Below are positions 1-60,260 of a stretch of 60,260 nt of DNA, piece by piece; positions within the stretch are counted from its first letter, which is position 1, and each line of letters opens with the position of its first letter. Both the position numbers and the translations under genes were made by a program. This DNA is from Candidatus Peregrinibacteria bacterium (lineage in GTDB: Bacteria > Patescibacteriota > Gracilibacteria > UBA1369 > JABINC01): positions 1 through 60,260 of the forward strand of contig JAUYJN010000032.1 in the NCBI GenBank assembly GCA_030700255.1, written 5' to 3'. The notes below the pieces were generated by a model. The model was not told the DNA's origin. It searched no databases and saw nothing but the letters and a program-made list of their open reading frames with translations.

Positions 1-306
1 ACTTATCCCAGCCTTTACCAACTCAACAATCCCATAGCCGGGAAATCTCTGACCATATCCATTCGCTTGTTCAGAACTTATCCCCGCCTTTACCAACTCA
101 ACAATATCATAGCTGAGAAAGCTCTTATCATATTTCAACACCTCCTCGTTACTTATCCCCGCCTTTACCAACTTAACAATATCATATACGTCAAATCGCT
201 CGGCGTATCCATTCGCTTGTTCAGGACTTATCCCCTCCCCTACAAATCCAGCGATAACGTATATGTTGAATCGCTCAGCATATCCATTGGCTGTCTCGGG
301 AGACAC
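1..306 (-). repeat. 75-bp in-frame tandem repeats encoding 25-residue helical units
   Basis: Four complete 75-bp units lie at 7-81, 82-156, 157-231 and 232-306, and a fifth begins at the window edge. The related starts acttatccc are visible at 1, 76, 151 and 226. Each unit encodes about 25 residues ending in a variant of YDIVELVKAG followed by IS and often EQANGY. The units nearest the edge are most alike at the DNA level, while the innermost one (232-306) is most diverged, which suggests recent expansion at the C-terminal end. The units look like a pair of short helices and may form a solenoid binding surface. Confidence 0.85.
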
Positions 307-1791
307 TTTACTCAAATATAGCATCGCTTTATCTTGAGTGGAAAAATAAGGGTTTGAATATGAAGGCATAGCCTTCTTAAAGAGTTCAAAATCATTCATC
401 ATCAACGCAATAACATCAATGGATGTAATCCCATATTCCACCATCTCGGTTATCTCCTCCCTTGTTTTCGAGGGCACAGCCTCATGAATTTTATTTATCA
501 GAAAGTCATTATTCACCTCTATGCCTGCAACATTTTTTAATTCCATAGCGATATCTGAGCTTTCCCTTCCTACGAATGGCATGAATGTCGCACCGCCATC
601 GGTTGTAATATATACGGTGGGTATTCTTTTCGGTTTTTCCACCTTCATTTTTGCAATAAGAGAATCAGACTCTTCCGGAAATTGATCCATCGTTATCGTG
701 AGAAAATTAACCTGCTCACCAACCATACCCCATACTTCATGAACCTCTTGTGCAAAAAGCTTACAAGGTCCGCACCAAGTCGCTCCAATTTCTATTACGG
801 TAGCCTTACCGGATCTCATCATTTTTTCATAATTTTCTTCTGTTAATTCAGTGGTACTTCTTGCAATTTCCCCATGTTCTTGAATACCAAGACTTGTATT
901 ATAAATAGCCATAGCGGCAAAAAACGCCTCTTGTATTGTCGTCAATCCGTCGTTGTTCATATCCCTTCCTTCACTGAGAGCGGCAAAAAAATAAGGAGCA
1001 AAAAATTGGCAAGCCGTTTCCACCCCCTCCACTCCGGGAGAAAGAGCAATTCCCTCGATGCCTGAATTGATAATAGCCTTCGGAAAATTTCCGCTATAGC
1101 ATTGATCAAAACTAGCGATTAATCGAGCGCCTTTGTTTTTTATAGGTTTCAAGTACTCCAAAAGCTCACTTTGCCTTAGATTATCACCCTGCAAATATAT
1201 TGTCGACTCACGCTCCGCCCCACCATCTCCATGTCCGGTTGTATACAAAAACACCAATGCATCTTTTTGCAAAGATGGGTCTAATTGTGAAAAAAGTTTA
1301 TCGACTCCGCTTTTCGTACCATCAAATTGAATAATTCCTTGGAATTCTTCCAGGTTTCCGGAGTGAGCGACAAATATCTCATCGAACCCGATCCCTTGTA
1401 AGGTTTTAATAGCAGATTTTACATTTTCAATATGCTTATCTTCAATATTATCACCATTTATAATTACGGCTATTTTTTTACTCACCGGATACTCCGGCAT
1501 CATTTCCAAGATTTCTCCTTCCAAAATATCAAGCTTCAAAAGCAATAAATCCACCTTTCCCATTTCAATCTTTTTCATTGTTTTTAATTCCTCTTCTATA
1601 CGACAAAGTTGGTCCGGCGTGTATCTCGCTAGGTTGTCATAAACCAACTGCTTATCTTCTAAGGTTTTAGCGGATAAAAAAGCGTCCAGAATATCTGTTG
1701 CAATTCGTACAGCATCTATAGGGGCTTCCACCTGATTATTCCCATTTAAATCATCTTGAATTTCCGGTTGTGCTCTATAAGAAGAAGGCAT
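1..1791 (-). CDS. Caspase-like protease / thioredoxin / tandem-repeat fusion protein, partial
   Basis: The frame is open from an ATG at 1791 through 597 codons to the window edge, so the C-terminus is missing. No signal peptide is visible, which suggests a cytoplasmic protein. Residues 1-100 are mostly helical and charged. Residues 105-240 resemble a caspase-like fold (clan CD, C14/C13-like): a strand followed by TTGHGDGG with His187, then IASFDQCYSGNF with Cys231, the expected catalytic pair. Residues 277-288 read DMNNDGLTTIQE, which fits an EF-hand-like calcium loop. Residues 325-425 form a thioredoxin domain with WCGPC at 339-343 and a cis-proline IPT motif near 390. From residue 496 on there are 25-residue repeats of the type GYAERFDVYDIVKLVKAG. 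The motifs are seen directly; the protease and redox activities are inferred from family knowledge. I know of no described protein with this domain order. The translation is by hand, but the frame stays open and every motif is coherent. Confidence 0.85.
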   Translation of the reverse strand, partial: MPSSYRAQPEIQDDLNGNNQVEAPIDAVRIATDILDAFLSAKTLEDKQLVYDNLARYTPDQLCRIEEELKTMKKIEMGKVDLLLLKLDILEGEILEMMPEYPVSKKIAVIINGDNIEDKHIENVKSAIKTLQGIGFDEIFVAHSGNLEEFQGIIQFDGTKSGVDKLFSQLDPSLQKDALVFLYTTGHGDGGAERESTIYLQGDNLRQSELLEYLKPIKNKGARLIASFDQCYSGNFPKAIINSGIEGIALSPGVEGVETACQFFAPYFFAALSEGRDMNNDGLTTIQEAFFAAMAIYNTSLGIQEHGEIARSTTELTEENYEKMMRSGKATVIEIGATWCGPCKLFAQEVHEVWGMVGEQVNFLTITMDQFPEESDSLIAKMKVEKPKRIPTVYITTDGGATFMPFVGRESSDIAMELKNVAGIEVNNDFLINKIHEAVPSKTREEITEMVEYGITSIDVIALMMNDFELFKKAMPSYSNPYFSTQDKAMLYLSKVSPETANGYAERFNIYVIAGFVGEGISPEQANGYAERFDVYDIVKLVKAGISNEEVLKYDKSFLSYDIVELVKAGISSEQANGYGQRFPGYGIVELVKAGIS

Positions 1792-1798
1792 AATAATT

Positions 1799-1927
1799 TT
1801 ATTTATTTTTTTTCATATTTTTTTTCCCAAATTCAAAAAGATGCTGTAACGATTTATTCTTTTTTTGAAGCTTTTCAATGGACTGAAGTATTTGAACAAT
1901 ACTATCTGTAACCGCTTTCTTTTTCAT
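1799..1927 (-). CDS. Small basic helical protein upstream of the caspase-thioredoxin gene
   Basis: A 42-residue frame starts at ATG 1927 and ends at TAA 1799, only 7 bases before the start of the caspase-like gene. The product begins MKKKAVTDSIVQILQSIEKL and is lysine-rich, with a heptad-like pattern that could form one long helix. A promoter-like sequence lies just upstream. No family is recognised. It could be a small partner of the large protein, a translated leader that couples translation, or chance. Spacing and strand favour a two-gene operon. Confidence 0.45.
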   Translation of the reverse strand: MKKKAVTDSIVQILQSIEKLQKKNKSLQHLFEFGKKNMKKNK

Positions 1928-1959
1928 CTTAGTGATTAATTTTTGATAAAAATCTTATT

Positions 1960-1988
1960 ATTGTATCAAAAAAGAAGCTGAATTACAA
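1960..1988 (-). promoter_or_regulatory. Sigma-70-like promoter for the 42-aa gene and caspase-thioredoxin gene
   Basis: Read on the minus strand, TTGTAA (1983-1988) and TACAAT (1960-1965) are separated by exactly 17 bases. The predicted transcript would begin near 1953, about 26 bases before the small ORF. The -35 box sits immediately after the trhP stop codon, so the pair would be transcribed separately from trhP-trhO. Confidence 0.45.
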
Positions 1989-1989
1989 T

Positions 1990-3354
1990 TTAATCATTGG
2001 CCTGGATTTTCTGACGAAGCATGGTGTGAACCGGAAGATTTGGAATATTCAATTTGATCAAAGCAAGTCCATCGCCACCATGCACAGATTCAACTTTTTC
2101 AAACTTCTTATGACTATTATGACTACCTGGAATATTCCAAAGGCCATCTATCGTCATAGCATATTCATCAGTTGGAGTCATAATTTCTATATTAGAATGA
2201 TCATCAATTCTATTACGAATTTCAACGATGTACACATACTCATCTTTATTTAATTTCTCGCCTGTTTTTTCTTCAAACATTTGGCGGCTCACATCTGAAT
2301 CTTCACGAACAACCCCAGAGAAAACATGCGTTTGATATGGTAAATTTTTCTCATAATATTGAGCCGCCTCTTTTGGATTTTCAACCAAGAACCCGGGGAT
2401 AAATCCACGATTTGCAGTCTTCGCCAAATCATCAAGAAGATTTTTATCAAAAGGTTTTCCGGCCTTGATATTATCAAGAGCCTTTCTGTATGTTTTTGCG
2501 ACTGATGCAACGTAATACACGCTCTTCGACCTACCCTCAACTTTAAAACTTATCACTCCGGCATCGATCAGATTTTGCAAATATTCAATCGCGCACAAAT
2601 CCCGAGAATTCATAATATATGTACCAAATTCATCCTCATCCACAAGTAAATATTCACCGGGACGTTTAATTTCTTCAAGATAATAATTACCTTCCATCTC
2701 CTCATAATTCTCTGGCTTATATACACCTGAGTTTGGTTTCGCCTCATATACTTTGTACTCCCAGCGACAGCTATGAGCACATGTCCCTTGATTGGCATCA
2801 CGATATGAAAAGTAATTTGAAAGCAAACATCTGCCACTATACGCCATACAAATAGCACCATGCACAAATGCTTCAATCTCAAGATTCGGATTGTGTTCTT
2901 TGATTTGTTTGATCTCGCTCAATGAAATTTCACGAGAAACTATAACACGCTCGACCCCCTGCTCATGCCAAAATTTCGCAGAAGCCCAATTGACATTATT
3001 CGCCTGAACAGAAAGATGGATTGGAATCTCCGGAGCATATTTCTGAGCAAACATGATAACTCCCGGGTCTGCCATAATGAATGCATCAGGTTTGAGGGCG
3101 GCCATTTTTCCCAAAACTTTTTCAAGTAAATCAATCTTCACGTTATGAGGAAAAATATTAACCGTGAAATAAATTTTCTTTCCTAAAGAATGTGCGAGTT
3201 CTGTCGCCTCTTTCAAATCATCCAAATTAAATTGGTTTTCACGAGCACGCAATGACAACATAGGCACTCCAACATATACTGCATCGGCTCCATACTGAAA
3301 TGCAATTTTCGTCTTCTCCAAACTCCCACCAGGTAATAATAATTCAAGTTCCAT
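1990..3354 (-). CDS. trhP: Peptidase U32 family tRNA hydroxylation protein TrhP (YegQ type)
   Basis: The 454-residue product matches the length of E. coli YegQ/TrhP. It carries the U32 signature around EAFVHGAICMAYSGRCLLS, followed by a cysteine set (GTCAHSC) that fits an iron-sulfur or metal site. In E. coli TrhP makes 5-hydroxyuridine at tRNA position 34 using prephenate-derived chemistry. The gene starts 3 bases after the trhO stop, so the two are almost certainly co-transcribed. Another U32 member, such as the RlhA or UbiU/UbiV type, is less likely given the length, the N-terminus (ELLLPGGSLEKTKIAFQYGA) and the trhO neighbour. Confidence 0.85.
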   Translation of the reverse strand: MELELLLPGGSLEKTKIAFQYGADAVYVGVPMLSLRARENQFNLDDLKEATELAHSLGKKIYFTVNIFPHNVKIDLLEKVLGKMAALKPDAFIMADPGVIMFAQKYAPEIPIHLSVQANNVNWASAKFWHEQGVERVIVSREISLSEIKQIKEHNPNLEIEAFVHGAICMAYSGRCLLSNYFSYRDANQGTCAHSCRWEYKVYEAKPNSGVYKPENYEEMEGNYYLEEIKRPGEYLLVDEDEFGTYIMNSRDLCAIEYLQNLIDAGVISFKVEGRSKSVYYVASVAKTYRKALDNIKAGKPFDKNLLDDLAKTANRGFIPGFLVENPKEAAQYYEKNLPYQTHVFSGVVREDSDVSRQMFEEKTGEKLNKDEYVYIVEIRNRIDDHSNIEIMTPTDEYAMTIDGLWNIPGSHNSHKKFEKVESVHGGDGLALIKLNIPNLPVHTMLRQKIQAND

Positions 3355-3356
3355 AG

Positions 3357-4451
3357 TTAAAATGTTTTTAAAATTTCATTTAATTTTGGTCTAAGACGAC
3401 TTTTATAAACAGACTGACAATCGCCATCTTTTGCCTCACCTTGACGAAGAGCTCTTTGCTCATCTTCAGGTAATGCAGCGATCTCCATACATTTAGGGGT
3501 GCAACATCCCTCATACTTCTGCGCACAATCATCACATTGAATAAACAACAAATGACAATCATCATTCAAACAATTTGTATGTTCGTCACATGGCAATTCA
3601 CACTGATGACAATTACTCAAAATATCATCTGTAATTCTCTCAGAAAGCCTATCATCAAATACAAAATTCTTACCTTTAAATTTAGATGGCAAACCTTGTG
3701 ATTCGATTTGTCTTTTGTAATTAATAATTCCACCATTCAGTTGGTGTACTTTTTCAAACCCTTCTGATTTGAGATAAGCAGATGCTTTTTCACAACGAAT
3801 TCCACCAGTGCAATACAACATAACTTTTTTATCTTTTTGACTTTTAAGCTCATCAACTACCATCGGCAATTCTTCTGCAAATGTATCACAGTCAGGAGTG
3901 ATTGCTCCTTCAAAATGACCAACTTCTGATTCGTAATGATTACGCATATCCACAATGACAACATCTTCTTCTTCCATCATAGAATTCCACTGACCCGCAT
4001 CCAAATGAATACCAACATTCGTCGTATCAAAAGCTCCATCATTGAGTCCATCAGCAACTACTTTATTTTTTACCTTAATATCAAGTTTGTAAAAAGATTT
4101 TCCATCATCCTCAATTGCAATATTTAGTCGAAGATCTTTAAAAAAATCAGGTCGCATTTCAAGATTCTTTTTAAAAGCTTCAAAATTATTCTCAGGTACA
4201 GAAAGTTGAGCATTGAAACCTTCTTTAGCCAAATAAATTCGACCAAAAACACCGAGATCCGACCACTCGACAAAAAGCTCGTGCCGGAGATCTTCAACAT
4301 TTTCAATATTCACATATCTATACATCGAAAGTGTAGTTCTTTTAAACGGCTCACCCATAAGACGCCTCTTAAGCTCCTCCTTATTGACTTTGTTCTTAAG
4401 TCCATTTGGATTCACCATTTGTCCACTAATCTCTATCCTTTTTGCCTTCAT
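3357..4451 (-). CDS. trhO: Rhodanese-family tRNA uridine hydroxylase TrhO (YceA type)
   Basis: The 364-residue product has the YceA/TrhO layout: an N-terminal acylphosphatase-like part, a central rhodanese domain with active-site loop YCTGGIRCEK, and a cysteine-rich C-terminus with several CxxC pairs (CHQCELPC, CDDCAQKYEGCC). TrhO makes 5-hydroxyuridine at the tRNA wobble position in an oxygen-dependent reaction. It is the first gene of the trhO-trhP pair and points away from the unknown gene at 4535. An N-terminal extension of about 35 residues precedes the usual family start. An internal Met at residue 32 (MGEPFKR) or near residue 43 could be the true start. Confidence 0.88.
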   Translation of the reverse strand: MKAKRIEISGQMVNPNGLKNKVNKEELKRRLMGEPFKRTTLSMYRYVNIENVEDLRHELFVEWSDLGVFGRIYLAKEGFNAQLSVPENNFEAFKKNLEMRPDFFKDLRLNIAIEDDGKSFYKLDIKVKNKVVADGLNDGAFDTTNVGIHLDAGQWNSMMEEEDVVIVDMRNHYESEVGHFEGAITPDCDTFAEELPMVVDELKSQKDKKVMLYCTGGIRCEKASAYLKSEGFEKVHQLNGGIINYKRQIESQGLPSKFKGKNFVFDDRLSERITDDILSNCHQCELPCDEHTNCLNDDCHLLFIQCDDCAQKYEGCCTPKCMEIAALPEDEQRALRQGEAKDGDCQSVYKSRLRPKLNEILKTF

Positions 4452-4534
4452 TAATATATTAAGTTAAAATAAGCTTGAAGTGCGAAGATTCTACTAATCT
4501 AAGCCAAAAAAATCAACCTTAACACAAAAAAATC

Positions 4535-4843
4535 ATGAAAAACACAGCCTACTGGGTCATGCTAATCCTACCTGAAGACAGCGATATCGGGCTCGCAAGG
4601 CTTGGATACAAAGATGAAGCAAACAAAAAAGCTGAAATACAAGTCGAGATTTCAGAGGAAATGACAATCATCGAAGCGATCGACGAAGCTCTAAAGCAAG
4701 CTAAAAAGAAGAAACTAGAAATGCATGAAGAATTCACTCTCGTATTTCCAATGGATGAGCGAAATGGACTCGCAGGAATGCTGTTGGACATCGCAAGTGA
4801 ACATGGCTGGGAATTTGAAAGAGAAATTCCAAAGTTTAAATAA
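4535..4843 (+). CDS. Small acidic protein of unknown function
   Basis: The 102-residue product is soluble and charged, with no signal peptide or cysteines. A helix around residues 43-60 is very rich in lysine (EALKQAKKKKLEM). The N-terminal strand-like segment AYWVMLILPED and the C-terminal GMLLDIASEHGWEFERE suggest a small alpha-beta fold. It lies alone on the plus strand between divergent trhO and the convergent cysteine-rich gene. I do not recognise a family. Length, start context and clear strand position support a real gene. Confidence 0.6.
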   Translation: MKNTAYWVMLILPEDSDIGLARLGYKDEANKKAEIQVEISEEMTIIEAIDEALKQAKKKKLEMHEEFTLVFPMDERNGLAGMLLDIASEHGWEFEREIPKFK

Positions 4844-4860
4844 AAGCACTCTCGGAAAAA

Positions 4861-6378
4861 TTAATAAGGAAAAGGTATCAGCTCATTTCTTTTCAAATAC
4901 CTAGGTTCAAAACTCACCCTTGGGACTGAGACTCCGATTTTCTTATAAAATTCCAATTCTTTCTTCTGAAATTTAAATGGTTTTTTCTCTATCGAACAAA
5001 AATAAGTATTTTCAGCCAATGATAAATCGATGTCAGAAATCAAATCTGGAATAGTCTCAGCCGACATGAAATCATCTGAATTGATAATAGCCTTTTCAGA
5101 AGTCTCCATAGGGAAATAATCTTGAGCAAGGGTGTCTTCATAAGGGAAAAGAGAGAATTTCTCAGGGAAGAACTCACCGTATTCGCCCTCTTTCTTCATA
5201 CTTTCAATTATTCGACCAACTAGCTCAAAATACTCCTTCTCGGAATATTTTTTATTAAAAATACAGAACTCGCCACCTCGAAGACCTATGCATCCGAAAC
5301 AATTTTTACAATTCCAACAATTGTCACAATACTGAAGACTATTTGAATACATAACATAATTACAAAATTTCAGATCGTAACAATGTGCAATCGTCACGCA
5401 TTCGTAACAAAGCTCCGTCTCCATCCCGTAAGCATAAAAATCATAAGTATCCTTAACATCGCGGGCATTCATAACGTATCTGCAATCTTGAAGCTCAGTC
5501 GCGCTATAACAATCAAAAGCATTCTGACTATCATAAAGCGAGTCACCGCTACAGTTTTCACTGTTAAGAATTATATGACGAATCTTTGGGAACGAAGAAC
5601 TCCACTCCTTCCAACTTTTTTTCAAATACTCCAATGATTTATAAGAATCAACTCTATACTCTTTCAATTTCTGTTCGTATTCCTCCTTTGTAAGCTGTTG
5701 ATTAAAAAAGCAATATTCTTGCCGCTCAAGCCCATAACAAAACATAGAATTTCTAACTCCACGACAATTTCGAAGAAACATCGAGTCGCTACAATTGTCA
5801 CAATCATCTGAAAACTTCACATTGTAACAATGCTTCACATTGACGCACTCGTAACACAATTCCGACTTAAGCGTATTCGTGCAATCGACACAATCTTTAC
5901 ACTTATCAGCGAAACGACAGTACATACAATCCTCATCATCTTCGGAATTAAAGATGAAATAACAATTGCGGGAATGGCCGCAGTGATTGGCATATTCGGT
6001 GTTCTCCAAACTGCCGGCAAGCGCCATATGCATACGCGGAGCCTTGAGCCAAAGCTCATAATATTGATCAAAGAAAGATCTGTTAAAATCATAACTTTCA
6101 AGAAAAGGTATTTCAAAATTTTGCTTATGCCATTCATCAGTATGATAAACTGGAAAAGGCGCATCAGGTTTCACGTTTGAAATAATATATTTATCAGTAA
6201 GATTGCATTTTCTTTTATAAAGTTTTCGCTCATTACGAAATTGCAAACGTTTTCGAAGACGATCTTTTGGACACAAAGTCGGAAGTGGCACTTCACGTTT
6301 CGCATAGTAAGCCTGATCCTGCTGAGTGATTTCAAAATCAGCATGACATACTACACATTTTTGATTAATCAAAACCAT
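4861..6378 (-). CDS. Zinc-ribbon plus cysteine-rich repeat protein of unknown function
   Basis: The 505-residue product holds about 33 cysteines. The N-terminus has a zinc-ribbon-like segment (CVVCHADFEI, then LCPKDRLRKRLQFRNERKLY) of a type common in CPR genomes. Residues from about 130 to 400 carry repeating CYxC, CxxC and CxNC spacings. The segment starting SELCYECVNVKHCYNVKF and ending in EYCFFNQQLTKEEYEQ recurs later as TELCYECVTIAHCYDLKF to EFCIFNKKYSEKEYFE, so the core is an internal duplication. There is no signal peptide. The regular spacing could form a metal-rich solenoid or an array of zinc knuckles. It ends the pyr gene run, 9 bases downstream of pyrF. Function unknown; nucleic-acid binding is a guess. 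Confidence 0.8.
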   Translation of the reverse strand: MVLINQKCVVCHADFEITQQDQAYYAKREVPLPTLCPKDRLRKRLQFRNERKLYKRKCNLTDKYIISNVKPDAPFPVYHTDEWHKQNFEIPFLESYDFNRSFFDQYYELWLKAPRMHMALAGSLENTEYANHCGHSRNCYFIFNSEDDEDCMYCRFADKCKDCVDCTNTLKSELCYECVNVKHCYNVKFSDDCDNCSDSMFLRNCRGVRNSMFCYGLERQEYCFFNQQLTKEEYEQKLKEYRVDSYKSLEYLKKSWKEWSSSFPKIRHIILNSENCSGDSLYDSQNAFDCYSATELQDCRYVMNARDVKDTYDFYAYGMETELCYECVTIAHCYDLKFCNYVMYSNSLQYCDNCWNCKNCFGCIGLRGGEFCIFNKKYSEKEYFELVGRIIESMKKEGEYGEFFPEKFSLFPYEDTLAQDYFPMETSEKAIINSDDFMSAETIPDLISDIDLSLAENTYFCSIEKKPFKFQKKELEFYKKIGVSVPRVSFEPRYLKRNELIPFPY

Positions 6379-6387
6379 AGATACATT

Positions 6388-7479
6388 CTAAAAAATCGAG
6401 TTGAGATCTTTTTTCATTTCAAGAACTGCATTGTGAGCGGCGGCTTCGAAGTGAGAACCATCCTTCGGACCATCTACTTTTTCGTATGCAAAAATAATTC
6501 CACGAGAAGAATTGATTATGGCGCCGCGACCATCCTTGTTAAAACATGGAGCGACTTCGGCGGCGCTACCGCCTTGTGCGCCGTAACCTGGTACCAAGAA
6601 AATAGTCTCTGGCATAAGTTTTCTGAGCTTGGCCGCTTCAGCCGGATATGTCGCCCCAACTACGGCGCCAACACTCGAGTACCCGGACTTTCCAATTTCC
6701 TGTGAGCCCCAACTTTCTGTAAATTGTGCAACCATTTCATATACAGGATTACCACCATCAACAAAGCGGTCTTGTATATCTCCACTCGACGGATTTGAAG
6801 TTTTTACAAGTATAAAAACTCCTTTTCCAAATTTCCTAGCAGTGTCTATAAACGGTTTCACCGAATCGTAACCCATGTATGGATTTACCGTCACGGCATC
6901 CACATCGAGAAGTTTTATCGAATCATCAAACATTTCCACTTCTCCCAAAAAGTAATTCGCGTAGGCCTGTGCTGTCGTACCTATATCGGATCTCTTCACA
7001 TCCGCAATGACCATGAGCCCCTTGGACTTGGCATAACGACAAGTTTCTTCAAAAGCCAAATATCCAAAAAATCCATACTGTTCATAAAAAGCTATCTGTG
7101 GCTTCACAATCGGCACTAGATCACAAACCGCATCTATAATTCCACGATTAAATTCAAGCAATGCCTTCGATGCGGCCTCTGGAGTAAACCCAAATTTTGC
7201 CGTAATCGGATCAACTATACATGCAGGAATTTGCGAAAGGCGTGGATCAAGCCCCACACAAATACATGAACCTTTTTTATCAATCGCTCTGTTCAATTTG
7301 TCCGCAAAACTTTCGATTTTCAAATTCTCAAACTTCACTTCAACATCATCCTCATCCTCAACATCACTTACTATCTCTATATCCATCTCAACCCCTGTGA
7401 CAAAGCCGCCAAGCCCACCCGGATCCCCCGGCCCTTCTTCAGGAATAGCCTGTATAAAATCATCATCATCGTGTGTCAT
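6388..7479 (-). CDS. pyrF: Orotidine 5'-phosphate decarboxylase, type 2
   Basis: The enzyme converts OMP to UMP, the last step of pyrimidine synthesis. The catalytic motif VIADVKRSDIGTTAQAY is intact, and CVGLDPRL and the C-terminal VPGYGAQGG fit the longer type 2 subfamily. The core begins near residue 57 (ESFADKLNRAIDKKGS), where most family members start. About 55 extra residues precede it and are very acidic (DDDD, DVEDEDDVEVKFE) with a glycine-proline stretch. An internal Met at residue 32 is an alternative start. The gene lies in line with pyrE, pyrK and pyrD and just upstream of the cysteine-rich gene. Confidence 0.92.
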   Translation of the reverse strand: MTHDDDDFIQAIPEEGPGDPGGLGGFVTGVEMDIEIVSDVEDEDDVEVKFENLKIESFADKLNRAIDKKGSCICVGLDPRLSQIPACIVDPITAKFGFTPEAASKALLEFNRGIIDAVCDLVPIVKPQIAFYEQYGFFGYLAFEETCRYAKSKGLMVIADVKRSDIGTTAQAYANYFLGEVEMFDDSIKLLDVDAVTVNPYMGYDSVKPFIDTARKFGKGVFILVKTSNPSSGDIQDRFVDGGNPVYEMVAQFTESWGSQEIGKSGYSSVGAVVGATYPAEAAKLRKLMPETIFLVPGYGAQGGSAAEVAPCFNKDGRGAIINSSRGIIFAYEKVDGPKDGSHFEAAAHNAVLEMKKDLNSIF

Positions 7480-7566
7480 ATTTTTTTAAGTTAATTTTAT
7501 CAAAAAAAAACTACCTTTTGATGAGTGGTTTTTCAAGCTAAAAGTATATAATCCCATATTAATTAT

Positions 7567-7755
7567 TTATCCGGTCATAAGGCTAGCAGCCCCACTTCGG
7601 GTAGCCTCCATAGGACCAAGGAAGTCAGGAATAAGTGGAAACCCAATCGCTGAAACAGCAGCGGCCATAGCCAAACCGCCAAAAACTACAATACCGGTTC
7701 CGATGGCTAAGTTTTCTGCACCTTCTTTGAAATCATGCGTCCAATTTTCAAACAT
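7567..7755 (-). CDS. Small hydrophobic protein, one or two membrane helices
   Basis: The 62-residue frame lies between pyrE and pyrF on the same strand. After a short polar N-terminus (MFENWTHDFKEGAEN) it has a glycine- and alanine-rich hydrophobic segment, GTGIVVFGGLAMAAAVSAIG, that could span the membrane. The start has the AT-rich leader common here (aacaatcaattATG). There is no recognised family. It could be a real small membrane protein or a chance frame; strand and position favour the first. Confidence 0.45.
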   Translation of the reverse strand: MFENWTHDFKEGAENLAIGTGIVVFGGLAMAAAVSAIGFPLIPDFLGPMEATRSGAASLMTG

Positions 7756-7839
7756 AATTGATTGTTAATAGTAATACATACTAACACGAATGGGGCGAAA
7801 GTCAAAAAATCTTTTCCTCCGAAATTGAGGTATAAAAAG

Positions 7840-8520
7840 CTATGCCCACTGAGCCTGCCAAGCCTCTGCGTCACGGGTAAATGAAAGAACCATCTCTTGT
7901 TCTTCCTTTGTGATCTTACCCATTTCGACTGCAACATCAGTTAAAGTTTGAATGTTTGTAACTGTATATGCGTTAACATTTGACTCTTTAAATCGAGTGC
8001 TGGCTTTTGCGAAATTGTAAGAGAAAATTGCTAATACATCTGTAACTGTACATGAGCCCTCTTCTCTAAGTGCGTTCACAGTAACTATAGAACTCCCTCC
8101 GGTTGAGATCAAATCTTCCACTACAATTACATGACTTCCATCTGGCAAATCACCTTCTATCATTTTTGCCGCACCATGCTCTTTTGGTTTTGAACGAACA
8201 TATACCATCGGCATTGCGATATCGTAAGCCAAAAATGCAGCCCAAGGAATTCCGGCTGTAGCTGTTCCAGCTAAATACTCAAAATCAAGATTCTCAGTAT
8301 TTTCAATAATATCCACAAATGCATCAACGACCAATTCATAAGCTTCCGGATGAGAAATTAACATTCGATTGTCACAATAAATCGGAGACTTAAGACCGGA
8401 TGTCCAAGTGAAGGGATCACTTGGTTTCAATCGAACAGCACCTATCTCAAGCAAAGCTTTTGCAACTTCTCGAGCGTAATCTATTTTTTCTTCGTTCATA
8501 TTTTTTAAATTAGAATTCAT
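7840..8520 (-). CDS. pyrE: Orotate phosphoribosyltransferase
   Basis: The enzyme joins orotate and PRPP to give OMP. The PRPP-binding motif VIVVEDLISTGGSSI is intact and the N-terminal region (FTWTSGLKSPIYCDNR) is typical. The length of 226 residues, or 219 if translation starts at the second Met (8499), is in the family range. The 8499 start is preceded by an AT-rich leader (taatttaaaaaat) like other genes here, so it may be the real one. The gene follows pyrK after 3 bases, so the two are probably co-transcribed. Its PRPP would come from Prs, encoded at 42233. Confidence 0.93.
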   Translation of the reverse strand: MNSNLKNMNEEKIDYAREVAKALLEIGAVRLKPSDPFTWTSGLKSPIYCDNRMLISHPEAYELVVDAFVDIIENTENLDFEYLAGTATAGIPWAAFLAYDIAMPMVYVRSKPKEHGAAKMIEGDLPDGSHVIVVEDLISTGGSSIVTVNALREEGSCTVTDVLAIFSYNFAKASTRFKESNVNAYTVTNIQTLTDVAVEMGKITKEEQEMVLSFTRDAEAWQAQWA

Positions 8521-8523
8521 TTT

Positions 8524-9342
8524 TTACTTCGCCGCTCTTCGCCAATACACCTTATTCCCAACACTATCCCTGTGATACTCTCCAAAGTCTGTAAGTTTTT
8601 TCACATGCTCCAAACTCATGACTGGACCATTTATACAGCTCGGTTCTCCAGTGCCATCGACAGAGCAATTTCCGCAAACTCCAATCCCACATTTCATATA
8701 TCGCTCAACTGAAATATCACAATCAATACCTCGAGGCTCTGCAATTTTCATAACAGCCTGCATCATAAGCTCCGGCCCACAAGTTGCTATAAATTTTATC
8801 TCTTTTTCATCTGCTAGTTTTTCTAAAATCTGAGTGCAATACCCCTTATGACCCTCGGACCCATCATCAGTTGCAATATGCACAGTTACTCCATCAAGGG
8901 CCGAAGCTCGATCAAGATAAAGTAAAAACCCTGCGTTACGTGCACCAACTATAAAATCAACTTTGCATCCGTTTTTTACACATGCTTCGGCGAAAAAATA
9001 AAGCGGAGCCGCTCCATATCCACCGGCAACGGTTGCAACATTACAATTAGAAGGAATCCTATTTACAGTCCCGTAAGGTCCACGAATGCCTACTTTATCT
9101 CCAATTTTTACATTTTCAGCAAGATGTTTTGAAAAAGGTCCTATTACCGCAATCGCAAAAGTCATTTGATGGCCATCATCATATGCAACGGAAAAAGGTT
9201 TTTCATCCACCCCTGGAATCCACATATTTACAAATTGCCCAGGCAAAGCTCCAAGCGAAATATCTACAACATATTCATAAACTTGCTCGTTAAGTTGTTT
9301 TTTCTCCAATATTTTTGCCGCTTTCGGCATTCCTTGTAACAT
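8524..9342 (-). CDS. pyrK: Dihydroorotate dehydrogenase electron-transfer subunit (FAD, 2Fe-2S)
   Basis: PyrK carries electrons from dihydroorotate oxidation in PyrD to NAD. The 272-residue product has a ferredoxin-reductase-like FAD domain (PGQFVNMWIPG, GIRGPYG), an NAD domain (VAGGYGAAPLYF) and a C-terminal iron-sulfur motif CGIGVCGNCSVDGTGEPSC with the four expected cysteines. Its presence beside pyrD marks a class 1B, NAD-linked enzyme that does not need quinones, which suits an organism without a respiratory chain. Confidence 0.92.
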   Translation of the reverse strand: MLQGMPKAAKILEKKQLNEQVYEYVVDISLGALPGQFVNMWIPGVDEKPFSVAYDDGHQMTFAIAVIGPFSKHLAENVKIGDKVGIRGPYGTVNRIPSNCNVATVAGGYGAAPLYFFAEACVKNGCKVDFIVGARNAGFLLYLDRASALDGVTVHIATDDGSEGHKGYCTQILEKLADEKEIKFIATCGPELMMQAVMKIAEPRGIDCDISVERYMKCGIGVCGNCSVDGTGEPSCINGPVMSLEHVKKLTDFGEYHRDSVGNKVYWRRAAK

Positions 9343-9395
9343 ATTTTATGATAAATTTATTATTAATATTTTCCATACAACCACACAGGGAAATG

Positions 9396-10322
9396 CTACG
9401 CATTTCTGTGAATACAACCAATTATTTCAGTCAGATCCTTAACTCCATTTTCATCACACCACTCACTCATTTCATTTGCAATCATTCCAAAAACTTCCGG
9501 TCCACGATAATAAGTGGCAGACCCTACTCCAACTAGCGTTCCACCAGCCATCATCATAGCGACAGCGTCACGACCAGTCAGTACTCCACCTGTAGCAATA
9601 ACTGGAATTTTTACAGATTTATAAATATCGTATACACATTTGAGGGCAATTGGATGAATAGCCGGGCCGGATAGCCCGCCAACTTTGTTGGCAAGTATTG
9701 GCGCGCGCAGATCTATATCTATCGCCATGCCAGGACCAACCGTGTTTATAGCAGTAATTGCGTCAGCGCCAGCCTCTTCGCAAGCGCGCGCAATCTCTCC
9801 AATATTCGGAACATTTGGAGATAACTTCACAGACATTGGAGTATTTGGAAAATATTTTTTCACTTCACGAGTTAAATCAACTGCATCCATTATCGAACAT
9901 GCAAAAGGTTTCCCAAATTCATTTTCCACATTTGGACAAGACATATTTACTTCAATTAATTGAGGATTTATCGCATTTATTCTATCTGCAATAGCCAAGA
10001 AATCTGACTTCTTCCCTCCAACTATATTTACAATAAGCGGAGCTTCTCCGGTTTTGATAAACCCACCAAGCTCATCCATGGCCTTTTCAAGTCCACCGTC
10101 AGGAAGCCCAACCGCATTGAGCATCCAATTTTCATTTGCTATCACAACCGGATTTGCATGACCTTTGTGTGGCTCCAACCAAACGGATTTTGAAGTTACG
10201 CCACCGGCCCCACATTCAATCACATACCGAAGACTATCCCCGGTAACGCCCAAAACTCCCGAGGCAAGAACCAGAGGGTTCCGAAATTTTACGCCGCAGA
10301 ATTCAATGCTTAGGTTTGCCAC
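9396..10322 (-). CDS. pyrD: Dihydroorotate dehydrogenase, class 1B catalytic subunit
   Basis: The FMN enzyme oxidises dihydroorotate to orotate together with PyrK. The 308-residue product shows the family start (LSIEFCGVKFRNPLVLASG), the substrate motif EVNMSCPNVENEFGKPFACS, and the FMN phosphate motif VIATGGVLTGRDA. The start at 10322 is GTG, and no ATG in frame gives a fitting N-terminus. A 189-base stretch without a gene precedes it. The next gene downstream is pyrK, 53 bases away. Confidence 0.92.
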   Translation of the reverse strand: MANLSIEFCGVKFRNPLVLASGVLGVTGDSLRYVIECGAGGVTSKSVWLEPHKGHANPVVIANENWMLNAVGLPDGGLEKAMDELGGFIKTGEAPLIVNIVGGKKSDFLAIADRINAINPQLIEVNMSCPNVENEFGKPFACSIMDAVDLTREVKKYFPNTPMSVKLSPNVPNIGEIARACEEAGADAITAINTVGPGMAIDIDLRAPILANKVGGLSGPAIHPIALKCVYDIYKSVKIPVIATGGVLTGRDAVAMMMAGGTLVGVGSATYYRGPEVFGMIANEMSEWCDENGVKDLTEIIGCIHRNA

Positions 10323-10511
10323 TACACGTTTGGTTACTTCAATTATTCACTGCTTCATTAAAGCTAAAACACACTACACAATCAAGGAAATTAAATGCAA
10401 ATTCCACAAAACAACCCTTCAAACGGAGGCCACCCTCCTGCAATCACTTCCCAAACACCTTTTCCTCGGGGAAAAAGTGGTGAGTCGCAAACCCGAGAAA
10501 TTAAGTTTTAA
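10323..10511 (-). promoter_or_regulatory. Structured leader region upstream of pyrD
   Basis: No coding frame is visible in these 189 bases. Read on the minus strand there is a CTCGGG/CCCGAG pair (10492-10497 with 10465-10470) about 21 bases apart, and a second stem GGAGG/CCTCC with a GTGG loop at 10425-10438. Both lie before the GTG start of pyrD. The pairs could form alternative structures, as in leaders that control pyrimidine genes, but I see no known PyrR-type sequence. The region could equally be an unused spacer. Confidence 0.3.
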
Positions 10512-11111
10512 CTAATCCAAATGAACAGTGCAATCAATCAATACCTCCTTTCCGATTCCATTTTCATCGAACTCAATAATATTCACACAAGTATTCCCCT
10601 GTGAAATAGAAAACATTTCATCTAGCGGAACGTTAAGTGCCGCACTCAAAAACGCTCTATTGTATCCGCCATGTGCAACCATAAGCACGGTCTTGCTAGG
10701 ATATTCTTTGAGCAACCTATTTAGAAATTTTTGCCCACGAATACGAACATCATGATAATTTTCACCATCAAGCGGACGCAATGAAACTTCAGTTAAACCC
10801 GCACTGTCGATTTCTTCAAATAGCTTTTCTTTTAAACATCCGGTAAGCGCTCCATAATTACGCTCCCGCAAATCAGAGGTCACATAAAAAGGCACGTCAT
10901 GAAATTGCGAAATAGCTCCGGCAGTTTTTACCGCACGATTGAGATCACTACTAAAAATCATATCAATTTTCTCACTCGCCAAACGCTCCGCAAGCTTCTC
11001 TGCCTGCGCAACACCAAGAGGCGTCAATCGACCAAGTAACTCATCCTGCCCCTGCATAACTCCACTCACATTTTCAAAAGTCTGCCCATGTCTAACTAAA
11101 ATAATTTTCAT
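10512..11111 (-). CDS. Histidine phosphatase family protein (phosphoglycerate mutase-like)
   Basis: The 199-residue product has the family hallmark ILVRHGQTFEN at residues 3-13, with the catalytic histidine in RHG. The second histidine follows in MVAHGGYNRA and the acid residue in DLRERNYGAL. Members dephosphorylate sugar phosphates, alpha-ribazole phosphate or other small phosphates, and the sequence does not tell which. It sits between pyrC and pyrD on the same strand, 18 bases after pyrC, so it may act on a nucleotide-related phosphate. Confidence 0.85.
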   Translation of the reverse strand: MKIILVRHGQTFENVSGVMQGQDELLGRLTPLGVAQAEKLAERLASEKIDMIFSSDLNRAVKTAGAISQFHDVPFYVTSDLRERNYGALTGCLKEKLFEEIDSAGLTEVSLRPLDGENYHDVRIRGQKFLNRLLKEYPSKTVLMVAHGGYNRAFLSAALNVPLDEMFSISQGNTCVNIIEFDENGIGKEVLIDCTVHLD

Positions 11112-11129
11112 AATTGAATTGAGCGTAAT

Positions 11130-12467
11130 TTAATTTGCAAACTTAACTTCTGTACCCTTAAATTCATCCAAAACTTTCCCATCATCGTATACGAGTATAC
11201 CATGTACAAAAGTCATCACCGGCCAACCTTTTAATTTTTCGCCATCAAATGCGCTCCAACCACATTTAGAAAACTGCTCCCTGTTTTTTACTTCTTTTTC
11301 CATGTCCATATCAATTATAACCAGGTCCGCATCATAACCTTCTTCGATCACACCTTTATTTATAATCCCAAAAATCCTCGCAGGATTTTCACACATAAGT
11401 CGTACAACATCTTGAAGATTTAATTCTCCACGATTCACTTCATTGAGAAGTAATGGTAAAGAAGTTTGAACACCGGGAATACCGGAAGGAGCTTCTGTGT
11501 AAGACCTCTCTTTTTCCTCTTTTGTATGTGGAGCATGGTCAGTCGCAATCATATCTATAGAGCCATCTTTCAAGCCTTTGCGCAAAGCTTTGTTATCAGT
11601 TACATGGCGAAGTGGTGGGTTCATACGAGCATAATTTTCGAGCCTATCATAATCCGAAGTATTTAAAAACAAATGATGTGGAGTCACTTCGCAACTAAGT
11701 CGAAGATCATGTTCAGTGGATTTAGCAGCTTTAAATTTTTTCACTTCATCAAGCTCAGATTCGCACGACATATGGCAAATATGCAATCGATTTCCATATT
11801 TTTTACCGATATGAATCGCTTCTTTGGTAGCAATATGGGCGCATTCGCAAGAACGAATTTTACTGTGCACACTTGGATCGTTTGAGTCTTTAAATTTTTC
11901 CAAATTCTCTTTCATCATAAGTTCACTCTCGGCATGGATAGCAATAAGTATGTCTGGCAAAGATTCGAATATTTTTTCAATAACGGAATGTTCATCAACA
12001 AGCAAATCTCCGGTCGAAGACCCCATATAAATTTTTACACCGGCAATATTCGAAGCTTTTTTTATTTCTTCAATATTTGTCGGCGTAGCTCCTATATATA
12101 GACCATAATTAACTCGCGTTTTACCATTAATCAAACTCCTTTTAGCATCCAAGGCTTCGACTGAAATTGCAGGCGGATTATTGTTTGGCATATCAAGCAC
12201 AGTTGTAACGCCACCGGCGATCGCCGCCGCCGAACCGGTTTTCCAATCCTCCTTATATTCATGCCCAGGTGTCCTAAAATGCACATGCGCATCTATAACT
12301 CCAGGCAACACATACATACCTTCAAGGTTATACTCTTCATCAAATTCACCCATAACCTCATGCCCACCTTTGTAAATTTTCGCAATCTTCCCATCCTCAA
12401 TCAAAATATGCCCCTGAAAAGTTTTCTTTGGGGTGACTATATTTACATTTGAGAGAAGAGTTGTCAT
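11130..12467 (-). CDS. pyrC: Dihydroorotase, class I
   Basis: The zinc enzyme closes carbamoyl aspartate to dihydroorotate. The 445-residue product has metal-binding DAHVHFRTPGHEYKEDW, the likely carboxylated lysine in GVKIYMGSSTG, histidines in HAESE and HICHMS, and the catalytic aspartate in TDHAPHTKEEK. This is the class I (AllB/PyrC-like) layout. Allantoinase is the main alternative, but the pyr neighbours make dihydroorotase far more likely. It is separated from pyrB by the opposite-strand fic island. Confidence 0.92.
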   Translation of the reverse strand: MTTLLSNVNIVTPKKTFQGHILIEDGKIAKIYKGGHEVMGEFDEEYNLEGMYVLPGVIDAHVHFRTPGHEYKEDWKTGSAAAIAGGVTTVLDMPNNNPPAISVEALDAKRSLINGKTRVNYGLYIGATPTNIEEIKKASNIAGVKIYMGSSTGDLLVDEHSVIEKIFESLPDILIAIHAESELMMKENLEKFKDSNDPSVHSKIRSCECAHIATKEAIHIGKKYGNRLHICHMSCESELDEVKKFKAAKSTEHDLRLSCEVTPHHLFLNTSDYDRLENYARMNPPLRHVTDNKALRKGLKDGSIDMIATDHAPHTKEEKERSYTEAPSGIPGVQTSLPLLLNEVNRGELNLQDVVRLMCENPARIFGIINKGVIEEGYDADLVIIDMDMEKEVKNREQFSKCGWSAFDGEKLKGWPVMTFVHGILVYDDGKVLDEFKGTEVKFAN

Positions 12468-12571
12468 CAGTCTTAAACTTAGTTTTAAATTTGCAAATAA
12501 AGAATATCTAACGTGAATTTCAATTTATTTAAGCCAATTCAATTATAGACTGTGATACGATCAAAATCTAT

Positions 12572-12682
12572 TTAAAATATAACAAGCCTTTTTGTACTCC
12601 ATGCGCAAGAAGTGAAAATCAAAGCGAGCTCAAGTCCGAAAACCGCCCAAAGCATCCACGGTGCCTGAATTATCATCCCCAT
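12572..12682 (-). pseudogene. Remnant of a Bax inhibitor-1/YccA-like membrane protein
   Basis: A 36-residue frame from ATG 12682 to TAA 12572 reads as a membrane segment containing APWMLWAVFGLELALIFTS followed by CAWSTKR. The open frame continues upstream past the ATG to about 12732, adding GVYFGTDYV. The pattern of a tryptophan-rich helix, GLELALIFTS and a basic turn recalls the early helices of BI-1/YccA family proteins. No remaining helices follow, so it would be a truncated remnant. The family call is tentative; a stand-alone tiny membrane peptide is the alternative. Confidence 0.3.
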
Positions 12683-12705
12683 CACATAGTCCGTACCAAA
12701 ATAAA

Positions 12706-12725
12706 CCCCGCCCTTACGGGCGGGG
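12706..12725 (-). terminator. GC-rich hairpin, possible intrinsic terminator on the minus strand
   Basis: CCCCGCCC (12706-12713) and GGGCGGGG (12718-12725) form a perfect 8-bp stem with a 4-base loop. On the minus strand it is followed by TTTATTTT, which fits a rho-independent terminator. It could stop antisense transcripts running from pyrB through the fic island before pyrC. It also resembles the GC-rich hairpins inside genes elsewhere in the window. Confidence 0.45.
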
Positions 12726-12752
12726 AACTCCCGCTAGATTAGAAAAATGACG

Positions 12753-12868
12753 TTTTAAAAGTTAAATTCAAAAACCTATTTTATCGCTATTGTATGGGCA
12801 AAAGGATTATTACGTTGCTAATAAAGCCGCTTCTATGTTATAATTTTTTTGTATTTTAAAAGTTAAAT
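12753..12868. repeat. 15-base direct repeat pair upstream of fic
   Basis: TTTTAAAAGTTAAAT occurs at 12753-12767 and again at 12854-12868, 101 bases apart. The second copy lies directly before the fic start, just downstream of its -10 box. The pair could bind a regulator or mark a small duplication; the AT-rich sequence limits its weight. Confidence 0.5.
12815..12844 (+). promoter_or_regulatory. Promoter of the fic gene
   Basis: TTGCTA (12815-12820) and a perfect TATAAT (12839-12844) are 18 bases apart. Transcription would start near 12851, about 24 bases before the fic ATG. The second copy of the 15-base repeat lies between this point and the start codon. Confidence 0.6.
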
Positions 12869-12874
12869 GAATTT

Positions 12875-13780
12875 ATGTTATTTGTCACGAAAAAAGTTAT
12901 AAATAAAAAGAGCTATTACTACCTCCAATATGGGGGGCGTAGCTTATGCTTGGGAGATGGTGTCCCACATAATATCAAGGATTTGTTAATTGGATTTTTT
13001 ACGAAAATAGGCGATGACGCGATTGCGAAATTAAACTCGGCCGCCGTAAAAACCTTTGCTCCAAAAAAACTCAATGAAATCGAAAAGATGAAATGCCTTT
13101 TTACGCTTATATCTTCGAGTGAGTTATTTACCAAAGAATATGCCGACTATCTTAGACAGTTTATAATGCAATTTGCTTTTAATTCCAATCGTTCGGAAGG
13201 GTCAAAGACCAAAAGAAACGAATTCGAAAAAATTGCAATAAGCAATATTCGAAAACCAAAAAATCGCACGGAGAGGGAGGTTCTGAATTCGCTTGCGGCT
13301 ATCAAATTCGCATTCTCCGATGAAATGAAATGGAATCTCAAGAGCATCCGAAAAATACATTCTTTACTATTGCATGATCTGGACGATCCGCTTATTGTCG
13401 GCAAATGGAAGACTGAAAACAATGTAGCTCCCGGAGAGCAACCGACAGCTGCGCCATCACAAGTGAAAAATGAAATGAAAAAATTACTGGAGTGGTTCGT
13501 GGAAAATAAAAAGAAAATTTACCCTCCTCTCCTTGCCATAGAATTTTATATTCGTTTCGAATCCATCCATCCTTTTCTTGACGGCAATGGAAGGGTCGGA
13601 AGAATTCTTTTCAATACGATTTTATTCCACTTCAACTACGCACCAATAGTATTTTTTAGTCAAAATCATAAGGCTCACTGTAGCGCCATTACAAAGGCTA
13701 CTCATGGAAGATCGCGAAATTTCCGACACCAGTTTTTGGATCAAGCCAAAAAAACATTTAACTTGATTAAAATCATATGA
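12875..13780 (+). CDS. Fic family protein (AMPylase-type), class II with inhibitory helix
   Basis: The 301-residue product has the complete Fic motif HPFLDGNGRVGR at residues 232-243, with the catalytic histidine and both arginines. Upstream, SNRSEG at 104-109 fits the inhibitory motif (S/T)xxxE(G/N), placing it in class II, where an N-terminal helix blocks ATP use. Such proteins usually transfer AMP to proteins. The gene runs against the surrounding pyr genes. Its stop overlaps the next start in ATGA (13777-13780), so translation of the following zinc-ribbon gene is likely coupled. The target is unknown. Confidence 0.9.
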   Translation: MLFVTKKVINKKSYYYLQYGGRSLCLGDGVPHNIKDLLIGFFTKIGDDAIAKLNSAAVKTFAPKKLNEIEKMKCLFTLISSSELFTKEYADYLRQFIMQFAFNSNRSEGSKTKRNEFEKIAISNIRKPKNRTEREVLNSLAAIKFAFSDEMKWNLKSIRKIHSLLLHDLDDPLIVGKWKTENNVAPGEQPTAAPSQVKNEMKKLLEWFVENKKKIYPPLLAIEFYIRFESIHPFLDGNGRVGRILFNTILFHFNYAPIVFFSQNHKAHCSAITKATHGRSRNFRHQFLDQAKKTFNLIKII

Positions 13781-13989
13781 ATCATAACTGCAAACAGTGC
13801 TCAAATAAATTTGAGGTCACTGATGATGACCTAAAGTTTTACGAGAAGATTTCACCTGTGATCGGCGGGGTGAAATATGGCATTCCTAAGAACTTACTGG
13901 ACAAACCCATGCGAAATATTGTAAAATTAATCATTCAAATTAATTATAAGTACAATGAAGGTAACGACTGCATGGGAAAATGGAGGTGA
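13777..13989 (+). CDS. Truncated zinc-ribbon protein
   Basis: The 70-residue product begins with CKQCSNKFEVTDDDLKFYE, clearly related to the N-terminus of the cysteine-rich protein at 4861-6378 and to a common CPR zinc-ribbon domain. The family normally continues with a proline-rich CPxCR segment and an arginine-rich stretch. Here the similarity ends at KYGIP and an unrelated tail follows, with only one later cysteine. The second half of the metal site is therefore missing. It overlaps fic by 4 bases and the PEBP gene by 35 bases. It may be a decaying fragment or a new short protein. Confidence 0.55.
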   Translation: MNHNCKQCSNKFEVTDDDLKFYEKISPVIGGVKYGIPKNLLDKPMRNIVKLIIQINYKYNEGNDCMGKWR

Positions 13990-14461
13990 AATACCACAGG
14001 AATACACAGCTCGATTAGGGTCTAATGATTTCGATGGTGTAGAGAATATATTTCCGGGAATCACAATCACAGGAGTGCCGGAACAAACACGTGCACTTAT
14101 ATATTTAGTGTATGATAGTGAAGATAGCGATAATTGGTGTCATTATGCGGCTGTAGGGCGAGGCGAGGACACAACGATCCCAGAAGGTGCGATCTCAGAA
14201 AGAATATCAGCTCTCGGCATTAAAGAACAAACCAACCAAGCAAAAGAAGTGGGATGGACTGGCCCATACACAGCGAGCAAAGGAGAATACCATATGCTAG
14301 TCATTGCAGTAAATCTAACTCCTGAACAAGCTATAGAAAGAGTGGCTGAATGGACCAAGGATAACGTGTTAGCATTGTGCGAAGAAGACGGAGTAGAAAT
14401 AGACCGCGCAGAGATCGTTGGAAAATACACAAATCCAAAATCTCTGGAATTAGAAACTTAA
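13955..14461 (+). CDS. PEBP (YbhB/YbcL, Raf-kinase-inhibitor-like) family protein
   Basis: The 168-residue product starts like its family (MKVTTAWENGGEIPQEYT). It has the ligand-site pieces LVYDSEDSDNWCHYAAVG and GWTGPYTASKGEYHMLVIAV, though the usual DPDAP is replaced by DSEDS and the usual histidine-tryptophan pair by HY. PEBP proteins bind anionic ligands, and the bacterial role is poorly known. No signal peptide is seen. Its stop shares bases with the stop of pyrB on the other strand (TTAA at 14458-14461), so the genes converge without a gap. Confidence 0.8.
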   Translation: MKVTTAWENGGEIPQEYTARLGSNDFDGVENIFPGITITGVPEQTRALIYLVYDSEDSDNWCHYAAVGRGEDTTIPEGAISERISALGIKEQTNQAKEVGWTGPYTASKGEYHMLVIAVNLTPEQAIERVAEWTKDNVLALCEEDGVEIDRAEIVGKYTNPKSLELET

Positions 14462-15387
14462 GCCCGCCCAAGCACCATTGCTAGCAGTGCCATTCTGACA
14501 GTTACTCCGTTTCGAGCTTGTCGGAAATATGCTGCTCCCGGGAGCTCATCTGTATCTTCTTTGATTTCCCCAACTCTAGGAAGCGGATGCATAATTGTCA
14601 TATCGGATTTACCAGTCATGGCTTTTGCTTTGTCTAAAATAAATACGCTCTTAAGTCTCTCATATTCCGCATTATCTAAAAACCGTTCTCTTTGAATTCT
14701 AGTACAATATAAAACATCAACACCTGCAGCTATCACCCCATCAAAATCTTCAGTCTCTTCATAAGAGACATTATGTTCATCCAAATATGAAGTTACTTTT
14801 TCCGGCATCCTAAGTTCATCCGGTGAGATAAAAATCATCTTCACATTATAGTGTCCAAGCAAATAACAAAGTGAATGAACCGTTCTTCCATATTTCAAAT
14901 CTCCACTCATTGCAATAGTTAAGCCATCCACCTTTCCTTTTTCTTCAAAAATAGTATACAAATCCAATAATGCCTGAGTTGGATGTTGTCCCGGCCCATC
15001 ACCGGCATTTAAAACCGGTACCGAAGCGGCGTTTGCCATCTCATCTACGGACCCTTGGTCCGGATGCCTCATAGCAATAACATCAACATAATTTTCAATC
15101 GTCTTTCCTGTATCGTGAACTGTCTCACCTTTATAAAGAGATGAGAACTGCATACCGACTGCAGTTACAACATCACCTCCAAGCCTCTTCATAGCAGTCT
15201 CAAAAGAAAGTCGCGTCCTTGTTGATGGCTCGTAAAAAAGACTCGCCATCACATACCCTTTTAACAAATCTGATGTCTGTTCTTTGAATGCATATCGCTC
15301 CATACCTCTAGCCACTTCCATTATTTTCTCAAGATCTTCTCTTGAAAATTGTTTTGTCGAAAGTATATCAGCGCCTTTGAATTCCAT
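14458..15387 (-). CDS. pyrB: Aspartate carbamoyltransferase, catalytic subunit
   Basis: The enzyme makes carbamoyl aspartate from carbamoyl phosphate and aspartate. The 309-residue product has the carbamoyl-phosphate motif FYEPSTRTRLSFETA, the substrate loop HPTQALLDLYTI, and MHPLPRVGEI near the C-terminus. No pyrI regulatory subunit is present beside it. It is transcribed away from carA from a shared intergenic region, and its product feeds PyrC on the far side of the fic island. Confidence 0.94.
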   Translation of the reverse strand: MEFKGADILSTKQFSREDLEKIMEVARGMERYAFKEQTSDLLKGYVMASLFYEPSTRTRLSFETAMKRLGGDVVTAVGMQFSSLYKGETVHDTGKTIENYVDVIAMRHPDQGSVDEMANAASVPVLNAGDGPGQHPTQALLDLYTIFEEKGKVDGLTIAMSGDLKYGRTVHSLCYLLGHYNVKMIFISPDELRMPEKVTSYLDEHNVSYEETEDFDGVIAAGVDVLYCTRIQRERFLDNAEYERLKSVFILDKAKAMTGKSDMTIMHPLPRVGEIKEDTDELPGAAYFRQARNGVTVRMALLAMVLGRA

Positions 15388-15419
15388 GTGAAAGAGAGTT
15401 ACAAATTGATATCACGAGA

Positions 15420-15449
15420 AATGTAGCACTTAGAAGCTTTAAAAGTAAA
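15420..15449 (-). promoter_or_regulatory. Promoter of pyrB
   Basis: On the minus strand an extended -10 box TGCTACATT (hexamer 15420-15425) is preceded by TTTACT (15444-15449) with an 18-base spacer. Transcription would start near 15413, about 25 bases before the pyrB ATG. Confidence 0.4.
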
Positions 15450-15469
15450 TTAAAATCAGATCGAAGCTA

Positions 15470-15498
15470 TTGAAAAACTTACCTCATCCCTTTACAAT
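15470..15498 (+). promoter_or_regulatory. Promoter of carA
   Basis: TTGAAA (15470-15475) and TACAAT (15493-15498) are separated by exactly 17 bases. The predicted start near 15505 lies before the ATG at 15521. This argues against translation from the upstream TTG at 15470, which is part of the -35 box. Confidence 0.55.
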
Positions 15499-15520
15499 CG
15501 TCCTGATAATAATCCAAATT

Positions 15521-16606
15521 ATGACAAAGAAAGAGGTTCAAAAACTTAAACTCGTACTCGAAGATGGCTCAGTTTTCGAAGGAGAAAGCTTTGGTGCGTA
15601 CCGTGAAACAGATGGCGAGGTGGTTTTTGCGACTGCGATGGTCGGATACCCGGAGAGCCTAACTGACCCTTCATACAATGGACAAATCCTAACTTTTACC
15701 TCGCCACTAATCGGGAATTATGGAGTACCAAAAAGTACACCAAAGAAGGATATAGAAGAATTTTTAGAAAGTTCACGCATCTGGCCACGAGCAATTATCG
15801 TAAGTGAATATTCAGAAGCTTACAGTCACTGGGAGGCTGATAAGTCACTTGGATACTGGCTCAAAGAACATGACGTGCCTGGGATAACAGGCGTCGACAC
15901 ACGAACCTTAACGAAAAAAATCAGAGAACACGGAGTTATGCTTGGGAAAATACTTTTTGAAAACACAAAAGCGAATAATAAATTCGTTGACCCAAATGAA
16001 GATGACCTAATTTCGCAAACAAGCATAGAGAAACCAAAACATTTTGCGTCTGGTAAAAAACATGTCGCACTTATCGACACGGGAATCAAAAACAACATCA
16101 TCAGATCGTTTCTCAAAAGAAATATCAGCATAACTCTAGTACCTTGGGATCATGATTTTTCAAAAGATAAAACGAAATACGATGGCTACTTTTTCTCAAA
16201 TGGCCCTGGCGATCCAACGTCAGTACCGGAAACTGTAGAAGCTATGAAACATGCATTCACAACAGGTAAACCAACATATGGAATCTGCATGGGAAGTCAA
16301 ATTATGGCAATCGCCGCAGGTGGCAAAACATACAAAATGAAATATGGTCATCGTTCACACAATCAACCTTGTACCGATCTTGAGACGGGACGATGCTATA
16401 TAACAACTCAAAATCATGGATTTGCAGTAGACGCCAAATCCTTACCAAAAGATTGGAAAGTCTGGTTTGAAAACGCAAACGACAAAACAGTAGAGGGTAT
16501 CAAGCACAAATCAAAACCATTCGCATCGGTACAATTCCACCCTGAGGCAACAAGCGGCCCTACTGATACAGAGTTTATCTTCGACCAATTTGTGAGACTT
16601 TTGTAG
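15521..16606 (+). CDS. carA: Carbamoyl-phosphate synthase small (glutaminase) subunit
   Basis: CarA releases ammonia from glutamine for carbamoyl phosphate synthesis by CarB. The N-terminal domain (LVLEDGSVFEGESFGA) is typical. The class I amidotransferase triad is visible as Cys in YGICMGSQ and His and Glu in VQFHPEATSGP. The usual GHQ after the nucleophile elbow is GSQ here. I place the start at ATG 15521, giving 361 residues, because the longer TTG start at 15470 falls in a promoter. No carB gene lies nearby, so the large subunit must be elsewhere. Confidence 0.92.
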   Translation: MTKKEVQKLKLVLEDGSVFEGESFGAYRETDGEVVFATAMVGYPESLTDPSYNGQILTFTSPLIGNYGVPKSTPKKDIEEFLESSRIWPRAIIVSEYSEAYSHWEADKSLGYWLKEHDVPGITGVDTRTLTKKIREHGVMLGKILFENTKANNKFVDPNEDDLISQTSIEKPKHFASGKKHVALIDTGIKNNIIRSFLKRNISITLVPWDHDFSKDKTKYDGYFFSNGPGDPTSVPETVEAMKHAFTTGKPTYGICMGSQIMAIAAGGKTYKMKYGHRSHNQPCTDLETGRCYITTQNHGFAVDAKSLPKDWKVWFENANDKTVEGIKHKSKPFASVQFHPEATSGPTDTEFIFDQFVRLL

Positions 16607-16609
16607 AAA

Positions 16610-16879
16610 TCATAATCCATACACATCTTTTCGATGCTTTATCTTCAAAATATTAAGTATTGAAAAACGCCCATCTCTATCAACCCAAAATACAGCTCTA
16701 AAGTCACCAATACGAAACCTATACATAGCTTCATAATTTCCTTGAAGTCGTTTCGCAAAATCCAAAGGATTCTCCTGAGAAGCATAAAATGCGATTTTAT
16801 TAATAATCCTCTCGGCAATTGAAGACTCTATTTTTTTTAAATCTTCAATAGCCTTATGAGTATATATTACTTTATACAT
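16610..16879 (-). CDS. RelE/ParE-family toxin
   Basis: The 89-residue product has the RelE fold pattern: YKVIYTHKAIEDLKKI at the start, a central helix pair, then RFRIGDFRAVFWVDRDG and a basic C-terminus with KIKHRKDVY, which supplies residues typical of ribosome-dependent mRNA cleavage. It lies 8 bases downstream of its antitoxin gene. RelE enzymes cut mRNA in the ribosomal A site; a ParE-like gyrase poison is less likely given the C-terminal KHRKDVY. It converges on carA with almost no gap. Confidence 0.85.
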   Translation of the reverse strand: MYKVIYTHKAIEDLKKIESSIAERIINKIAFYASQENPLDFAKRLQGNYEAMYRFRIGDFRAVFWVDRDGRFSILNILKIKHRKDVYGL

Positions 16880-16887
16880 AAGCTTTA

Positions 16888-17139
16888 TTATAAAAGTCCA
16901 AATTCTTTCATAACCTCCTCTTGAGAGTAAACCTTACCCTGTTTAACTTGAGCCATCGCCTCATCAAGCTCCTTCGCAAACCTTTGCATTGCAAACTCTT
17001 TCTCATCAATAGGTTTAATTTCACAAACGGGTACATTCTTTTTTAAAACAATATAAGTTATATTACCTTTTCGAGCTTTTTTAATCGTTCCAGCAAGATT
17101 ATCCCTAAATTCCTTCATACCTATAAATTTCGTAGTCAT
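16888..17139 (-). CDS. Phd/YefM-family antitoxin
   Basis: The 83-residue product has the N-terminal DNA-binding Phd/YefM pattern (FIGMKEFRDNLAGTIKKARKG, then YIVLKKNVPVCEIKP), followed by an acidic helical tail that would wrap the toxin. It is the first gene of the pair, the usual order for this type, and a nested inverted repeat lies right before its start codon. Confidence 0.87.
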   Translation of the reverse strand: MTTKFIGMKEFRDNLAGTIKKARKGNITYIVLKKNVPVCEIKPIDEKEFAMQRFAKELDEAMAQVKQGKVYSQEEVMKEFGLL

Positions 17140-17142
17140 AAT

Positions 17143-17177
17143 ATGATGTTACAAATTACACCTTAAGTGTACATCAT
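17143..17177. promoter_or_regulatory. Likely autoregulatory operator of the toxin-antitoxin pair
   Basis: Two nested inverted repeats lie just upstream of the antitoxin start at 17139. The outer is ATGATGT (17143-17149) with ACATCAT (17171-17177). The inner is TACAC (17157-17161) with GTGTA (17167-17171). Phd/YefM antitoxins bind such palindromes to repress their own operon. Confidence 0.55.
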
Positions 17178-17240
17178 AAAATTAAATTTAAAAAGAGGAA
17201 AATATGTGTAATATAAAAAATATAGACTAACAATCAAAAA

Positions 17241-17822
17241 ATGACAGATAAAGAATTACTGGGAATAATTGCATTAATTATTAGCATAATAGGATATATC
17301 CCATATATCAGGGGTATTTTTAGAGGTAAAACCCACCCTCACGCATTTTCATGGTTGATCTGGGGATTGATAACCGGAATTGCTTTCGCTGCACAAGTAA
17401 GTGACCGAGGTGGGGCCGGCACTTGGTCAACCGGCCTTTCTGCATTTTTATGCCTCTTGATATTTGTACTCGCATTAAAAAAAGGAGAAAAAGACATTAC
17501 TATAACGGACTGGATCAGCCTTGCATTTGGACTACTGGCAATTCCTCTTTGGGCAATAACAAAAAGTCCATTTTGGTCAGTTATACTTATAACTGTAGTT
17601 GATCTAATCGGATATTATCCAACTTTTAGAAAAACATATATCAAGCCGCATAGCGAAAATCTATCTATGTATATATTAGGATCACTCAAATTCGTCGTCT
17701 CTCTGTTCGCTTTAACTAACTTCTCGTTTATCACAGCGTTTTACCCACTGGTTATTGTGGCAGCAAACATAATCTTCATATTCATGGTGGTCTGGAGACG
17801 CCAAATTTTAACTAAAAAATAA
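17241..17822 (+). CDS. Multi-pass membrane protein with duplicated PQ-loop-like halves
   Basis: The 193-residue product has about six or seven predicted membrane helices. The motif IIGYIPYIRGIFRGKTHPHA in the first half is echoed by LIGYYPTFRKTYIKPHSENL in the second, which points to an internal duplication. A proline in the helix followed by a conserved turn recalls PQ-loop or SWEET-type carriers, but the match is loose. The substrate is unknown. It lies alone between the toxin-antitoxin pair and the S-layer gene. Confidence 0.7.
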   Translation: MTDKELLGIIALIISIIGYIPYIRGIFRGKTHPHAFSWLIWGLITGIAFAAQVSDRGGAGTWSTGLSAFLCLLIFVLALKKGEKDITITDWISLAFGLLAIPLWAITKSPFWSVILITVVDLIGYYPTFRKTYIKPHSENLSMYILGSLKFVVSLFALTNFSFITAFYPLVIVAANIIFIFMVVWRRQILTKK

Positions 17823-17888
17823 ATTAGCCTTCAGGGACTTAAAAATGGTAAAGTTGTTTTGAACAAAAATAAACTAACCGCTTTCATT

Positions 17889-19154
17889 ATGAAAAAAACA
17901 TTTATATCGCTAGTATTTGGGATTATAAGTATCTTTATTTTTTCAAATATAGGTTTTGCCGTCGCGAAACCAACGATCAATCCTGTAAAAAGCCCTTTCA
18001 AAGGAACCAAGCAGGTCATTACAGGGACCACCGCTCCAAATGCTCGTATTACTGTAACCGGAGGTCCTTACCAAATCCCACCAATAAATGCGGATGCAAG
18101 TGGGCATTTTGAATTAGTCCTATCGCTAACACAAAACAATACAAATATTTTTCAAGTATCAGCAACTGTCGGAACTGAAATCAGCGATCAAATACAAATT
18201 ACAATTGTAGAGAGTGCAACGGAAGCATCCGCACATCAAGCGCAAACAGGACAAGATTATAGTGCTCCGGATGCGCCAGTGATTGAAACCCTTGACCATA
18301 CGGTAGATGCTTATTTTTATACTATTCGCGGGGATGCAGAACCGGAGACGCGTATTTTTGTAACCGGAGACGATGAGGTCGAAACCGTAACTTCTACAAG
18401 TGGAATATTTTCTGCAAAAGTCAGGCTCAATCAAGCTAAGAAAAATACATTCTACCTGGAAGCGCATGATGCAGATGGGAATATAAGTCCAAAAACAAAA
18501 TTTGAGATATTAGAAAAAGGTGAAACCGGTGAAGTTGATGATGTTAGAGTTGTAATTGATGAAACCAATGGTACTAATGCTTCTGAACCAAGTATAGCTG
18601 ATCCATTCACAGATATAGCCGGACACACAGCGGAGGAATACATTGAAGCTCTTAGGCTACAAGGTGTTTTACAAGGTTATGAGGATGGTACCGTAAGGCC
18701 TGATGCATACGTTAATCGAGCTGAATTACTCAAAATGGCAATGTTATCATTTCAAATAAATGTACTAACCGAAGCTAGTCGTTCACCATTTAGTGACGTA
18801 CCAAGATTCATATGGTTTGCTCGTTTTGTAGAGACCGCAAAAGAAGAAGGTATAGTGACAGGATACATAGATGGCAACTTTAGGCCGGACCAAACTGTGA
18901 ACAGGGCTGAAGCGCTAAAAATAATCTTAGAATCATCTCAAGTACCATACAATCCAAATCCACCGGCAGAATATTTATTTAGTGATGTAAAAGAAGAGAA
19001 TGATGCAGAGTGGCATTACAAATACGTATATTTTCTAAAGCAAAATTCAATAATTTCCGCCTTTGCGGATGGTGGCGCTCATCTATCCGATCAGATGACA
19101 CGTGGAGATCTGGCTGAGATAATTGTACGACTTCAAAATTTCCAAAATCAGTAA
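17889..19154 (+). CDS. Secreted S-layer-homology (SLH) protein with Ig-like domains
   Basis: A signal peptide (MKKTFISLVFGIISIFIFS to GFAVA) is followed by two beta-rich modules that look like bacterial Ig-like repeats (TAPNARITVTGG; GDAEPETRIFVTGDD). Three SLH domains follow: FTDIAGHTAEEYIEALRLQG, FSDVPRFIWFARFVETAKEE and a more diverged FSDVKEENDAEWHYKYVYFL. NRAELLKM and NRAEALKI are the typical closing motifs. SLH domains usually bind pyruvylated cell-wall polymers. I choose ATG 17889 because the longer start at 17859 is a TTG that would add residues before the signal peptide. Confidence 0.88.
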   Translation: MKKTFISLVFGIISIFIFSNIGFAVAKPTINPVKSPFKGTKQVITGTTAPNARITVTGGPYQIPPINADASGHFELVLSLTQNNTNIFQVSATVGTEISDQIQITIVESATEASAHQAQTGQDYSAPDAPVIETLDHTVDAYFYTIRGDAEPETRIFVTGDDEVETVTSTSGIFSAKVRLNQAKKNTFYLEAHDADGNISPKTKFEILEKGETGEVDDVRVVIDETNGTNASEPSIADPFTDIAGHTAEEYIEALRLQGVLQGYEDGTVRPDAYVNRAELLKMAMLSFQINVLTEASRSPFSDVPRFIWFARFVETAKEEGIVTGYIDGNFRPDQTVNRAEALKIILESSQVPYNPNPPAEYLFSDVKEENDAEWHYKYVYFLKQNSIISAFADGGAHLSDQMTRGDLAEIIVRLQNFQNQ

Positions 19155-19166
19155 AAAAATATAAGA

Positions 19167-21356
19167 ATGAAATTCATTGCGCTTGATTTGGAAACGACTG
19201 GCCTCGATGCCAATAACGATACTATTATTGAATTTGCCGCTATTGTGTTTGAAGATGACAAAATTATTAAAGAGCTGCAAATGTTAATAAATCCGCTAAG
19301 GCCAATCCCAAGCATAGCGACAAATATAACCGGAATAACTGATGAAATGGTAAGTACTGCAAAACCATTTGAAGACTACAAAGAAGAAATTCAAAATTTC
19401 ATAGGCGATTTACCAATACTCGGACAGAATATAAGTTTTGATATTGGTTTTTTAAAAACTCATGGAATCGAACTTACCAATGAGCAACTGGATACTTTCA
19501 CTTTGGCTCGCGCCATCATCCCAAAGGCTCAATCATATAGCCTGGAAATCCTTACTGAAAATTTTAACATAGAACATGCTGGCGCTCACCGCGCATACGA
19601 CGATGTAGTTGCTAGTGTAAAACTAATGGAGAAATTAAGATTACTTCTCCTAAAAGAAAGTGATGAGACTTTAGAAAAAATCAAAACACTATTAGGGAAA
19701 TACACCTGGTCATGGAAAGAGTTTTTCTTAAACTCAATTGAACAAAAGAAACTATATGAATCACAATTAAAAGATATTGATGATTGTAGTTTTATAATGG
19801 ATGAGCACGGAGAACCTCACAAAAAAGAAGTCACACCGGATCACACAATCCCACTTGAAGGTAAGAAAATAACAGAAGGATTTATCGACCCGGAAAAATA
19901 TGATTTTTCTGAGAAAACATTAGTTGCCATGCCGGGCACACGAGCATTTTATTTTCCAAAAAATACTTTTAAACTTAAATACAACTATTTACTTCCGGAG
20001 GAATTTGAGAAGTTACTAAATAAAAATATAAAACTAAATGAAGATGAAGTAACAACCTGTATAAAATTAATAATATGGTTTTCCAAAACAAAAACATTTG
20101 AAACAACTGAGCTGAGTTTATATAACAAAGAATATAGTATCGTAAATCGTATAAATTTGGATGAGCACAGAACTCACGAAATTTACGACAAAAAATTACA
20201 AGAGCTGGAGAAACTCAATAAAATTTATATAAGCCATTCAAACCTTCTAAAACTTGCAACTCTGAATTTAGATCTTGGACTGGAGATAAAAAACTTAGTT
20301 GTACTCGATGCTATTGAGTTCGAAAAATCATTAGCAAAAAATATGACCGTTAGCATAGGTGTCGGTGACTGCGAAGGCGAAGGCGAAATGTTATTCGGAT
20401 TACTTGGAATTATTTTTGAAAAATTCAAACCGAACGATTTGTCATTCCCTGAAATAACAGTCGATGAATCAATAAAGCAAAGTCAAGAATGGAAAAATGC
20501 TGAGATGACCGCTATGAAAATCATCGAAGGATTCATGCCTCATATACCGCCGAAGCTCCGCCTACTCAAAGAAGCTCTTGAAGAACGGGATAAGTTCAAC
20601 GTTTCTTTGATGAATCCAAGTGAAGGAGATGTGCTGATCAGAATAACATCAAGGGATATCTTACAAATGTTAGATGAGAAAATTTGGCAAAAATTCGACA
20701 ACATAATAATAAATGATGACATAGTTGAAGTTGATAATAATAAATTTTTAAAACAAGCTCTAAAACTTGAAGGTTTCGAAACGAAAAAAATAAATGAAAA
20801 AAACGAGATTGAATTCACTTCATTTCCAGACATGTCCGACTCAAAAAGCAAAGATTTTCCGGTGGAAGTAGCGGAGAAGGTAAAAGAAATTTTAAATAAA
20901 TTTAAAAATGTTGTTATCGTATTTTCAAGCAATGGACCTATATCTCATTTTATGGAAAAAATTAATGAGAAACTTGAATTGGATCACGACAGCACGTCAA
21001 TCAATGTTTTCGGCCAAGGCGTCTCCGGTTCAAATGGAAAAATAATCAACAAAATTCAAGCTGATGGTAGCAATATTATTTTAGCAAATTTTGATTTCGC
21101 ACTTGAGCTTATAGAAATTTTTAAAGAAAAAAACATAAACGACATAGCACTCGTATTTGTGAAGCTACCATTTATGCATCCAAACAATTTGTATATGAAA
21201 TATGTAGAAAGTTTTTACTCTGCCTCCTACGATGCATATACCAAATACTCGCTCCCAAAAGCTAAGTGCCAAATTTTAAAAATGATCCGTCGATACAAAT
21301 CCTCATTTGAAGACACTCATGGATACGTACTGGATAGTAAAATCCAAAAACGCTAG
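19167..21356 (+). CDS. DEDDh 3'-5' exonuclease fused to a degenerate DinG-like helicase
   Basis: Residues 1-160 form a DnaQ-type exonuclease with DLETTGLD (Asp7, Glu9), GQNISFDIGF (Asp92) and HRAYDD (His141, Asp146), so the nuclease looks intact. The rest follows the DinG/XPD plan but without its motifs. The Walker A loop is absent. The place of the DEAH box reads VVLDAIEFE after ISHSNLLKLA. The C-terminal part keeps VVIVFSS, VKLPFMHP and LPKAKCQILKMIRRY, but the QxxGRxxR motif is lost. The 729-residue length is close to exonuclease-DinG fusions of Firmicutes. It appears to be a nuclease with a dead helicase scaffold. Confidence 0.75.
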   Translation: MKFIALDLETTGLDANNDTIIEFAAIVFEDDKIIKELQMLINPLRPIPSIATNITGITDEMVSTAKPFEDYKEEIQNFIGDLPILGQNISFDIGFLKTHGIELTNEQLDTFTLARAIIPKAQSYSLEILTENFNIEHAGAHRAYDDVVASVKLMEKLRLLLLKESDETLEKIKTLLGKYTWSWKEFFLNSIEQKKLYESQLKDIDDCSFIMDEHGEPHKKEVTPDHTIPLEGKKITEGFIDPEKYDFSEKTLVAMPGTRAFYFPKNTFKLKYNYLLPEEFEKLLNKNIKLNEDEVTTCIKLIIWFSKTKTFETTELSLYNKEYSIVNRINLDEHRTHEIYDKKLQELEKLNKIYISHSNLLKLATLNLDLGLEIKNLVVLDAIEFEKSLAKNMTVSIGVGDCEGEGEMLFGLLGIIFEKFKPNDLSFPEITVDESIKQSQEWKNAEMTAMKIIEGFMPHIPPKLRLLKEALEERDKFNVSLMNPSEGDVLIRITSRDILQMLDEKIWQKFDNIIINDDIVEVDNNKFLKQALKLEGFETKKINEKNEIEFTSFPDMSDSKSKDFPVEVAEKVKEILNKFKNVVIVFSSNGPISHFMEKINEKLELDHDSTSINVFGQGVSGSNGKIINKIQADGSNIILANFDFALELIEIFKEKNINDIALVFVKLPFMHPNNLYMKYVESFYSASYDAYTKYSLPKAKCQILKMIRRYKSSFEDTHGYVLDSKIQKR

Positions 21357-21784
21357 CTCGAGCAAATCTCCGCAATCAACTCCTTAATGTAATCCTTCTC
21401 TATAGTATGGTGCGGAAGGCGAAGCTCTGGGTCCCACCCTTCTATTTCATCGTATTGTAAGATATCTATATCTATAATTCTTGGACCCCATTTGACGTAC
21501 CCGTCGTCTTTGGCCATCACTTTGCCAAGTTCCCTCTCAACTCCCTGGCATATATATAATAAGGTATATGGAGACTTCTCTCCGTCAAAATTATCACTGA
21601 ATTCTACCTGTAATACCTGATTTACAAAATCAGGTTGAGTTTTTATACCCCAAGCTTTCGTAATAATTTCCGATGAAGCGCCGACAATTCGGATACTATT
21701 TTCTTCGAGTAATCGGCGAGCGGAAGCTAAATTCTCATACTCGTCACCATTATTTGAGCCGAGGCTTAAGTAAATCAAAGTCAT
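21353..21784 (-). CDS. folK: 6-hydroxymethyl-7,8-dihydropterin pyrophosphokinase
   Basis: The enzyme activates the pterin for folate synthesis. The product has the expected IYLSLGSNNGDEYENL, the pterin-binding QPDFVNQVLQVEF, and the signature WGPRIIDIDILQYD, followed by LRLPHHTI. I choose ATG 21784 (143 residues) because the family starts with MTxIYLxLGSN, and the longer start at 21841 would overlap the V-ATPase promoter. The stop overlaps that of the exonuclease gene by 4 bases. FolP, the next enzyme, is encoded at 46836. Confidence 0.9.
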   Translation of the reverse strand: MTLIYLSLGSNNGDEYENLASARRLLEENSIRIVGASSEIITKAWGIKTQPDFVNQVLQVEFSDNFDGEKSPYTLLYICQGVERELGKVMAKDDGYVKWGPRIIDIDILQYDEIEGWDPELRLPHHTIEKDYIKELIAEICSS

Positions 21785-21834
21785 AAATATTAAAAAACAT
21801 AGTCTACTGTATAACAAATCGATTTTTTTTACCA

Positions 21835-21863
21835 TTGACATTTTGGCAGGTCATACCTAAAAT
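21835..21863 (+). promoter_or_regulatory. Promoter of the V-type ATPase operon
   Basis: A consensus TTGACA (21835-21840) and TAAAAT (21858-21863) are separated by exactly 17 bases. Transcription would start near 21870, leaving an untranslated leader of about 55 bases. This is one of the best promoter matches in the window, in keeping with a highly expressed operon. Confidence 0.65.
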
Positions 21864-21897
21864 TTCGCCGATCTGAATTAAGGTCAAAATTTCGTCG
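21859..21897 (+). promoter_or_regulatory. Direct repeat around the V-ATPase transcription start
   Basis: AAAATTTCGCCG (21859-21870) and AAAATTTCGTCG (21886-21897) differ at one base and are 27 bases apart. The first overlaps the -10 box and likely start site, so a repressor bound here would block transcription. No known binding protein is assigned. Confidence 0.35.
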
Positions 21898-21924
21898 TAT
21901 AAAAATCTAATAAACCTCTCAACA

Positions 21925-22275
21925 ATGAATGACACAGCAATGCATGCAGGTACTCATCAAGATCCATTCACAGCTATACAGGACACTGAAGGTCAGGCTG
22001 AAAAAAGTATTGAGAAGGAAATGCACAGAAATACAGAAGCTATGGCTGAAGCTCGTCTTGCACGTGAAGACGATTTAAAGGTTTATGAAAATGAGTTAAA
22101 GAATGAAGGTATGCAAAAATTAAAAGAGACTAAGGAGGCGGCAATGAATAAAATGGAGGCTGAACTTAAAGAGGCTAGAACTTCATCAGAACTACTAAAA
22201 AGTAATGCAAAAAACAAAATGCCGGAAGCTATAAAGCTAATCATTGATAAGCTTAATATTTCAGTAACAAAGTAA
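21925..22275 (+). CDS. ntpF: V-type ATPase peripheral-stalk coiled-coil subunit (G/H type)
   Basis: The 116-residue product is almost wholly helical and charged, with long heptad-like runs (EKEMHRNTEAMAEARLARED, KLKETKEAAMNKMEAELKEA), and ends in MPEAIKLIIDKLNI, typical of the archaeal/bacterial H (NtpF) stalk subunit that pairs with subunit E. It is the first gene of the operon, as in Enterococcus hirae. The call rests mostly on position and coiled-coil character. Confidence 0.75.
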   Translation: MNDTAMHAGTHQDPFTAIQDTEGQAEKSIEKEMHRNTEAMAEARLAREDDLKVYENELKNEGMQKLKETKEAAMNKMEAELKEARTSSELLKSNAKNKMPEAIKLIIDKLNISVTK

Positions 22276-22300
22276 ATTTTCAAATTACACTAATTTAAAT

Positions 22301-24274
22301 ATGGCAATTGTTAAATTACAAAAAGCACACATAATCGGGAAAATTGCGGATAAATCTAAAATCCTCAAGGCTCTTCAAGATTTTGAAGTAATTCAATTGG
22401 AAGAAGTTAAATTAGAAAATAATGACCAATGGAAAAAGAACTCTGGAATCGACACTACTTTAGAAATGGAACGTGCGAATCTTGAATTTACCATTGGGCT
22501 ACTAGCTCCATTCGCCAAAAAAAGAAGCTTGCTAGAGGGGCCAATCGTAGTAACTGAAAAAAAGGCTAAAGCTGTAGCTGATAATTTTGATCATCATACG
22601 ATTATAAAGGACTGCAAAGATCTTGAAGTTAGATATACCAATGCAAAAACCACATTAGAACTTCTTGATAATGCGAAAAAGGAATTGGCTCCTTGGAAGA
22701 ATTCAAAAGTATCACCAAAAGAAGACTTCTCAGCAAATGGATATGAAATAACTTTCATAATTGTATCAATCAACAGCATAAGTAGTCTAGAAAATGACTT
22801 GAATGAAATAGGCTCACTAATCAGCCTTGATATCATCAATACCGAAGGCGTATCAGTATATGCTACGTTAATATATAAAAAAGAATATTCTAAAAGTGTA
22901 AAAGATTTATTGAGTAAGATAAAGGTTAAGGAGGTATTGCTCCCAACAGTACAAACTACAGTAAAGGATGCTTTACATAATATTACGGAGCAAGAAAGTG
23001 AGGCTAATAAAACAATAAGGGGAATCGAAAAAGAATTTAGGAAAATGTCAGCAAATTACGAGACTTTACAAATAGTTCATGATTACCACAAATGGCAAGT
23101 AGATGCTGAACGTATGACCGAAAATGGGATTGAAAGTAAAACGACCTTCGCATATTCCGGATGGCTGCCTAAAGCTGAAATAAACGAAATAGAGAATATG
23201 CTTCGCGACAAAACCAATAATAAAGTTGCTATCATTCCTATAGAAACTGATGAGCCATCTCCGGTTGCATTAAAAAATCACCCATTACTTAAACCTCTTG
23301 AAAACGTAACTAAACTATATGGACTTCCTATTCCTACTGAATACGATCCAACGGCCCTTCTATCTGTATTCTTCATAGTGTTCTTTGGAATGGCTGTGAC
23401 TGATGCTGGTTACGGAATAATAATGTCTATTATGATGTTGCTTGCACTAAAGTACGTCCGACTTTCAAAGCAAATAAAAAGTTTTGTAAGGCTACTTTTG
23501 TACGCAGGAATACTAACTATAATAATGGGAATTTTATATGGAAGCTGGTTCGGTATGACTATTGAGCAAGCTCCCGCTTTCTTAACGACGAGGGATGGTG
23601 AAAATCTAAAATTCATAGGGCAAATTTTCAATCCTATTGAAGATCCTATGACTGTATTGATTTTCTCACTCGTACTTGGATATTTACAAGTTTCATTTGG
23701 AGTATTAATTTCATTCCTTGGGGCTTTCAAGACTGGTAATAAAAAAGATGCAATAATAGATCAATTCAGTTGGTTCTTGACTTTGGTTTCATTGTCCATC
23801 GTCATAATGGGGCAAGCAGGGCTTGTCGGAACAGCGATTGGAGCATTCGGGCTTTATCTACTATATTTCTGTTTAGCATTCTTAGTACTAACTCAAGGTC
23901 GTTCAAAGCCAAGTATTCCCGGTAAAATAATATCAGGAGTTCTTAGTCTTTATGGTCTAGTTGGTTACTTTGGAGACATACTTTCATATTCTCGTCTACT
24001 TGCACTTGGGCTAGCAACTGCAATTATCGGTCTTGCCGTAAACGTCGTTGCCGGGCTAGTAAGTGGATTACCATACATAGGGTGGCTTGTTGTATTGATA
24101 GTTTTAATAGGTGGCCACTCATTTAATTTGGTGGTAAATGCACTTGGTGCGTTTATACATTCGGCTCGTCTTCAATATGTGGAATTTTTCTCAAAATTCC
24201 TAGTAGGTGGTGGTAAAATTTTCAAACCTTTTAAAAAAGAATCGAAATACGTCATGCTTGAAAGTGATATGTAA
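22301..24274 (+). CDS. ntpI: V-type ATPase subunit I (a-subunit homologue)
   Basis: The 657-residue product has a cytoplasmic N-terminal half with coiled coils and a membrane half with about seven or eight helices. The proton/ion half-channel region is visible in FGDILSYSRLLALGLATAII, which carries the essential arginine, and GHSFNLVVNALGAFIHSARL is a strong family marker. FGMAVTDAGYG marks the first membrane segments. The subunit holds the stator and passes ions to the rotor ring. Confidence 0.95.
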   Translation: MAIVKLQKAHIIGKIADKSKILKALQDFEVIQLEEVKLENNDQWKKNSGIDTTLEMERANLEFTIGLLAPFAKKRSLLEGPIVVTEKKAKAVADNFDHHTIIKDCKDLEVRYTNAKTTLELLDNAKKELAPWKNSKVSPKEDFSANGYEITFIIVSINSISSLENDLNEIGSLISLDIINTEGVSVYATLIYKKEYSKSVKDLLSKIKVKEVLLPTVQTTVKDALHNITEQESEANKTIRGIEKEFRKMSANYETLQIVHDYHKWQVDAERMTENGIESKTTFAYSGWLPKAEINEIENMLRDKTNNKVAIIPIETDEPSPVALKNHPLLKPLENVTKLYGLPIPTEYDPTALLSVFFIVFFGMAVTDAGYGIIMSIMMLLALKYVRLSKQIKSFVRLLLYAGILTIIMGILYGSWFGMTIEQAPAFLTTRDGENLKFIGQIFNPIEDPMTVLIFSLVLGYLQVSFGVLISFLGAFKTGNKKDAIIDQFSWFLTLVSLSIVIMGQAGLVGTAIGAFGLYLLYFCLAFLVLTQGRSKPSIPGKIISGVLSLYGLVGYFGDILSYSRLLALGLATAIIGLAVNVVAGLVSGLPYIGWLVVLIVLIGGHSFNLVVNALGAFIHSARLQYVEFFSKFLVGGGKIFKPFKKESKYVMLESDM

Positions 24275-24316
24275 AAACTGATATTAACACTAATTATTAA
24301 AAACTTTAAAACTTAA

Positions 24317-24847
<531 letters not shown>

Positions 24848-24887
24848 TTGACAATGATCAAATCCTAACTATTAAACTTCTATAAAA

Positions 24888-25442
24888 ATGACAATCCAAG
24901 ATATTTTAAACGACATCGATTTAGAAAAGCAAAAAGCGATCAACGAACTTGAAGCTGACCTTGCGAACAAAATCGCCGAGTTAAATTCAATCCATGAGAA
25001 AAATAAAGAAGGGCTAAAGCATGAGTACAAATTGAAAGTAGAAGAGAAAAAAACAAGTATAGAAAAAAAGATGCAAGCTCAAGCGAACATAGAGCGTAAA
25101 GCACTGTTGCTTTCAGCTAAAAGAGAAGTTCTAAGTGAAGTATTTACAAATGCTATACAAACTCTTTCAAGCGACGAGGGTTACGAGGATTTGTTAGCTT
25201 CACTTCTTTCTAAGACAGATCTTGATGATGCGAACGTTGTAGCGGCCAAAGGGAAAAAGACAGAAACTTTAAATGCTATAAAAAAGGCAAAAAAAGATTA
25301 CAAAATTACCGGTGAAGGTGACTTCACAGGTGGATGTATCGTTATAGGTAAGAGCGTCGAGATTGATCTAACATTCGAAACCTTAGTAAACGATCTCCGT
25401 GGGGAAGCAGAGACTGATATCGCATATAAATTATTCAACTAA
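24888..25442 (+). CDS. ntpE: V-type ATPase subunit E (peripheral stalk)
   Basis: The 184-residue product starts with a long charged helix (DIDLEKQKAINELEADLANK, continuing with lysine- and glutamate-rich heptads) and ends in a small alpha-beta domain with GGCIVIGKSVEIDLTFETLV, typical of subunit E. It would pair with NtpF to tie the catalytic head to subunit I. Its place between K and C is canonical. Confidence 0.9.
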   Translation: MTIQDILNDIDLEKQKAINELEADLANKIAELNSIHEKNKEGLKHEYKLKVEEKKTSIEKKMQAQANIERKALLLSAKREVLSEVFTNAIQTLSSDEGYEDLLASLLSKTDLDDANVVAAKGKKTETLNAIKKAKKDYKITGEGDFTGGCIVIGKSVEIDLTFETLVNDLRGEAETDIAYKLFN

Positions 25443-25463
25443 TAGTTGACGAAGTATGAATCT

Positions 25464-25505
25464 TAATTTCTTAGCGACCGATGGACGAGGAGCGAAAAGA
25501 AATTA
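25464..25505 (+). other. Inverted repeat between ntpE and ntpC
   Basis: TAATTTCTT (25464-25472) and AAGAAATTA (25497-25505) can pair across 24 bases, and the right arm ends 3 bases before the ATG at 25509. In the mRNA this stem could slow initiation of subunit C or protect a processing end. It lies in the longest gap between ATPase genes other than K-E and I-K. Confidence 0.35.
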
Positions 25506-25508
25506 AAG

Positions 25509-26588
25509 ATGAATACGAGTCAACTGAAATATAACAAAAAGAATAACCTCAACATGATCAAGGACGACACACAATTCGCGCACATACTGGGTAGAATTCG
25601 TTCTCAGGAAGCAAAAATGCTCAATGAAAATGAGGTTGAACGTATGATTGGAGCCACGAATGTAAAAGAAGCTTTCAAAGTATTGAACGAAACAGGCTTT
25701 TCAAATCATGTACTTGATATAGACAATGTAAGTGATTTTCAAAAAGTGATAAATGCGGAAATGCTTGAAACTGCAAATTTTCTCAAAAAGCTTTCGCCAT
25801 GTCCGGAATATCTAAACGTACTTTGGTACATGTACGATATACATAATATCAAAACTCTACTTAAAGGTAAGTTTGAAAAAATCTGGGAGGGAAATATAGA
25901 TGAACTTCTAAATCCACTCGGAAGCTTAGATCTAGACAAATTAAAGGCTTACTTCCGTACAGAAGGGGCTCATTTTCCGAACACAATGTTCGAAACCCAC
26001 AAGGTTAGATTTGTGGAAACTATCAAGAAAATTGAAGCTGAGTATGCAAAAGATGAAAATTACCAAATGATAGATTTCACTTTAGACAAATTATATTTTG
26101 AATTAATGTCTGAAATTGCAAATGAATCTACTGATGAATTTTTAATAAAATTCACCATCAAAAACATAGATTTATTTAATATAGGAGCCTTATTCAGACT
26201 AAAACTAAAAGGGGTGGATGCTGACTCTATCAAAAAGACATTTGCAACCGGAGGTATTTTGGATGTTCAGGAGTTAGGAGTTTTAACTGAAAGAAATGCC
26301 TCAGACATACCAACCCTACTTAAAGAAACTCATTACAAAACCTTAAGTAATACAATTATAGAAGAATTTCAAACGTCAAAAACGATGATAAAAATAGACG
26401 AGCTTGGACAAAATCACATGACTGACTTCGTCAAAGAGGCAAAAAGTATCACTTATGGAATAGCTCCTGTGATCGCATTTTTCTGGGCAAAAAATAACAA
26501 CGCTCAAATTTTACGAATGATACTTCTTGCGAAAATCGCAAATATAAATCCGGAATTAATTAAAAAACATATAAGAAACCTATATTAA
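25509..26588 (+). CDS. ntpC: V-type ATPase subunit C (d-type rotor adaptor)
   Basis: The 359-residue helical protein has the family start FAHILGRIRSQEAKMLNENE, followed by NVKEAFKVLNETGF, and repeats of this three-part helical pattern; LRMILLAKIANINPELIKKHIR closes it. The subunit links the central shaft to the K ring. The Met at residue 16 (25554, MIKDDTQFAH) is an equally good start and would leave the upstream inverted repeat farther from the start codon. Its stop overlaps the ATG of ntpG by one base. Confidence 0.9.
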   Translation: MNTSQLKYNKKNNLNMIKDDTQFAHILGRIRSQEAKMLNENEVERMIGATNVKEAFKVLNETGFSNHVLDIDNVSDFQKVINAEMLETANFLKKLSPCPEYLNVLWYMYDIHNIKTLLKGKFEKIWEGNIDELLNPLGSLDLDKLKAYFRTEGAHFPNTMFETHKVRFVETIKKIEAEYAKDENYQMIDFTLDKLYFELMSEIANESTDEFLIKFTIKNIDLFNIGALFRLKLKGVDADSIKKTFATGGILDVQELGVLTERNASDIPTLLKETHYKTLSNTIIEEFQTSKTMIKIDELGQNHMTDFVKEAKSITYGIAPVIAFFWAKNNNAQILRMILLAKIANINPELIKKHIRNLY

Positions 26589-26926
26589 TGAATAAATACG
26601 AAATCGCAATTATCGGTCAAAAAGACATGATCATGGGATTCAAAGCCATTGGGATTACTGCTGTGAATGCTTTGACAAGTGAAGAAGCTCTAAGTGTGTT
26701 GAAAGAATTAAAAAATGAAAAAAATGGAGAAAGAGCTAAATATGCAATTATCATGGTAACTGAAGAATTGGCAAAAACCTTCCCTGAAGATGAGTACAAA
26801 AAACTTTCAGAAGATATGCTTCCATCAATTCTTATTATCCCGGGAGTCCAAGGTTCTACGGGGCTCGGGATGAAAAAGCTCGGAAAGATCGTGGAAAAAG
26901 CGATTGGGTCAAATATACTAAAATAA
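26588..26926 (+). CDS. ntpG: V-type ATPase subunit F (central shaft)
   Basis: The 112-residue product has the Rossmann-like pattern of subunit F: EIAIIGQKDMIMGFKAIGI at the start, YAIIMVTEELAKTF in the middle, and LPSILIIPGVQGSTGLGMK before the last helix. It binds subunit D in the rotating shaft. Its position between C and A matches ntpG of E. hirae. Confidence 0.92.
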   Translation: MNKYEIAIIGQKDMIMGFKAIGITAVNALTSEEALSVLKELKNEKNGERAKYAIIMVTEELAKTFPEDEYKKLSEDMLPSILIIPGVQGSTGLGMKKLGKIVEKAIGSNILK

Positions 26927-26947
26927 TACAATTTAATTAAATTTAAA

Positions 26948-28705
26948 ATGACAGAAACTAAAGGAATCATCATTAAGGTCTCAGGACCACTGGTCGTTGC
27001 CAAAAACATGATCGGGGCAAAGATGTACGAAGTGGTACGCGTTGGTAATGAACGTCTGGTTGGTGAAGTTATCCGACTTGAAGGTGATACGGCATCTGTA
27101 CAGGTTTATGAAGAAACAGGTGGAGTTGCTCCGGGAGAGCCGGTAGAAAGAACCGGAGATACTCTTTCAGTTGAACTGGGGCCTGGTCTTCTACAAAGTA
27201 TTTATGATGGTATCCAACGTCCACTTTCTGCTATTGAAGCAAAGGTAGGACCATTCATTACTCGTGGAGTTGAAGTGCCCGGACTTGATCATGAAAAAAA
27301 ATGGGACTTCGTAGCGGTAGCGTCAAAAGGTCAGCAAGTAAAAGCCGGTGACGTACTTGGAACTGTTCAAGAGACAAGTCTTATAGAACATAAAATCATG
27401 GTACCGCCAACTGTAACAGATGCGGTAGTTGAAGAAATCAAATCAGGGAATATGACAATTGATGAAATCGTTGCGGTACTCAAAGATAGTGAGGGAAAGA
27501 CACACAAGGTAGCTATGATGCACAAATGGCCTATTCGTATCCCAAGACCAATCAAAACAAAGAATATTCCATCAGTACCTCTAGTATCCGGTGGACGTTC
27601 TATCGATACTTTTTTCACTCTTACAAAAGGTGGAGCGGCTGCAATTCCAGGTCCCTTCGGTGCAGGTAAAACAGTAACTCAACAAACTCTTGCAAAATAC
27701 TGTGATGCACAAATTATCGTATATATCGGATGTGGAGAGCGTGGTAACGAAATGACTGAAGTGCTTGTTGAATTCCCACATTTGGAGGATCCAAATACAG
27801 GAGAACCTCTTATGAAACGTACAATTCTTATTGCAAATACTTCTAACATGCCGGTGGCTGCTCGTGAAGCTTCTGTATATACAGGGATAACTATTGCAGA
27901 GTATTACCGTGACATGGGTTACGATGTTGCGCTTATGGCTGACTCAACTTCTCGTTGGGCTGAGGCTATGCGTGAGATGTCCGGACGGCTGGAAGAAATG
28001 CCCGGTGAGGAAGGATATCCTGCTTATCTTGCATCACGTATCGCTGCTTTCTACGAAAGAGCCGGGTACGTTGATTGTCTGGCAACCGAAGATCGTAAAG
28101 GTTCACTTACTGTTATCGGAGCGGTGTCACCTCCTGGAGGAGACTTCTCTGAACCGGTTACGCAAAACACACTTCGTGTGGTTAAAGTATTCTGGGGACT
28201 TGATTCAAAACTTGCGTACGCTCGTCATTATCCTGCTATTAACTGGTTAACTTCATACTCTCTATACCAAGACAATGTTGAGGCATATATGAGAAAAGAA
28301 GTTGCGGAAGATCAACCGACGTACAGAAATCTTGCGATGGATGTATTACAACAAGAGGCGAAACTGGAAGAGCTTGTACGTCTCGTTGGAGCTGATTCGC
28401 TTTCAGGTAAAGAGCAACTTATTCTTATGGTGGCAAAGATGCTACGTGAGGATTACCTATACCAAAACTCATTTGATCCTGAGGACGCAAGAACTCCACT
28501 AAAGAGACAATACCAAATGCTAAAAACTATTCTTACAGTTTATAAAGTAGCTTCAGGTCTTACAGAAAACCCTGATTTTGACATGGGGGCTGTGAAAAAG
28601 CTTGATGCAGTAGGAGAAATTCCAAAAGTAAAAGACCTAAGAACAGATGAAGAGTTTGAAGAACTAAGAAAAAGACTTACTGATGGAATCAACGCTTTAG
28701 CATAA
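26948..28705 (+). CDS. ntpA: V-type ATPase catalytic subunit A
   Basis: The 585-residue product has the P-loop [16 protein letters not shown], the catalytic glutamate region [13 protein letters not shown], the subunit-A-specific bulge domain after the N-terminal barrel (residues about 115-200), and [20 protein letters not shown]. The length is normal. It hydrolyses or makes ATP at the A-B interface. Confidence 0.97.
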
Positions 28706-28740
28706 AGCATCATAAAATATTTAAAATTTAATTATACAAA

Positions 28741-30135
28741 ATGCGTAAAGAATTTAAGACCGTTAAGGACATCGTTGGTCCATTGGCATTCGTAGAACTT
28801 CCAAAAGGTGAGGCGATCGCATACGAAGAGCTGGTAGAGATCACGACTAACGACGGCAAAGTAAGACTCGGTAAAGTGCTTGAAGCTAGAGAAGGACTTG
28901 CTATCGTACAGCTGTTTGAGTCACCACAAGGTGCTGCGACATTGGACGCAAAAGCAAAATTCCTTGGAACTACATTCAAGTTCGGTGTATCTGAAGACAT
29001 GCTTGGACGTACATTCAATGGACGTGGTATCGCGATCGATGGTGGACCGGACATCATTCCTGAGAAAAAGCTTGATATCAACGGTTTCCCAATGAACCCG
29101 GCTTCACGTGAAATGCCAAATGACTTTATTCAAACAGGTATTTCTACAATAGATGCGCTTAACACTCTAGTTCGTGGACAAAAACTTCCTATCTTCTCCG
29201 GATCAGGACTTCCACACAACAAACTGGCAGCTCAAATTGCACGTCAAGCGACTGTAAGGAGCGCGGACGGATCGGTGGGTGGAGACTTCGCGATTGTATT
29301 CGCAGCTATGGGAGTGCCATTTGAGGAGGCGGAGTACTTTATTGAAGAATTTAAACGTACAGGTGCGATCGAGAATTCGGTACTATTTATCAACACTGCA
29401 GATAATCCGGTAGTTGAACGTATTGCAACCCCTCGCCTCGCTCTTACTACGGCAGAATACCTGGCATTCGAAAAAAACATGCATGTACTTGTAATTTACA
29501 CTGACGTAACTAACTACTGTGAAGCCCTACGTGAAATCTCAGCTGCTCGTAAAGAAGTGCCGGGTCGTGCCGGATTCCCGGGTTACATGTACACTGACCT
29601 TGCAACTCTATACGAAAGAGCCGGACGTCTACGTGGCAAGCCGGGAACTGTGACTCAGCTTCCTATCATGACTATGCCGAATGACGACAAAACTCATCCG
29701 ATCATCGACTTAACCGGTTATATCACCGAAGGACAAATCGTACTTGGACGTGATCTTCACAAAAAAGGTCTTTATCCACCGGTAGCGGTCCTTCCATCTC
29801 TATCTCGTTTGATGGGTAATGGACAAGGTGACGACAAAACTCGTGAAGACCACAAGGGTGTAATCGCTCAACTCTTCGCAGCGTACGCATACGGGCTTGA
29901 AATGCGTGAACTTGCCGTGATCTTGGGTGAAAGCTCACTTTCTGATACAGACCGCTCATACCTCAAATTTGCAGATGCTTTTGAAAATTCATTTGTATCT
30001 CAAGGTGAAACAAATAGAGATATCGCTAAATCATTAGACGAAGGATGGAAGCTTCTAGCAATCCTTCCAAAATCAGAACTTAAGCGTATTAAAGACGATT
30101 TGATCGAGAAATATTTACCTAAAACTACAGCGTAA
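28741..30135 (+). CDS. ntpB: V-type ATPase regulatory subunit B
   Basis: The 464-residue product lacks a classical P-loop and has [19 protein letters not shown] instead, as usual for subunit B. It keeps the conserved [20 protein letters not shown] and the arginine-finger region [10 protein letters not shown]. Its TAA stop overlaps the ATG of ntpD by one base, so their translation is linked. Confidence 0.97.
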
Positions 30136-30761
30136 TGACAATACTGGCAGGATACAGCCCAACCAAAATGGCGCTTCTCGAGCTCAAAAGCAAACACAGC
30201 CGAGCAAAGAAAGGTCACAAACTTCTAAACGACAAACAGGAAGGTTTGATGGCTGCATTTATGGAAATCATCCGCGAAGCACAAAAACTAAGAGAAGAAG
30301 CTGAAAAAAATCTCGGATCAGTATTCACATACTTACTTCTTGCTTCCGGTTCAACTGCGCATCCGGAATTTATAGAAGCAGCCTTACTCAAACCTACTAT
30401 GTCAGCTGCACTAAAAGTCGAAGTAAAAAACATAATGAGTGTGAAAATCGCTGAAATGACGGCTGAATTTGCAGAAGACAAAGGTGGATATGGATTCCTT
30501 CATACAACCGGAGAACTCGACACAGGACTTGAAAAATTAAAAGAATTTATACCAACTTTAGTAAAACTGGCAGCTATAGAAAAAAAGGCTGAACGCATGG
30601 CAGATGAACTTCAAAAAACACGCCGTAGAGTAAACGCGCTTGAGCACGTAATGATCCCAAACCTACAAGATACTATGAAATTCATCCAACAAGCCCTCGA
30701 TGAAAAAGGCCGAATGGAAAAAATAGTATCTATGATCGTAAAAGCAAAGACTGCCGCATAA
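30135..30761 (+). CDS. ntpD: V-type ATPase subunit D (central shaft)
   Basis: The 208-residue product has the subunit D start AGYSPTKMALLELKSKHSRAKKGHKLL and the closing helix RRRVNALEHVMIPNLQDTMKFIQQALDE, which form the two long helices of the shaft. It ends the operon; no ntpJ potassium transporter follows. The downstream lipoprotein gene converges on it. Confidence 0.95.
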   Translation: MTILAGYSPTKMALLELKSKHSRAKKGHKLLNDKQEGLMAAFMEIIREAQKLREEAEKNLGSVFTYLLLASGSTAHPEFIEAALLKPTMSAALKVEVKNIMSVKIAEMTAEFAEDKGGYGFLHTTGELDTGLEKLKEFIPTLVKLAAIEKKAERMADELQKTRRRVNALEHVMIPNLQDTMKFIQQALDEKGRMEKIVSMIVKAKTAA

Positions 30762-30798
30762 ACAAGCTTTTATAAAGCCCCTCCTATATCCCTAAAAT

Positions 30799-31284
30799 CT
30801 ACTTAAGCTCAAATGTTTGAGCTTCTATATCTCCAAAAAGTGGCTCATAAACAAAAGTTGGAGCTGATACGTCACTTCCTTCTAATACTTCGAATACAAG
30901 GTCGCAAGTAGTTGTTTCGGTAGCTAGAGCTTTGACGGTAGCTCCACAATTATGCAATCCACTATCATCTGTGATACCTACGTAATTTGTAGACTCTACC
31001 ACTTCAGATCCATAACCAAGTGAGAAATTTGAACTGAGTTCAGAAAATTCTTCATCCCCCGCTTCAACGGTAATATTTACAACCACAGCCTTATTTCCAT
31101 CAAAAGCAGCATCGTACTCATTTGTTGGATGAACCCAACCATCAAGTAAATAATTTGCTGTTATAGTTGAACCATTTAGTTCAAAAGTACCACCAAGATT
31201 AATTGTATTATTAGAAGCTCCTCCTCCACAACCAACTAGCAAAATGATAGAGATCGCAACTATTAACGAAGTTATTTTTTTCAT
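30799..31284 (-). CDS. Small lipoprotein
   Basis: The product starts MKKITSLIVAISIILLVGCG, a lipoprotein signal with lipobox LVGC. The mature part is about 140 residues, beta-rich, with two cysteines that could pair (HNCGATV, TTTCDLV). It resembles DUF4352-type or other immunoglobulin-like exported domains, but I cannot assign a family. I choose ATG 31284 because the longer frame from 31314 adds residues before the signal. It converges on the ATPase operon. Confidence 0.75.
   Translation of the reverse strand: MKKITSLIVAISIILLVGCGGGASNNTINLGGTFELNGSTITANYLLDGWVHPTNEYDAAFDGNKAVVVNITVEAGDEEFSELSSNFSLGYGSEVVESTNYVGITDDSGLHNCGATVKALATETTTCDLVFEVLEGSDVSAPTFVYEPLFGDIEAQTFELK
30805..30824. other. 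Perfect inverted repeat at the ntpD-lipoprotein convergence
   Basis: AAGCTCAAA (30805-30813) and TTTGAGCTT (30816-30824) form a perfect 9-bp stem with a TG spacer, inside the last codons of the lipoprotein gene and 43 bases past the ntpD stop. It may help end transcription in both directions, but no clear T-run follows on either strand. Confidence 0.35.
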
Positions 31285-31407
31285 GATTTTATATTTTAAA
31301 TAAAAATTATTCACCTATGAATTCTACTCTCAGTAACTATCAAGTCAACCGAGGTTCGGTTGCATGAAAGCAACTTTGTTGCGGTTTAAAAACTTAAAAA
31401 AAACAAT

Positions 31408-33417
31408 TTACAACTTATGTTCAGCCCTTAAAGCATCTATTTCATCACGCAAGTCTGCAGCTTTTTCGAACATCATATTTAGAGCGGCAATATCCATTTC
31501 ATTTTCAAGATGTTCGATGTATTTACTAATTTCTTCTTTTGGTATTTTCTTCTTGTCTCGAGATGAAGTGCGAGATTTACCGGAGGCGGAGCCGCCCATA
31601 GTTATATCTTTAACGGCCTTTATAATAGTTTCCGGGGTAATGCCATGTTTTAAGTTATAAGCTGTCTGAATCACGCGGCGACGCTCAGTTTCATCAAGAG
31701 CTGACCTCATAGCTTCGGTGATTACAAGTTCTCCATCTATTTCTGAAGTATAAAGGTTTACATGTCCATTTACATTACGCGCAGCTCGTCCAATGATTTG
31801 AATAAGAGCTGAGATGGAACGTAAGAACCCTCTTTTATCTGCATCAAGCACTGCAATAAATGAAACTTCCGGAAGATCAAGCCCTTCACGAAGAAGGTTT
31901 ATACCGACAAGTACATCGAACTTACCAAGTCGAAGATCTCGCAAAATCTCAATGCGCTCCATATTATCAATATCAGAATGAAGATACTGAACCTTGATTC
32001 CGGCTTCCAATAAAAACTCTGTTAATTTTTCTGAAGATTTTTTTGTAAGAGTTGTTATAAGTGTGCGCTCCCCTCTTGCAGTTGCCACCTTTATCTCCTC
32101 CATAACATCTGCAATCTGCCCGGTTGAAGACTTAACTTTAACCTCCGGATCTATAAGCCCTGTCGGTCGAACAATTTGTTCAATAATATGTTCTTTCTTG
32201 GTATGTGCGAATTCGTACTTATTTGGAGTAGCTGAAACATAAACAGTATTCTTCATATATTCTTCAAATTCTCCAAAATTAAGTGGCCTATTATCAAATG
32301 CAGAGGGTAATCTAAATCCATGCTCAACCAAAGTTTGTTTCCGTGAAAAATTCCCACCAAACATACCGCCAACCTGTGGGACTGTTATATGTGATTCATC
32401 TATAAACATAAGGAAATCTTCAGGGAAATAATCAAGAAGCGTACTGGGCCGCCTACTCACCTCCCCGTTGTGATCAAAGTAACGAATATAATTTTCTATA
32501 CCGGATACATAACCTGTTTCACGCAACATATCCATGTCATATTCTGTACGAGTTCTAAGCCTCTGAGCCATGAGCTCCTTACCATTTCCTATAAGTTCAT
32601 TACATCTGATTTCAAGATCCTTTTCTATCAAATGAATAGAATTATTAACTTTTTCAGGGCTTGTTACAGAATGCTTTGCGGGAAAAATGGTTACTTCTTC
32701 ATATTCATTTACAAATTCACCGGTAAAACAATCTGCTTCTGTTATTCTTTCAATTTCATCACCAAAAAATTCAATTCTAAAAACGGTACCATCACTACTG
32801 GGTTGATAAATTTCAACAGTATCTCCAAGCACATGGAACATCCCCGGTTTAAAATCAGTTTGCGATCTTGTGAATTGAATATCTGTAAGATGGCGAAGCA
32901 TCTTATCTCGTGGGATTATCTGCCCAACATTTAACTTCATCGCAAGAGCTTCATAATCTTCAACTGAACCGAGGCCATAAATACAAGAGACCGAGGCAAT
33001 AACGATAACATCACTACGAGTCAAAAGATTCATAGTCGCCGTATGTCGATATTTATTTATCTCATCATTGATTGATGCATCTTTTGCAATATAAGTATCT
33101 GTCGCCGGCATATATGCTTCCGGCTGATAATAATCGTAATACGACACAAAATAGCTCACCGCATTATCAGGGAAAAAGTCCTGAAACTCAGAACAAAGCT
33201 GGGCTGCAAGAGTTTTATTATGTGCCAAAATCAAAGTCGGCTTCTGCAATTTTTCTATAACTTTTGCAGCGACATATGTCTTACCGGTACCGGTGGCACC
33301 AAGCAAAATCTGATCCTTCACCCCACCTTCAAGATTCTTAACCAACGACTCAATCGCAAACGGCTGGTCACCCGCCGGTTCAAATTTACTTACTAATTTA
33401 AATGGTTTAACCTTCAT
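31408..33417 (-). CDS. uvrB: Excinuclease ABC subunit B
   Basis: UvrB checks damaged DNA and loads UvrC in nucleotide excision repair. The 669-residue product has Walker A GATGTGKTYVAAK, the beta-hairpin region with SYYDYYQPEAYMP, the motif DESHITVPQVGG, motif VI QIIGRAARNVNG, and the C-terminal UVR coiled coil (EMDIAALNMMFEKAADLRDE). All expected parts are present. It is not linked to uvrA or uvrC here. Confidence 0.97.
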   Translation of the reverse strand: MKVKPFKLVSKFEPAGDQPFAIESLVKNLEGGVKDQILLGATGTGKTYVAAKVIEKLQKPTLILAHNKTLAAQLCSEFQDFFPDNAVSYFVSYYDYYQPEAYMPATDTYIAKDASINDEINKYRHTATMNLLTRSDVIVIASVSCIYGLGSVEDYEALAMKLNVGQIIPRDKMLRHLTDIQFTRSQTDFKPGMFHVLGDTVEIYQPSSDGTVFRIEFFGDEIERITEADCFTGEFVNEYEEVTIFPAKHSVTSPEKVNNSIHLIEKDLEIRCNELIGNGKELMAQRLRTRTEYDMDMLRETGYVSGIENYIRYFDHNGEVSRRPSTLLDYFPEDFLMFIDESHITVPQVGGMFGGNFSRKQTLVEHGFRLPSAFDNRPLNFGEFEEYMKNTVYVSATPNKYEFAHTKKEHIIEQIVRPTGLIDPEVKVKSSTGQIADVMEEIKVATARGERTLITTLTKKSSEKLTEFLLEAGIKVQYLHSDIDNMERIEILRDLRLGKFDVLVGINLLREGLDLPEVSFIAVLDADKRGFLRSISALIQIIGRAARNVNGHVNLYTSEIDGELVITEAMRSALDETERRRVIQTAYNLKHGITPETIIKAVKDITMGGSASGKSRTSSRDKKKIPKEEISKYIEHLENEMDIAALNMMFEKAADLRDEIDALRAEHKL

Positions 33418-33504
33418 AATTTAAATAACAAAATATTCAAAAATACAGCTTGTGGATAATACCATAACCAAAAACGCAGGGCAACGAGTATTTAATCAAA
33501 ACCC

Positions 33505-36500
33505 CTAAAATATTTCCTCTTCAGCAAATTTATTGTAAAGCATTGGTATTACAAAAAGTGTAAGAACTGTTGAAAATGTAAGACCGAAAATTATACTAAA
33601 TCCAAGCGGCCCCCAAGTGATGTCGCTAAGTGCAAGTGGTAAGATACCTGCAACTGTCGTAATCGTTGTTAAAATTATCGGTCGGAACCTTGCAGAGGTT
33701 GCCTCTATAATTGCTTGTGTTTTTTCTATGCCATTAAGGCGATTTTCGTTTATTCGATCAATAAGTAAAATCGCATTATTTACGACTATTCCAGATAGCG
33801 CAACGATACCAACGAATGCGGTAAAACTTAAAGGTAAGCGCATAATAGCAAGCCCAGGAAGTATTCCAGTAATCGCAAGCGGCACCGTCATAAGTACGAA
33901 AATCGGCTGCCTAAATGAATTAAACTGAAGTACGAGTATTGCAGCAATTAAGAAAATTCCAATAAATAATGCTCTAAACATATCAGCAAAAGATTCTTGA
34001 ATATCCTCAGTCTCTCCTCCATATGTCATGGCGTATCCCTCTTGCATGTTTAACTCATCTAAACGACTCTCAAGCTCATCAATAATAGTTTGGGCGATGA
34101 CTCCTTTTTGAGTATAAGCCGTTGCCTGCACGGTACGCTTACCATCTTCATGGATTACACTTCCTTGCCCTCCCTGCACATCAAAGTCCACAAGTGATTG
34201 CAATGGAACCATACCTTTGTGAGTAGAAATCTGAAGTGATTTTAAAGCATCAATAGTTGCTGTGTGGGTTAAGTTTGGATCTACAAATTGACCATCAGTA
34301 TTAAGATTCATTTTCACAAGAACGCCGATATCTTCTTTTGGAGTTTTGATCGTAGTTGCTTCAACTCCATGCAAAGCAGTTCTCAAAAACGATGCGACGT
34401 CCGAAGCAGTTAGCCCAAATTCAGCTGCGATTTCAGGCCGAAAACGAACGACAAAATTTAACTCAGTATCCTGACTTGAACTTCTTATCGAGGTAGTCCC
34501 TGGAATCGATTTAAGTATTTTTTCGGCTCCTGCAACGAGACGCTCAAGCTCTTTCATATCATCACCTTTGAATTTAAGGGCGATTGGGGCCCCCGCAGGG
34601 GGCCCTTTGTCCTCCTGTGTAATCATTATTGTACCACCTTTTAATTTATCTAATTCTTTTTTCAACTCATCACTTATCTCAAGACTAAACTCCGTTCGAT
34701 CACTTTTAAGTTCAGCTATTATATAACCAAGATTTGGAGTTTCTCCAGCAACGACTGAAGTAACGTCCATACTAAATCCTCTCCCTGTATTTGAAGCAAA
34801 AGATTCAATCCGATCATCTTTTAATAATAAATTTTCAACCTGGATCATAAACTCATCAGTATATTCAAGGGTTGTCCCAACCGGAGTTTCAATGTCAAAA
34901 AACAAAGAGTCGCTATCGGCCTGTGGGAACATTGCAACTTTCAAAACACCAAAAGCAGGCAGGGATAAACTAAAACAAAATGCCAATATCAAAACAACAC
35001 TCATCATAATTTTCTTACGTCTATCACCAAGGAAAATCTCTATTGTATGAGAATATTTCTCACTTAATATTTCAAAATAATCTTTCTTATGTTTATTAAC
35101 ACCTGGTTTTTTATGAAGCATATGGGATGCGATTGTCGGCAAAATTCCAAGTGAAACAAAGAGTGAAGATACAAGTACAAGGCTTACGGTAATTGGGATA
35201 TGTTTAATAAACTCGCCAATCATCCCTGAAGCAAAAAGCATAGGCACCATTGCAGCGATCGTTGTCATCACTCCTGAAGTAATTGGAGACGTGAATTGAG
35301 TAATTGTTTTTTCTGCAGCCTCATAAGGCACTTCACCATTTTCAATTCTACTATGTATACCCTCAACGAGCACTATGGCGGAATCAACCAAAATTCCAAG
35401 AGCAAGAATAAGTGAGAAAAGTGAAAGAAAATTTATCGTCAAACCCATATAAGAAAGTGCTCCAATCGTAATAAGGAAAGATAATGGGATACTAAGCCCT
35501 GTCAAAATAGCCGGCTTAAAACCAAGGATAAAAACAAGAATTAATGTAACTACGATTACCGTCTCAAGTCCACTTATAGATAATCTCTGAAGGTCTTCAT
35601 TTATACGCGCCGCTGTTTCCAAAGAATAAAACACGGTCACACCTTTGAGCTCCTCATTTTTCATATTGTCTATCTCAGTCTTCACCTGATCCGTGATACG
35701 CACGACGTCACCACCTACTCTTTTTTTCACATTGATAGTAATCGCACGTTGCGGAGCTGCACCATCTATACTAACTCGAGATTTCGTAGATTGTTTTTTT
35801 GTAGTATCTATAACTGTCGCAATATCTTTGATATAAACTGTACTACCATCATAAGAAGAAATAGGTATCCATTCAACTTGAGAAGGGTCTTCGATATCAC
35901 CATTAAATCTAACTGGATACCTCACGCCATTGTATTCCAAAGTACCACCTGGCAAAGTAGAATTTTGACGCGCAAGCGTTTGAATAACGCTCTGGGCAGA
36001 TAATCCATAAAGTGTAAGTTTCGATTCATCCAAAATAACCTGAGTCTCTCTATCGTAAGCGCCAGAAATAGTAGCTTCAGATATCCCAGGGATACGTTCG
36101 ATTTTTTGCTGAACTTCTTCGGCAATTTCTTTCAAAGCTCTAGGATGAACATCTGCAGCCAGTGAGATTACAATAATTGGCTGATCATCAAAGCGGATTT
36201 GTTTTACGACTGGAGCTTCGGCCTCGCTTGGCAGCTTCGGCCTCGCCTCATCCACAGCATCTTTGAGCGCCTGAATTCTCTCAGTAATATTACTCTTCGC
36301 ATCAAAAGTCACAGTAAGAAGCGATATACCTTCGGCAGAAACTGAAGTGTAAGTATCTATCTCATCAAGAGAACCAATTTTATCTTCAATTTCATTTGTA
36401 ATTAATTTCTCTGTATCCTCAGCGTTCGCACCATTTAAAAATGTCATAACAGTTCCAACTGGCACCTTGATTTCAGGAGTTGATTCTTTTGGGATTTTCA

Positions 36501-36582
36501 CAGCAGAAACAAGACCAAGAAAAATAGTCGCAATTATAATCACGTACGTAAACCGATAATTTTTTAACAAAAAGTGCCACAT
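33505..36582 (-). CDS. RND-family efflux transporter permease
   Basis: The 1025-residue product has the RND plan of twelve membrane helices and two large extracytoplasmic loops. The signature of helix 4 reads LILALGILVDSAIVLVE with Asp400, so one of the two aspartates of AcrB-type proton relays is Ser here. Helix 10 reads GIVALSGIVVNNAILLID, with Asn where AcrB has Lys. Such variants occur in HAE1-like pumps of diverse bacteria. It lies 10 bases after its adaptor gene. No outer-membrane TolC gene is in the window. The substrate is unknown. Confidence 0.93.
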   Translation of the reverse strand: MWHFLLKNYRFTYVIIIATIFLGLVSAVKIPKESTPEIKVPVGTVMTFLNGANAEDTEKLITNEIEDKIGSLDEIDTYTSVSAEGISLLTVTFDAKSNITERIQALKDAVDEARPKLPSEAEAPVVKQIRFDDQPIIVISLAADVHPRALKEIAEEVQQKIERIPGISEATISGAYDRETQVILDESKLTLYGLSAQSVIQTLARQNSTLPGGTLEYNGVRYPVRFNGDIEDPSQVEWIPISSYDGSTVYIKDIATVIDTTKKQSTKSRVSIDGAAPQRAITINVKKRVGGDVVRITDQVKTEIDNMKNEELKGVTVFYSLETAARINEDLQRLSISGLETVIVVTLILVFILGFKPAILTGLSIPLSFLITIGALSYMGLTINFLSLFSLILALGILVDSAIVLVEGIHSRIENGEVPYEAAEKTITQFTSPITSGVMTTIAAMVPMLFASGMIGEFIKHIPITVSLVLVSSLFVSLGILPTIASHMLHKKPGVNKHKKDYFEILSEKYSHTIEIFLGDRRKKIMMSVVLILAFCFSLSLPAFGVLKVAMFPQADSDSLFFDIETPVGTTLEYTDEFMIQVENLLLKDDRIESFASNTGRGFSMDVTSVVAGETPNLGYIIAELKSDRTEFSLEISDELKKELDKLKGGTIMITQEDKGPPAGAPIALKFKGDDMKELERLVAGAEKILKSIPGTTSIRSSSQDTELNFVVRFRPEIAAEFGLTASDVASFLRTALHGVEATTIKTPKEDIGVLVKMNLNTDGQFVDPNLTHTATIDALKSLQISTHKGMVPLQSLVDFDVQGGQGSVIHEDGKRTVQATAYTQKGVIAQTIIDELESRLDELNMQEGYAMTYGGETEDIQESFADMFRALFIGIFLIAAILVLQFNSFRQPIFVLMTVPLAITGILPGLAIMRLPLSFTAFVGIVALSGIVVNNAILLIDRINENRLNGIEKTQAIIEATSARFRPIILTTITTVAGILPLALSDITWGPLGFSIIFGLTFSTVLTLFVIPMLYNKFAEEEIF
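34587..34605. repeat. GC-rich perfect hairpin inside the RND gene
   Basis: GGGCCCCC (34587-34594) and GGGGGCCC (34598-34605) form a perfect 8-bp stem with loop GCA. It encodes GPPAGAP in the pump. It belongs to a set of similar hairpins in this window. Confidence 0.8.
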
Positions 36583-36592
36583 AAAAATCTTG

Positions 36593-38437
36593 TTATTGAA
36601 CTTTCACAACTTCGCCATTTTGGATCCCACGAGCATCTTCGATAATACGAGTACTATCATCAAGCCCTGACCTAATTTCAATATTATCACTATAAGTATT
36701 TCCAAGTATTACACTAACTTCATGAGCAACTGAGCCCTCATCAATTGTAAGTACATAAGATTCAGTTCCTTTGAACTTCACAGCCGTTAATGGGATTTGA
36801 ATCGAATCAGAAATTCGTGCAAATTTAACTCTAACATTAGTACCAATCGTAAGTTTTTTTGTTATTTCACTCGGCTGAATAGTAACCTTCATTTTCTTTG
36901 TAATAGGATCAAGTGAAGGTGCAATCTCTGTTATAGCTCCACTCGTATATCCATGAGGAGTTTCTATTTCAACGGTATCACCAATATTCACAAACTCACG
37001 TTCTTCATTTGAAATATAAGTTACAATTTCCAAACTTCCCGCATTGACCAATGTTGCAATGACACCTCCAATATTTACATAATCACCAACCTCAATAAAT
37101 GTATTTATAACCCTCCCCCTAAAAGGAGCTCTTATCACCGCCTTATCCTTATCAAGTTTTGCATTTTCAAGAGATGCATTCATCTGCGAAATCATACCTT
37201 GCTGCGCACGCACATCTTCAGGGCGCGCTCCAGTTCTTGCAATTTGTAATTGTAAATTCAATTGATCTATCAATGACTTTTGAATAGCTAAATCTTCTTT
37301 TGTCGCACCAGTTTGTTTGATTTTCAATTCTTGCTGCAAACTTCCGAGACGACTTTCTAGTTCATGCATCCCCGCTTCCGCATTTACGACAGACAAATCG
37401 GAATTCAAAGTATGAGTTATTGAAGCCTGTTTTTGATTATTAATTTGATTCAAAACACTTTCGACTTCCGCCTGGGCAGCGAGTACACTTTGCTTATAAC
37501 CAGATAATTCAGATGGGGATATACTCCTATTTCCTAGATGCCCAACAGCATTGTCCAAGACATAAAACGTAACTTCAATATATGTCTGAATTGTCTTTAT
37601 ATATTCCTCAGCTTGATTGAGTTCAGTTTCCAAGTTAGAAGGGATCGCATATGGATTATTCAAACCTTCAGCTAAATTATTTAATTCATTTTCTGCAAAA
37701 AAAGCATCGATACATTTCGTACCTTGATCATCAGATTTAGATGCAGTCGAAATAAAATTATATCTACAGTCCGCAGCATTATTTCCTTCCAATGTAATAC
37801 CTTGTAAATAAACACTCATAACTTTGTTCGCAATAGTACTAGCTGATTCAATTACATATATCGTATTACTACGAATAGTTTTTTTATCTTGTTGGTTTTT
37901 CTCTTTCGTTTTAGCCAAAATAACTTCTGCATCAGAAAGACTTTTTTGAGTATTTTCAATATTGATTTTCGTAGCTGTTACTTCCTCTTCACGCGCGCCT
38001 TTTTGCAATTGATAAAGTCTCTGCTGTGCAGAACTTAATTGCAATTCAATAATCTGCAAATCCTCCGCGCGCGCCCCACTAGTCATAGAAGCTAAATTCG
38101 CTTGAGCGGACCGGAGAGCCCCCTCTGCTTGTTGCACCCTAGTATTGAGCTGATCATTATCAAAACTTGCAATCACCTGTCCAACCTCCAATTGATCGCC
38201 AACATTAACATTCAATTCAACGATCCGACCACCAACTTCAGCGCGAACATCTATTTGCTCAGTTGAATTAACTTGCCCAATAAGCTTATAAACGCTGGAA
38301 TTATTTTTAAATTCTAAAGCTTCCGTCACTTTCACCTCTTTAACAGAAGGCGCCTCCACGGGGGCTTCAGCTTCTTTTGGCGCAAAAGTTATGGCCAGAA
38401 TAACAATCAAAATAATTGCAAATAATATTTTTTTCAC
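36593..38437 (-). CDS. RND efflux periplasmic-adaptor-type subunit (HlyD/MFP family)
   Basis: The 614-residue product starts with an uncleaved-looking membrane anchor (MKKILFAIILIVILAITFA). It has the split biotinyl-lipoyl domain (VRAEVGGRIVELNVNVGDQL and RAPFRGRVINTFIEVGDYVN), long coiled coils between them, and beta-barrel and membrane-proximal domains after. The coiled-coil part is longer than usual and contains repeated GARxED motifs (SGARAEDLQ, KGAREEEVT, TGARPEDVR and TGATKEDLA), each opening a helix. It feeds the RND pump downstream. In a cell with one membrane the adaptor would act on the outer face or in the wall. Confidence 0.9.
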   Translation of the reverse strand: MKKILFAIILIVILAITFAPKEAEAPVEAPSVKEVKVTEALEFKNNSSVYKLIGQVNSTEQIDVRAEVGGRIVELNVNVGDQLEVGQVIASFDNDQLNTRVQQAEGALRSAQANLASMTSGARAEDLQIIELQLSSAQQRLYQLQKGAREEEVTATKINIENTQKSLSDAEVILAKTKEKNQQDKKTIRSNTIYVIESASTIANKVMSVYLQGITLEGNNAADCRYNFISTASKSDDQGTKCIDAFFAENELNNLAEGLNNPYAIPSNLETELNQAEEYIKTIQTYIEVTFYVLDNAVGHLGNRSISPSELSGYKQSVLAAQAEVESVLNQINNQKQASITHTLNSDLSVVNAEAGMHELESRLGSLQQELKIKQTGATKEDLAIQKSLIDQLNLQLQIARTGARPEDVRAQQGMISQMNASLENAKLDKDKAVIRAPFRGRVINTFIEVGDYVNIGGVIATLVNAGSLEIVTYISNEEREFVNIGDTVEIETPHGYTSGAITEIAPSLDPITKKMKVTIQPSEITKKLTIGTNVRVKFARISDSIQIPLTAVKFKGTESYVLTIDEGSVAHEVSVILGNTYSDNIEIRSGLDDSTRIIEDARGIQNGEVVKVQ

Positions 38438-38505
38438 AAGGTTTGATTAAAAGAGGGTATTAAACCCTATTTTACATGGAAAATCAACCCTCAAAAGCTC
38501 AGGAA

Positions 38506-38727
38506 CTACTTCTTTGCAAAGAATTTATGGAACACTCCACCAAGTAGGTAAAAAGCCGAGAAAAAACCGACCCCTCCAAGTAAGTAAGCGATAAAAAAGT
38601 CTACCGTATTGAACATCAACATGTCGCCAATACCCATGTAAGCCCTAACAAGGAAGTATAGCAAAAATGCGATGGCCAAAACTGACAACATACGTGACAA
38701 GAACTGCATAAGTTTCTTATTGTACAT
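38506..38727 (-). CDS. Small membrane protein with two helices
   Basis: The 73-residue product has two hydrophobic helices (LSVLAIAFLLYFLVRAYMG and DFFIAYLLGGVGFFSAFYLL) and ends in a basic tail (HKFFAKK), which should face the cytoplasm. No family is recognised. It lies 68 bases upstream of the adaptor-RND pair on the same strand, so it may be a small pump accessory, though that is only position. Confidence 0.6.
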   Translation of the reverse strand: MYNKKLMQFLSRMLSVLAIAFLLYFLVRAYMGIGDMLMFNTVDFFIAYLLGGVGFFSAFYLLGGVFHKFFAKK

Positions 38728-38839
38728 AAAAATTTTATTAAGAAATATAATTGTATCAGAATATTTTTACCAAAAAACCCTCCTTTACTCAAGAGAAGCT
38801 ATTATATAAAGTGAACACAGAAAGCTTTTACAAAAAATA

Positions 38840-39637
38840 ATGTTAAATTTTGCAAAACGTATAGCGCTGGAAGCCGGAGATATAGTAAAAAAATATTACT
38901 ATTCAGATCATCTGGTTATCGAAAATAAATCTGAAAAAGATTTGGTAACAGAGGCTGACAAAGCTTGTGAGAAATTTCTCGTTGAAGCGATCAACAAAGA
39001 ATTTATGGGCCATGGCATACTCGGTGAAGAAGGTTTTTCGAACGACAATACCAAGGACTACACTTGGATCATCGACCCTATAGACGGAACTTCAAACTTC
39101 GCACACAGATTACCTATTTTTGCGATCTCAATCGGACTTGAAAATAAAAATAAGGAAATAATTCTTGGCATCGTATACAATCCAATCTCTGGAGAATTTT
39201 TCTCAGCGGAAAAAGGCAAAGGCGCATATCTGGAAATCATAGGGGCAAACGGAATCAACATGGAACCGAAAAAACTTCAAGTTTCAAAAGAAACCAAACT
39301 TTCAAAATCCCTACTCGCAACCGGATTTCATCCGGCATTTCCTAAAATGATGAAAAGAAATTTTAAATATTTCGAAGAACTTCAGATGGCATCTCACACT
39401 ATCCGCAGACTCGGGGCTGCAAGTATCGACCTGGCTTACACAGCCGCCGGGTATTTCGAAGGATACTGGGAACTCAAACTCAAGCCATGGGATATGGCGG
39501 CGGGAGTATTACTTGTCACCGAAGCTGGCGGCAAAGTCTCTACCCTGGATAACTCGGATTTCTCAATCTACGATCCGGAAATCCTCGCCACAAATGGACT
39601 CATCCACGAAGAAATCCTTACCTACTTCAAGCAATAG
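38840..39637 (+). CDS. Inositol monophosphatase family protein
   Basis: The 265-residue product carries both family motifs, WIIDPIDGTSNFAHRLP and KPWDMAAGVLLVTEAGGK, plus the metal-binding GEEGFS. All metal ligands are present, so it is probably active. Members hydrolyse inositol phosphates, 3'-phosphoadenosine phosphates, or fructose bisphosphate. The sequence does not separate these, although SuhB-like inositol monophosphatase is nearest by motif. Confidence 0.9.
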   Translation: MLNFAKRIALEAGDIVKKYYYSDHLVIENKSEKDLVTEADKACEKFLVEAINKEFMGHGILGEEGFSNDNTKDYTWIIDPIDGTSNFAHRLPIFAISIGLENKNKEIILGIVYNPISGEFFSAEKGKGAYLEIIGANGINMEPKKLQVSKETKLSKSLLATGFHPAFPKMMKRNFKYFEELQMASHTIRRLGAASIDLAYTAAGYFEGYWELKLKPWDMAAGVLLVTEAGGKVSTLDNSDFSIYDPEILATNGLIHEEILTYFKQ

Positions 39638-39669
39638 GTGCTTCAACATAAAGGCTTAAATTGTCGATG

Positions 39670-40320
39670 CTAAAGCCTCAAGCTTTCAATAGCTGCCACT
39701 CTATCCTCCGCGCCAAATATATAGCTACCGGCAACAAAAACATTCGCTCCAGCATCGCGAGCAAGCTTAATGGTTTCAGCGTTAATACCTCCGTCAACTT
39801 CTATATCAAGATTCGGAGCCATCTCTCGCAATTTTCGAATTTTTGGAATAACATCTTCTATAAAACTTTGGCCACCAAATCCAGGGTGTACAGTCATAAG
39901 TAAAACCTGATCTACATCACTCAAATATTCCTCAATCCCATCAAGCGGAGTTTCGGGATTATATACAATTTCCACTTTTGCACCGAGTTCCTTAATTTGA
40001 CGAATGGTCGCACCCAAGTCTTCACAAGCCTCGACCTGCACTCCAATAATCGGCGCATGCTCATTACCGGATTTTTTCACAGCTTCCACAAAAGCCTCAA
40101 CATATTTTTCCGGATTCTCAATCATCAGATGAATATCCAATGGTAAGTTTGACTTAATACTTTTTACAACAGCCGGACCAATAGTAAGGTTTGGTACAAA
40201 ATGTCCATCCATAACATCCACATGAATCAAATCCACGAACGGCTCAACTTCTGCAATTTCCTCATTCAATTTTCCAAAGTCCGATGACAATATTGACGGT
40301 GCAATTTTTATTTCAAGCAT
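39670..40320 (-). CDS. rpe: Ribulose-phosphate 3-epimerase
   Basis: The 216-residue barrel enzyme interconverts ribulose 5-phosphate and xylulose 5-phosphate. It shows IAPSILSSDFGKLNEEI, the metal-site strand LIHVDVMDGHFVPNLTIGP, MTVHPGFGGQSFI and EVDGGI, all intact. Together with rpiB and prs it forms a local pentose-phosphate to PRPP group. Confidence 0.95.
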   Translation of the reverse strand: MLEIKIAPSILSSDFGKLNEEIAEVEPFVDLIHVDVMDGHFVPNLTIGPAVVKSIKSNLPLDIHLMIENPEKYVEAFVEAVKKSGNEHAPIIGVQVEACEDLGATIRQIKELGAKVEIVYNPETPLDGIEEYLSDVDQVLLMTVHPGFGGQSFIEDVIPKIRKLREMAPNLDIEVDGGINAETIKLARDAGANVFVAGSYIFGAEDRVAAIESLRL

Positions 40321-40390
40321 TTTTAAATTAAAAAAGAATAATTCATAAATATTTTAACACTAAACAAATAAGAAGAATAGTTTTTCACCA

Positions 40391-40418
40391 TTGACATAAA
40401 TTCTAAGAAGCATAAATT
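40391..40418 (+). promoter_or_regulatory. Promoter of the PfkB-family kinase gene
   Basis: TTGACA (40391-40396) and TAAATT (40413-40418) are 16 bases apart. The predicted start near 40425 leaves a short AT-rich leader of about 16 bases before the ATG at 40441. The -35 region CCATTGACAT is shared with the V-ATPase promoter. Confidence 0.55.
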
Positions 40419-40440
40419 TGTAAAAGGATAAATATTTCAC

Positions 40441-41730
40441 ATGAACGTATTTGATCGAAATAAAATCTCAGCTTTAACAGCCGGTAACGGTGCTGTTCTT
40501 GATATTTCAAGGTATGCAATTGAAGGCCCGGGGCGAGATATGGTGGAGGAAGGTTTTAAACGAGCGAGCAGTGGTGAGAAGCATGGCTTACAGATAGCAA
40601 TAAAAGCTTTAACCGAAGGTGGTGATAGAGTGATACTCAATGTTGACTCAGGGGCGGAGTCTAAAGAAATTGAAACTGGAAGGAGTAATTTACACTTAGG
40701 TGGTAACGCAGTTAATACGGGGATAGCTATAGATGAAGTTACTCGATCAATGACAGGCCAAAAAAATATTTCAATATATGGCCCATTATCTAATTTAATG
40801 CATGATTTGATGCGAGACCTGGTACGTATTCCAATAATCAACACATTGTCTTCAAAGCAGGAGAGATGCGCTATGCCAAGTAGAGTAAATATCGTACATC
40901 AAGAAAAAGAAATATATGTAGGTAGCCGACCTGATTTTACCGGCAGAATGGATACGGATCTACAATTTTTAAAACGAGAAGGAGTACTCATGCCCATGAG
41001 TAATGGGGATTTCTTACTTTCTTCTTGTATAAATTCGCCTTTATTTTGGAGGAAAATGGAGATGTATTTAAAACAAAATCCATCAGCAACACTTTATTTC
41101 CAACCTGGTAGTGTGCACTTAAGCAAAATAGCAGAAGGTGCGGCGTATCTACCGAAGCACTTATTGGATGCTGGCAGAGTAAGCATATTATTAAATCTTA
41201 ATGAAGTAAAAGGCTTTCATGATCATTTAAGATCAAATGACATAGAAAGCCATGATGAGGATGCCGCTAAAATAAAAATAGCTGAACAATTAATTGGTGA
41301 GAATAATAGACTTACAGAGGTCACATTTATGTTAGTTCGTTTGGGTATAAAAGATTTTACAATCACAAGTGGTCCGGGGAAAATACTTAACTACACGACT
41401 GAACCAGGTCGGGCCGGCGCTGTCTCTATGACAAGCCCAACGTCAAGAATTTTTAACGTGGATTTTCTACGTTCAATTGGAATAGATGTGCCATCTGAGA
41501 ACGTCTTGTCGACTGGCTGCGGAGACACATTCACAGGTGCATTTATAGCACTATCAAAAATATACCCTAAAGCAAACAAGGGTAAATTACTCCAAGCCGC
41601 CAGTTTATTTGCAGCAATACAAACCCACAATCCAGGTTCAAACCTTAGCAATCTGAAACTAAATGACGCAGTAAAGCAAGGAGTAGTTAACATACTTGGC
41701 CCAGTAGAGTCAAAAGATATAGCTGCATAA
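40441..41730 (+). CDS. PfkB-family carbohydrate kinase
   Basis: The 429-residue product keeps the two PfkB marks: a glycine-rich N-terminal motif LHLGGNAVNTGIAI and the catalytic STGCGDTFTGAFIALS, where GCGD replaces the usual GAGD anion hole but keeps the catalytic Asp. It is about 100 residues longer than ribokinases, with an N-terminal extension before the first motif. The substrate is likely a sugar or nucleoside. Position between rpe and rpiB suggests a pentose or hexose phosphate role, but this is inference. Confidence 0.8.
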   Translation: MNVFDRNKISALTAGNGAVLDISRYAIEGPGRDMVEEGFKRASSGEKHGLQIAIKALTEGGDRVILNVDSGAESKEIETGRSNLHLGGNAVNTGIAIDEVTRSMTGQKNISIYGPLSNLMHDLMRDLVRIPIINTLSSKQERCAMPSRVNIVHQEKEIYVGSRPDFTGRMDTDLQFLKREGVLMPMSNGDFLLSSCINSPLFWRKMEMYLKQNPSATLYFQPGSVHLSKIAEGAAYLPKHLLDAGRVSILLNLNEVKGFHDHLRSNDIESHDEDAAKIKIAEQLIGENNRLTEVTFMLVRLGIKDFTITSGPGKILNYTTEPGRAGAVSMTSPTSRIFNVDFLRSIGIDVPSENVLSTGCGDTFTGAFIALSKIYPKANKGKLLQAASLFAAIQTHNPGSNLSNLKLNDAVKQGVVNILGPVESKDIAA

Positions 41731-41751
41731 AAAGATCAACATTTAGAATCC

Positions 41752-42204
41752 CTACGTCTCAATACCTACATTTCCATCTATCATATCAACTCTTTTTTGG
41801 TGCCTTTCTTCGGTTGAAAATTCTGTAGTCAAAAATGTTTCAACAATTTTTTTGGCAGTCTCAAGGTCGGTAAAACGTGAACCAAGACATACTATATTTG
41901 CATCGTTATGTTCACGAGAAGCTTTTGCTCTCTCTGGAGTATCGGCAAGTGCCGCCCTAACATTACGCATTTTGTTTGCAGCCATGCACATACCTTCACC
42001 TGAACCGCATACTAGAATTCCACGAGAACCTTCATTTTCAAAAACCTTCTCTGCAACTTCACGACCAATAACCGGGTAATCAACCGGATCAGTACTAAAA
42101 GTTCCAAGGTCGATTACCGAATGATCAGTTGTTTCTTTAAGCCAAGCCTGAAGGGCTTCTTTCATTTCATAACCGGCGTGATCCGCTCCAAGATAAATAT
42201 GCAT
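41752..42204 (-). CDS. rpiB: Ribose-5-phosphate isomerase B
   Basis: The 150-residue product has the RpiB/LacAB start IYLGADHAGYEMKEALQAWL, the active-site strand ILVCGSGEGMCMAANKMRNV, and the closing HNDANIVCLGSRF. The frequent GTG of the active loop is GSGEG here, a variant known in several lineages. It converts ribulose 5-phosphate to ribose 5-phosphate, the substrate of Prs encoded just upstream. Confidence 0.94.
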   Translation of the reverse strand: MHIYLGADHAGYEMKEALQAWLKETTDHSVIDLGTFSTDPVDYPVIGREVAEKVFENEGSRGILVCGSGEGMCMAANKMRNVRAALADTPERAKASREHNDANIVCLGSRFTDLETAKKIVETFLTTEFSTEERHQKRVDMIDGNVGIET

Positions 42205-42232
42205 TATTCTAATAGTTAAGTAATATATAAAA

Positions 42233-43195
42233 TTAACCCGTCTTCATAATATCAGTCAAAGATTTTGCGTCATGTACACTCTCTATAATATCAGCAAGCA
42301 AAGGTGCGATGGAAAGAACTGTCAAAGAATCAAAATGTTTTTCTTTTGTAAGAGGAATAGAATCCGTAACGGTGACTTCTTTGAACCCCGCCCAAAAAAG
42401 CCTCTCTATTGCAGGGCCGGAAAATACAGGATGAGTAGCGATCAAGTATACGTCAGGATTTGCACCGGCGGCATCGAGGGCTGCTTTTGCAGCAGTTACT
42501 GAGCCGGCTGTATCAATCATATCATCATACAATACGCATGTTCTTCCACTTACGTTTCCAACTACCCCCATAACTTCAGATTTGTTATGCTCCGGCCTAT
42601 GTTTATGAACTATCGCAAGCTCAGCTCCAAGTTTATCTGCAAACTTTTTCGCAGCCTTGGCTCCACCGGCATCAGGAGAAACTATAACCAAATCTTTAAG
42701 ATTTTTTTCTTTAAAATATTCAATAAAAATCTTTTCAGAAGACAAATTATCTACGGGAAAATTAAAAAATCCTTGAATTTGATCTGAATGTAAATTCAAT
42801 GTAACTACATGGTCAGCTCCGGCAGTCTCTATAAGGTTTGCCATAAGCTTTGCCGTAATAGGCTCGCGTGGCGAAGCCACGCGATCCTGCCTCGCATATC
42901 CAAAATGAGGCATAACCACATGAATTGTATAGGCAAAAGATCTCTTCAATGCATCCAGCAAAATAAAGAGCTCCATCATATCATGATTCACATTTGAAGT
43001 TGCAGTTGTTATAACAAAAACATCACATCCACGCACAGTCTCAAGCGGTTTATTATAAATTTCTCCACATGCAAAAACGCGATCATCAGTAGGAACCAAC
43101 GGAACATTCAAATGCTCAGCAATCGCTTTAGCTAGTTCGGGGTGCGCCCCTGTAGAAACAAGTCTTAGCGGATGATAATAATTTGCGTTTTCCAT
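42233..43195 (-). CDS. prs: Ribose-phosphate pyrophosphokinase (PRPP synthase)
   Basis: The 320-residue enzyme makes PRPP from ribose 5-phosphate and ATP. It has HPHFGYARQDR-like MPHFGYARQDRVASPREPI, the PRPP loop DDMIDTAGSVTAA, and VIVSPDAGGAKAAKKF. The usual lysine after RQDR is replaced in RVAS, a region whose DNA forms a perfect GC-rich hairpin. PRPP feeds PyrE and nucleotide salvage. It is followed 28 bases later by rpiB. Confidence 0.95.
   Translation of the reverse strand: MENANYYHPLRLVSTGAHPELAKAIAEHLNVPLVPTDDRVFACGEIYNKPLETVRGCDVFVITTATSNVNHDMMELFILLDALKRSFAYTIHVVMPHFGYARQDRVASPREPITAKLMANLIETAGADHVVTLNLHSDQIQGFFNFPVDNLSSEKIFIEYFKEKNLKDLVIVSPDAGGAKAAKKFADKLGAELAIVHKHRPEHNKSEVMGVVGNVSGRTCVLYDDMIDTAGSVTAAKAALDAAGANPDVYLIATHPVFSGPAIERLFWAGFKEVTVTDSIPLTKEKHFDSLTVLSIAPLLADIIESVHDAKSLTDIMKTG
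42864..42884. repeat. GC-rich perfect hairpin inside prs
   Basis: TCGCGTGGC (42864-42872) and GCCACGCGA (42876-42884) form a perfect 9-bp stem with loop GAA. On the coding strand it encodes RVASPRE within a conserved active-site region of PRPP synthase. It belongs to the hairpin set described in the findings. Confidence 0.85.
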
Positions 43196-43278
43196 ATTGT
43201 AACTTTAAGTGCGAACTTAATATAAACGATTTTTACATACAATAAAAGCTTAACAATTATAGCACAAATAACAAGTAT

Positions 43279-43839
43279 TTACCATGTCGATGTCCACTTA
43301 ATACTACAACCCATTGCCGGCTTTTGCTCATTTGATACCTCCTCGCCACTTAATATTGCCTCCAAGGAATCAGCCAATTCATTGCTTTGAGCAGCCCCTG
43401 CGTCCTGCCAATTATCATCAATTCTTCCACGATAAACTAATTTCCTCTCTTTATCATAAACAAAAATGTCAGGAGTACAAACGGCTCGATAAGCTCTAGA
43501 AACACTCTGATCTTCGTCTATCAAATAAGGGAAATTCATGCCAAAAAGCTTCGGCGCTTTCTTCATTTCTTCAAAACTATCATCAGGATAATTCGGATTC
43601 GCTGCATTCGGATTTACCCCAATCAACTGAACGCCTCTACCCTCAAAACGACTCTGAAGCTTATTTAATCTATCCCAAACCGCCTGCACATAAGGGCAAT
43701 GATTACACATAAAAACCATGACCAAAACTTCTTTATCGGCCCAATCACTAAGAGGGTGCTCCACCTCATCAATTCCCATTAAGGAAAAATCGTGAGCACC
43801 ACTCCCAAGTGCAACCATTTCAGATTCAAGTAGAACCAT
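43279..43839 (-). CDS. Thioredoxin-like (AhpC/TSA) family protein
   Basis: The 186-residue product has a thioredoxin-like fold with the redox motif CNHCPYV, followed by GVQLIGVNPNAANPNYPDDS, the loop FPYLIDEDQSVSRAYRAVCTPDIFVYD with the cis-proline, and RGRIDDNWQ. This CNHCPYV subfamily is widespread and usually called thioredoxin family protein or redoxin. No signal peptide is seen, so it should be cytoplasmic. A Met at residue 8 is a possible alternative start. It follows the membrane-protein gene after 2 bases. Confidence 0.88.
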   Translation of the reverse strand: MVLLESEMVALGSGAHDFSLMGIDEVEHPLSDWADKEVLVMVFMCNHCPYVQAVWDRLNKLQSRFEGRGVQLIGVNPNAANPNYPDDSFEEMKKAPKLFGMNFPYLIDEDQSVSRAYRAVCTPDIFVYDKERKLVYRGRIDDNWQDAGAAQSNELADSLEAILSGEEVSNEQKPAMGCSIKWTSTW

Positions 43840-43841
43840 AA

Positions 43842-44657
43842 TTATTTAACTTTATTCGCAGTCTCTAACTCCTTAAAAAGCAAATACCAATAAGGGTAAA
43901 TAAAACACATCACCAAGAATCCCATCACAAACACATAAAAAAGATAAGCGACAATAGCAAGCCCTGAGCCTGCAAAAACACCTTTGAATTGCTGCTCGGT
44001 AAGCTGAATCTGTTCGTCATGCCCTCGCAATCCTTCTACGTCAGGCTCAATATTGCTCAAAGTCTGTTTTACGTTAGGCTCTAACTTAGCTTGAAAAATC
44101 TGCGCAGGTAAAAACAAAATCACTACAATTACCATGACGACAAAAGCCCTACCAACTATCATCCAAAAATGCCCTTTCGCCACTTGCTTACTATATTTCA
44201 TAGATTCGAAAATCTTTTTATCACGCAAGAACGCTGCAAAGAAACAAAAACTAAACCATACCAAGAACAGAACGCCCGGCACTATTAATATGCCACCTAG
44301 TAAAACCGCAGCCATAAAAACAAAAGTAAGTACTGTCTTTTTCCAGAAATTCCCCTTTGAATCTTTCCAAATTTTATATGCATCAGCAACCCCCTTATCC
44401 ACAGGCTCGAGTGCCTTTATCAAGGCAACTTTATATTGAACGTTAACAACGACCAAATAAATTATCATAGCAAAAACCAAAAGCGTAAAAATAAACATAA
44501 AAACAGTTGGATGTGGAAGTATCGTTCCAACAAGCATTAAAAGAAGCCCCCCTGCTAAATAAGCAAGAAACATAAGTGTCAGTTTGAGATAAACAGGGAT
44601 CGTTTTTTTACCCATTTCAAAAGATTGGGACAGGTGCTGAGAAACTGTAAATGCCAT
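43842..44657 (-). CDS. Multi-pass membrane protein
   Basis: The 271-residue product has about six membrane helices in a pattern similar to the membrane domain of glycerophosphodiester phosphodiesterases and related DUF975-like proteins: KKTIPVYLKLTLMFLAYLAG, a long second helix, GGILIVPGVLFLVWFSFCFF, and a final pair. The sequence SMKYSKQVAKGHFWMIVGRA between helices is typical of that class. No catalytic residues are visible. It is co-oriented with the Nudix and thioredoxin-like genes. Confidence 0.75.
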   Translation of the reverse strand: MAFTVSQHLSQSFEMGKKTIPVYLKLTLMFLAYLAGGLLLMLVGTILPHPTVFMFIFTLLVFAMIIYLVVVNVQYKVALIKALEPVDKGVADAYKIWKDSKGNFWKKTVLTFVFMAAVLLGGILIVPGVLFLVWFSFCFFAAFLRDKKIFESMKYSKQVAKGHFWMIVGRAFVVMVIVVILFLPAQIFQAKLEPNVKQTLSNIEPDVEGLRGHDEQIQLTEQQFKGVFAGSGLAIVAYLFYVFVMGFLVMCFIYPYWYLLFKELETANKVK

Positions 44658-44667
44658 AGTAAGTGAG

Positions 44668-45213
44668 TTAAGTAATTAATTTTCTAAGAACTTTTTGATT
44701 CGCCTTAAATGCGACTTGCGAAATCATACCATATACTTCTTCAAGAGAAAACCATTCATAACCGGCAATTTCATCTGTAGGGGTAAGTTCACCGGAAACA
44801 ATATGCGCTTTATAATAAATACTCATGACATGCACACCATACCCTGAAACTTGAGCAGCAGATTCTTCATTGCCGTCACTATACACGTCCATTTGAATAT
44901 CAAAAAGACCATCAATCTCTATATTTACACCGAGCTCCTCCAAGGCTTCCCGTCGGCAACCATCCTCCGGATGCTCACCTCCTTCTACAAATCCACCGGG
45001 CACATCCCACAATCCCAAATATGGATGCCAAGCACGCTTCACAAGTAAAACCTTCCCTTCATCATTCAAAATCAACGCCGAAGCCGCAGGCTTCGAATTA
45101 TTATAATCAATATACGCACACTTCCTGCACGTATTCCTCTCAATATGATCGAACTCCGGCATCTTAAACGCCATATCTCCACCACACATCGGACAAAATT
45201 TAAACTTAGACAT
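44668..45213 (-). CDS. Nudix hydrolase with N-terminal zinc ribbon
   Basis: The 181-residue product begins with a zinc ribbon (FCPMCGGDM and NTCRKCAYIDYNNSKP), followed by a Nudix domain whose box GGFVEGGEHPEDGCRREALE continues as ELGV and is complete. NADH pyrophosphatases share this two-part layout, but their extra specificity motif is not obvious. It may clean up nucleotide diphosphate derivatives. A GC-rich hairpin lies between the two domains. Confidence 0.88.
   Translation of the reverse strand: MSKFKFCPMCGGDMAFKMPEFDHIERNTCRKCAYIDYNNSKPAASALILNDEGKVLLVKRAWHPYLGLWDVPGGFVEGGEHPEDGCRREALEELGVNIEIDGLFDIQMDVYSDGNEESAAQVSGYGVHVMSIYYKAHIVSGELTPTDEIAGYEWFSLEEVYGMISQVAFKANQKVLRKLIT
45079..45095. 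repeat. GC-rich perfect hairpin inside the Nudix gene
   Basis: CGAAGCC (45079-45085) and GGCTTCG (45089-45095) form a perfect 7-bp stem with loop GCA. It encodes SKPAAS at the joint between the zinc ribbon and the Nudix domain. Confidence 0.8.
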
Positions 45214-45310
45214 TTTTGTAAATTTACAAAATCAAAACGCTGGAATCTTAACATTTCTATAAACATGTTACCAATGGTAATATGTAAAAAATCATTTTCA
45301 ATATAAAAAT

Positions 45311-45814
45311 ATGAGGTTAGTCAAGCCAACGAAAAAATATGAAAAAAGCTGGCAAGAAGCTATGGCTGAATTTAGAAATGAAAACCGCAAAGGTTTTTGG
45401 AATTGGATAGAAGAGCCTATTGATTTAGATAGCTATATAAAACTAACAGAAGCTAATGAAAATGGGCAAAGCTTAACGGTAGGCAGTGTCGCATCGACAA
45501 CATTTTGGCTAATCGACAATAATGAGTTTAAAGGTCATACAAATATCCGTCATGAACTAAATGATTATTTAAAAAAATTTGGTGGCCACATAGGATACTA
45601 CATTCGCCCATCAGAAAGGCGCAAAGGTTATGGGACAAAAATACTTGGGCTAGCGTTGATCGAGGCAAGAAAAATTGGACTTAAAAAAGTAATGATAGGA
45701 TGCGACGAATCAAATATCCCTTCACAAAAAGTTATAGAAAAAAATGGAGGCGAATTTACCAAAAAGGTCACGGATGAATGCGAACCAAAATTGATATATT
45801 GGATTAAACTCTAA
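45311..45814 (+). CDS. GNAT-family N-acetyltransferase
   Basis: The 167-residue product has the acetyl-CoA binding motif RPSERRKGYGTKILGLAL, followed by KVMIGCDESNIPSQKVIEKN GG-type closing motif. It is close to the YjaB/RimJ-like predicted acetyltransferases common in Firmicutes. The substrate cannot be told. It stands alone on the plus strand and converges on the CYTH gene with a 2-base gap. Confidence 0.87.
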   Translation: MRLVKPTKKYEKSWQEAMAEFRNENRKGFWNWIEEPIDLDSYIKLTEANENGQSLTVGSVASTTFWLIDNNEFKGHTNIRHELNDYLKKFGGHIGYYIRPSERRKGYGTKILGLALIEARKIGLKKVMIGCDESNIPSQKVIEKNGGEFTKKVTDECEPKLIYWIKL

Positions 45815-45816
45815 AT

Positions 45817-46356
45817 TTAAAATTTAAGACCATTTAACTCAATTCCATATTTTTGCTTTATAAGCTCTTCACCGGTTAGGTGAGAAGTCTCGTATTTTTC
45901 CAAATTAAATTCACGAGCAAGCTCTGAAATACGAGCTGCATTTTCAGCTTCGATTTCAACGAAAACAGGAACGCCCGGAAGCTCATCAATCTCAAATTTC
46001 GAACCATCAGCGAGTATATATTCAGTACGTTTTTTCTCAAAATAAATCGCCTGCACATACCCTAGGCTTTGCAGAATTTTCACAGTATTCTCAAAATCAG
46101 AAACATGCACTTCAGTCTCATCATAAACTTTGCAACCATCCTCAAGTCGCATATTGTCCTTCCAACATAATTCAATTTTCTCACCAAAAGTTCGCACTCG
46201 AAGCAAGTCACCGGAGCGCATAATTTTTTGATCAGGCGTGTCAAAATAAACAGTTTTTAAAATATCATCAACTTTCAAAACCGCCCCTGCCCCAATCAAA
46301 CGCTTAACCAAATCTTCACGATCTACCTCCAAAAATTTGAGTTCCAGCTCCTTCAT
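45817..46356 (-). CDS. CYTH-domain protein (class IV adenylate cyclase-like)
   Basis: The 179-residue product starts with the triphosphate-tunnel motif ELELKF (ExExK), followed by basic and acidic strands of the tunnel (LLRVRTFGEKIELCWK; YFEKKRTEYILADGSKFEID; VFVEIEAEN). CyaB-type adenylate cyclases and thiamine triphosphatases share this fold. CyaB-like is the nearest by length and spacing. It may act on triphosphates in general, and no cAMP receptor is visible here. Confidence 0.85.
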   Translation of the reverse strand: MKELELKFLEVDREDLVKRLIGAGAVLKVDDILKTVYFDTPDQKIMRSGDLLRVRTFGEKIELCWKDNMRLEDGCKVYDETEVHVSDFENTVKILQSLGYVQAIYFEKKRTEYILADGSKFEIDELPGVPVFVEIEAENAARISELAREFNLEKYETSHLTGEELIKQKYGIELNGLKF

Positions 46357-46377
46357 AAGATCAAAATAAAAAACAAA

Positions 46378-46791
46378 TTATTTTCTGTATCTATTTGGAA
46401 GTGGCGTGATATTTACAGATGCTTTATCACCATCTTGATAAATATTTACCGATACAAATTCAAGACTTGTAAGGTCGTTCGGATCCCCTTTTTGATAAGT
46501 CATTTGCCCGGTTTTTCCGTTACTCGCATCCAGCGTAACCGTCCAACCTTCCGCCTTCATCTTCTCATCATACCAAGCAAAAACATCTTCAGCACTATCT
46601 TCACTTGTATAAAAATCCACCCCCAATTTATTCTCTACCATAGATCCGGCGTAGACTGGATAATTCAAACTATTTATAGTTACATGATCACCTTTCACAG
46701 GTACGGCATTCGAGTTAGAAGTCGCTGAGCCACCACATGCGACCAACAAAAATGAAAGTAAAACGATTGGGACGATAGAAAACTTTTTCAT
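46378..46791 (-). CDS. Small lipoprotein
   Basis: The 137-residue product starts MKKFSIVPIVLLSFLLVACG, a clear lipoprotein signal with lipobox LVAC. The mature part contains YPVYAGSMVENKLGVDFYTS and VFAWYDEKMKAEGWTV, a pattern seen in exported DUF4367/MucB-like or other small domains that bind neighbours. No function can be assigned. It lies between folP and the CYTH gene on the same strand. Confidence 0.8.
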   Translation of the reverse strand: MKKFSIVPIVLLSFLLVACGGSATSNSNAVPVKGDHVTINSLNYPVYAGSMVENKLGVDFYTSEDSAEDVFAWYDEKMKAEGWTVTLDASNGKTGQMTYQKGDPNDLTSLEFVSVNIYQDGDKASVNITPLPNRYRK

Positions 46792-46835
46792 AAAAATTTA
46801 GTTAAAATTAATTCTTTTTGAATATACCCATGTTT

Positions 46836-47702
46836 TTATAAAATCGCAAATGTCTCTGCGACATCATGAACACGAATTATATCAGCGCCATTTTTAATTG
46901 CGGTTTTTGCAGCAGCCAAAGACCCATTCAAACGCTCACCAACTGGAAGTTTTTTTACAACGTTTCTATTTTCATCAAATACAAGGCCTGTAAATCCTTT
47001 GCGCGAAGCTCCAACCAAAATTGGAAAATCCGCAAACATATCTTTGAGCTCCCCCAATCGATCAAGAATTTCAAAACTATATTTCGCGTCCCCGGAAACA
47101 AATGCCCCCATACCAGGATCGAGAATAATTCTTTCAAAAGAGATTCCGTTTGATTTTAGATAATCAATTCGCTCCTCCCAAAAACCGGCAATTGTTTCAA
47201 TTACATCTTCATATTGGACTTCTTCATTGTTTGTGCGAACAATGTTCCCACCTGCACTCAAAGGAAGGACTGAGTACATGATGCAAACTTTCACTCCGGA
47301 ATCAGCAACAAGTTTTAACATATTAATATCGCCGCGAAGTGCCGTAACATCATTCAAAATATCAGCGCCATATTTCAAAGCTTTTTCAAGAACATCTGAC
47401 TTATAAGTATCTATAGATATTTCAAATTCTAGGCCCTCCTCTCGTATTTTTTTCAAAACTTTAAGTACAGGCTCAATCCGTCCCCACTCTTCATCAGAAG
47501 AAATATCACTACTTCCGGGCCCGGTGCTCTCCCCACCAACATCTATAATTTGCGCGCCGTCTACTATCATTTGTCTCGCAACCTTCTCTATTCTTAATTT
47601 ATAATTCCCATCCTGAGCATCATTTAATATTCCACCAAAAAGACTATCCGGAGTAACATTTAAAACCCCCATTAATCGCACTTTATTTTGAAACAAAATC
47701 AT
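46836..47702 (-). CDS. folP: Dihydropteroate synthase
   Basis: The 288-residue product joins pterin pyrophosphate and p-aminobenzoate. Motifs: MGVLNVTPDSLFGG, GAQIIDVGGESTGPGS, DILNDVTALRG, ILDPGMGAFVSG, VGASRKGFTG and IIRVHDV, all present. It overlaps the end of pabC by 20 bases, so the pair is translationally linked. FolK, which makes the other substrate, is encoded at 21353. Confidence 0.95.
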   Translation of the reverse strand: MILFQNKVRLMGVLNVTPDSLFGGILNDAQDGNYKLRIEKVARQMIVDGAQIIDVGGESTGPGSSDISSDEEWGRIEPVLKVLKKIREEGLEFEISIDTYKSDVLEKALKYGADILNDVTALRGDINMLKLVADSGVKVCIMYSVLPLSAGGNIVRTNNEEVQYEDVIETIAGFWEERIDYLKSNGISFERIILDPGMGAFVSGDAKYSFEILDRLGELKDMFADFPILVGASRKGFTGLVFDENRNVVKKLPVGERLNGSLAAAKTAIKNGADIIRVHDVAETFAIL

Positions 47703-48510
47703 TATAGGCTTTTTTTAATTCTAAAGTGGATTCACCAATCTCTCCATCACCAACCATCCTCTCATCAACATGCGTCACCGGCAACAGTCCAACGGTTGAG
47801 CTTGAAAGGAAAATTTCATCAGCTAAATAAAGTTCATCTTTTGAGATTTCACACTCTTCAATAGACATAAAATCTTTCGCCAATTTTAAAATTTCACTTC
47901 TGGTTATTCCTTTCAAAATATCATCTTTAGGTGTTTTCAAAACCCCATCTTTAATAAGAAAGATATTTGAAAAAGTACCCTCCGTAACAAGCCCATTGTG
48001 ATTTATCATCAAGGATTCATATGCGCCATTTTCATATGCAAATTTCTTGCACAAAATGTTAGTAATCATTGCTGTCGTTTTCACTTTTGGACTCACCCTC
48101 TCGATATCAAGAGTAACAACCTTCACTGATTTCATAGTAAATTTATCCAGTTCAAATGCAGTGATAATAAATGTACAATTTTTAATTCCACCGTAGCGAA
48201 CACTATCTAATCCTGAAGTGATTTGATAGCGAATACGCAACTCTTTATCGTTTGACCCTATTTCCTCATAACGTTTCGCCACCAACTCTTGAGTGATATC
48301 GGCGAGTTCATTTTTTGAATATGGGAGCGGTAGCCCCATGCTTTCCGCTGAAGCGAAAAGCCTATCTATATGCTCATCAACAAACCTAAGTTTACCGCCA
48401 AAGGTTCGAAGAGCCTCATAAACACCATGCCCCATAAGGAAACCACCATCATTCATCGAAATACTTACCTCATTTTCATCCACAAACTTACCATTAAAAA
48501 AAACTATCAT
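47683..48510 (-). CDS. pabC: Aminodeoxychorismate lyase (class IV aminotransferase fold)
   Basis: The 275-residue PLP enzyme has the fold-type IV motifs: catalytic lysine in VKTTAMITNILCKK, GTFSNIFLIKDGVLKTP, and ILKGITRSEILKLA. Branched-chain or D-amino-acid aminotransferases share these motifs. The place between pabB and folP makes aminodeoxychorismate lyase, giving p-aminobenzoate, the best call. It starts 10 bases after the pabB stop. Confidence 0.88.
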   Translation of the reverse strand: MIVFFNGKFVDENEVSISMNDGGFLMGHGVYEALRTFGGKLRFVDEHIDRLFASAESMGLPLPYSKNELADITQELVAKRYEEIGSNDKELRIRYQITSGLDSVRYGGIKNCTFIITAFELDKFTMKSVKVVTLDIERVSPKVKTTAMITNILCKKFAYENGAYESLMINHNGLVTEGTFSNIFLIKDGVLKTPKDDILKGITRSEILKLAKDFMSIEECEISKDELYLADEIFLSSSTVGLLPVTHVDERMVGDGEIGESTLELKKAYNDFVSK

Positions 48511-48520
48511 TTTGACCGGG

Positions 48521-49939
48521 TTATTTCATGTTTATTACCTCCAAAAACGCATTCACCTTATCAAAAGTCTCATTAAATTCAAGCTCCGGAATGGAATCCA
48601 TAACAATTCCCCCTCCGGAATGCATAACGTATTTAAATAATTCCCCACGATTTTTCGCGAAAAGTGTACGAATCATTATGTTAAAATCTGCCATCCCGCG
48701 ACAGTCAAAATATCCAAAAGACCCGCAATAAACCCCACGCGAAAAATCTTCAAGCTCATCAATTATTTCCATCGTTCTTTTTTTAGGACAACCGGTTATA
48801 GATGCCCCTGGAAATATCGCTCGCATAACATCGTATAATTTGACATTGCTTTTTAATATTCCGGAAATATTCGAGGCCGTATGAAGTAAATGAGAATATC
48901 TTTCAACAATGCGATGCTCATCAACTTGTACAGTGCCAAACTCACAAACTCGGCCGAGATCGTTTCTCGACATATCCACGATCATCTCAAGCTCAGCACG
49001 ATCTTTATCAGACTGAACCAAACAGTCTCCAATCAACTTCAATTCAGCCGCCGTCTCACCTCCCCGTATACCGGAAGTCCCCTTGATCGGCCGTGTTTCT
49101 ATTTTTCGCTTATTGTCTACGTAAGATATTTTAAAAAGTCTTTCCGGGGAATTACTAACCACAGAAAAACCACCTGAATCTTCAGTATAGCCATTCAAAA
49201 ACACTTGATACTTAGTGGGATTTATTTCCGTTACTGACTTATATATTTCCCATGGAGATTTGTGGCTATCGAAACAAAATCTCTGTGAAAAATTCACCTG
49301 GTATGTTTCACCCTTTTCCAAATATTCTTTAACTTTCAAAAGCTTCTCAACATATTCACCCTTTGTTAAATTCGAAGACATAGCCATCTCATTTTCACAT
49401 GCTTTTTCAGATTCTTTGAAATGTATATTTCTTAAATTCTCAAAAAAATCTTCATCCTCCAAATCAAGTTCTGAAGCAAAAACAATCCACATGCATTTAT
49501 TAACATGATCCAATATCACAACCTCTTTTGGAACTATAAAATAATAACTCGGATAATTTTGATCATCTGTACATTTCGAAACTATATTTTCAAAACCAAG
49601 TCCGGCGTCATAAGAAAAAAAACCTATCAGTCCATATAAAAAGGGGGAGCAAGAGATCTCATCAATAAACTGAAAATCCTTCAAATATTCATTTAACCGC
49701 TCATACTGCAAGGCCAGCTTACCACTCAAGTCTTCACAAACTTTTCTCAATTTATCTCTATTTGGCTCTTGAATTTTTTCACTAAAAACCTCATCTCCAT
49801 ATGCAAGAATTGTATAACCTTTTTCTGTCGCATCCTGCAACATGACAATTTTACCCTTACGCTTTCCATCGTTCAAATACGCATAAAGCTTATGTGGATT
49901 AACAAAAAATTCTAACTTTTGAATATGCATACATGGCAA
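48521..49939 (-). CDS. pabB: Aminodeoxychorismate synthase component I
   Basis: The 472-residue chorismate-using enzyme has ETRPIKGTSGIRGGE, whose PIKGT lysine is the PabB mark (TrpE has PLAGT). It also has FPGASITGCPKKRTMEIIDE, CGSFGYFDCRGMADFNIMIR and HSGGGIVMDS. The glutaminase PabA is not encoded in this window. The enzyme needs chorismate, so the cell must make or import it. It is the first gene of pabB-pabC-folP. Met4 is an alternative start. Confidence 0.92.
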   Translation of the reverse strand: MPCMHIQKLEFFVNPHKLYAYLNDGKRKGKIVMLQDATEKGYTILAYGDEVFSEKIQEPNRDKLRKVCEDLSGKLALQYERLNEYLKDFQFIDEISCSPFLYGLIGFFSYDAGLGFENIVSKCTDDQNYPSYYFIVPKEVVILDHVNKCMWIVFASELDLEDEDFFENLRNIHFKESEKACENEMAMSSNLTKGEYVEKLLKVKEYLEKGETYQVNFSQRFCFDSHKSPWEIYKSVTEINPTKYQVFLNGYTEDSGGFSVVSNSPERLFKISYVDNKRKIETRPIKGTSGIRGGETAAELKLIGDCLVQSDKDRAELEMIVDMSRNDLGRVCEFGTVQVDEHRIVERYSHLLHTASNISGILKSNVKLYDVMRAIFPGASITGCPKKRTMEIIDELEDFSRGVYCGSFGYFDCRGMADFNIMIRTLFAKNRGELFKYVMHSGGGIVMDSIPELEFNETFDKVNAFLEVINMK

Positions 49940-50425
49940 TTAAACATCACCCATAGTTTCAAGTTCTTCTTCGTTATAAACATGGGCAAATTCGCTTTTA
50001 TCATATGCAAACAGCTCATCTTTTTTAAAAAATCTTGCTACTTCTTTTTCAGCATTTTCAGGGGTGTCAGAGGCATGAATAACATTACAAGATTGACTCA
50101 TTGCAAAATCTCCACGAATCGATCCGGCTTCAGCTGCCCGAGCTTTGGTAATACCGGTTATAAGTCGTACAGCTTCAACGCATTCAAGTCCTTCTAAACA
50201 AAGTGCAACTACCGGCGAGCTCATCATAAATTTAGATACTCCCGGGAAAAATGGCTTATCTGCGATATGAGCATAGTGCTCACGCAAAACAGCTTCATCC
50301 AGTGACATCATTTTCATACCAATTAACTTAAGACCTTTTCGTTCAAATCTAGCAAGTATCTCGCCAACCAAACCTCTCTGAATTCCGTCCGGCTTAATAA
50401 GTATAAGTGTTTTTTCCGGTTGCAT
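49940..50425 (-). CDS. ndk: Nucleoside diphosphate kinase
   Basis: The 161-residue product has KTLILIKPDGIQRGLVGEIL at the start and the active-site histidine in CNVIHASDTPENAEKE. It balances NTP pools and would turn UDP from the pyr pathway into UTP. It directly precedes pabB with no spacer and follows the M16 peptidase gene by 21 bases. The C-terminus is about 15 residues longer than in short bacterial Ndk. Confidence 0.95.
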   Translation of the reverse strand: MQPEKTLILIKPDGIQRGLVGEILARFERKGLKLIGMKMMSLDEAVLREHYAHIADKPFFPGVSKFMMSSPVVALCLEGLECVEAVRLITGITKARAAEAGSIRGDFAMSQSCNVIHASDTPENAEKEVARFFKKDELFAYDKSEFAHVYNEEELETMGDV

Positions 50426-50446
50426 ATATTTTCAGTTAAATATTTA

Positions 50447-51712
50447 TTAAAATTTCAAAGCATCTTCATATTCTTTTGGATTTTCACATGGCCCAATTAA
50501 CGCCAAACGCAGTTTTTCCTCTTTGAATAAATCCATGGACACTCTCCTTATATCAGCGACAGTCACCTTGTCCACTTCTGCGAAAATTTCTTCAAGAGTT
50601 TTGATTTCATTTTTAAGTAGCTCCTGCTCCGTAACAAAGTACGCATACTCTTCTGTGTCTTCCAATTTGAGCGTCATCTTACCTTTGAGATAATCCTTAG
50701 CTTTTTGTAACTCGATCTCCGGCACATCTTCCAAAGTAATATTTTTATATTCTTCAATAATTGCTTCTACCGCAAGCTTAATACGATTAATATCAACACC
50801 TGCACGAGTAGATATAGCTCCGGTATCCTTATAAAAATCAGTAGAAGTTTGTATATAATAAGAAAGCCCCTTCTGCTCACGTACATTCAAGAACATACGT
50901 GAACTCATATTTCCACCAAGAATCACTGCAAGCAACTTCTCAGCAAATTTATCTTTATGATCATTGTCATAAGCTTCGAATCCACAAACAATATGAGCTT
51001 GCTCAGTTTTTTTATTAACAACATGAACCTTCTCCGGACTTTCAAGTGACTCAATTGGTAGTGAGTCATACGCCCTCTTACCATCTGCAAATGGAAACAT
51101 AGCCTTAATCTTTGCAACTATTTCATCGTGCTCAACATTGCCGGCAACAGTGATTACAACATTCTCAGGAGTATAAAGATCCTTTTGATATTTCCTAAAA
51201 TCATCCTGCATCACTGTTCGAATCAATTCTTTTGTACCTATTTGATCCCAACCAAGTGGCTGATCTCCAAATAAAAGCTGTTCAAAATTCCAACCAACTT
51301 GATACATTGGAGTATCTTGATACATGTTTAATTCTTCCAAAATTACACCGCGCTCTTTGTCGATTTCAGTAGGGTCAAAAGTCGCATTCATCATCATGTC
51401 AGATAAAACATCGATCGCTGTATCCATCTTCTCTTTCGCAACTTTAACATAATATCCAACATACTCTTTGCCGGTAAACGCATTAAAATCCCCTCCGATT
51501 CCATCTATAGTTCCGGATACTTCCTTTGTGTTTTTGTACCGAACTCCACCCTTGAAAAACATATGTTCAAGAAAATGAGCGATTCCATTGTTCTCCTTGG
51601 TTTCAAATCGTGAGCCGGCTGCTACAAATATTAACACGGTAACTGCATTTGTACCCTCAAGTTTCTTAGTAACGATGCGTAATCCATTCTCTAAAGTTGT
51701 CTTATTTAGCAT
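50447..51712 (-). CDS. M16-family zinc peptidase
   Basis: The 421-residue product has the inverted zinc motif HFLEH at residues 46-50 and the further glutamate in ERGVILEELNMY. The second, inactive half ends with RRVSMDLFKEEKLRLALIGP. It resembles mitochondrial-processing-peptidase-like enzymes of bacteria (PqqL/YmxG type). No signal peptide is seen. It shares an upstream region with the divergent penicillin-binding protein gene. Confidence 0.92.
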   Translation of the reverse strand: MLNKTTLENGLRIVTKKLEGTNAVTVLIFVAAGSRFETKENNGIAHFLEHMFFKGGVRYKNTKEVSGTIDGIGGDFNAFTGKEYVGYYVKVAKEKMDTAIDVLSDMMMNATFDPTEIDKERGVILEELNMYQDTPMYQVGWNFEQLLFGDQPLGWDQIGTKELIRTVMQDDFRKYQKDLYTPENVVITVAGNVEHDEIVAKIKAMFPFADGKRAYDSLPIESLESPEKVHVVNKKTEQAHIVCGFEAYDNDHKDKFAEKLLAVILGGNMSSRMFLNVREQKGLSYYIQTSTDFYKDTGAISTRAGVDINRIKLAVEAIIEEYKNITLEDVPEIELQKAKDYLKGKMTLKLEDTEEYAYFVTEQELLKNEIKTLEEIFAEVDKVTVADIRRVSMDLFKEEKLRLALIGPCENPKEYEDALKF

Positions 51713-51740
51713 TTTCCGATATTAATTTGTATTTTTTCAA

Positions 51741-51767
51741 GCAGCGACTATGGTATAGTTCCGCTGC
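51741..51767. promoter_or_regulatory. Dyad overlapping an extended -10 box of the PBP gene
   Basis: GCAGCG and ACTAT (51741-51751) pair with ATAGT and CGCTGC (51755-51767) across a GGT loop with one two-base bulge. The dyad contains TGGTATAGT, an extended -10 box (hexamer 51754-51759), for transcription of the downstream gene, whose ATG is at 51789. A protein bound here would block RNA polymerase. The M16 gene starts on the other side. Confidence 0.45.
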
Positions 51768-51788
51768 TAAAAAAGCAACACAACACAT

Positions 51789-54086
51789 ATGGCAAAAAAG
51801 CTACGATTAAAATTGAAACTGAATAGAATACAAGTCTTAATGGGATTATTTGCAGTGCTTTTTGTTATGGTCATGCTAAAAGTATTTTGGCTGCAAATAG
51901 TGCAATATGATTATTATTTCAAAATTGCACAAAGAGAGCACCAAGGTTATGCGGAGCTTCCGGCCAGACGTGGGGAAATTTACATAACTGAATATCATTC
52001 CGGAGAAGAGTTCAAGCTTGCAACCAATACAACTCTTGACCTTATATATGCAGACCCTTCATTGGTACAGGATTCAGCGTATATAGCGGAAAAACTTGCT
52101 CCAATACTTTTTGACTTAGAGGGAGAGAGAAGAATTGACGAAGAAAGAATAAGAAAAGCAAAAAAGATGGTCTTAAAAGAACTTCTTCCACCGGAAAAAA
52201 ATCCTGAGACTGAAGAGGGCGTCGAAGAAATCAAACCCATTGAAAGCACTCAAGGCGTTGCTCCAAAAACAGATGAAGAACTATTCAACCAATTCAAACA
52301 TGAACTAACGGTGAAACTCAGCGAAAAAGTGCGTACACAAATTCTTTTGATCCAAAAAGTCGACCCGGAACTTAAAGAAAAAATAATGAACCTACGTTTA
52401 AGTGGGGTTGAAATAACAGAAAGTGGAGACCTGTACGCATACCCTACTCAAATAGGAGACAAAGCGAAAACGGCAAAGCAACTAGCGCCATTAACAGGTT
52501 TTGACAAAGATATTTTGGAGAGACTCCTATACGGAAAAAACCGATATACGGTTTTGAAGAAAAAACTTCTCCCGGATCAATCAGACATGGTTAACGCATT
52601 AAAAAAAGAAGATCCTGAGAATTTCATAGGTATTCGACTTCAAGAGGAGTACTACCGATACTACCCGGAGGGCCAACTTGCGGCGCAAGTGCTAGGATAC
52701 GTGAACTCTGCAAATATCGGCCAATATGGAATAGAGGGCGGATTTCAAGATATGCTTGAGGGAATAAAAGGATATTTCACATCTCAAAAAGATGGCACTG
52801 GAAGTCAGATTACAGTTGGAGAAAGTGTAATCAAGCCGGCAGAGGACGGCATGGATATTTATTTAACAATAGATCGAGCTATACAACTTGAAGTTGAGAA
52901 AGCACTGGAAGAAGGCGTGAAAAATGCTCAAGCGGACTCTGGGCAAGCGATTGTAATGGATCCAAAAACCGGTGCTATACTTGCGATGGCACAATATCCT
53001 ACTTTCAATCCTAACGAATACGGAAAAGCATTTGAGAAAAAAGAAATAGAACTCACAAAGGATCAAGCGGATAATTTATATGTTATAGGTGAAGGCGAGA
53101 ATCAAAAAAAATATTTATATATAAGGAAAGACCCCGATGAAAGAATACAGATTTTCGAGAATCCGGATACTCCGGGTATTTATTATACTTATGCAAATCG
53201 AGTTGGCCCGGAAGTTTACAAAAACAAATTGGTACAAGAAATTTACGAACCGGGATCGGTTTTCAAGGCAATTGCAATGGCATCAGCTATAGATGCGGGC
53301 GAAGTCACTCCAAATACAACCTTTACAAGTTATGGGCCGTTAAAAGTAGATGAGTTTGAAATTCATACATTCGATGACCACTATTATGGCGTATCAACAA
53401 TGACTGAAGTATTAGTTCACTCTGACAATACCGGTATGGCATGGGTCGCTCAAAAATTAGGACGAAGCTTGTTTTATAACTATATTAAAAAATTCGGCTT
53501 CGGCAAAAGAACAGATATAGAATTTAGAGATGAAGAAGATGGAAGGGTTGAATATTACAAGGACTGGGCTGATTCCGAACTTGCCACGCATGGTTTCGGC
53601 CAGGGTATTTCTGCAACTCCACTGCAAGTAATTACAGGTGTTGGTGCATTGGCAAATGGTGGGGTTCTAATGCATCCTCATATAATGGATAAAACTATAA
53701 ATCCTGCCACGGGCGAAGTAAAACAAATCGAGCCAAAAAAAGTTGAACGAGTAATTTCCGAAGAATCAGCAAAAACCATCACATCGATGATGGTTACAAC
53801 TGTTGAAAAAGGATACCCACTTGCGCAGGTGCGCGGCCACTACGTGGCCGGCAAATCCGGAACATCACAGACATATAAATTTGGAAAAGCGCTCAAAGGT
53901 ATCGGAACTACAATCGGTACGTTTGCAGGATTTGCACCTATAGACGATCCTCAATTCATAATTCTAATCAAAATGGATCACCCAAAAACATCTCCTTGGG
54001 GAGCCGTCGTATCAGCTCCGGTATTCAAAAATATAGCTGAATTTATTTTCACCTATTACAATATACCTCCGGACAAAGATTACTAA
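51789..54086 (+). CDS. Penicillin-binding protein 2-type transpeptidase (FtsI/PBP2 family)
   Basis: The 765-residue product has a short basic tail, one membrane anchor (VLMGLFAVLFVMVMLKVFWL), the non-penicillin-binding domain starting with ELPARRGEIYI, and a transpeptidase domain with the catalytic EPGSVFKAI (serine about residue 489), SDN near 544 and KSG near 689. It makes cell-wall cross-links. It is longer than typical FtsI owing to inserts, one around residues 125-190 with many charged residues. A GC-rich hairpin lies just before the KSG motif. FtsI or PBP2 cannot be separated without a tree. Confidence 0.93.
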   Translation: MAKKLRLKLKLNRIQVLMGLFAVLFVMVMLKVFWLQIVQYDYYFKIAQREHQGYAELPARRGEIYITEYHSGEEFKLATNTTLDLIYADPSLVQDSAYIAEKLAPILFDLEGERRIDEERIRKAKKMVLKELLPPEKNPETEEGVEEIKPIESTQGVAPKTDEELFNQFKHELTVKLSEKVRTQILLIQKVDPELKEKIMNLRLSGVEITESGDLYAYPTQIGDKAKTAKQLAPLTGFDKDILERLLYGKNRYTVLKKKLLPDQSDMVNALKKEDPENFIGIRLQEEYYRYYPEGQLAAQVLGYVNSANIGQYGIEGGFQDMLEGIKGYFTSQKDGTGSQITVGESVIKPAEDGMDIYLTIDRAIQLEVEKALEEGVKNAQADSGQAIVMDPKTGAILAMAQYPTFNPNEYGKAFEKKEIELTKDQADNLYVIGEGENQKKYLYIRKDPDERIQIFENPDTPGIYYTYANRVGPEVYKNKLVQEIYEPGSVFKAIAMASAIDAGEVTPNTTFTSYGPLKVDEFEIHTFDDHYYGVSTMTEVLVHSDNTGMAWVAQKLGRSLFYNYIKKFGFGKRTDIEFRDEEDGRVEYYKDWADSELATHGFGQGISATPLQVITGVGALANGGVLMHPHIMDKTINPATGEVKQIEPKKVERVISEESAKTITSMMVTTVEKGYPLAQVRGHYVAGKSGTSQTYKFGKALKGIGTTIGTFAGFAPIDDPQFIILIKMDHPKTSPWGAVVSAPVFKNIAEFIFTYYNIPPDKDY
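53834..53850. repeat. GC-rich perfect hairpin inside the PBP gene
   Basis: CGGCCAC (53834-53840) and GTGGCCG (53844-53850) form a perfect 7-bp stem with loop TAC. It encodes RGHYVAG, right before the KSG motif of the transpeptidase. Confidence 0.8.
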
Positions 54087-54091
54087 AATTA

Positions 54092-54799
54092 CTACTCATT
54101 TTCCTCAACTTCATCCTTGACTGTTTTTTCAACAATGCCTTTTACCTCACGATAATTAAAAAAGAAAAAAATCAAAAATGATGCGAAAAATATACCACCG
54201 ACATTGATACTAAAAAGTGTGAATGATTTTTGTACCGCTTCCATATTATTATGAGCCAGTTGTATACCGGTGACACAGAGTGGCGGAAGCAAAGCTACGG
54301 CTATTGCGATACCGGCCAAATTCACATGAAGCGTTTCACTGGCCCATGCATAGGCGCCGGCAAAGCCGGCGAAAAACGCAACCAACACAGAAATAACTGA
54401 ATATGAAAGGCTCGTCTCAATTTCATAATTCATATATGCATCAGGGGCAAAAACATAAGAAACCGCCGAAGATATGGCAAGTATCAATATAGTGGAAGCT
54501 ATCAATATTCTCAAAGAACGTAAGAAAAGATCTAGGCGGCCTGCGGCCGCCCCAAGCCCAAGCGCAAGGATAGGGTATAGCACTGGGGATACAAGCATAC
54601 CTCCAATAATAATCGCCGTGTTATTTTCAATAAGACCAAATGTAATTATCAATATAGCAACCACTAACATAACATAATAGTCCGCACTATCCCTACTTTC
54701 TGCAATAAGAATTGCAGCAGTTTTTTTCTTCTGACGAAACTCATGAGAAAAGCTTCTCGGAGATATAAATTCAGCAACTTTTTGAAAAATATTTATCAT
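54092..54799 (-). CDS. DUF389 family membrane protein
   Basis: The product has six or seven membrane helices. The DUF389 core is visible in SADYYVMLVVAILIITFGL, NNTAIIIGGMLVSPVLYPIL and GIAIAVALLPPLCVTGIQLA. The function of the family is unknown; a transport role is likely. Possible starts are 54850, 54808 and 54799. I choose 54799 because an extended -10 box overlaps the 54808 start. Two GC-rich hairpins lie inside the gene. It converges on the PBP gene. Confidence 0.88.
   Translation of the reverse strand: MINIFQKVAEFISPRSFSHEFRQKKKTAAILIAESRDSADYYVMLVVAILIITFGLIENNTAIIIGGMLVSPVLYPILALGLGAAAGRLDLFLRSLRILIASTILILAISSAVSYVFAPDAYMNYEIETSLSYSVISVLVAFFAGFAGAYAWASETLHVNLAGIAIAVALLPPLCVTGIQLAHNNMEAVQKSFTLFSINVGGIFFASFLIFFFFNYREVKGIVEKTVKDEVEENE
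54355..54371. repeat. GC-rich perfect hairpin inside the DUF389 gene (first)
   Basis: CGCCGGC (54355-54361) and GCCGGCG (54365-54371) form a perfect 7-bp stem with loop AAA. It encodes FAGFAGA in a membrane helix. Confidence 0.8.
54535..54551. repeat. GC-rich perfect hairpin inside the DUF389 gene (second)
   Basis: GGCGGCC (54535-54541) and GGCCGCC (54545-54551) form a perfect 7-bp stem with loop TGC. It encodes AAAGRL at the end of a membrane helix. Confidence 0.8.
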
Positions 54800-54806
54800 C
54801 AAAGAC

Positions 54807-54835
54807 ATTGTAGCACAAATCCGCCCCCCTGACCA
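54807..54835 (-). promoter_or_regulatory. Extended -10 promoter of the DUF389 gene
   Basis: On the minus strand TGCTACAAT (hexamer 54807-54812) is preceded by TGGTCA (54830-54835) with a 17-base spacer. Transcription would begin at about 54800, so the ATG at 54799 would be read from a leaderless or nearly leaderless mRNA. Confidence 0.4.
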
Positions 54836-54920
54836 CTCATACAAACTCAAAATAATGTAATTTTACCCAAGAAGATGTACTGTAATAATGATAAGCACTT
54901 ATAATTAACCCTTTTAACCT

Positions 54921-55694
54921 ATGTTGCCTAAATTCGACCAAACCAAGCCACTTGCGATTCCGATTTCTGTACTGATTGTTTTTATAATCGCATTTTTCGC
55001 AGTACAAACGGTAAAAGTCTACAAAGAAATACGATACGTTGGAACTCCGGAAACCTTTGAAAGACAAATTTCAATCGAGGGAACGGGTAAAGTCATGGCA
55101 TTTCCTGATATAGCAACGATTACTGTAGGAATAGACACAAAAGGTAAAGAGGTAGCGACGGCACAAAAAGAAAATTCAGAAAAAAACAACGCCCTAATAG
55201 CAAGTTTAAAAAAACTTGGAGTTGCCGAGGAGGATATCAAGACAACTTCTTACAATGTTTATGAAAACCAAGAATACAACCCTGAAGTGCGAAAATATGA
55301 CTCACTCGGTTGGATGGTTTCACAAAGACTCGAAATAAAAATTAGGAAAATGGATCAACTTTCAAAAGTCTTGGAAGCCGCAGGGCAAGGCGGAGCTAAT
55401 TCAATCTCAGGGCCAAGCTTCACAATAGATGATATGACAACTATAAAAGATGAGGCTCGTGAAAAAGCCATAGCTGATGCTAACAAAAAAGCTGAAATTC
55501 TAGCAGATAAACTAGACGTAAGACTTGGGAACATAACCAGCTACAACGAATACATGCAAAATGACAGACCGGTTTATTACGAAACTATGTCGATGAAAGG
55601 AGTAGATGACAGCATGGACATGGCTGCCCCGGAAATTCAAACAGGCCAAAACGAATACGCTATCACGATCAACATCACATACGAACTAAAATAA
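54921..55694 (+). CDS. SIMPL domain (DUF541) protein
   Basis: The 257-residue product has an N-terminal membrane anchor (IPISVLIVFIIAFFAVQTV) and an exported SIMPL domain: ISIEGTGKVMAFPDIATITV, SYNVYENQEYNPEV, GGANSISGPSFTIDD, and DEAREKAIADANKKAEILAD. Homologues such as YggE/BP26 form large channel-like or ring assemblies and have been linked to stress. It is followed 2 bases later by the tRNA-Trp gene on the other strand. Confidence 0.93.
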   Translation: MLPKFDQTKPLAIPISVLIVFIIAFFAVQTVKVYKEIRYVGTPETFERQISIEGTGKVMAFPDIATITVGIDTKGKEVATAQKENSEKNNALIASLKKLGVAEEDIKTTSYNVYENQEYNPEVRKYDSLGWMVSQRLEIKIRKMDQLSKVLEAAGQGGANSISGPSFTIDDMTTIKDEAREKAIADANKKAEILADKLDVRLGNITSYNEYMQNDRPVYYETMSMKGVDDSMDMAAPEIQTGQNEYAITINITYELK

Positions 55695-55696
55695 TC

Positions 55697-55771
55697 TGGC
55701 AGGGATAGAAGGATTCGAACCCTCACTAACGGTTTTGGAGACCGGCGTGCTACCATTGACACCATATCCCT
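55697..55771 (-). tRNA. tRNA-Trp (anticodon CCA)
   Basis: Acceptor arms AGGGATA and TATCCCT pair, the T loop has GTTCGAATC, and the anticodon loop CTCCAAA gives CCA. The 3' CCA is encoded. It reads UGG, which agrees with UGA being a stop in this genome. Confidence 0.93.
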
Positions 55772-55781
55772 AGAATTTTTG

Positions 55782-55858
55782 TGGTGCACCTGGAGGGATT
55801 CGAACCCCCAACCCTCGGTTCCGAAGACCGATGCTCTATCCAGTTGAGCTACAGGTGC
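55782..55858 (-). tRNA. tRNA-Arg (anticodon TCG)
   Basis: Acceptor arms GCACCTG and CAGGTGC pair, D-arm TAGCTCAACTGGATAGAGCA and T-loop GTTCGAATC are typical, and the loop CTTCGGA gives TCG, reading CGN arginine codons. CCA is encoded. It lies 10 bases upstream of tRNA-Trp, so both probably come from one precursor. Confidence 0.94.
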
Positions 55859-55946
55859 ATGCCTTATTGTTTTCTCAAAAAGCGGGGATAAGTGTAACGT
55901 TTGAGACTTAAATCATCAAGAGCCAAATTCAATAACTTAACATCAC

Positions 55947-57737
55947 CTACTTCACCTTTAAATAACCTGCTGTTCTCATGTTATTTTTAGAGGTGATTTC
56001 GCTTCCAAGTACAAAGTAATCTAATTTTTTAAGTACATTTACGACTTCGGCAATGGCACTACGGTAGTCAGATTCAGTAGCTTCTAAGGCAGCTTTTGAT
56101 TCTTCTTCTGACATTTCAGTAATACTGTTCATAAACTCTTGCTGACTTAGTTGAGATTTCAATACAACCTCAGCAAATTCACCAAAGTAATCTGTCAAAA
56201 GTGAAAAATCAAAATATATAACCCCTCCGTCAGCATCTCCTATGGTTTTAATAGCTTCGTCATATCGCGTATTGTCAGATATCACATCGTCTCCGTAGTT
56301 TTCGTAGAGACCTTTTTGGATACTAAGAATAAATAAATCGTCCTCTGTTAGACCGTAAGTAAAATCAATTGATGGAGGCGTTACCCCTGGGAATTGCTCT
56401 GCAAAACTACCATCGTCAAAAGCTGCAAGATCAATTGAAATCACACTAAGATCTCCATATGCGGCTTTTTGCATAGCAGCTCCGAGCTGTTCTTGGGAAA
56501 GAGTTATGTAACCGGATAATTGTGTATCAAGTTTAAGGTAAAAATCACGAGCCGCCTGAGAGTTCGAACTCGCATCAAATGCCAAGGTAATACCTGGGAT
56601 TAACCAATCCCCTTTTTGTAATACAAATGCAAACCCCTTATCCATCCATGAGAAAAGCCCGGCCTCTAAATCAGAACCAAACAAAGATCTAAATCCTTCA
56701 CTAATAGATGGATCACTAAGCGTAGGGTTGTTTCTAAGGCTATTTGCAAGGTCATAAGACTCTGTATAAGCAATCAAATCATTGGCATTGAAATAGTCCG
56801 TCATATAAGCACCGGGTCCTGAAAACATACTCAGATCCGCGCCATATTTTTTCATTTCATCTTTATCAAAAGAGGCGAATCCTTTCAAATCAAATCCATC
56901 TTCTTTTGCGCTAACTCCATACATTTGATAATCAACAAGTTTAAATGGATTCATAGATAATGCGCCATCCGAAGCGCCACCAACATCCATACCTCCAAGA
57001 TCGAAATAAGCATATATCAACTGAGGTTCACTAAACTCTCCAAATGTTTTCAAATAATTTTGATTGTCAGAAAGTGCATCCATATCTCCGGCGTAACGGG
57101 AAAGTGCATTCTCAACAGCATCATCTGTCGTAGTCATTACTAAAAAATTATCGATCAAAATTATCTGAGTTCCGGCCTGAGTATCGGTCACTGTTAGATA
57201 GCCCTGATTGTCACCAAGAATCATTCCTTCGCTTTTCGATAAAGCGTTTATAAAATCTTCTGCTTTTTTTACGTCCGCGACAATGAAAGCTATAAACATT
57301 TCTCCGCTATAATTTGCTTCGTAAAGCTCTATAGTTACATCTGATTCTTCAGTCGGCTCAGAAGTTTGTTTATTTAAATCCATGGCAACGATCGCTCTAT
57401 AGTCCTCACCAAGCATAGGCTTAAGGTCATCTTCAAAAGTAAGGTCACTTTCAGCAAGGATTTCATTCATAGTAGCCAAATATTTATCCAACAACGGCTG
57501 AAGCTCAAATTTCTCCAACAAAGTTTTGAAATTATCTTTTTGCACTTGGTCATAAGCACCATAAGAAATAACAACGCTAGAGTTGTACGGTGCCAAATCT
57601 TCAAGACTGTAACCATCTTCATTCGTTGGCAATACATTACTCGCTGTACCACCGCATGAAATAAGCAAAAACAAACTTGAGATCAAGATAAGGGACAAAG
57701 ACAAAAGCTTTTTGTAACTAAAGTTTTTCATATTCAA
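55947..57737 (-). CDS. DUF3352 family lipoprotein
   Basis: The 596-residue product starts with a signal peptide and lipobox LLISCGG. The mature part has the DUF3352 pattern: LEDLAPYNSSVVISYGAYDQ, then VAMDLNK-type strands, FIAFIVADVKKAEDFINAL, DNQGYLTVTD, and later DLLIAYTES-like segments with many aromatic-aspartate strands. The family is widespread in Patescibacteria and cyanobacteria; function unknown. Met3 is an alternative start. Confidence 0.82.
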   Translation of the reverse strand: MNMKNFSYKKLLSLSLILISSLFLLISCGGTASNVLPTNEDGYSLEDLAPYNSSVVISYGAYDQVQKDNFKTLLEKFELQPLLDKYLATMNEILAESDLTFEDDLKPMLGEDYRAIVAMDLNKQTSEPTEESDVTIELYEANYSGEMFIAFIVADVKKAEDFINALSKSEGMILGDNQGYLTVTDTQAGTQIILIDNFLVMTTTDDAVENALSRYAGDMDALSDNQNYLKTFGEFSEPQLIYAYFDLGGMDVGGASDGALSMNPFKLVDYQMYGVSAKEDGFDLKGFASFDKDEMKKYGADLSMFSGPGAYMTDYFNANDLIAYTESYDLANSLRNNPTLSDPSISEGFRSLFGSDLEAGLFSWMDKGFAFVLQKGDWLIPGITLAFDASSNSQAARDFYLKLDTQLSGYITLSQEQLGAAMQKAAYGDLSVISIDLAAFDDGSFAEQFPGVTPPSIDFTYGLTEDDLFILSIQKGLYENYGDDVISDNTRYDEAIKTIGDADGGVIYFDFSLLTDYFGEFAEVVLKSQLSQQEFMNSITEMSEEESKAALEATESDYRSAIAEVVNVLKKLDYFVLGSEITSKNNMRTAGYLKVK

Positions 57738-57862
57738 AAATTATAAATTTAAAGTATTTTAAGCACTGTGAATCTTATAAGAATGTATCCAAGATAACAA
57801 AGGAAAATCGGATTCTAATTCTAAAAATTCATGCTAAAGTAACCTCGATATAAAAATTAAAG

Positions 57863-59425
57863 ATGAATTTTTTAAATAAAATCGTGTCGAAAGACCTGTA
57901 TGCATATTTGTTTATTTTAGGGTTAGCCTTGATTGTATTTGGGAATGCGATGGGTGGTGAGTTCTTATACGATGATTTACTTTTGATAGTTGAAAATGAA
58001 TTCACGAAATCGTTTGCGCACTTCGTAGACTGGTTTACTTCAAGCTCTACATCAGGGGCCGGGCGCGAGCTCGGCAATTTATGGAGACCGCTTCCAAGCG
58101 CGGTATATACATTAATATACAGCTTGTTTGGACTGAGCCCGGCTATGCATCATATTACAAACATAATTTTGCATTCTATAAATGGATATCTAGTTTATAA
58201 ATTACTGGATAAATTTTCTATCGAAAAAATATGGTGCCTGCTCGCAGCGCTCATATTTATCGTCCACCCTGTGCAAGCCGAATCAGTGAGCTATATCTCA
58301 GGACTCCCAGACGTACTCAGTACATTATTTGTACTGCTCGCCCTCAATTCTTACGCAGAAATATCTGACAAAAAACCAACTCAACTCATAAAAACAGGTG
58401 GGTTTTTCGTACTTGCACTTCTCACCAAGGAATCGGTAGTAGTCTTATTTCCGCTCGCGATTTTGATCGATATTTTCAATTGGCAAAACTACGGTGCGAG
58501 AGAAAAAAACTTCCGCAAAAAATCGCTCGCCCTACTCGGAGCCATGACTCTCATTTTCATAATTGCAAAATTCACAATTTTAAATTTTAACAAGGACCTC
58601 GCTTTAACTCATGAAAAAAACCCATACACAGAACATGTATATGTAAGGTTAATCACATTTACAAGCATCTTAATTCAATATGTAAAACTACTCGTCTATC
58701 CACTCCATTTATATATTGATAAGGAGCAGACTGTATTTACAACTTTGCTAAAACCACAAGGTTTGGCCGGCCTCGCAATCCTTGGCACTATTTTAATCGG
58801 CTCTTATCGTTCATTCAAAAACAAAAGATTTTTCATGCTCGCTGGCCTATGGTTCCTCTGCGCTTTGATTCCTGTCTCAGGAATTATTCTTACAAATTCA
58901 ATGTATTTCGAACATTGGCTATACCTCCCTATTATCGGGCTACTTATCATGCTCGCTGCCGCTCTAAATAATTTAAATTCACACAATCAAAAAATTGCAA
59001 TCACCGTACTTCTCCTCGTCGCCGTACTCTTCGGAACACGCACCATAATCCGCAACCGCGACTGGCATGACGCAATTACATTTTTCAAACACGAACTCAA
59101 GTACACAGAAAATCCAGGCAGAGTTCATCACCAAATCGGAACCGCATACTTACGCGCCGACAATTATCCCGAGGCTATCAACGAACTCAAAGTCGCAACC
59201 TCACTCAACCAAGAGAACGTCGATACTCAATTCAGCCTCTGCCTCGCGTACTACCTAAACAAACAACTTCCCCTCGCAGGAATTGAATGCCAAAAAGCAC
59301 TTCAAATCGACCCAAGTCACAAAGCTTCCATGATGACCTTATATAACATTGCCGTAACAACAGGAAACCTCCCACTCGCTTCAGAGCTCAATCAAAAACT
59401 CAGAGCTATCGGCGTAACTCAATAA
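57863..59425 (+). CDS. TMTC-like polytopic membrane protein with C-terminal TPRs
   Basis: The 520-residue product has about ten membrane helices and a C-terminal tail of two or three tetratricopeptide repeats (GRVHHQIGTAYLRADNYPEA; DTQFSLCLAYYLNKQLPLAG). The first loop carries FLYDDLLLIVENEF with an aspartate pair, and LWRPLPSAVYTLIYSLFG, both typical of TMTC/ GT-C type glycosyltransferases that use lipid-linked mannose. It may glycosylate exported proteins such as the S-layer protein; substrate and activity are inferred. Confidence 0.8.
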   Translation: MNFLNKIVSKDLYAYLFILGLALIVFGNAMGGEFLYDDLLLIVENEFTKSFAHFVDWFTSSSTSGAGRELGNLWRPLPSAVYTLIYSLFGLSPAMHHITNIILHSINGYLVYKLLDKFSIEKIWCLLAALIFIVHPVQAESVSYISGLPDVLSTLFVLLALNSYAEISDKKPTQLIKTGGFFVLALLTKESVVVLFPLAILIDIFNWQNYGAREKNFRKKSLALLGAMTLIFIIAKFTILNFNKDLALTHEKNPYTEHVYVRLITFTSILIQYVKLLVYPLHLYIDKEQTVFTTLLKPQGLAGLAILGTILIGSYRSFKNKRFFMLAGLWFLCALIPVSGIILTNSMYFEHWLYLPIIGLLIMLAAALNNLNSHNQKIAITVLLLVAVLFGTRTIIRNRDWHDAITFFKHELKYTENPGRVHHQIGTAYLRADNYPEAINELKVATSLNQENVDTQFSLCLAYYLNKQLPLAGIECQKALQIDPSHKASMMTLYNIAVTTGNLPLASELNQKLRAIGVTQ

Positions 59426-59434
59426 CTCTAATAT

Positions 59435-59833
59435 ATGAAATTCCCCGTAGAACTCACAGAGAAACATTTAGAAAAAGCCAAACAACTCAATATCAAACCG
59501 GAGGATATTGAGGAATCTTTTGTGCTCGGCAGCGGAGCCGGTGGTCAAAAGATAAATAAAACTGCAAGTTGCGTGCTACTACGCCATAGACCAACGGGTA
59601 CTGAAGTCCGCTGCCATCTACATCGCGAACAATCAAAAAATAGAATCTCCGCATACAAGCTCTTAATCGACAAAATCGAATTTCAAATCAAGGGTGAACA
59701 ATCTGAAAAAGCAAAAAAGATACATAAACTTAAAAAGCAAAAACAACGTCGTTCAAAGAAAGCCAAAGAAAAAATCCTCGAAGCAAAACATCACCGTGCA
59801 GAATTAAAAGAGACTCGCAAATCAGTAAAATAA
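59435..59833 (+). CDS. GGQ-domain release-factor-like protein (RF-H/C12orf65 type)
   Basis: The 132-residue product has the catalytic GGQ of class I release factors in VLGSGAGGQKINKTASCVLL, then RHRPTGTEVRCHLHREQSKN, and a long basic C-terminal tail. It lacks a codon-recognition domain. The tail could enter the empty mRNA channel, as in ArfB, or act with another rescue factor. It would free stalled ribosomes or peptidyl-tRNA. It starts 9 bases after the TMTC-like gene. Confidence 0.9.
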   Translation: MKFPVELTEKHLEKAKQLNIKPEDIEESFVLGSGAGGQKINKTASCVLLRHRPTGTEVRCHLHREQSKNRISAYKLLIDKIEFQIKGEQSEKAKKIHKLKKQKQRRSKKAKEKILEAKHHRAELKETRKSVK

Positions 59834-60049
59834 TTTGTTTTTAACTCAACAAATTTATTGCGCCCCAATGTAAGAAAGCCGTTTATATCACTAATATCAA
59901 TATCTGTAACGCTTGATGCCAAATCAACTTCTCCTTCACTCGTTTTATCATCCTCGATCACCCCACAACCCTTGATTTCCCCACAACTTATTTTCTCACC
60001 TCCAAAAGTGTTCACGTGAACACTATGGAGAATTTTGTGGGCTAAAAAG
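59834..60049. other. Gap with an 18-bp palindrome
   Basis: These 216 bases between the release-factor-like gene and the HNH gene hold no convincing gene. A minus-strand frame of 112 codons (59791-60129) is open here, but its N-terminal part lies out of frame over the HNH gene. The one clear signal is the palindrome at 60007-60024. Confidence 0.5.
60007..60024. promoter_or_regulatory. Perfect 18-bp palindrome downstream of the HNH gene
   Basis: AGTGTTCAC (60007-60015) and GTGAACACT (60016-60024) form a perfect palindrome. On the minus strand it follows the HNH stop codon by 25 bases and is followed by TTTTGG, so it may act as a terminator with a 7-bp stem and ACGT loop. An operator or a nuclease site is also possible. 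Confidence 0.5.
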
Positions 60050-60260
60050 TCAAAATTTCGTAAGTGCCAGTTTCCTGTGTTCCAAATAAAGAAGGTCTGT
60101 TTTTGTAGGCTCGCGATATATTCCCGCATGTGTAATCTTATGATGAAGCTTGCACAGCGCTATGAGATTGTCGTGAGATTTGGTCTTCGCATAGCCATTT
60201 TTGTGATGAAACTCCGTTGCCGGCTTTTCGCAATTTGGACTGCTGCACCTGCCACCTGTT
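60050..60260 (-). CDS. HNH endonuclease, partial (N-terminus beyond the window)
   Basis: The frame is open from the right edge (first full codon 60257-60259) to TGA at 60050, giving 69 residues of the C-terminal part. It contains a CSSPNCEKP zinc-binding start, then FHHKNGYAKTKSHDNLIALC and KLHHKITHAGIYREP, a classic HNH motif with the two histidines and asparagine. The tail ends LALTKF. Such enzymes cut DNA and occur in restriction, homing and phage contexts. I translated it by hand, since the start lies outside the window. Confidence 0.85.
   Translation of the reverse strand, partial: TGGRCSSPNCEKPATEFHHKNGYAKTKSHDNLIALCKLHHKITHAGIYREPTKTDLLYLEHRKLALTKF

Follow-up and report, generated by a model that had tools for sequence, protein, structure and literature searches.

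The window analysed here, a stretch of 60,260 nucleotides forming contig C32 of the genome of a Candidatus Peregrinibacteria bacterium (1.37 Mb, 97% complete), encodes a protein in which a clan CD (caspase-fold) protease domain with a His/Cys dyad, a thioredoxin domain with its active site and a series of 25-residue helical repeats are joined in one chain. The protease-thioredoxin core, including a third cysteine (Cys261), recurs in two phyla, and the repeats attached to it are exchanged between members. In our best reading, to which we assign a probability of about 0.42, the protein would be a redox-gated clan CD protease: its fused thioredoxin would act on the catalytic thiol, and the exchangeable repeats would target it.

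Gene, reading frame and contig junction

The gene is read on the minus strand from 1791 to 1 and leaves the contig at base 1, with 597 codons lying in the window; the 597-codon frame of the preliminary description is real, though cut off by the window edge, and its residue numbers (His187, Cys231, DMNNDGLTTIQE at 277-288, WCGPC at 339-343) are correct. No frameshift splits the domains. The features of the gene are as follows.

1..1791, minus strand: gene for caspase-like protease, thioredoxin and 25-residue repeats (open frame, ATG at 1791)
1501..1791, minus strand: N-terminal segment, residues 1-97, mostly helical (low-confidence full-length model, pLDDT 25-53)
859..1482, minus strand: clan CD (caspase-fold) protease domain, residues 104-311 (model, structure matches, family profile)
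1231..1233, minus strand: predicted catalytic His187 (YTTGHGDG), invariant in the 17-sequence set A8; the catalytic His of metacaspase-4 and that of legumain align here
1099..1101, minus strand: predicted catalytic Cys231 (DQCYSG), invariant in A8 and aligned with the catalytic Cys of the PDB matches
1009..1011, minus strand: Cys261 (ETACQFFAP), which opens the helix preceding the EF-hand-like loop, invariant in 18 rows of alignment A7
928..963, minus strand: EF-hand-like loop DMNNDGLTTIQE, residues 277-288 (sequence; helix-loop-helix in the model)
553..855, minus strand: thioredoxin domain, residues 313-413 (Pfam PF00085)
763..777, minus strand: thioredoxin active site WCGPC (Cys340, Cys343), from the sequence
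619..621, minus strand: cis-proline position Pro391 (RIPT), a nearly invariant column in A7
307..552, minus strand: helical linker, residues 414-495 (full-length model, pLDDT mostly 58-85)
1..306, minus strand: helical repeats of 25 residues, starting at residue 496; the fifth and last copy ends at residue 620, on contig C35 (self-identity)
1..141, no strand: overlapping stretch, 100% identical to the end of contig C35; the assembly break falls within the repeats

Contig C35 of the same genome carries the frame on for 30 residues to a stop, which gives a full protein of 627 amino acids. As the overlap between C32 and C35 falls within near-identical repeats, the precise count of copies is uncertain. 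The exact 141-base overlap likely equals the word length of the assembler, and the repeat number may differ among strains. Two Cys-rich paralogues with 30% identity lie one on either side of the fusion gene (window 4861-6378 and, on the C35 side, L003:1779-2771), in keeping with the join of the two contigs. Both proteins contain many paired cysteines, and the one in the window gave no Pfam match. A TrmB-family transcriptional regulator (L003:813-1595, Pfam 2.8e-11) is encoded on the neighbouring contig.

Fold of the protease domain

The structure predicted for residues 95-311 (pLDDT 79.7, pTM 0.84) has the caspase fold that had been proposed from the sequence, and the proposal is borne out both by the structure search and by a profile of 17 family sequences. 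Among solved structures, the model matched legumain (Z 18.0), metacaspase-4 (17.1), GPI8 (16.9), caspase-7 (16.0) and MALT1 (15.9), and the best 50 matches were all clan CD proteins with Z between 15.5 and 18.0; Foldseek ranked MALT1 first (2.6e-6). The profile of 17 relatives, compared with solved structures, reached metacaspase-4 at 3.3e-5 and legumain at 9e-5, together with GSU0716 and GPI8, and in the profile alignments, where shown, the catalytic His-Gly and DxC were aligned with those of metacaspase-4 and legumain. When solved structures were searched with just one or two sequences as query, all matches were chance ones. A full-length model built from three sequences had a pLDDT of 54 and was set aside for fold, domain placement and searches.

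By Z score the best structural match is legumain (family C13, considered here together with GPI8), with an rmsd of 3.0 over 189 residues, and the profile match to it brings the catalytic residues, His and Cys, into register, but sequence identity to legumain is about 15%, the thioredoxin and repeats are fused in the window protein, and no legumain propeptide or secretion signal was seen in it. With the metacaspases, orthocaspases and paracaspases (family C14) it shares the fold and the HG and DxCxG motifs. The window protease part alone matched Pfam Peptidase_C13 with E 2e-4 and 21.4 bits, below the cut-off of 22.8; the relative L072 passed the gathering score with 25.5 bits, and 10 of 17 members matched C13. 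Pfam C14 gave no match to the window protease domain and weak ones in some relatives, with E 0.01 reached by only 6 of 17 members. A filing under C13 was considered and dropped, since the domain falls short of the Pfam cut-off and its structural match to C13 exceeds that to C14 by less than 1 Z. On the evidence of the model, the window protease part has a clan CD protease fold and is assigned no further than the clan.

The sequence DMNNDGLTTIQE fits the DxDxDG...E pattern of an EF-hand loop, and in the model of residues 95-311 it is flanked by helices 260-274 and 286-304. The family profile matched EF-hand proteins weakly, Pfam EF-hand models gave no match in the window protease domain, and the acidic positions are preserved in most members. 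The loop pointed out earlier is present at residues 277-288, but it is not peculiar to the fusion, because two ordinary bacterial caspases found alongside the family (L091, L114) carry the same acidic residues.

Thioredoxin domain, N-terminus and repeats

Residues 313-413 match Pfam PF00085 with E 1.7e-10 and 41.2 bits (cut-off 23.5), and both WCGPC and the cis-proline are kept, so that, judged by sequence, the assignment of a true thioredoxin domain is certain, as it had been described; against the NCBIfam model for thioredoxin itself it scores 33.4 bits, below the cut-off of 96.8. It differs from thioredoxin proper in being an internal domain of a predicted protease. Within the family, 24 members have a thioredoxin domain, and 18 of these carry CxxC. 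No signal peptide was seen in the N-terminal segment of the window protein.

The 25-residue repeats are likewise real: at a lag of 25 the tail has a self-identity of 0.34, whereas 2000 shuffles never exceeded 0.165 at any lag. They are helical in the full-length model, which is of low confidence. Elsewhere in the window's order, as far as searched, the same repeat was found only in long repeat proteins from two genomes, with E down to 3.4e-10.

Family and distribution

Close relatives were found in 2 of 353 genomes of the window's class, its own included. The second is Candidatus Peregrinibacteria fen_1329 (PMDG01000017.1), whose 955 aa protein is 45% identical to the window protein in an alignment unbroken through protease, linker and thioredoxin; its C-terminal part consists of ankyrin repeats (Pfam 6.9e-101) instead of the 25-residue repeat, and its N-terminus shows, by eye, a hydrophobic stretch up to LPGC that could be a lipoprotein signal. 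Repeat proteins with the motif PWAEEVIKKAA flank this fusion gene (L027:7853-9901, 6985-7689 and 1082-2636), which perhaps marks a repeat-protein locus; they gave no convincing Pfam match.

A third fusion is encoded in a genome labelled Deltaproteobacteria (JAHFSU010000054.1), in a phylum where relatives were found in 23 of 46 genomes searched. Most of these are protease-thioredoxin proteins followed by HEAT (L072, L078, L080, L085), TPR (L075) or TPR-like repeats; the repeat type varies among relatives and the protease-thioredoxin core stays. These alignments show the fusion to be conserved in both phyla, with no break at the linker.

Some members depart from this pattern. In L075:4114-7707 (H to Q, C to E) and L070:1323-2837 (C to N) the catalytic residues are dead and long arrays of TPR or TPR-like repeats follow; their products are likely pseudo-proteases retaining binding functions. 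The C-termini of L086, L090 and L093, and also the tails of L073 and L077, resemble strands of the beta-barrel or autotransporter type, with no obvious signal peptide; a Pfam scan of L090 gave no barrel match. Seven weaker caspase-like loci elsewhere in the window's class had no thioredoxin match in the stretches examined, and in the same class the proteins with caspase-like domains at L128, L126 and L130 look secreted and carry, by eye, S-layer-homology-like segments N-terminally, possibly constituting a group of cell-surface caspases in Patescibacteria.

In the tree, the window and fen_1329 proteins are sisters (99/94), and this pair joins two proteins of one deltaproteobacterial-labelled genome (95/94). 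The rarity of the fusion in the window's class suggests that its genes there were gained laterally. The presence of the window's 25-residue repeat type in its own order favours local domain shuffling over mis-binning. A chimeric assembly or a mis-binned contig might be suspected from the end of the gene at a contig edge within near-identical repeats and from the few close matches in the class, but every domain join lies inside the contig and away from the overlap, the second species has the same protease-thioredoxin join, many members of another phylum share it, further genomes of the order contain this repeat type, and Cys-rich paralogues flank the gene on both contigs; we therefore give an artefact only a very slim chance.

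Cys261 and the thioredoxin active site

Across the 18 aligned cores of A7, Cys261 is more invariant than the catalytic Cys. Every one of the 18 members whose thioredoxin CxxC is intact has Cys261, against one of the six in which the thioredoxin domain is detectable and the CxxC is damaged. The five losers (L083, L084, L086, L090, L093) all have a damaged CxxC; the sixth, L075, has kept Cys261 and lost both catalytic residues. In L083 the protease dyad is intact and the thioredoxin domain scores 46.9 bits, with CxxC and Cys261 both gone. Cys261 is also kept in two members without any thioredoxin domain, L070 (catalytic Cys to Asn) and L079, and legumain, which has no thioredoxin, has a Cys at the same place in the HMM alignment, so that Cys261 may be structural. 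A test of the co-loss of CxxC and Cys261 on the tree yielded just one independent pair with support, and the AU test did not reject a grouping of the five losers in one clade (p 0.108); the link is therefore treated as suggestive, and its use as strong evidence was withdrawn. Read in this way, the co-occurrence is a correlation that would fit a thiol relay between thioredoxin and protease, and it lends the redox link between the domains, raised in the preliminary description, more support than expected.

The main rival explanation makes the thioredoxin a docking or substrate-handling module that, like a chaperedoxin or PDI, would hold or reduce clients for cutting, with Cys261 serving a structural role. 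It draws on the retention of thioredoxin-like domains that have lost their CxxC (L083 as above, L086 with 24.9 bits, L090 and L093 with about 12), which would be expected were binding more important than redox chemistry, on the cysteine at the equivalent place in legumain, and on the fusion of thioredoxin to helical repeats, which is a known design of chaperedoxins. A CnoX-like protein is described in PMC11241051. A pure docking role would not predict the association of Cys261 with CxxC in the family, and on balance we regard this explanation as rather unlikely.

Proposed mechanism

In the redox-gated reading, the product would be an intracellular protease permanently joined to a CxxC thioredoxin and to a helical-repeat targeting module. 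Oxidation would trap Cys231, most simply as a disulfide with Cys261, and proteolysis would stop; the fused thioredoxin would exchange with the Cys231-Cys261 pair in cis, and protease activity would track the thiol redox state of the cell. Cys261 opens the EF-hand-like helix-loop-helix, which may make activity depend on calcium as well or relay a calcium signal. The repeats (25-residue here; ankyrin, TPR or HEAT in relatives) would pick the partner or substrate and could be exchanged. That such gating of a clan CD fold is chemically plausible follows from legumain, in which protease activity is suppressed when the catalytic cysteine (Cys189) is held as a mixed disulfide (PMC4506564). Extended to the whole family, the proposal would be that of caspase-fold proteases with a built-in redox switch, in which the thioredoxin makes or breaks the Cys231-Cys261 disulfide and interchangeable repeats aim the protease; in this specific form we hold it as a tentative possibility.

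The same residues and the same evidence would also serve a switch running in the oxidising direction, in which Cys231 is free and active in reduced cells and an oxidised CxxC hands its disulfide to Cys231-Cys261, turning the protease off; the direction is not readable from the sequence. WCGPC, however, is the classical motif of reducing thioredoxins, and the lack of a visible signal peptide in the window protein also speaks against this direction, which we consider distinctly improbable.

Defence question

The protein had also been put forward as a possible new defence effector. As a regulated-death or immune effector, it would sense a trigger through its repeats, be kept ready by its thioredoxin and cut cell proteins. 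Bacterial caspase homologues with repeat modules are common and have been linked to signalling or death (PMC3501461), exchangeable repeats would suit changing triggers, and a PADLOC caspase model weakly matches a single member of the 17 (8e-4). Against this, the window protein itself matched none of the PADLOC models, the loci compared share no neighbour family that goes with the gene, the neighbours in the window are ordinary genes by their translations, and no close relative was found in the viral contigs, plasmids and phages searched. These results do not support a defence island and leave room for a stand-alone effector; a death or immune role appears improbable to us.

Relation to known systems

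In a survey of prokaryotic metacaspases covering 671 proteins and 112 architectures, the fusion partners include WD40, TPR, Sel1, FGE-sulfatase and NACHT domains, and the word 'thioredoxin' is absent from its text (PMC3501461). Many of the bacterial C14 homologues are, like the window protein, fused to repeats (PMC3501461), and an EF-hand-like acidic loop is shared with L091 and L114. The gene of the Nodularia metacaspase M33 adjoins that of a DsbA-like thioredoxin (PMC4933709), which likewise brings together a bacterial caspase homologue and a thioredoxin-fold protein, but as adjacent, unfused genes. Nothing closer was found in open-access papers on caspases and thioredoxins in bacteria or Patescibacteria, and no family with this domain order, of which none had been known to the preliminary description either, was found in the open-access literature searched.

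A caspase-fold protease and helical repeats are combined in one bacterial protein in the TPR-CHAT protease (Csx29) of Craspase. Csx29 is a CRISPR-linked CHAT protease and has no thioredoxin. The fusion described here is a real and apparently undescribed variant of the bacterial clan CD proteases.

Significance

Bacterial caspase homologues are many and their control is mostly unknown, and the three-part design, together with a third invariant cysteine, gives a testable idea of redox control. Distant bacteria join the same core to repeats of different types, and among them are Patescibacteria whose very small genomes have kept a protein of this kind, about 600 residues long. If the proposed mechanism is true, this would be, as far as we found in the literature, the first case of a thiol-disulfide exchanger built into a clan CD protease, and such a switch would be shared by the deltaproteobacterial-labelled phylum and the ultrasmall Patescibacteria.
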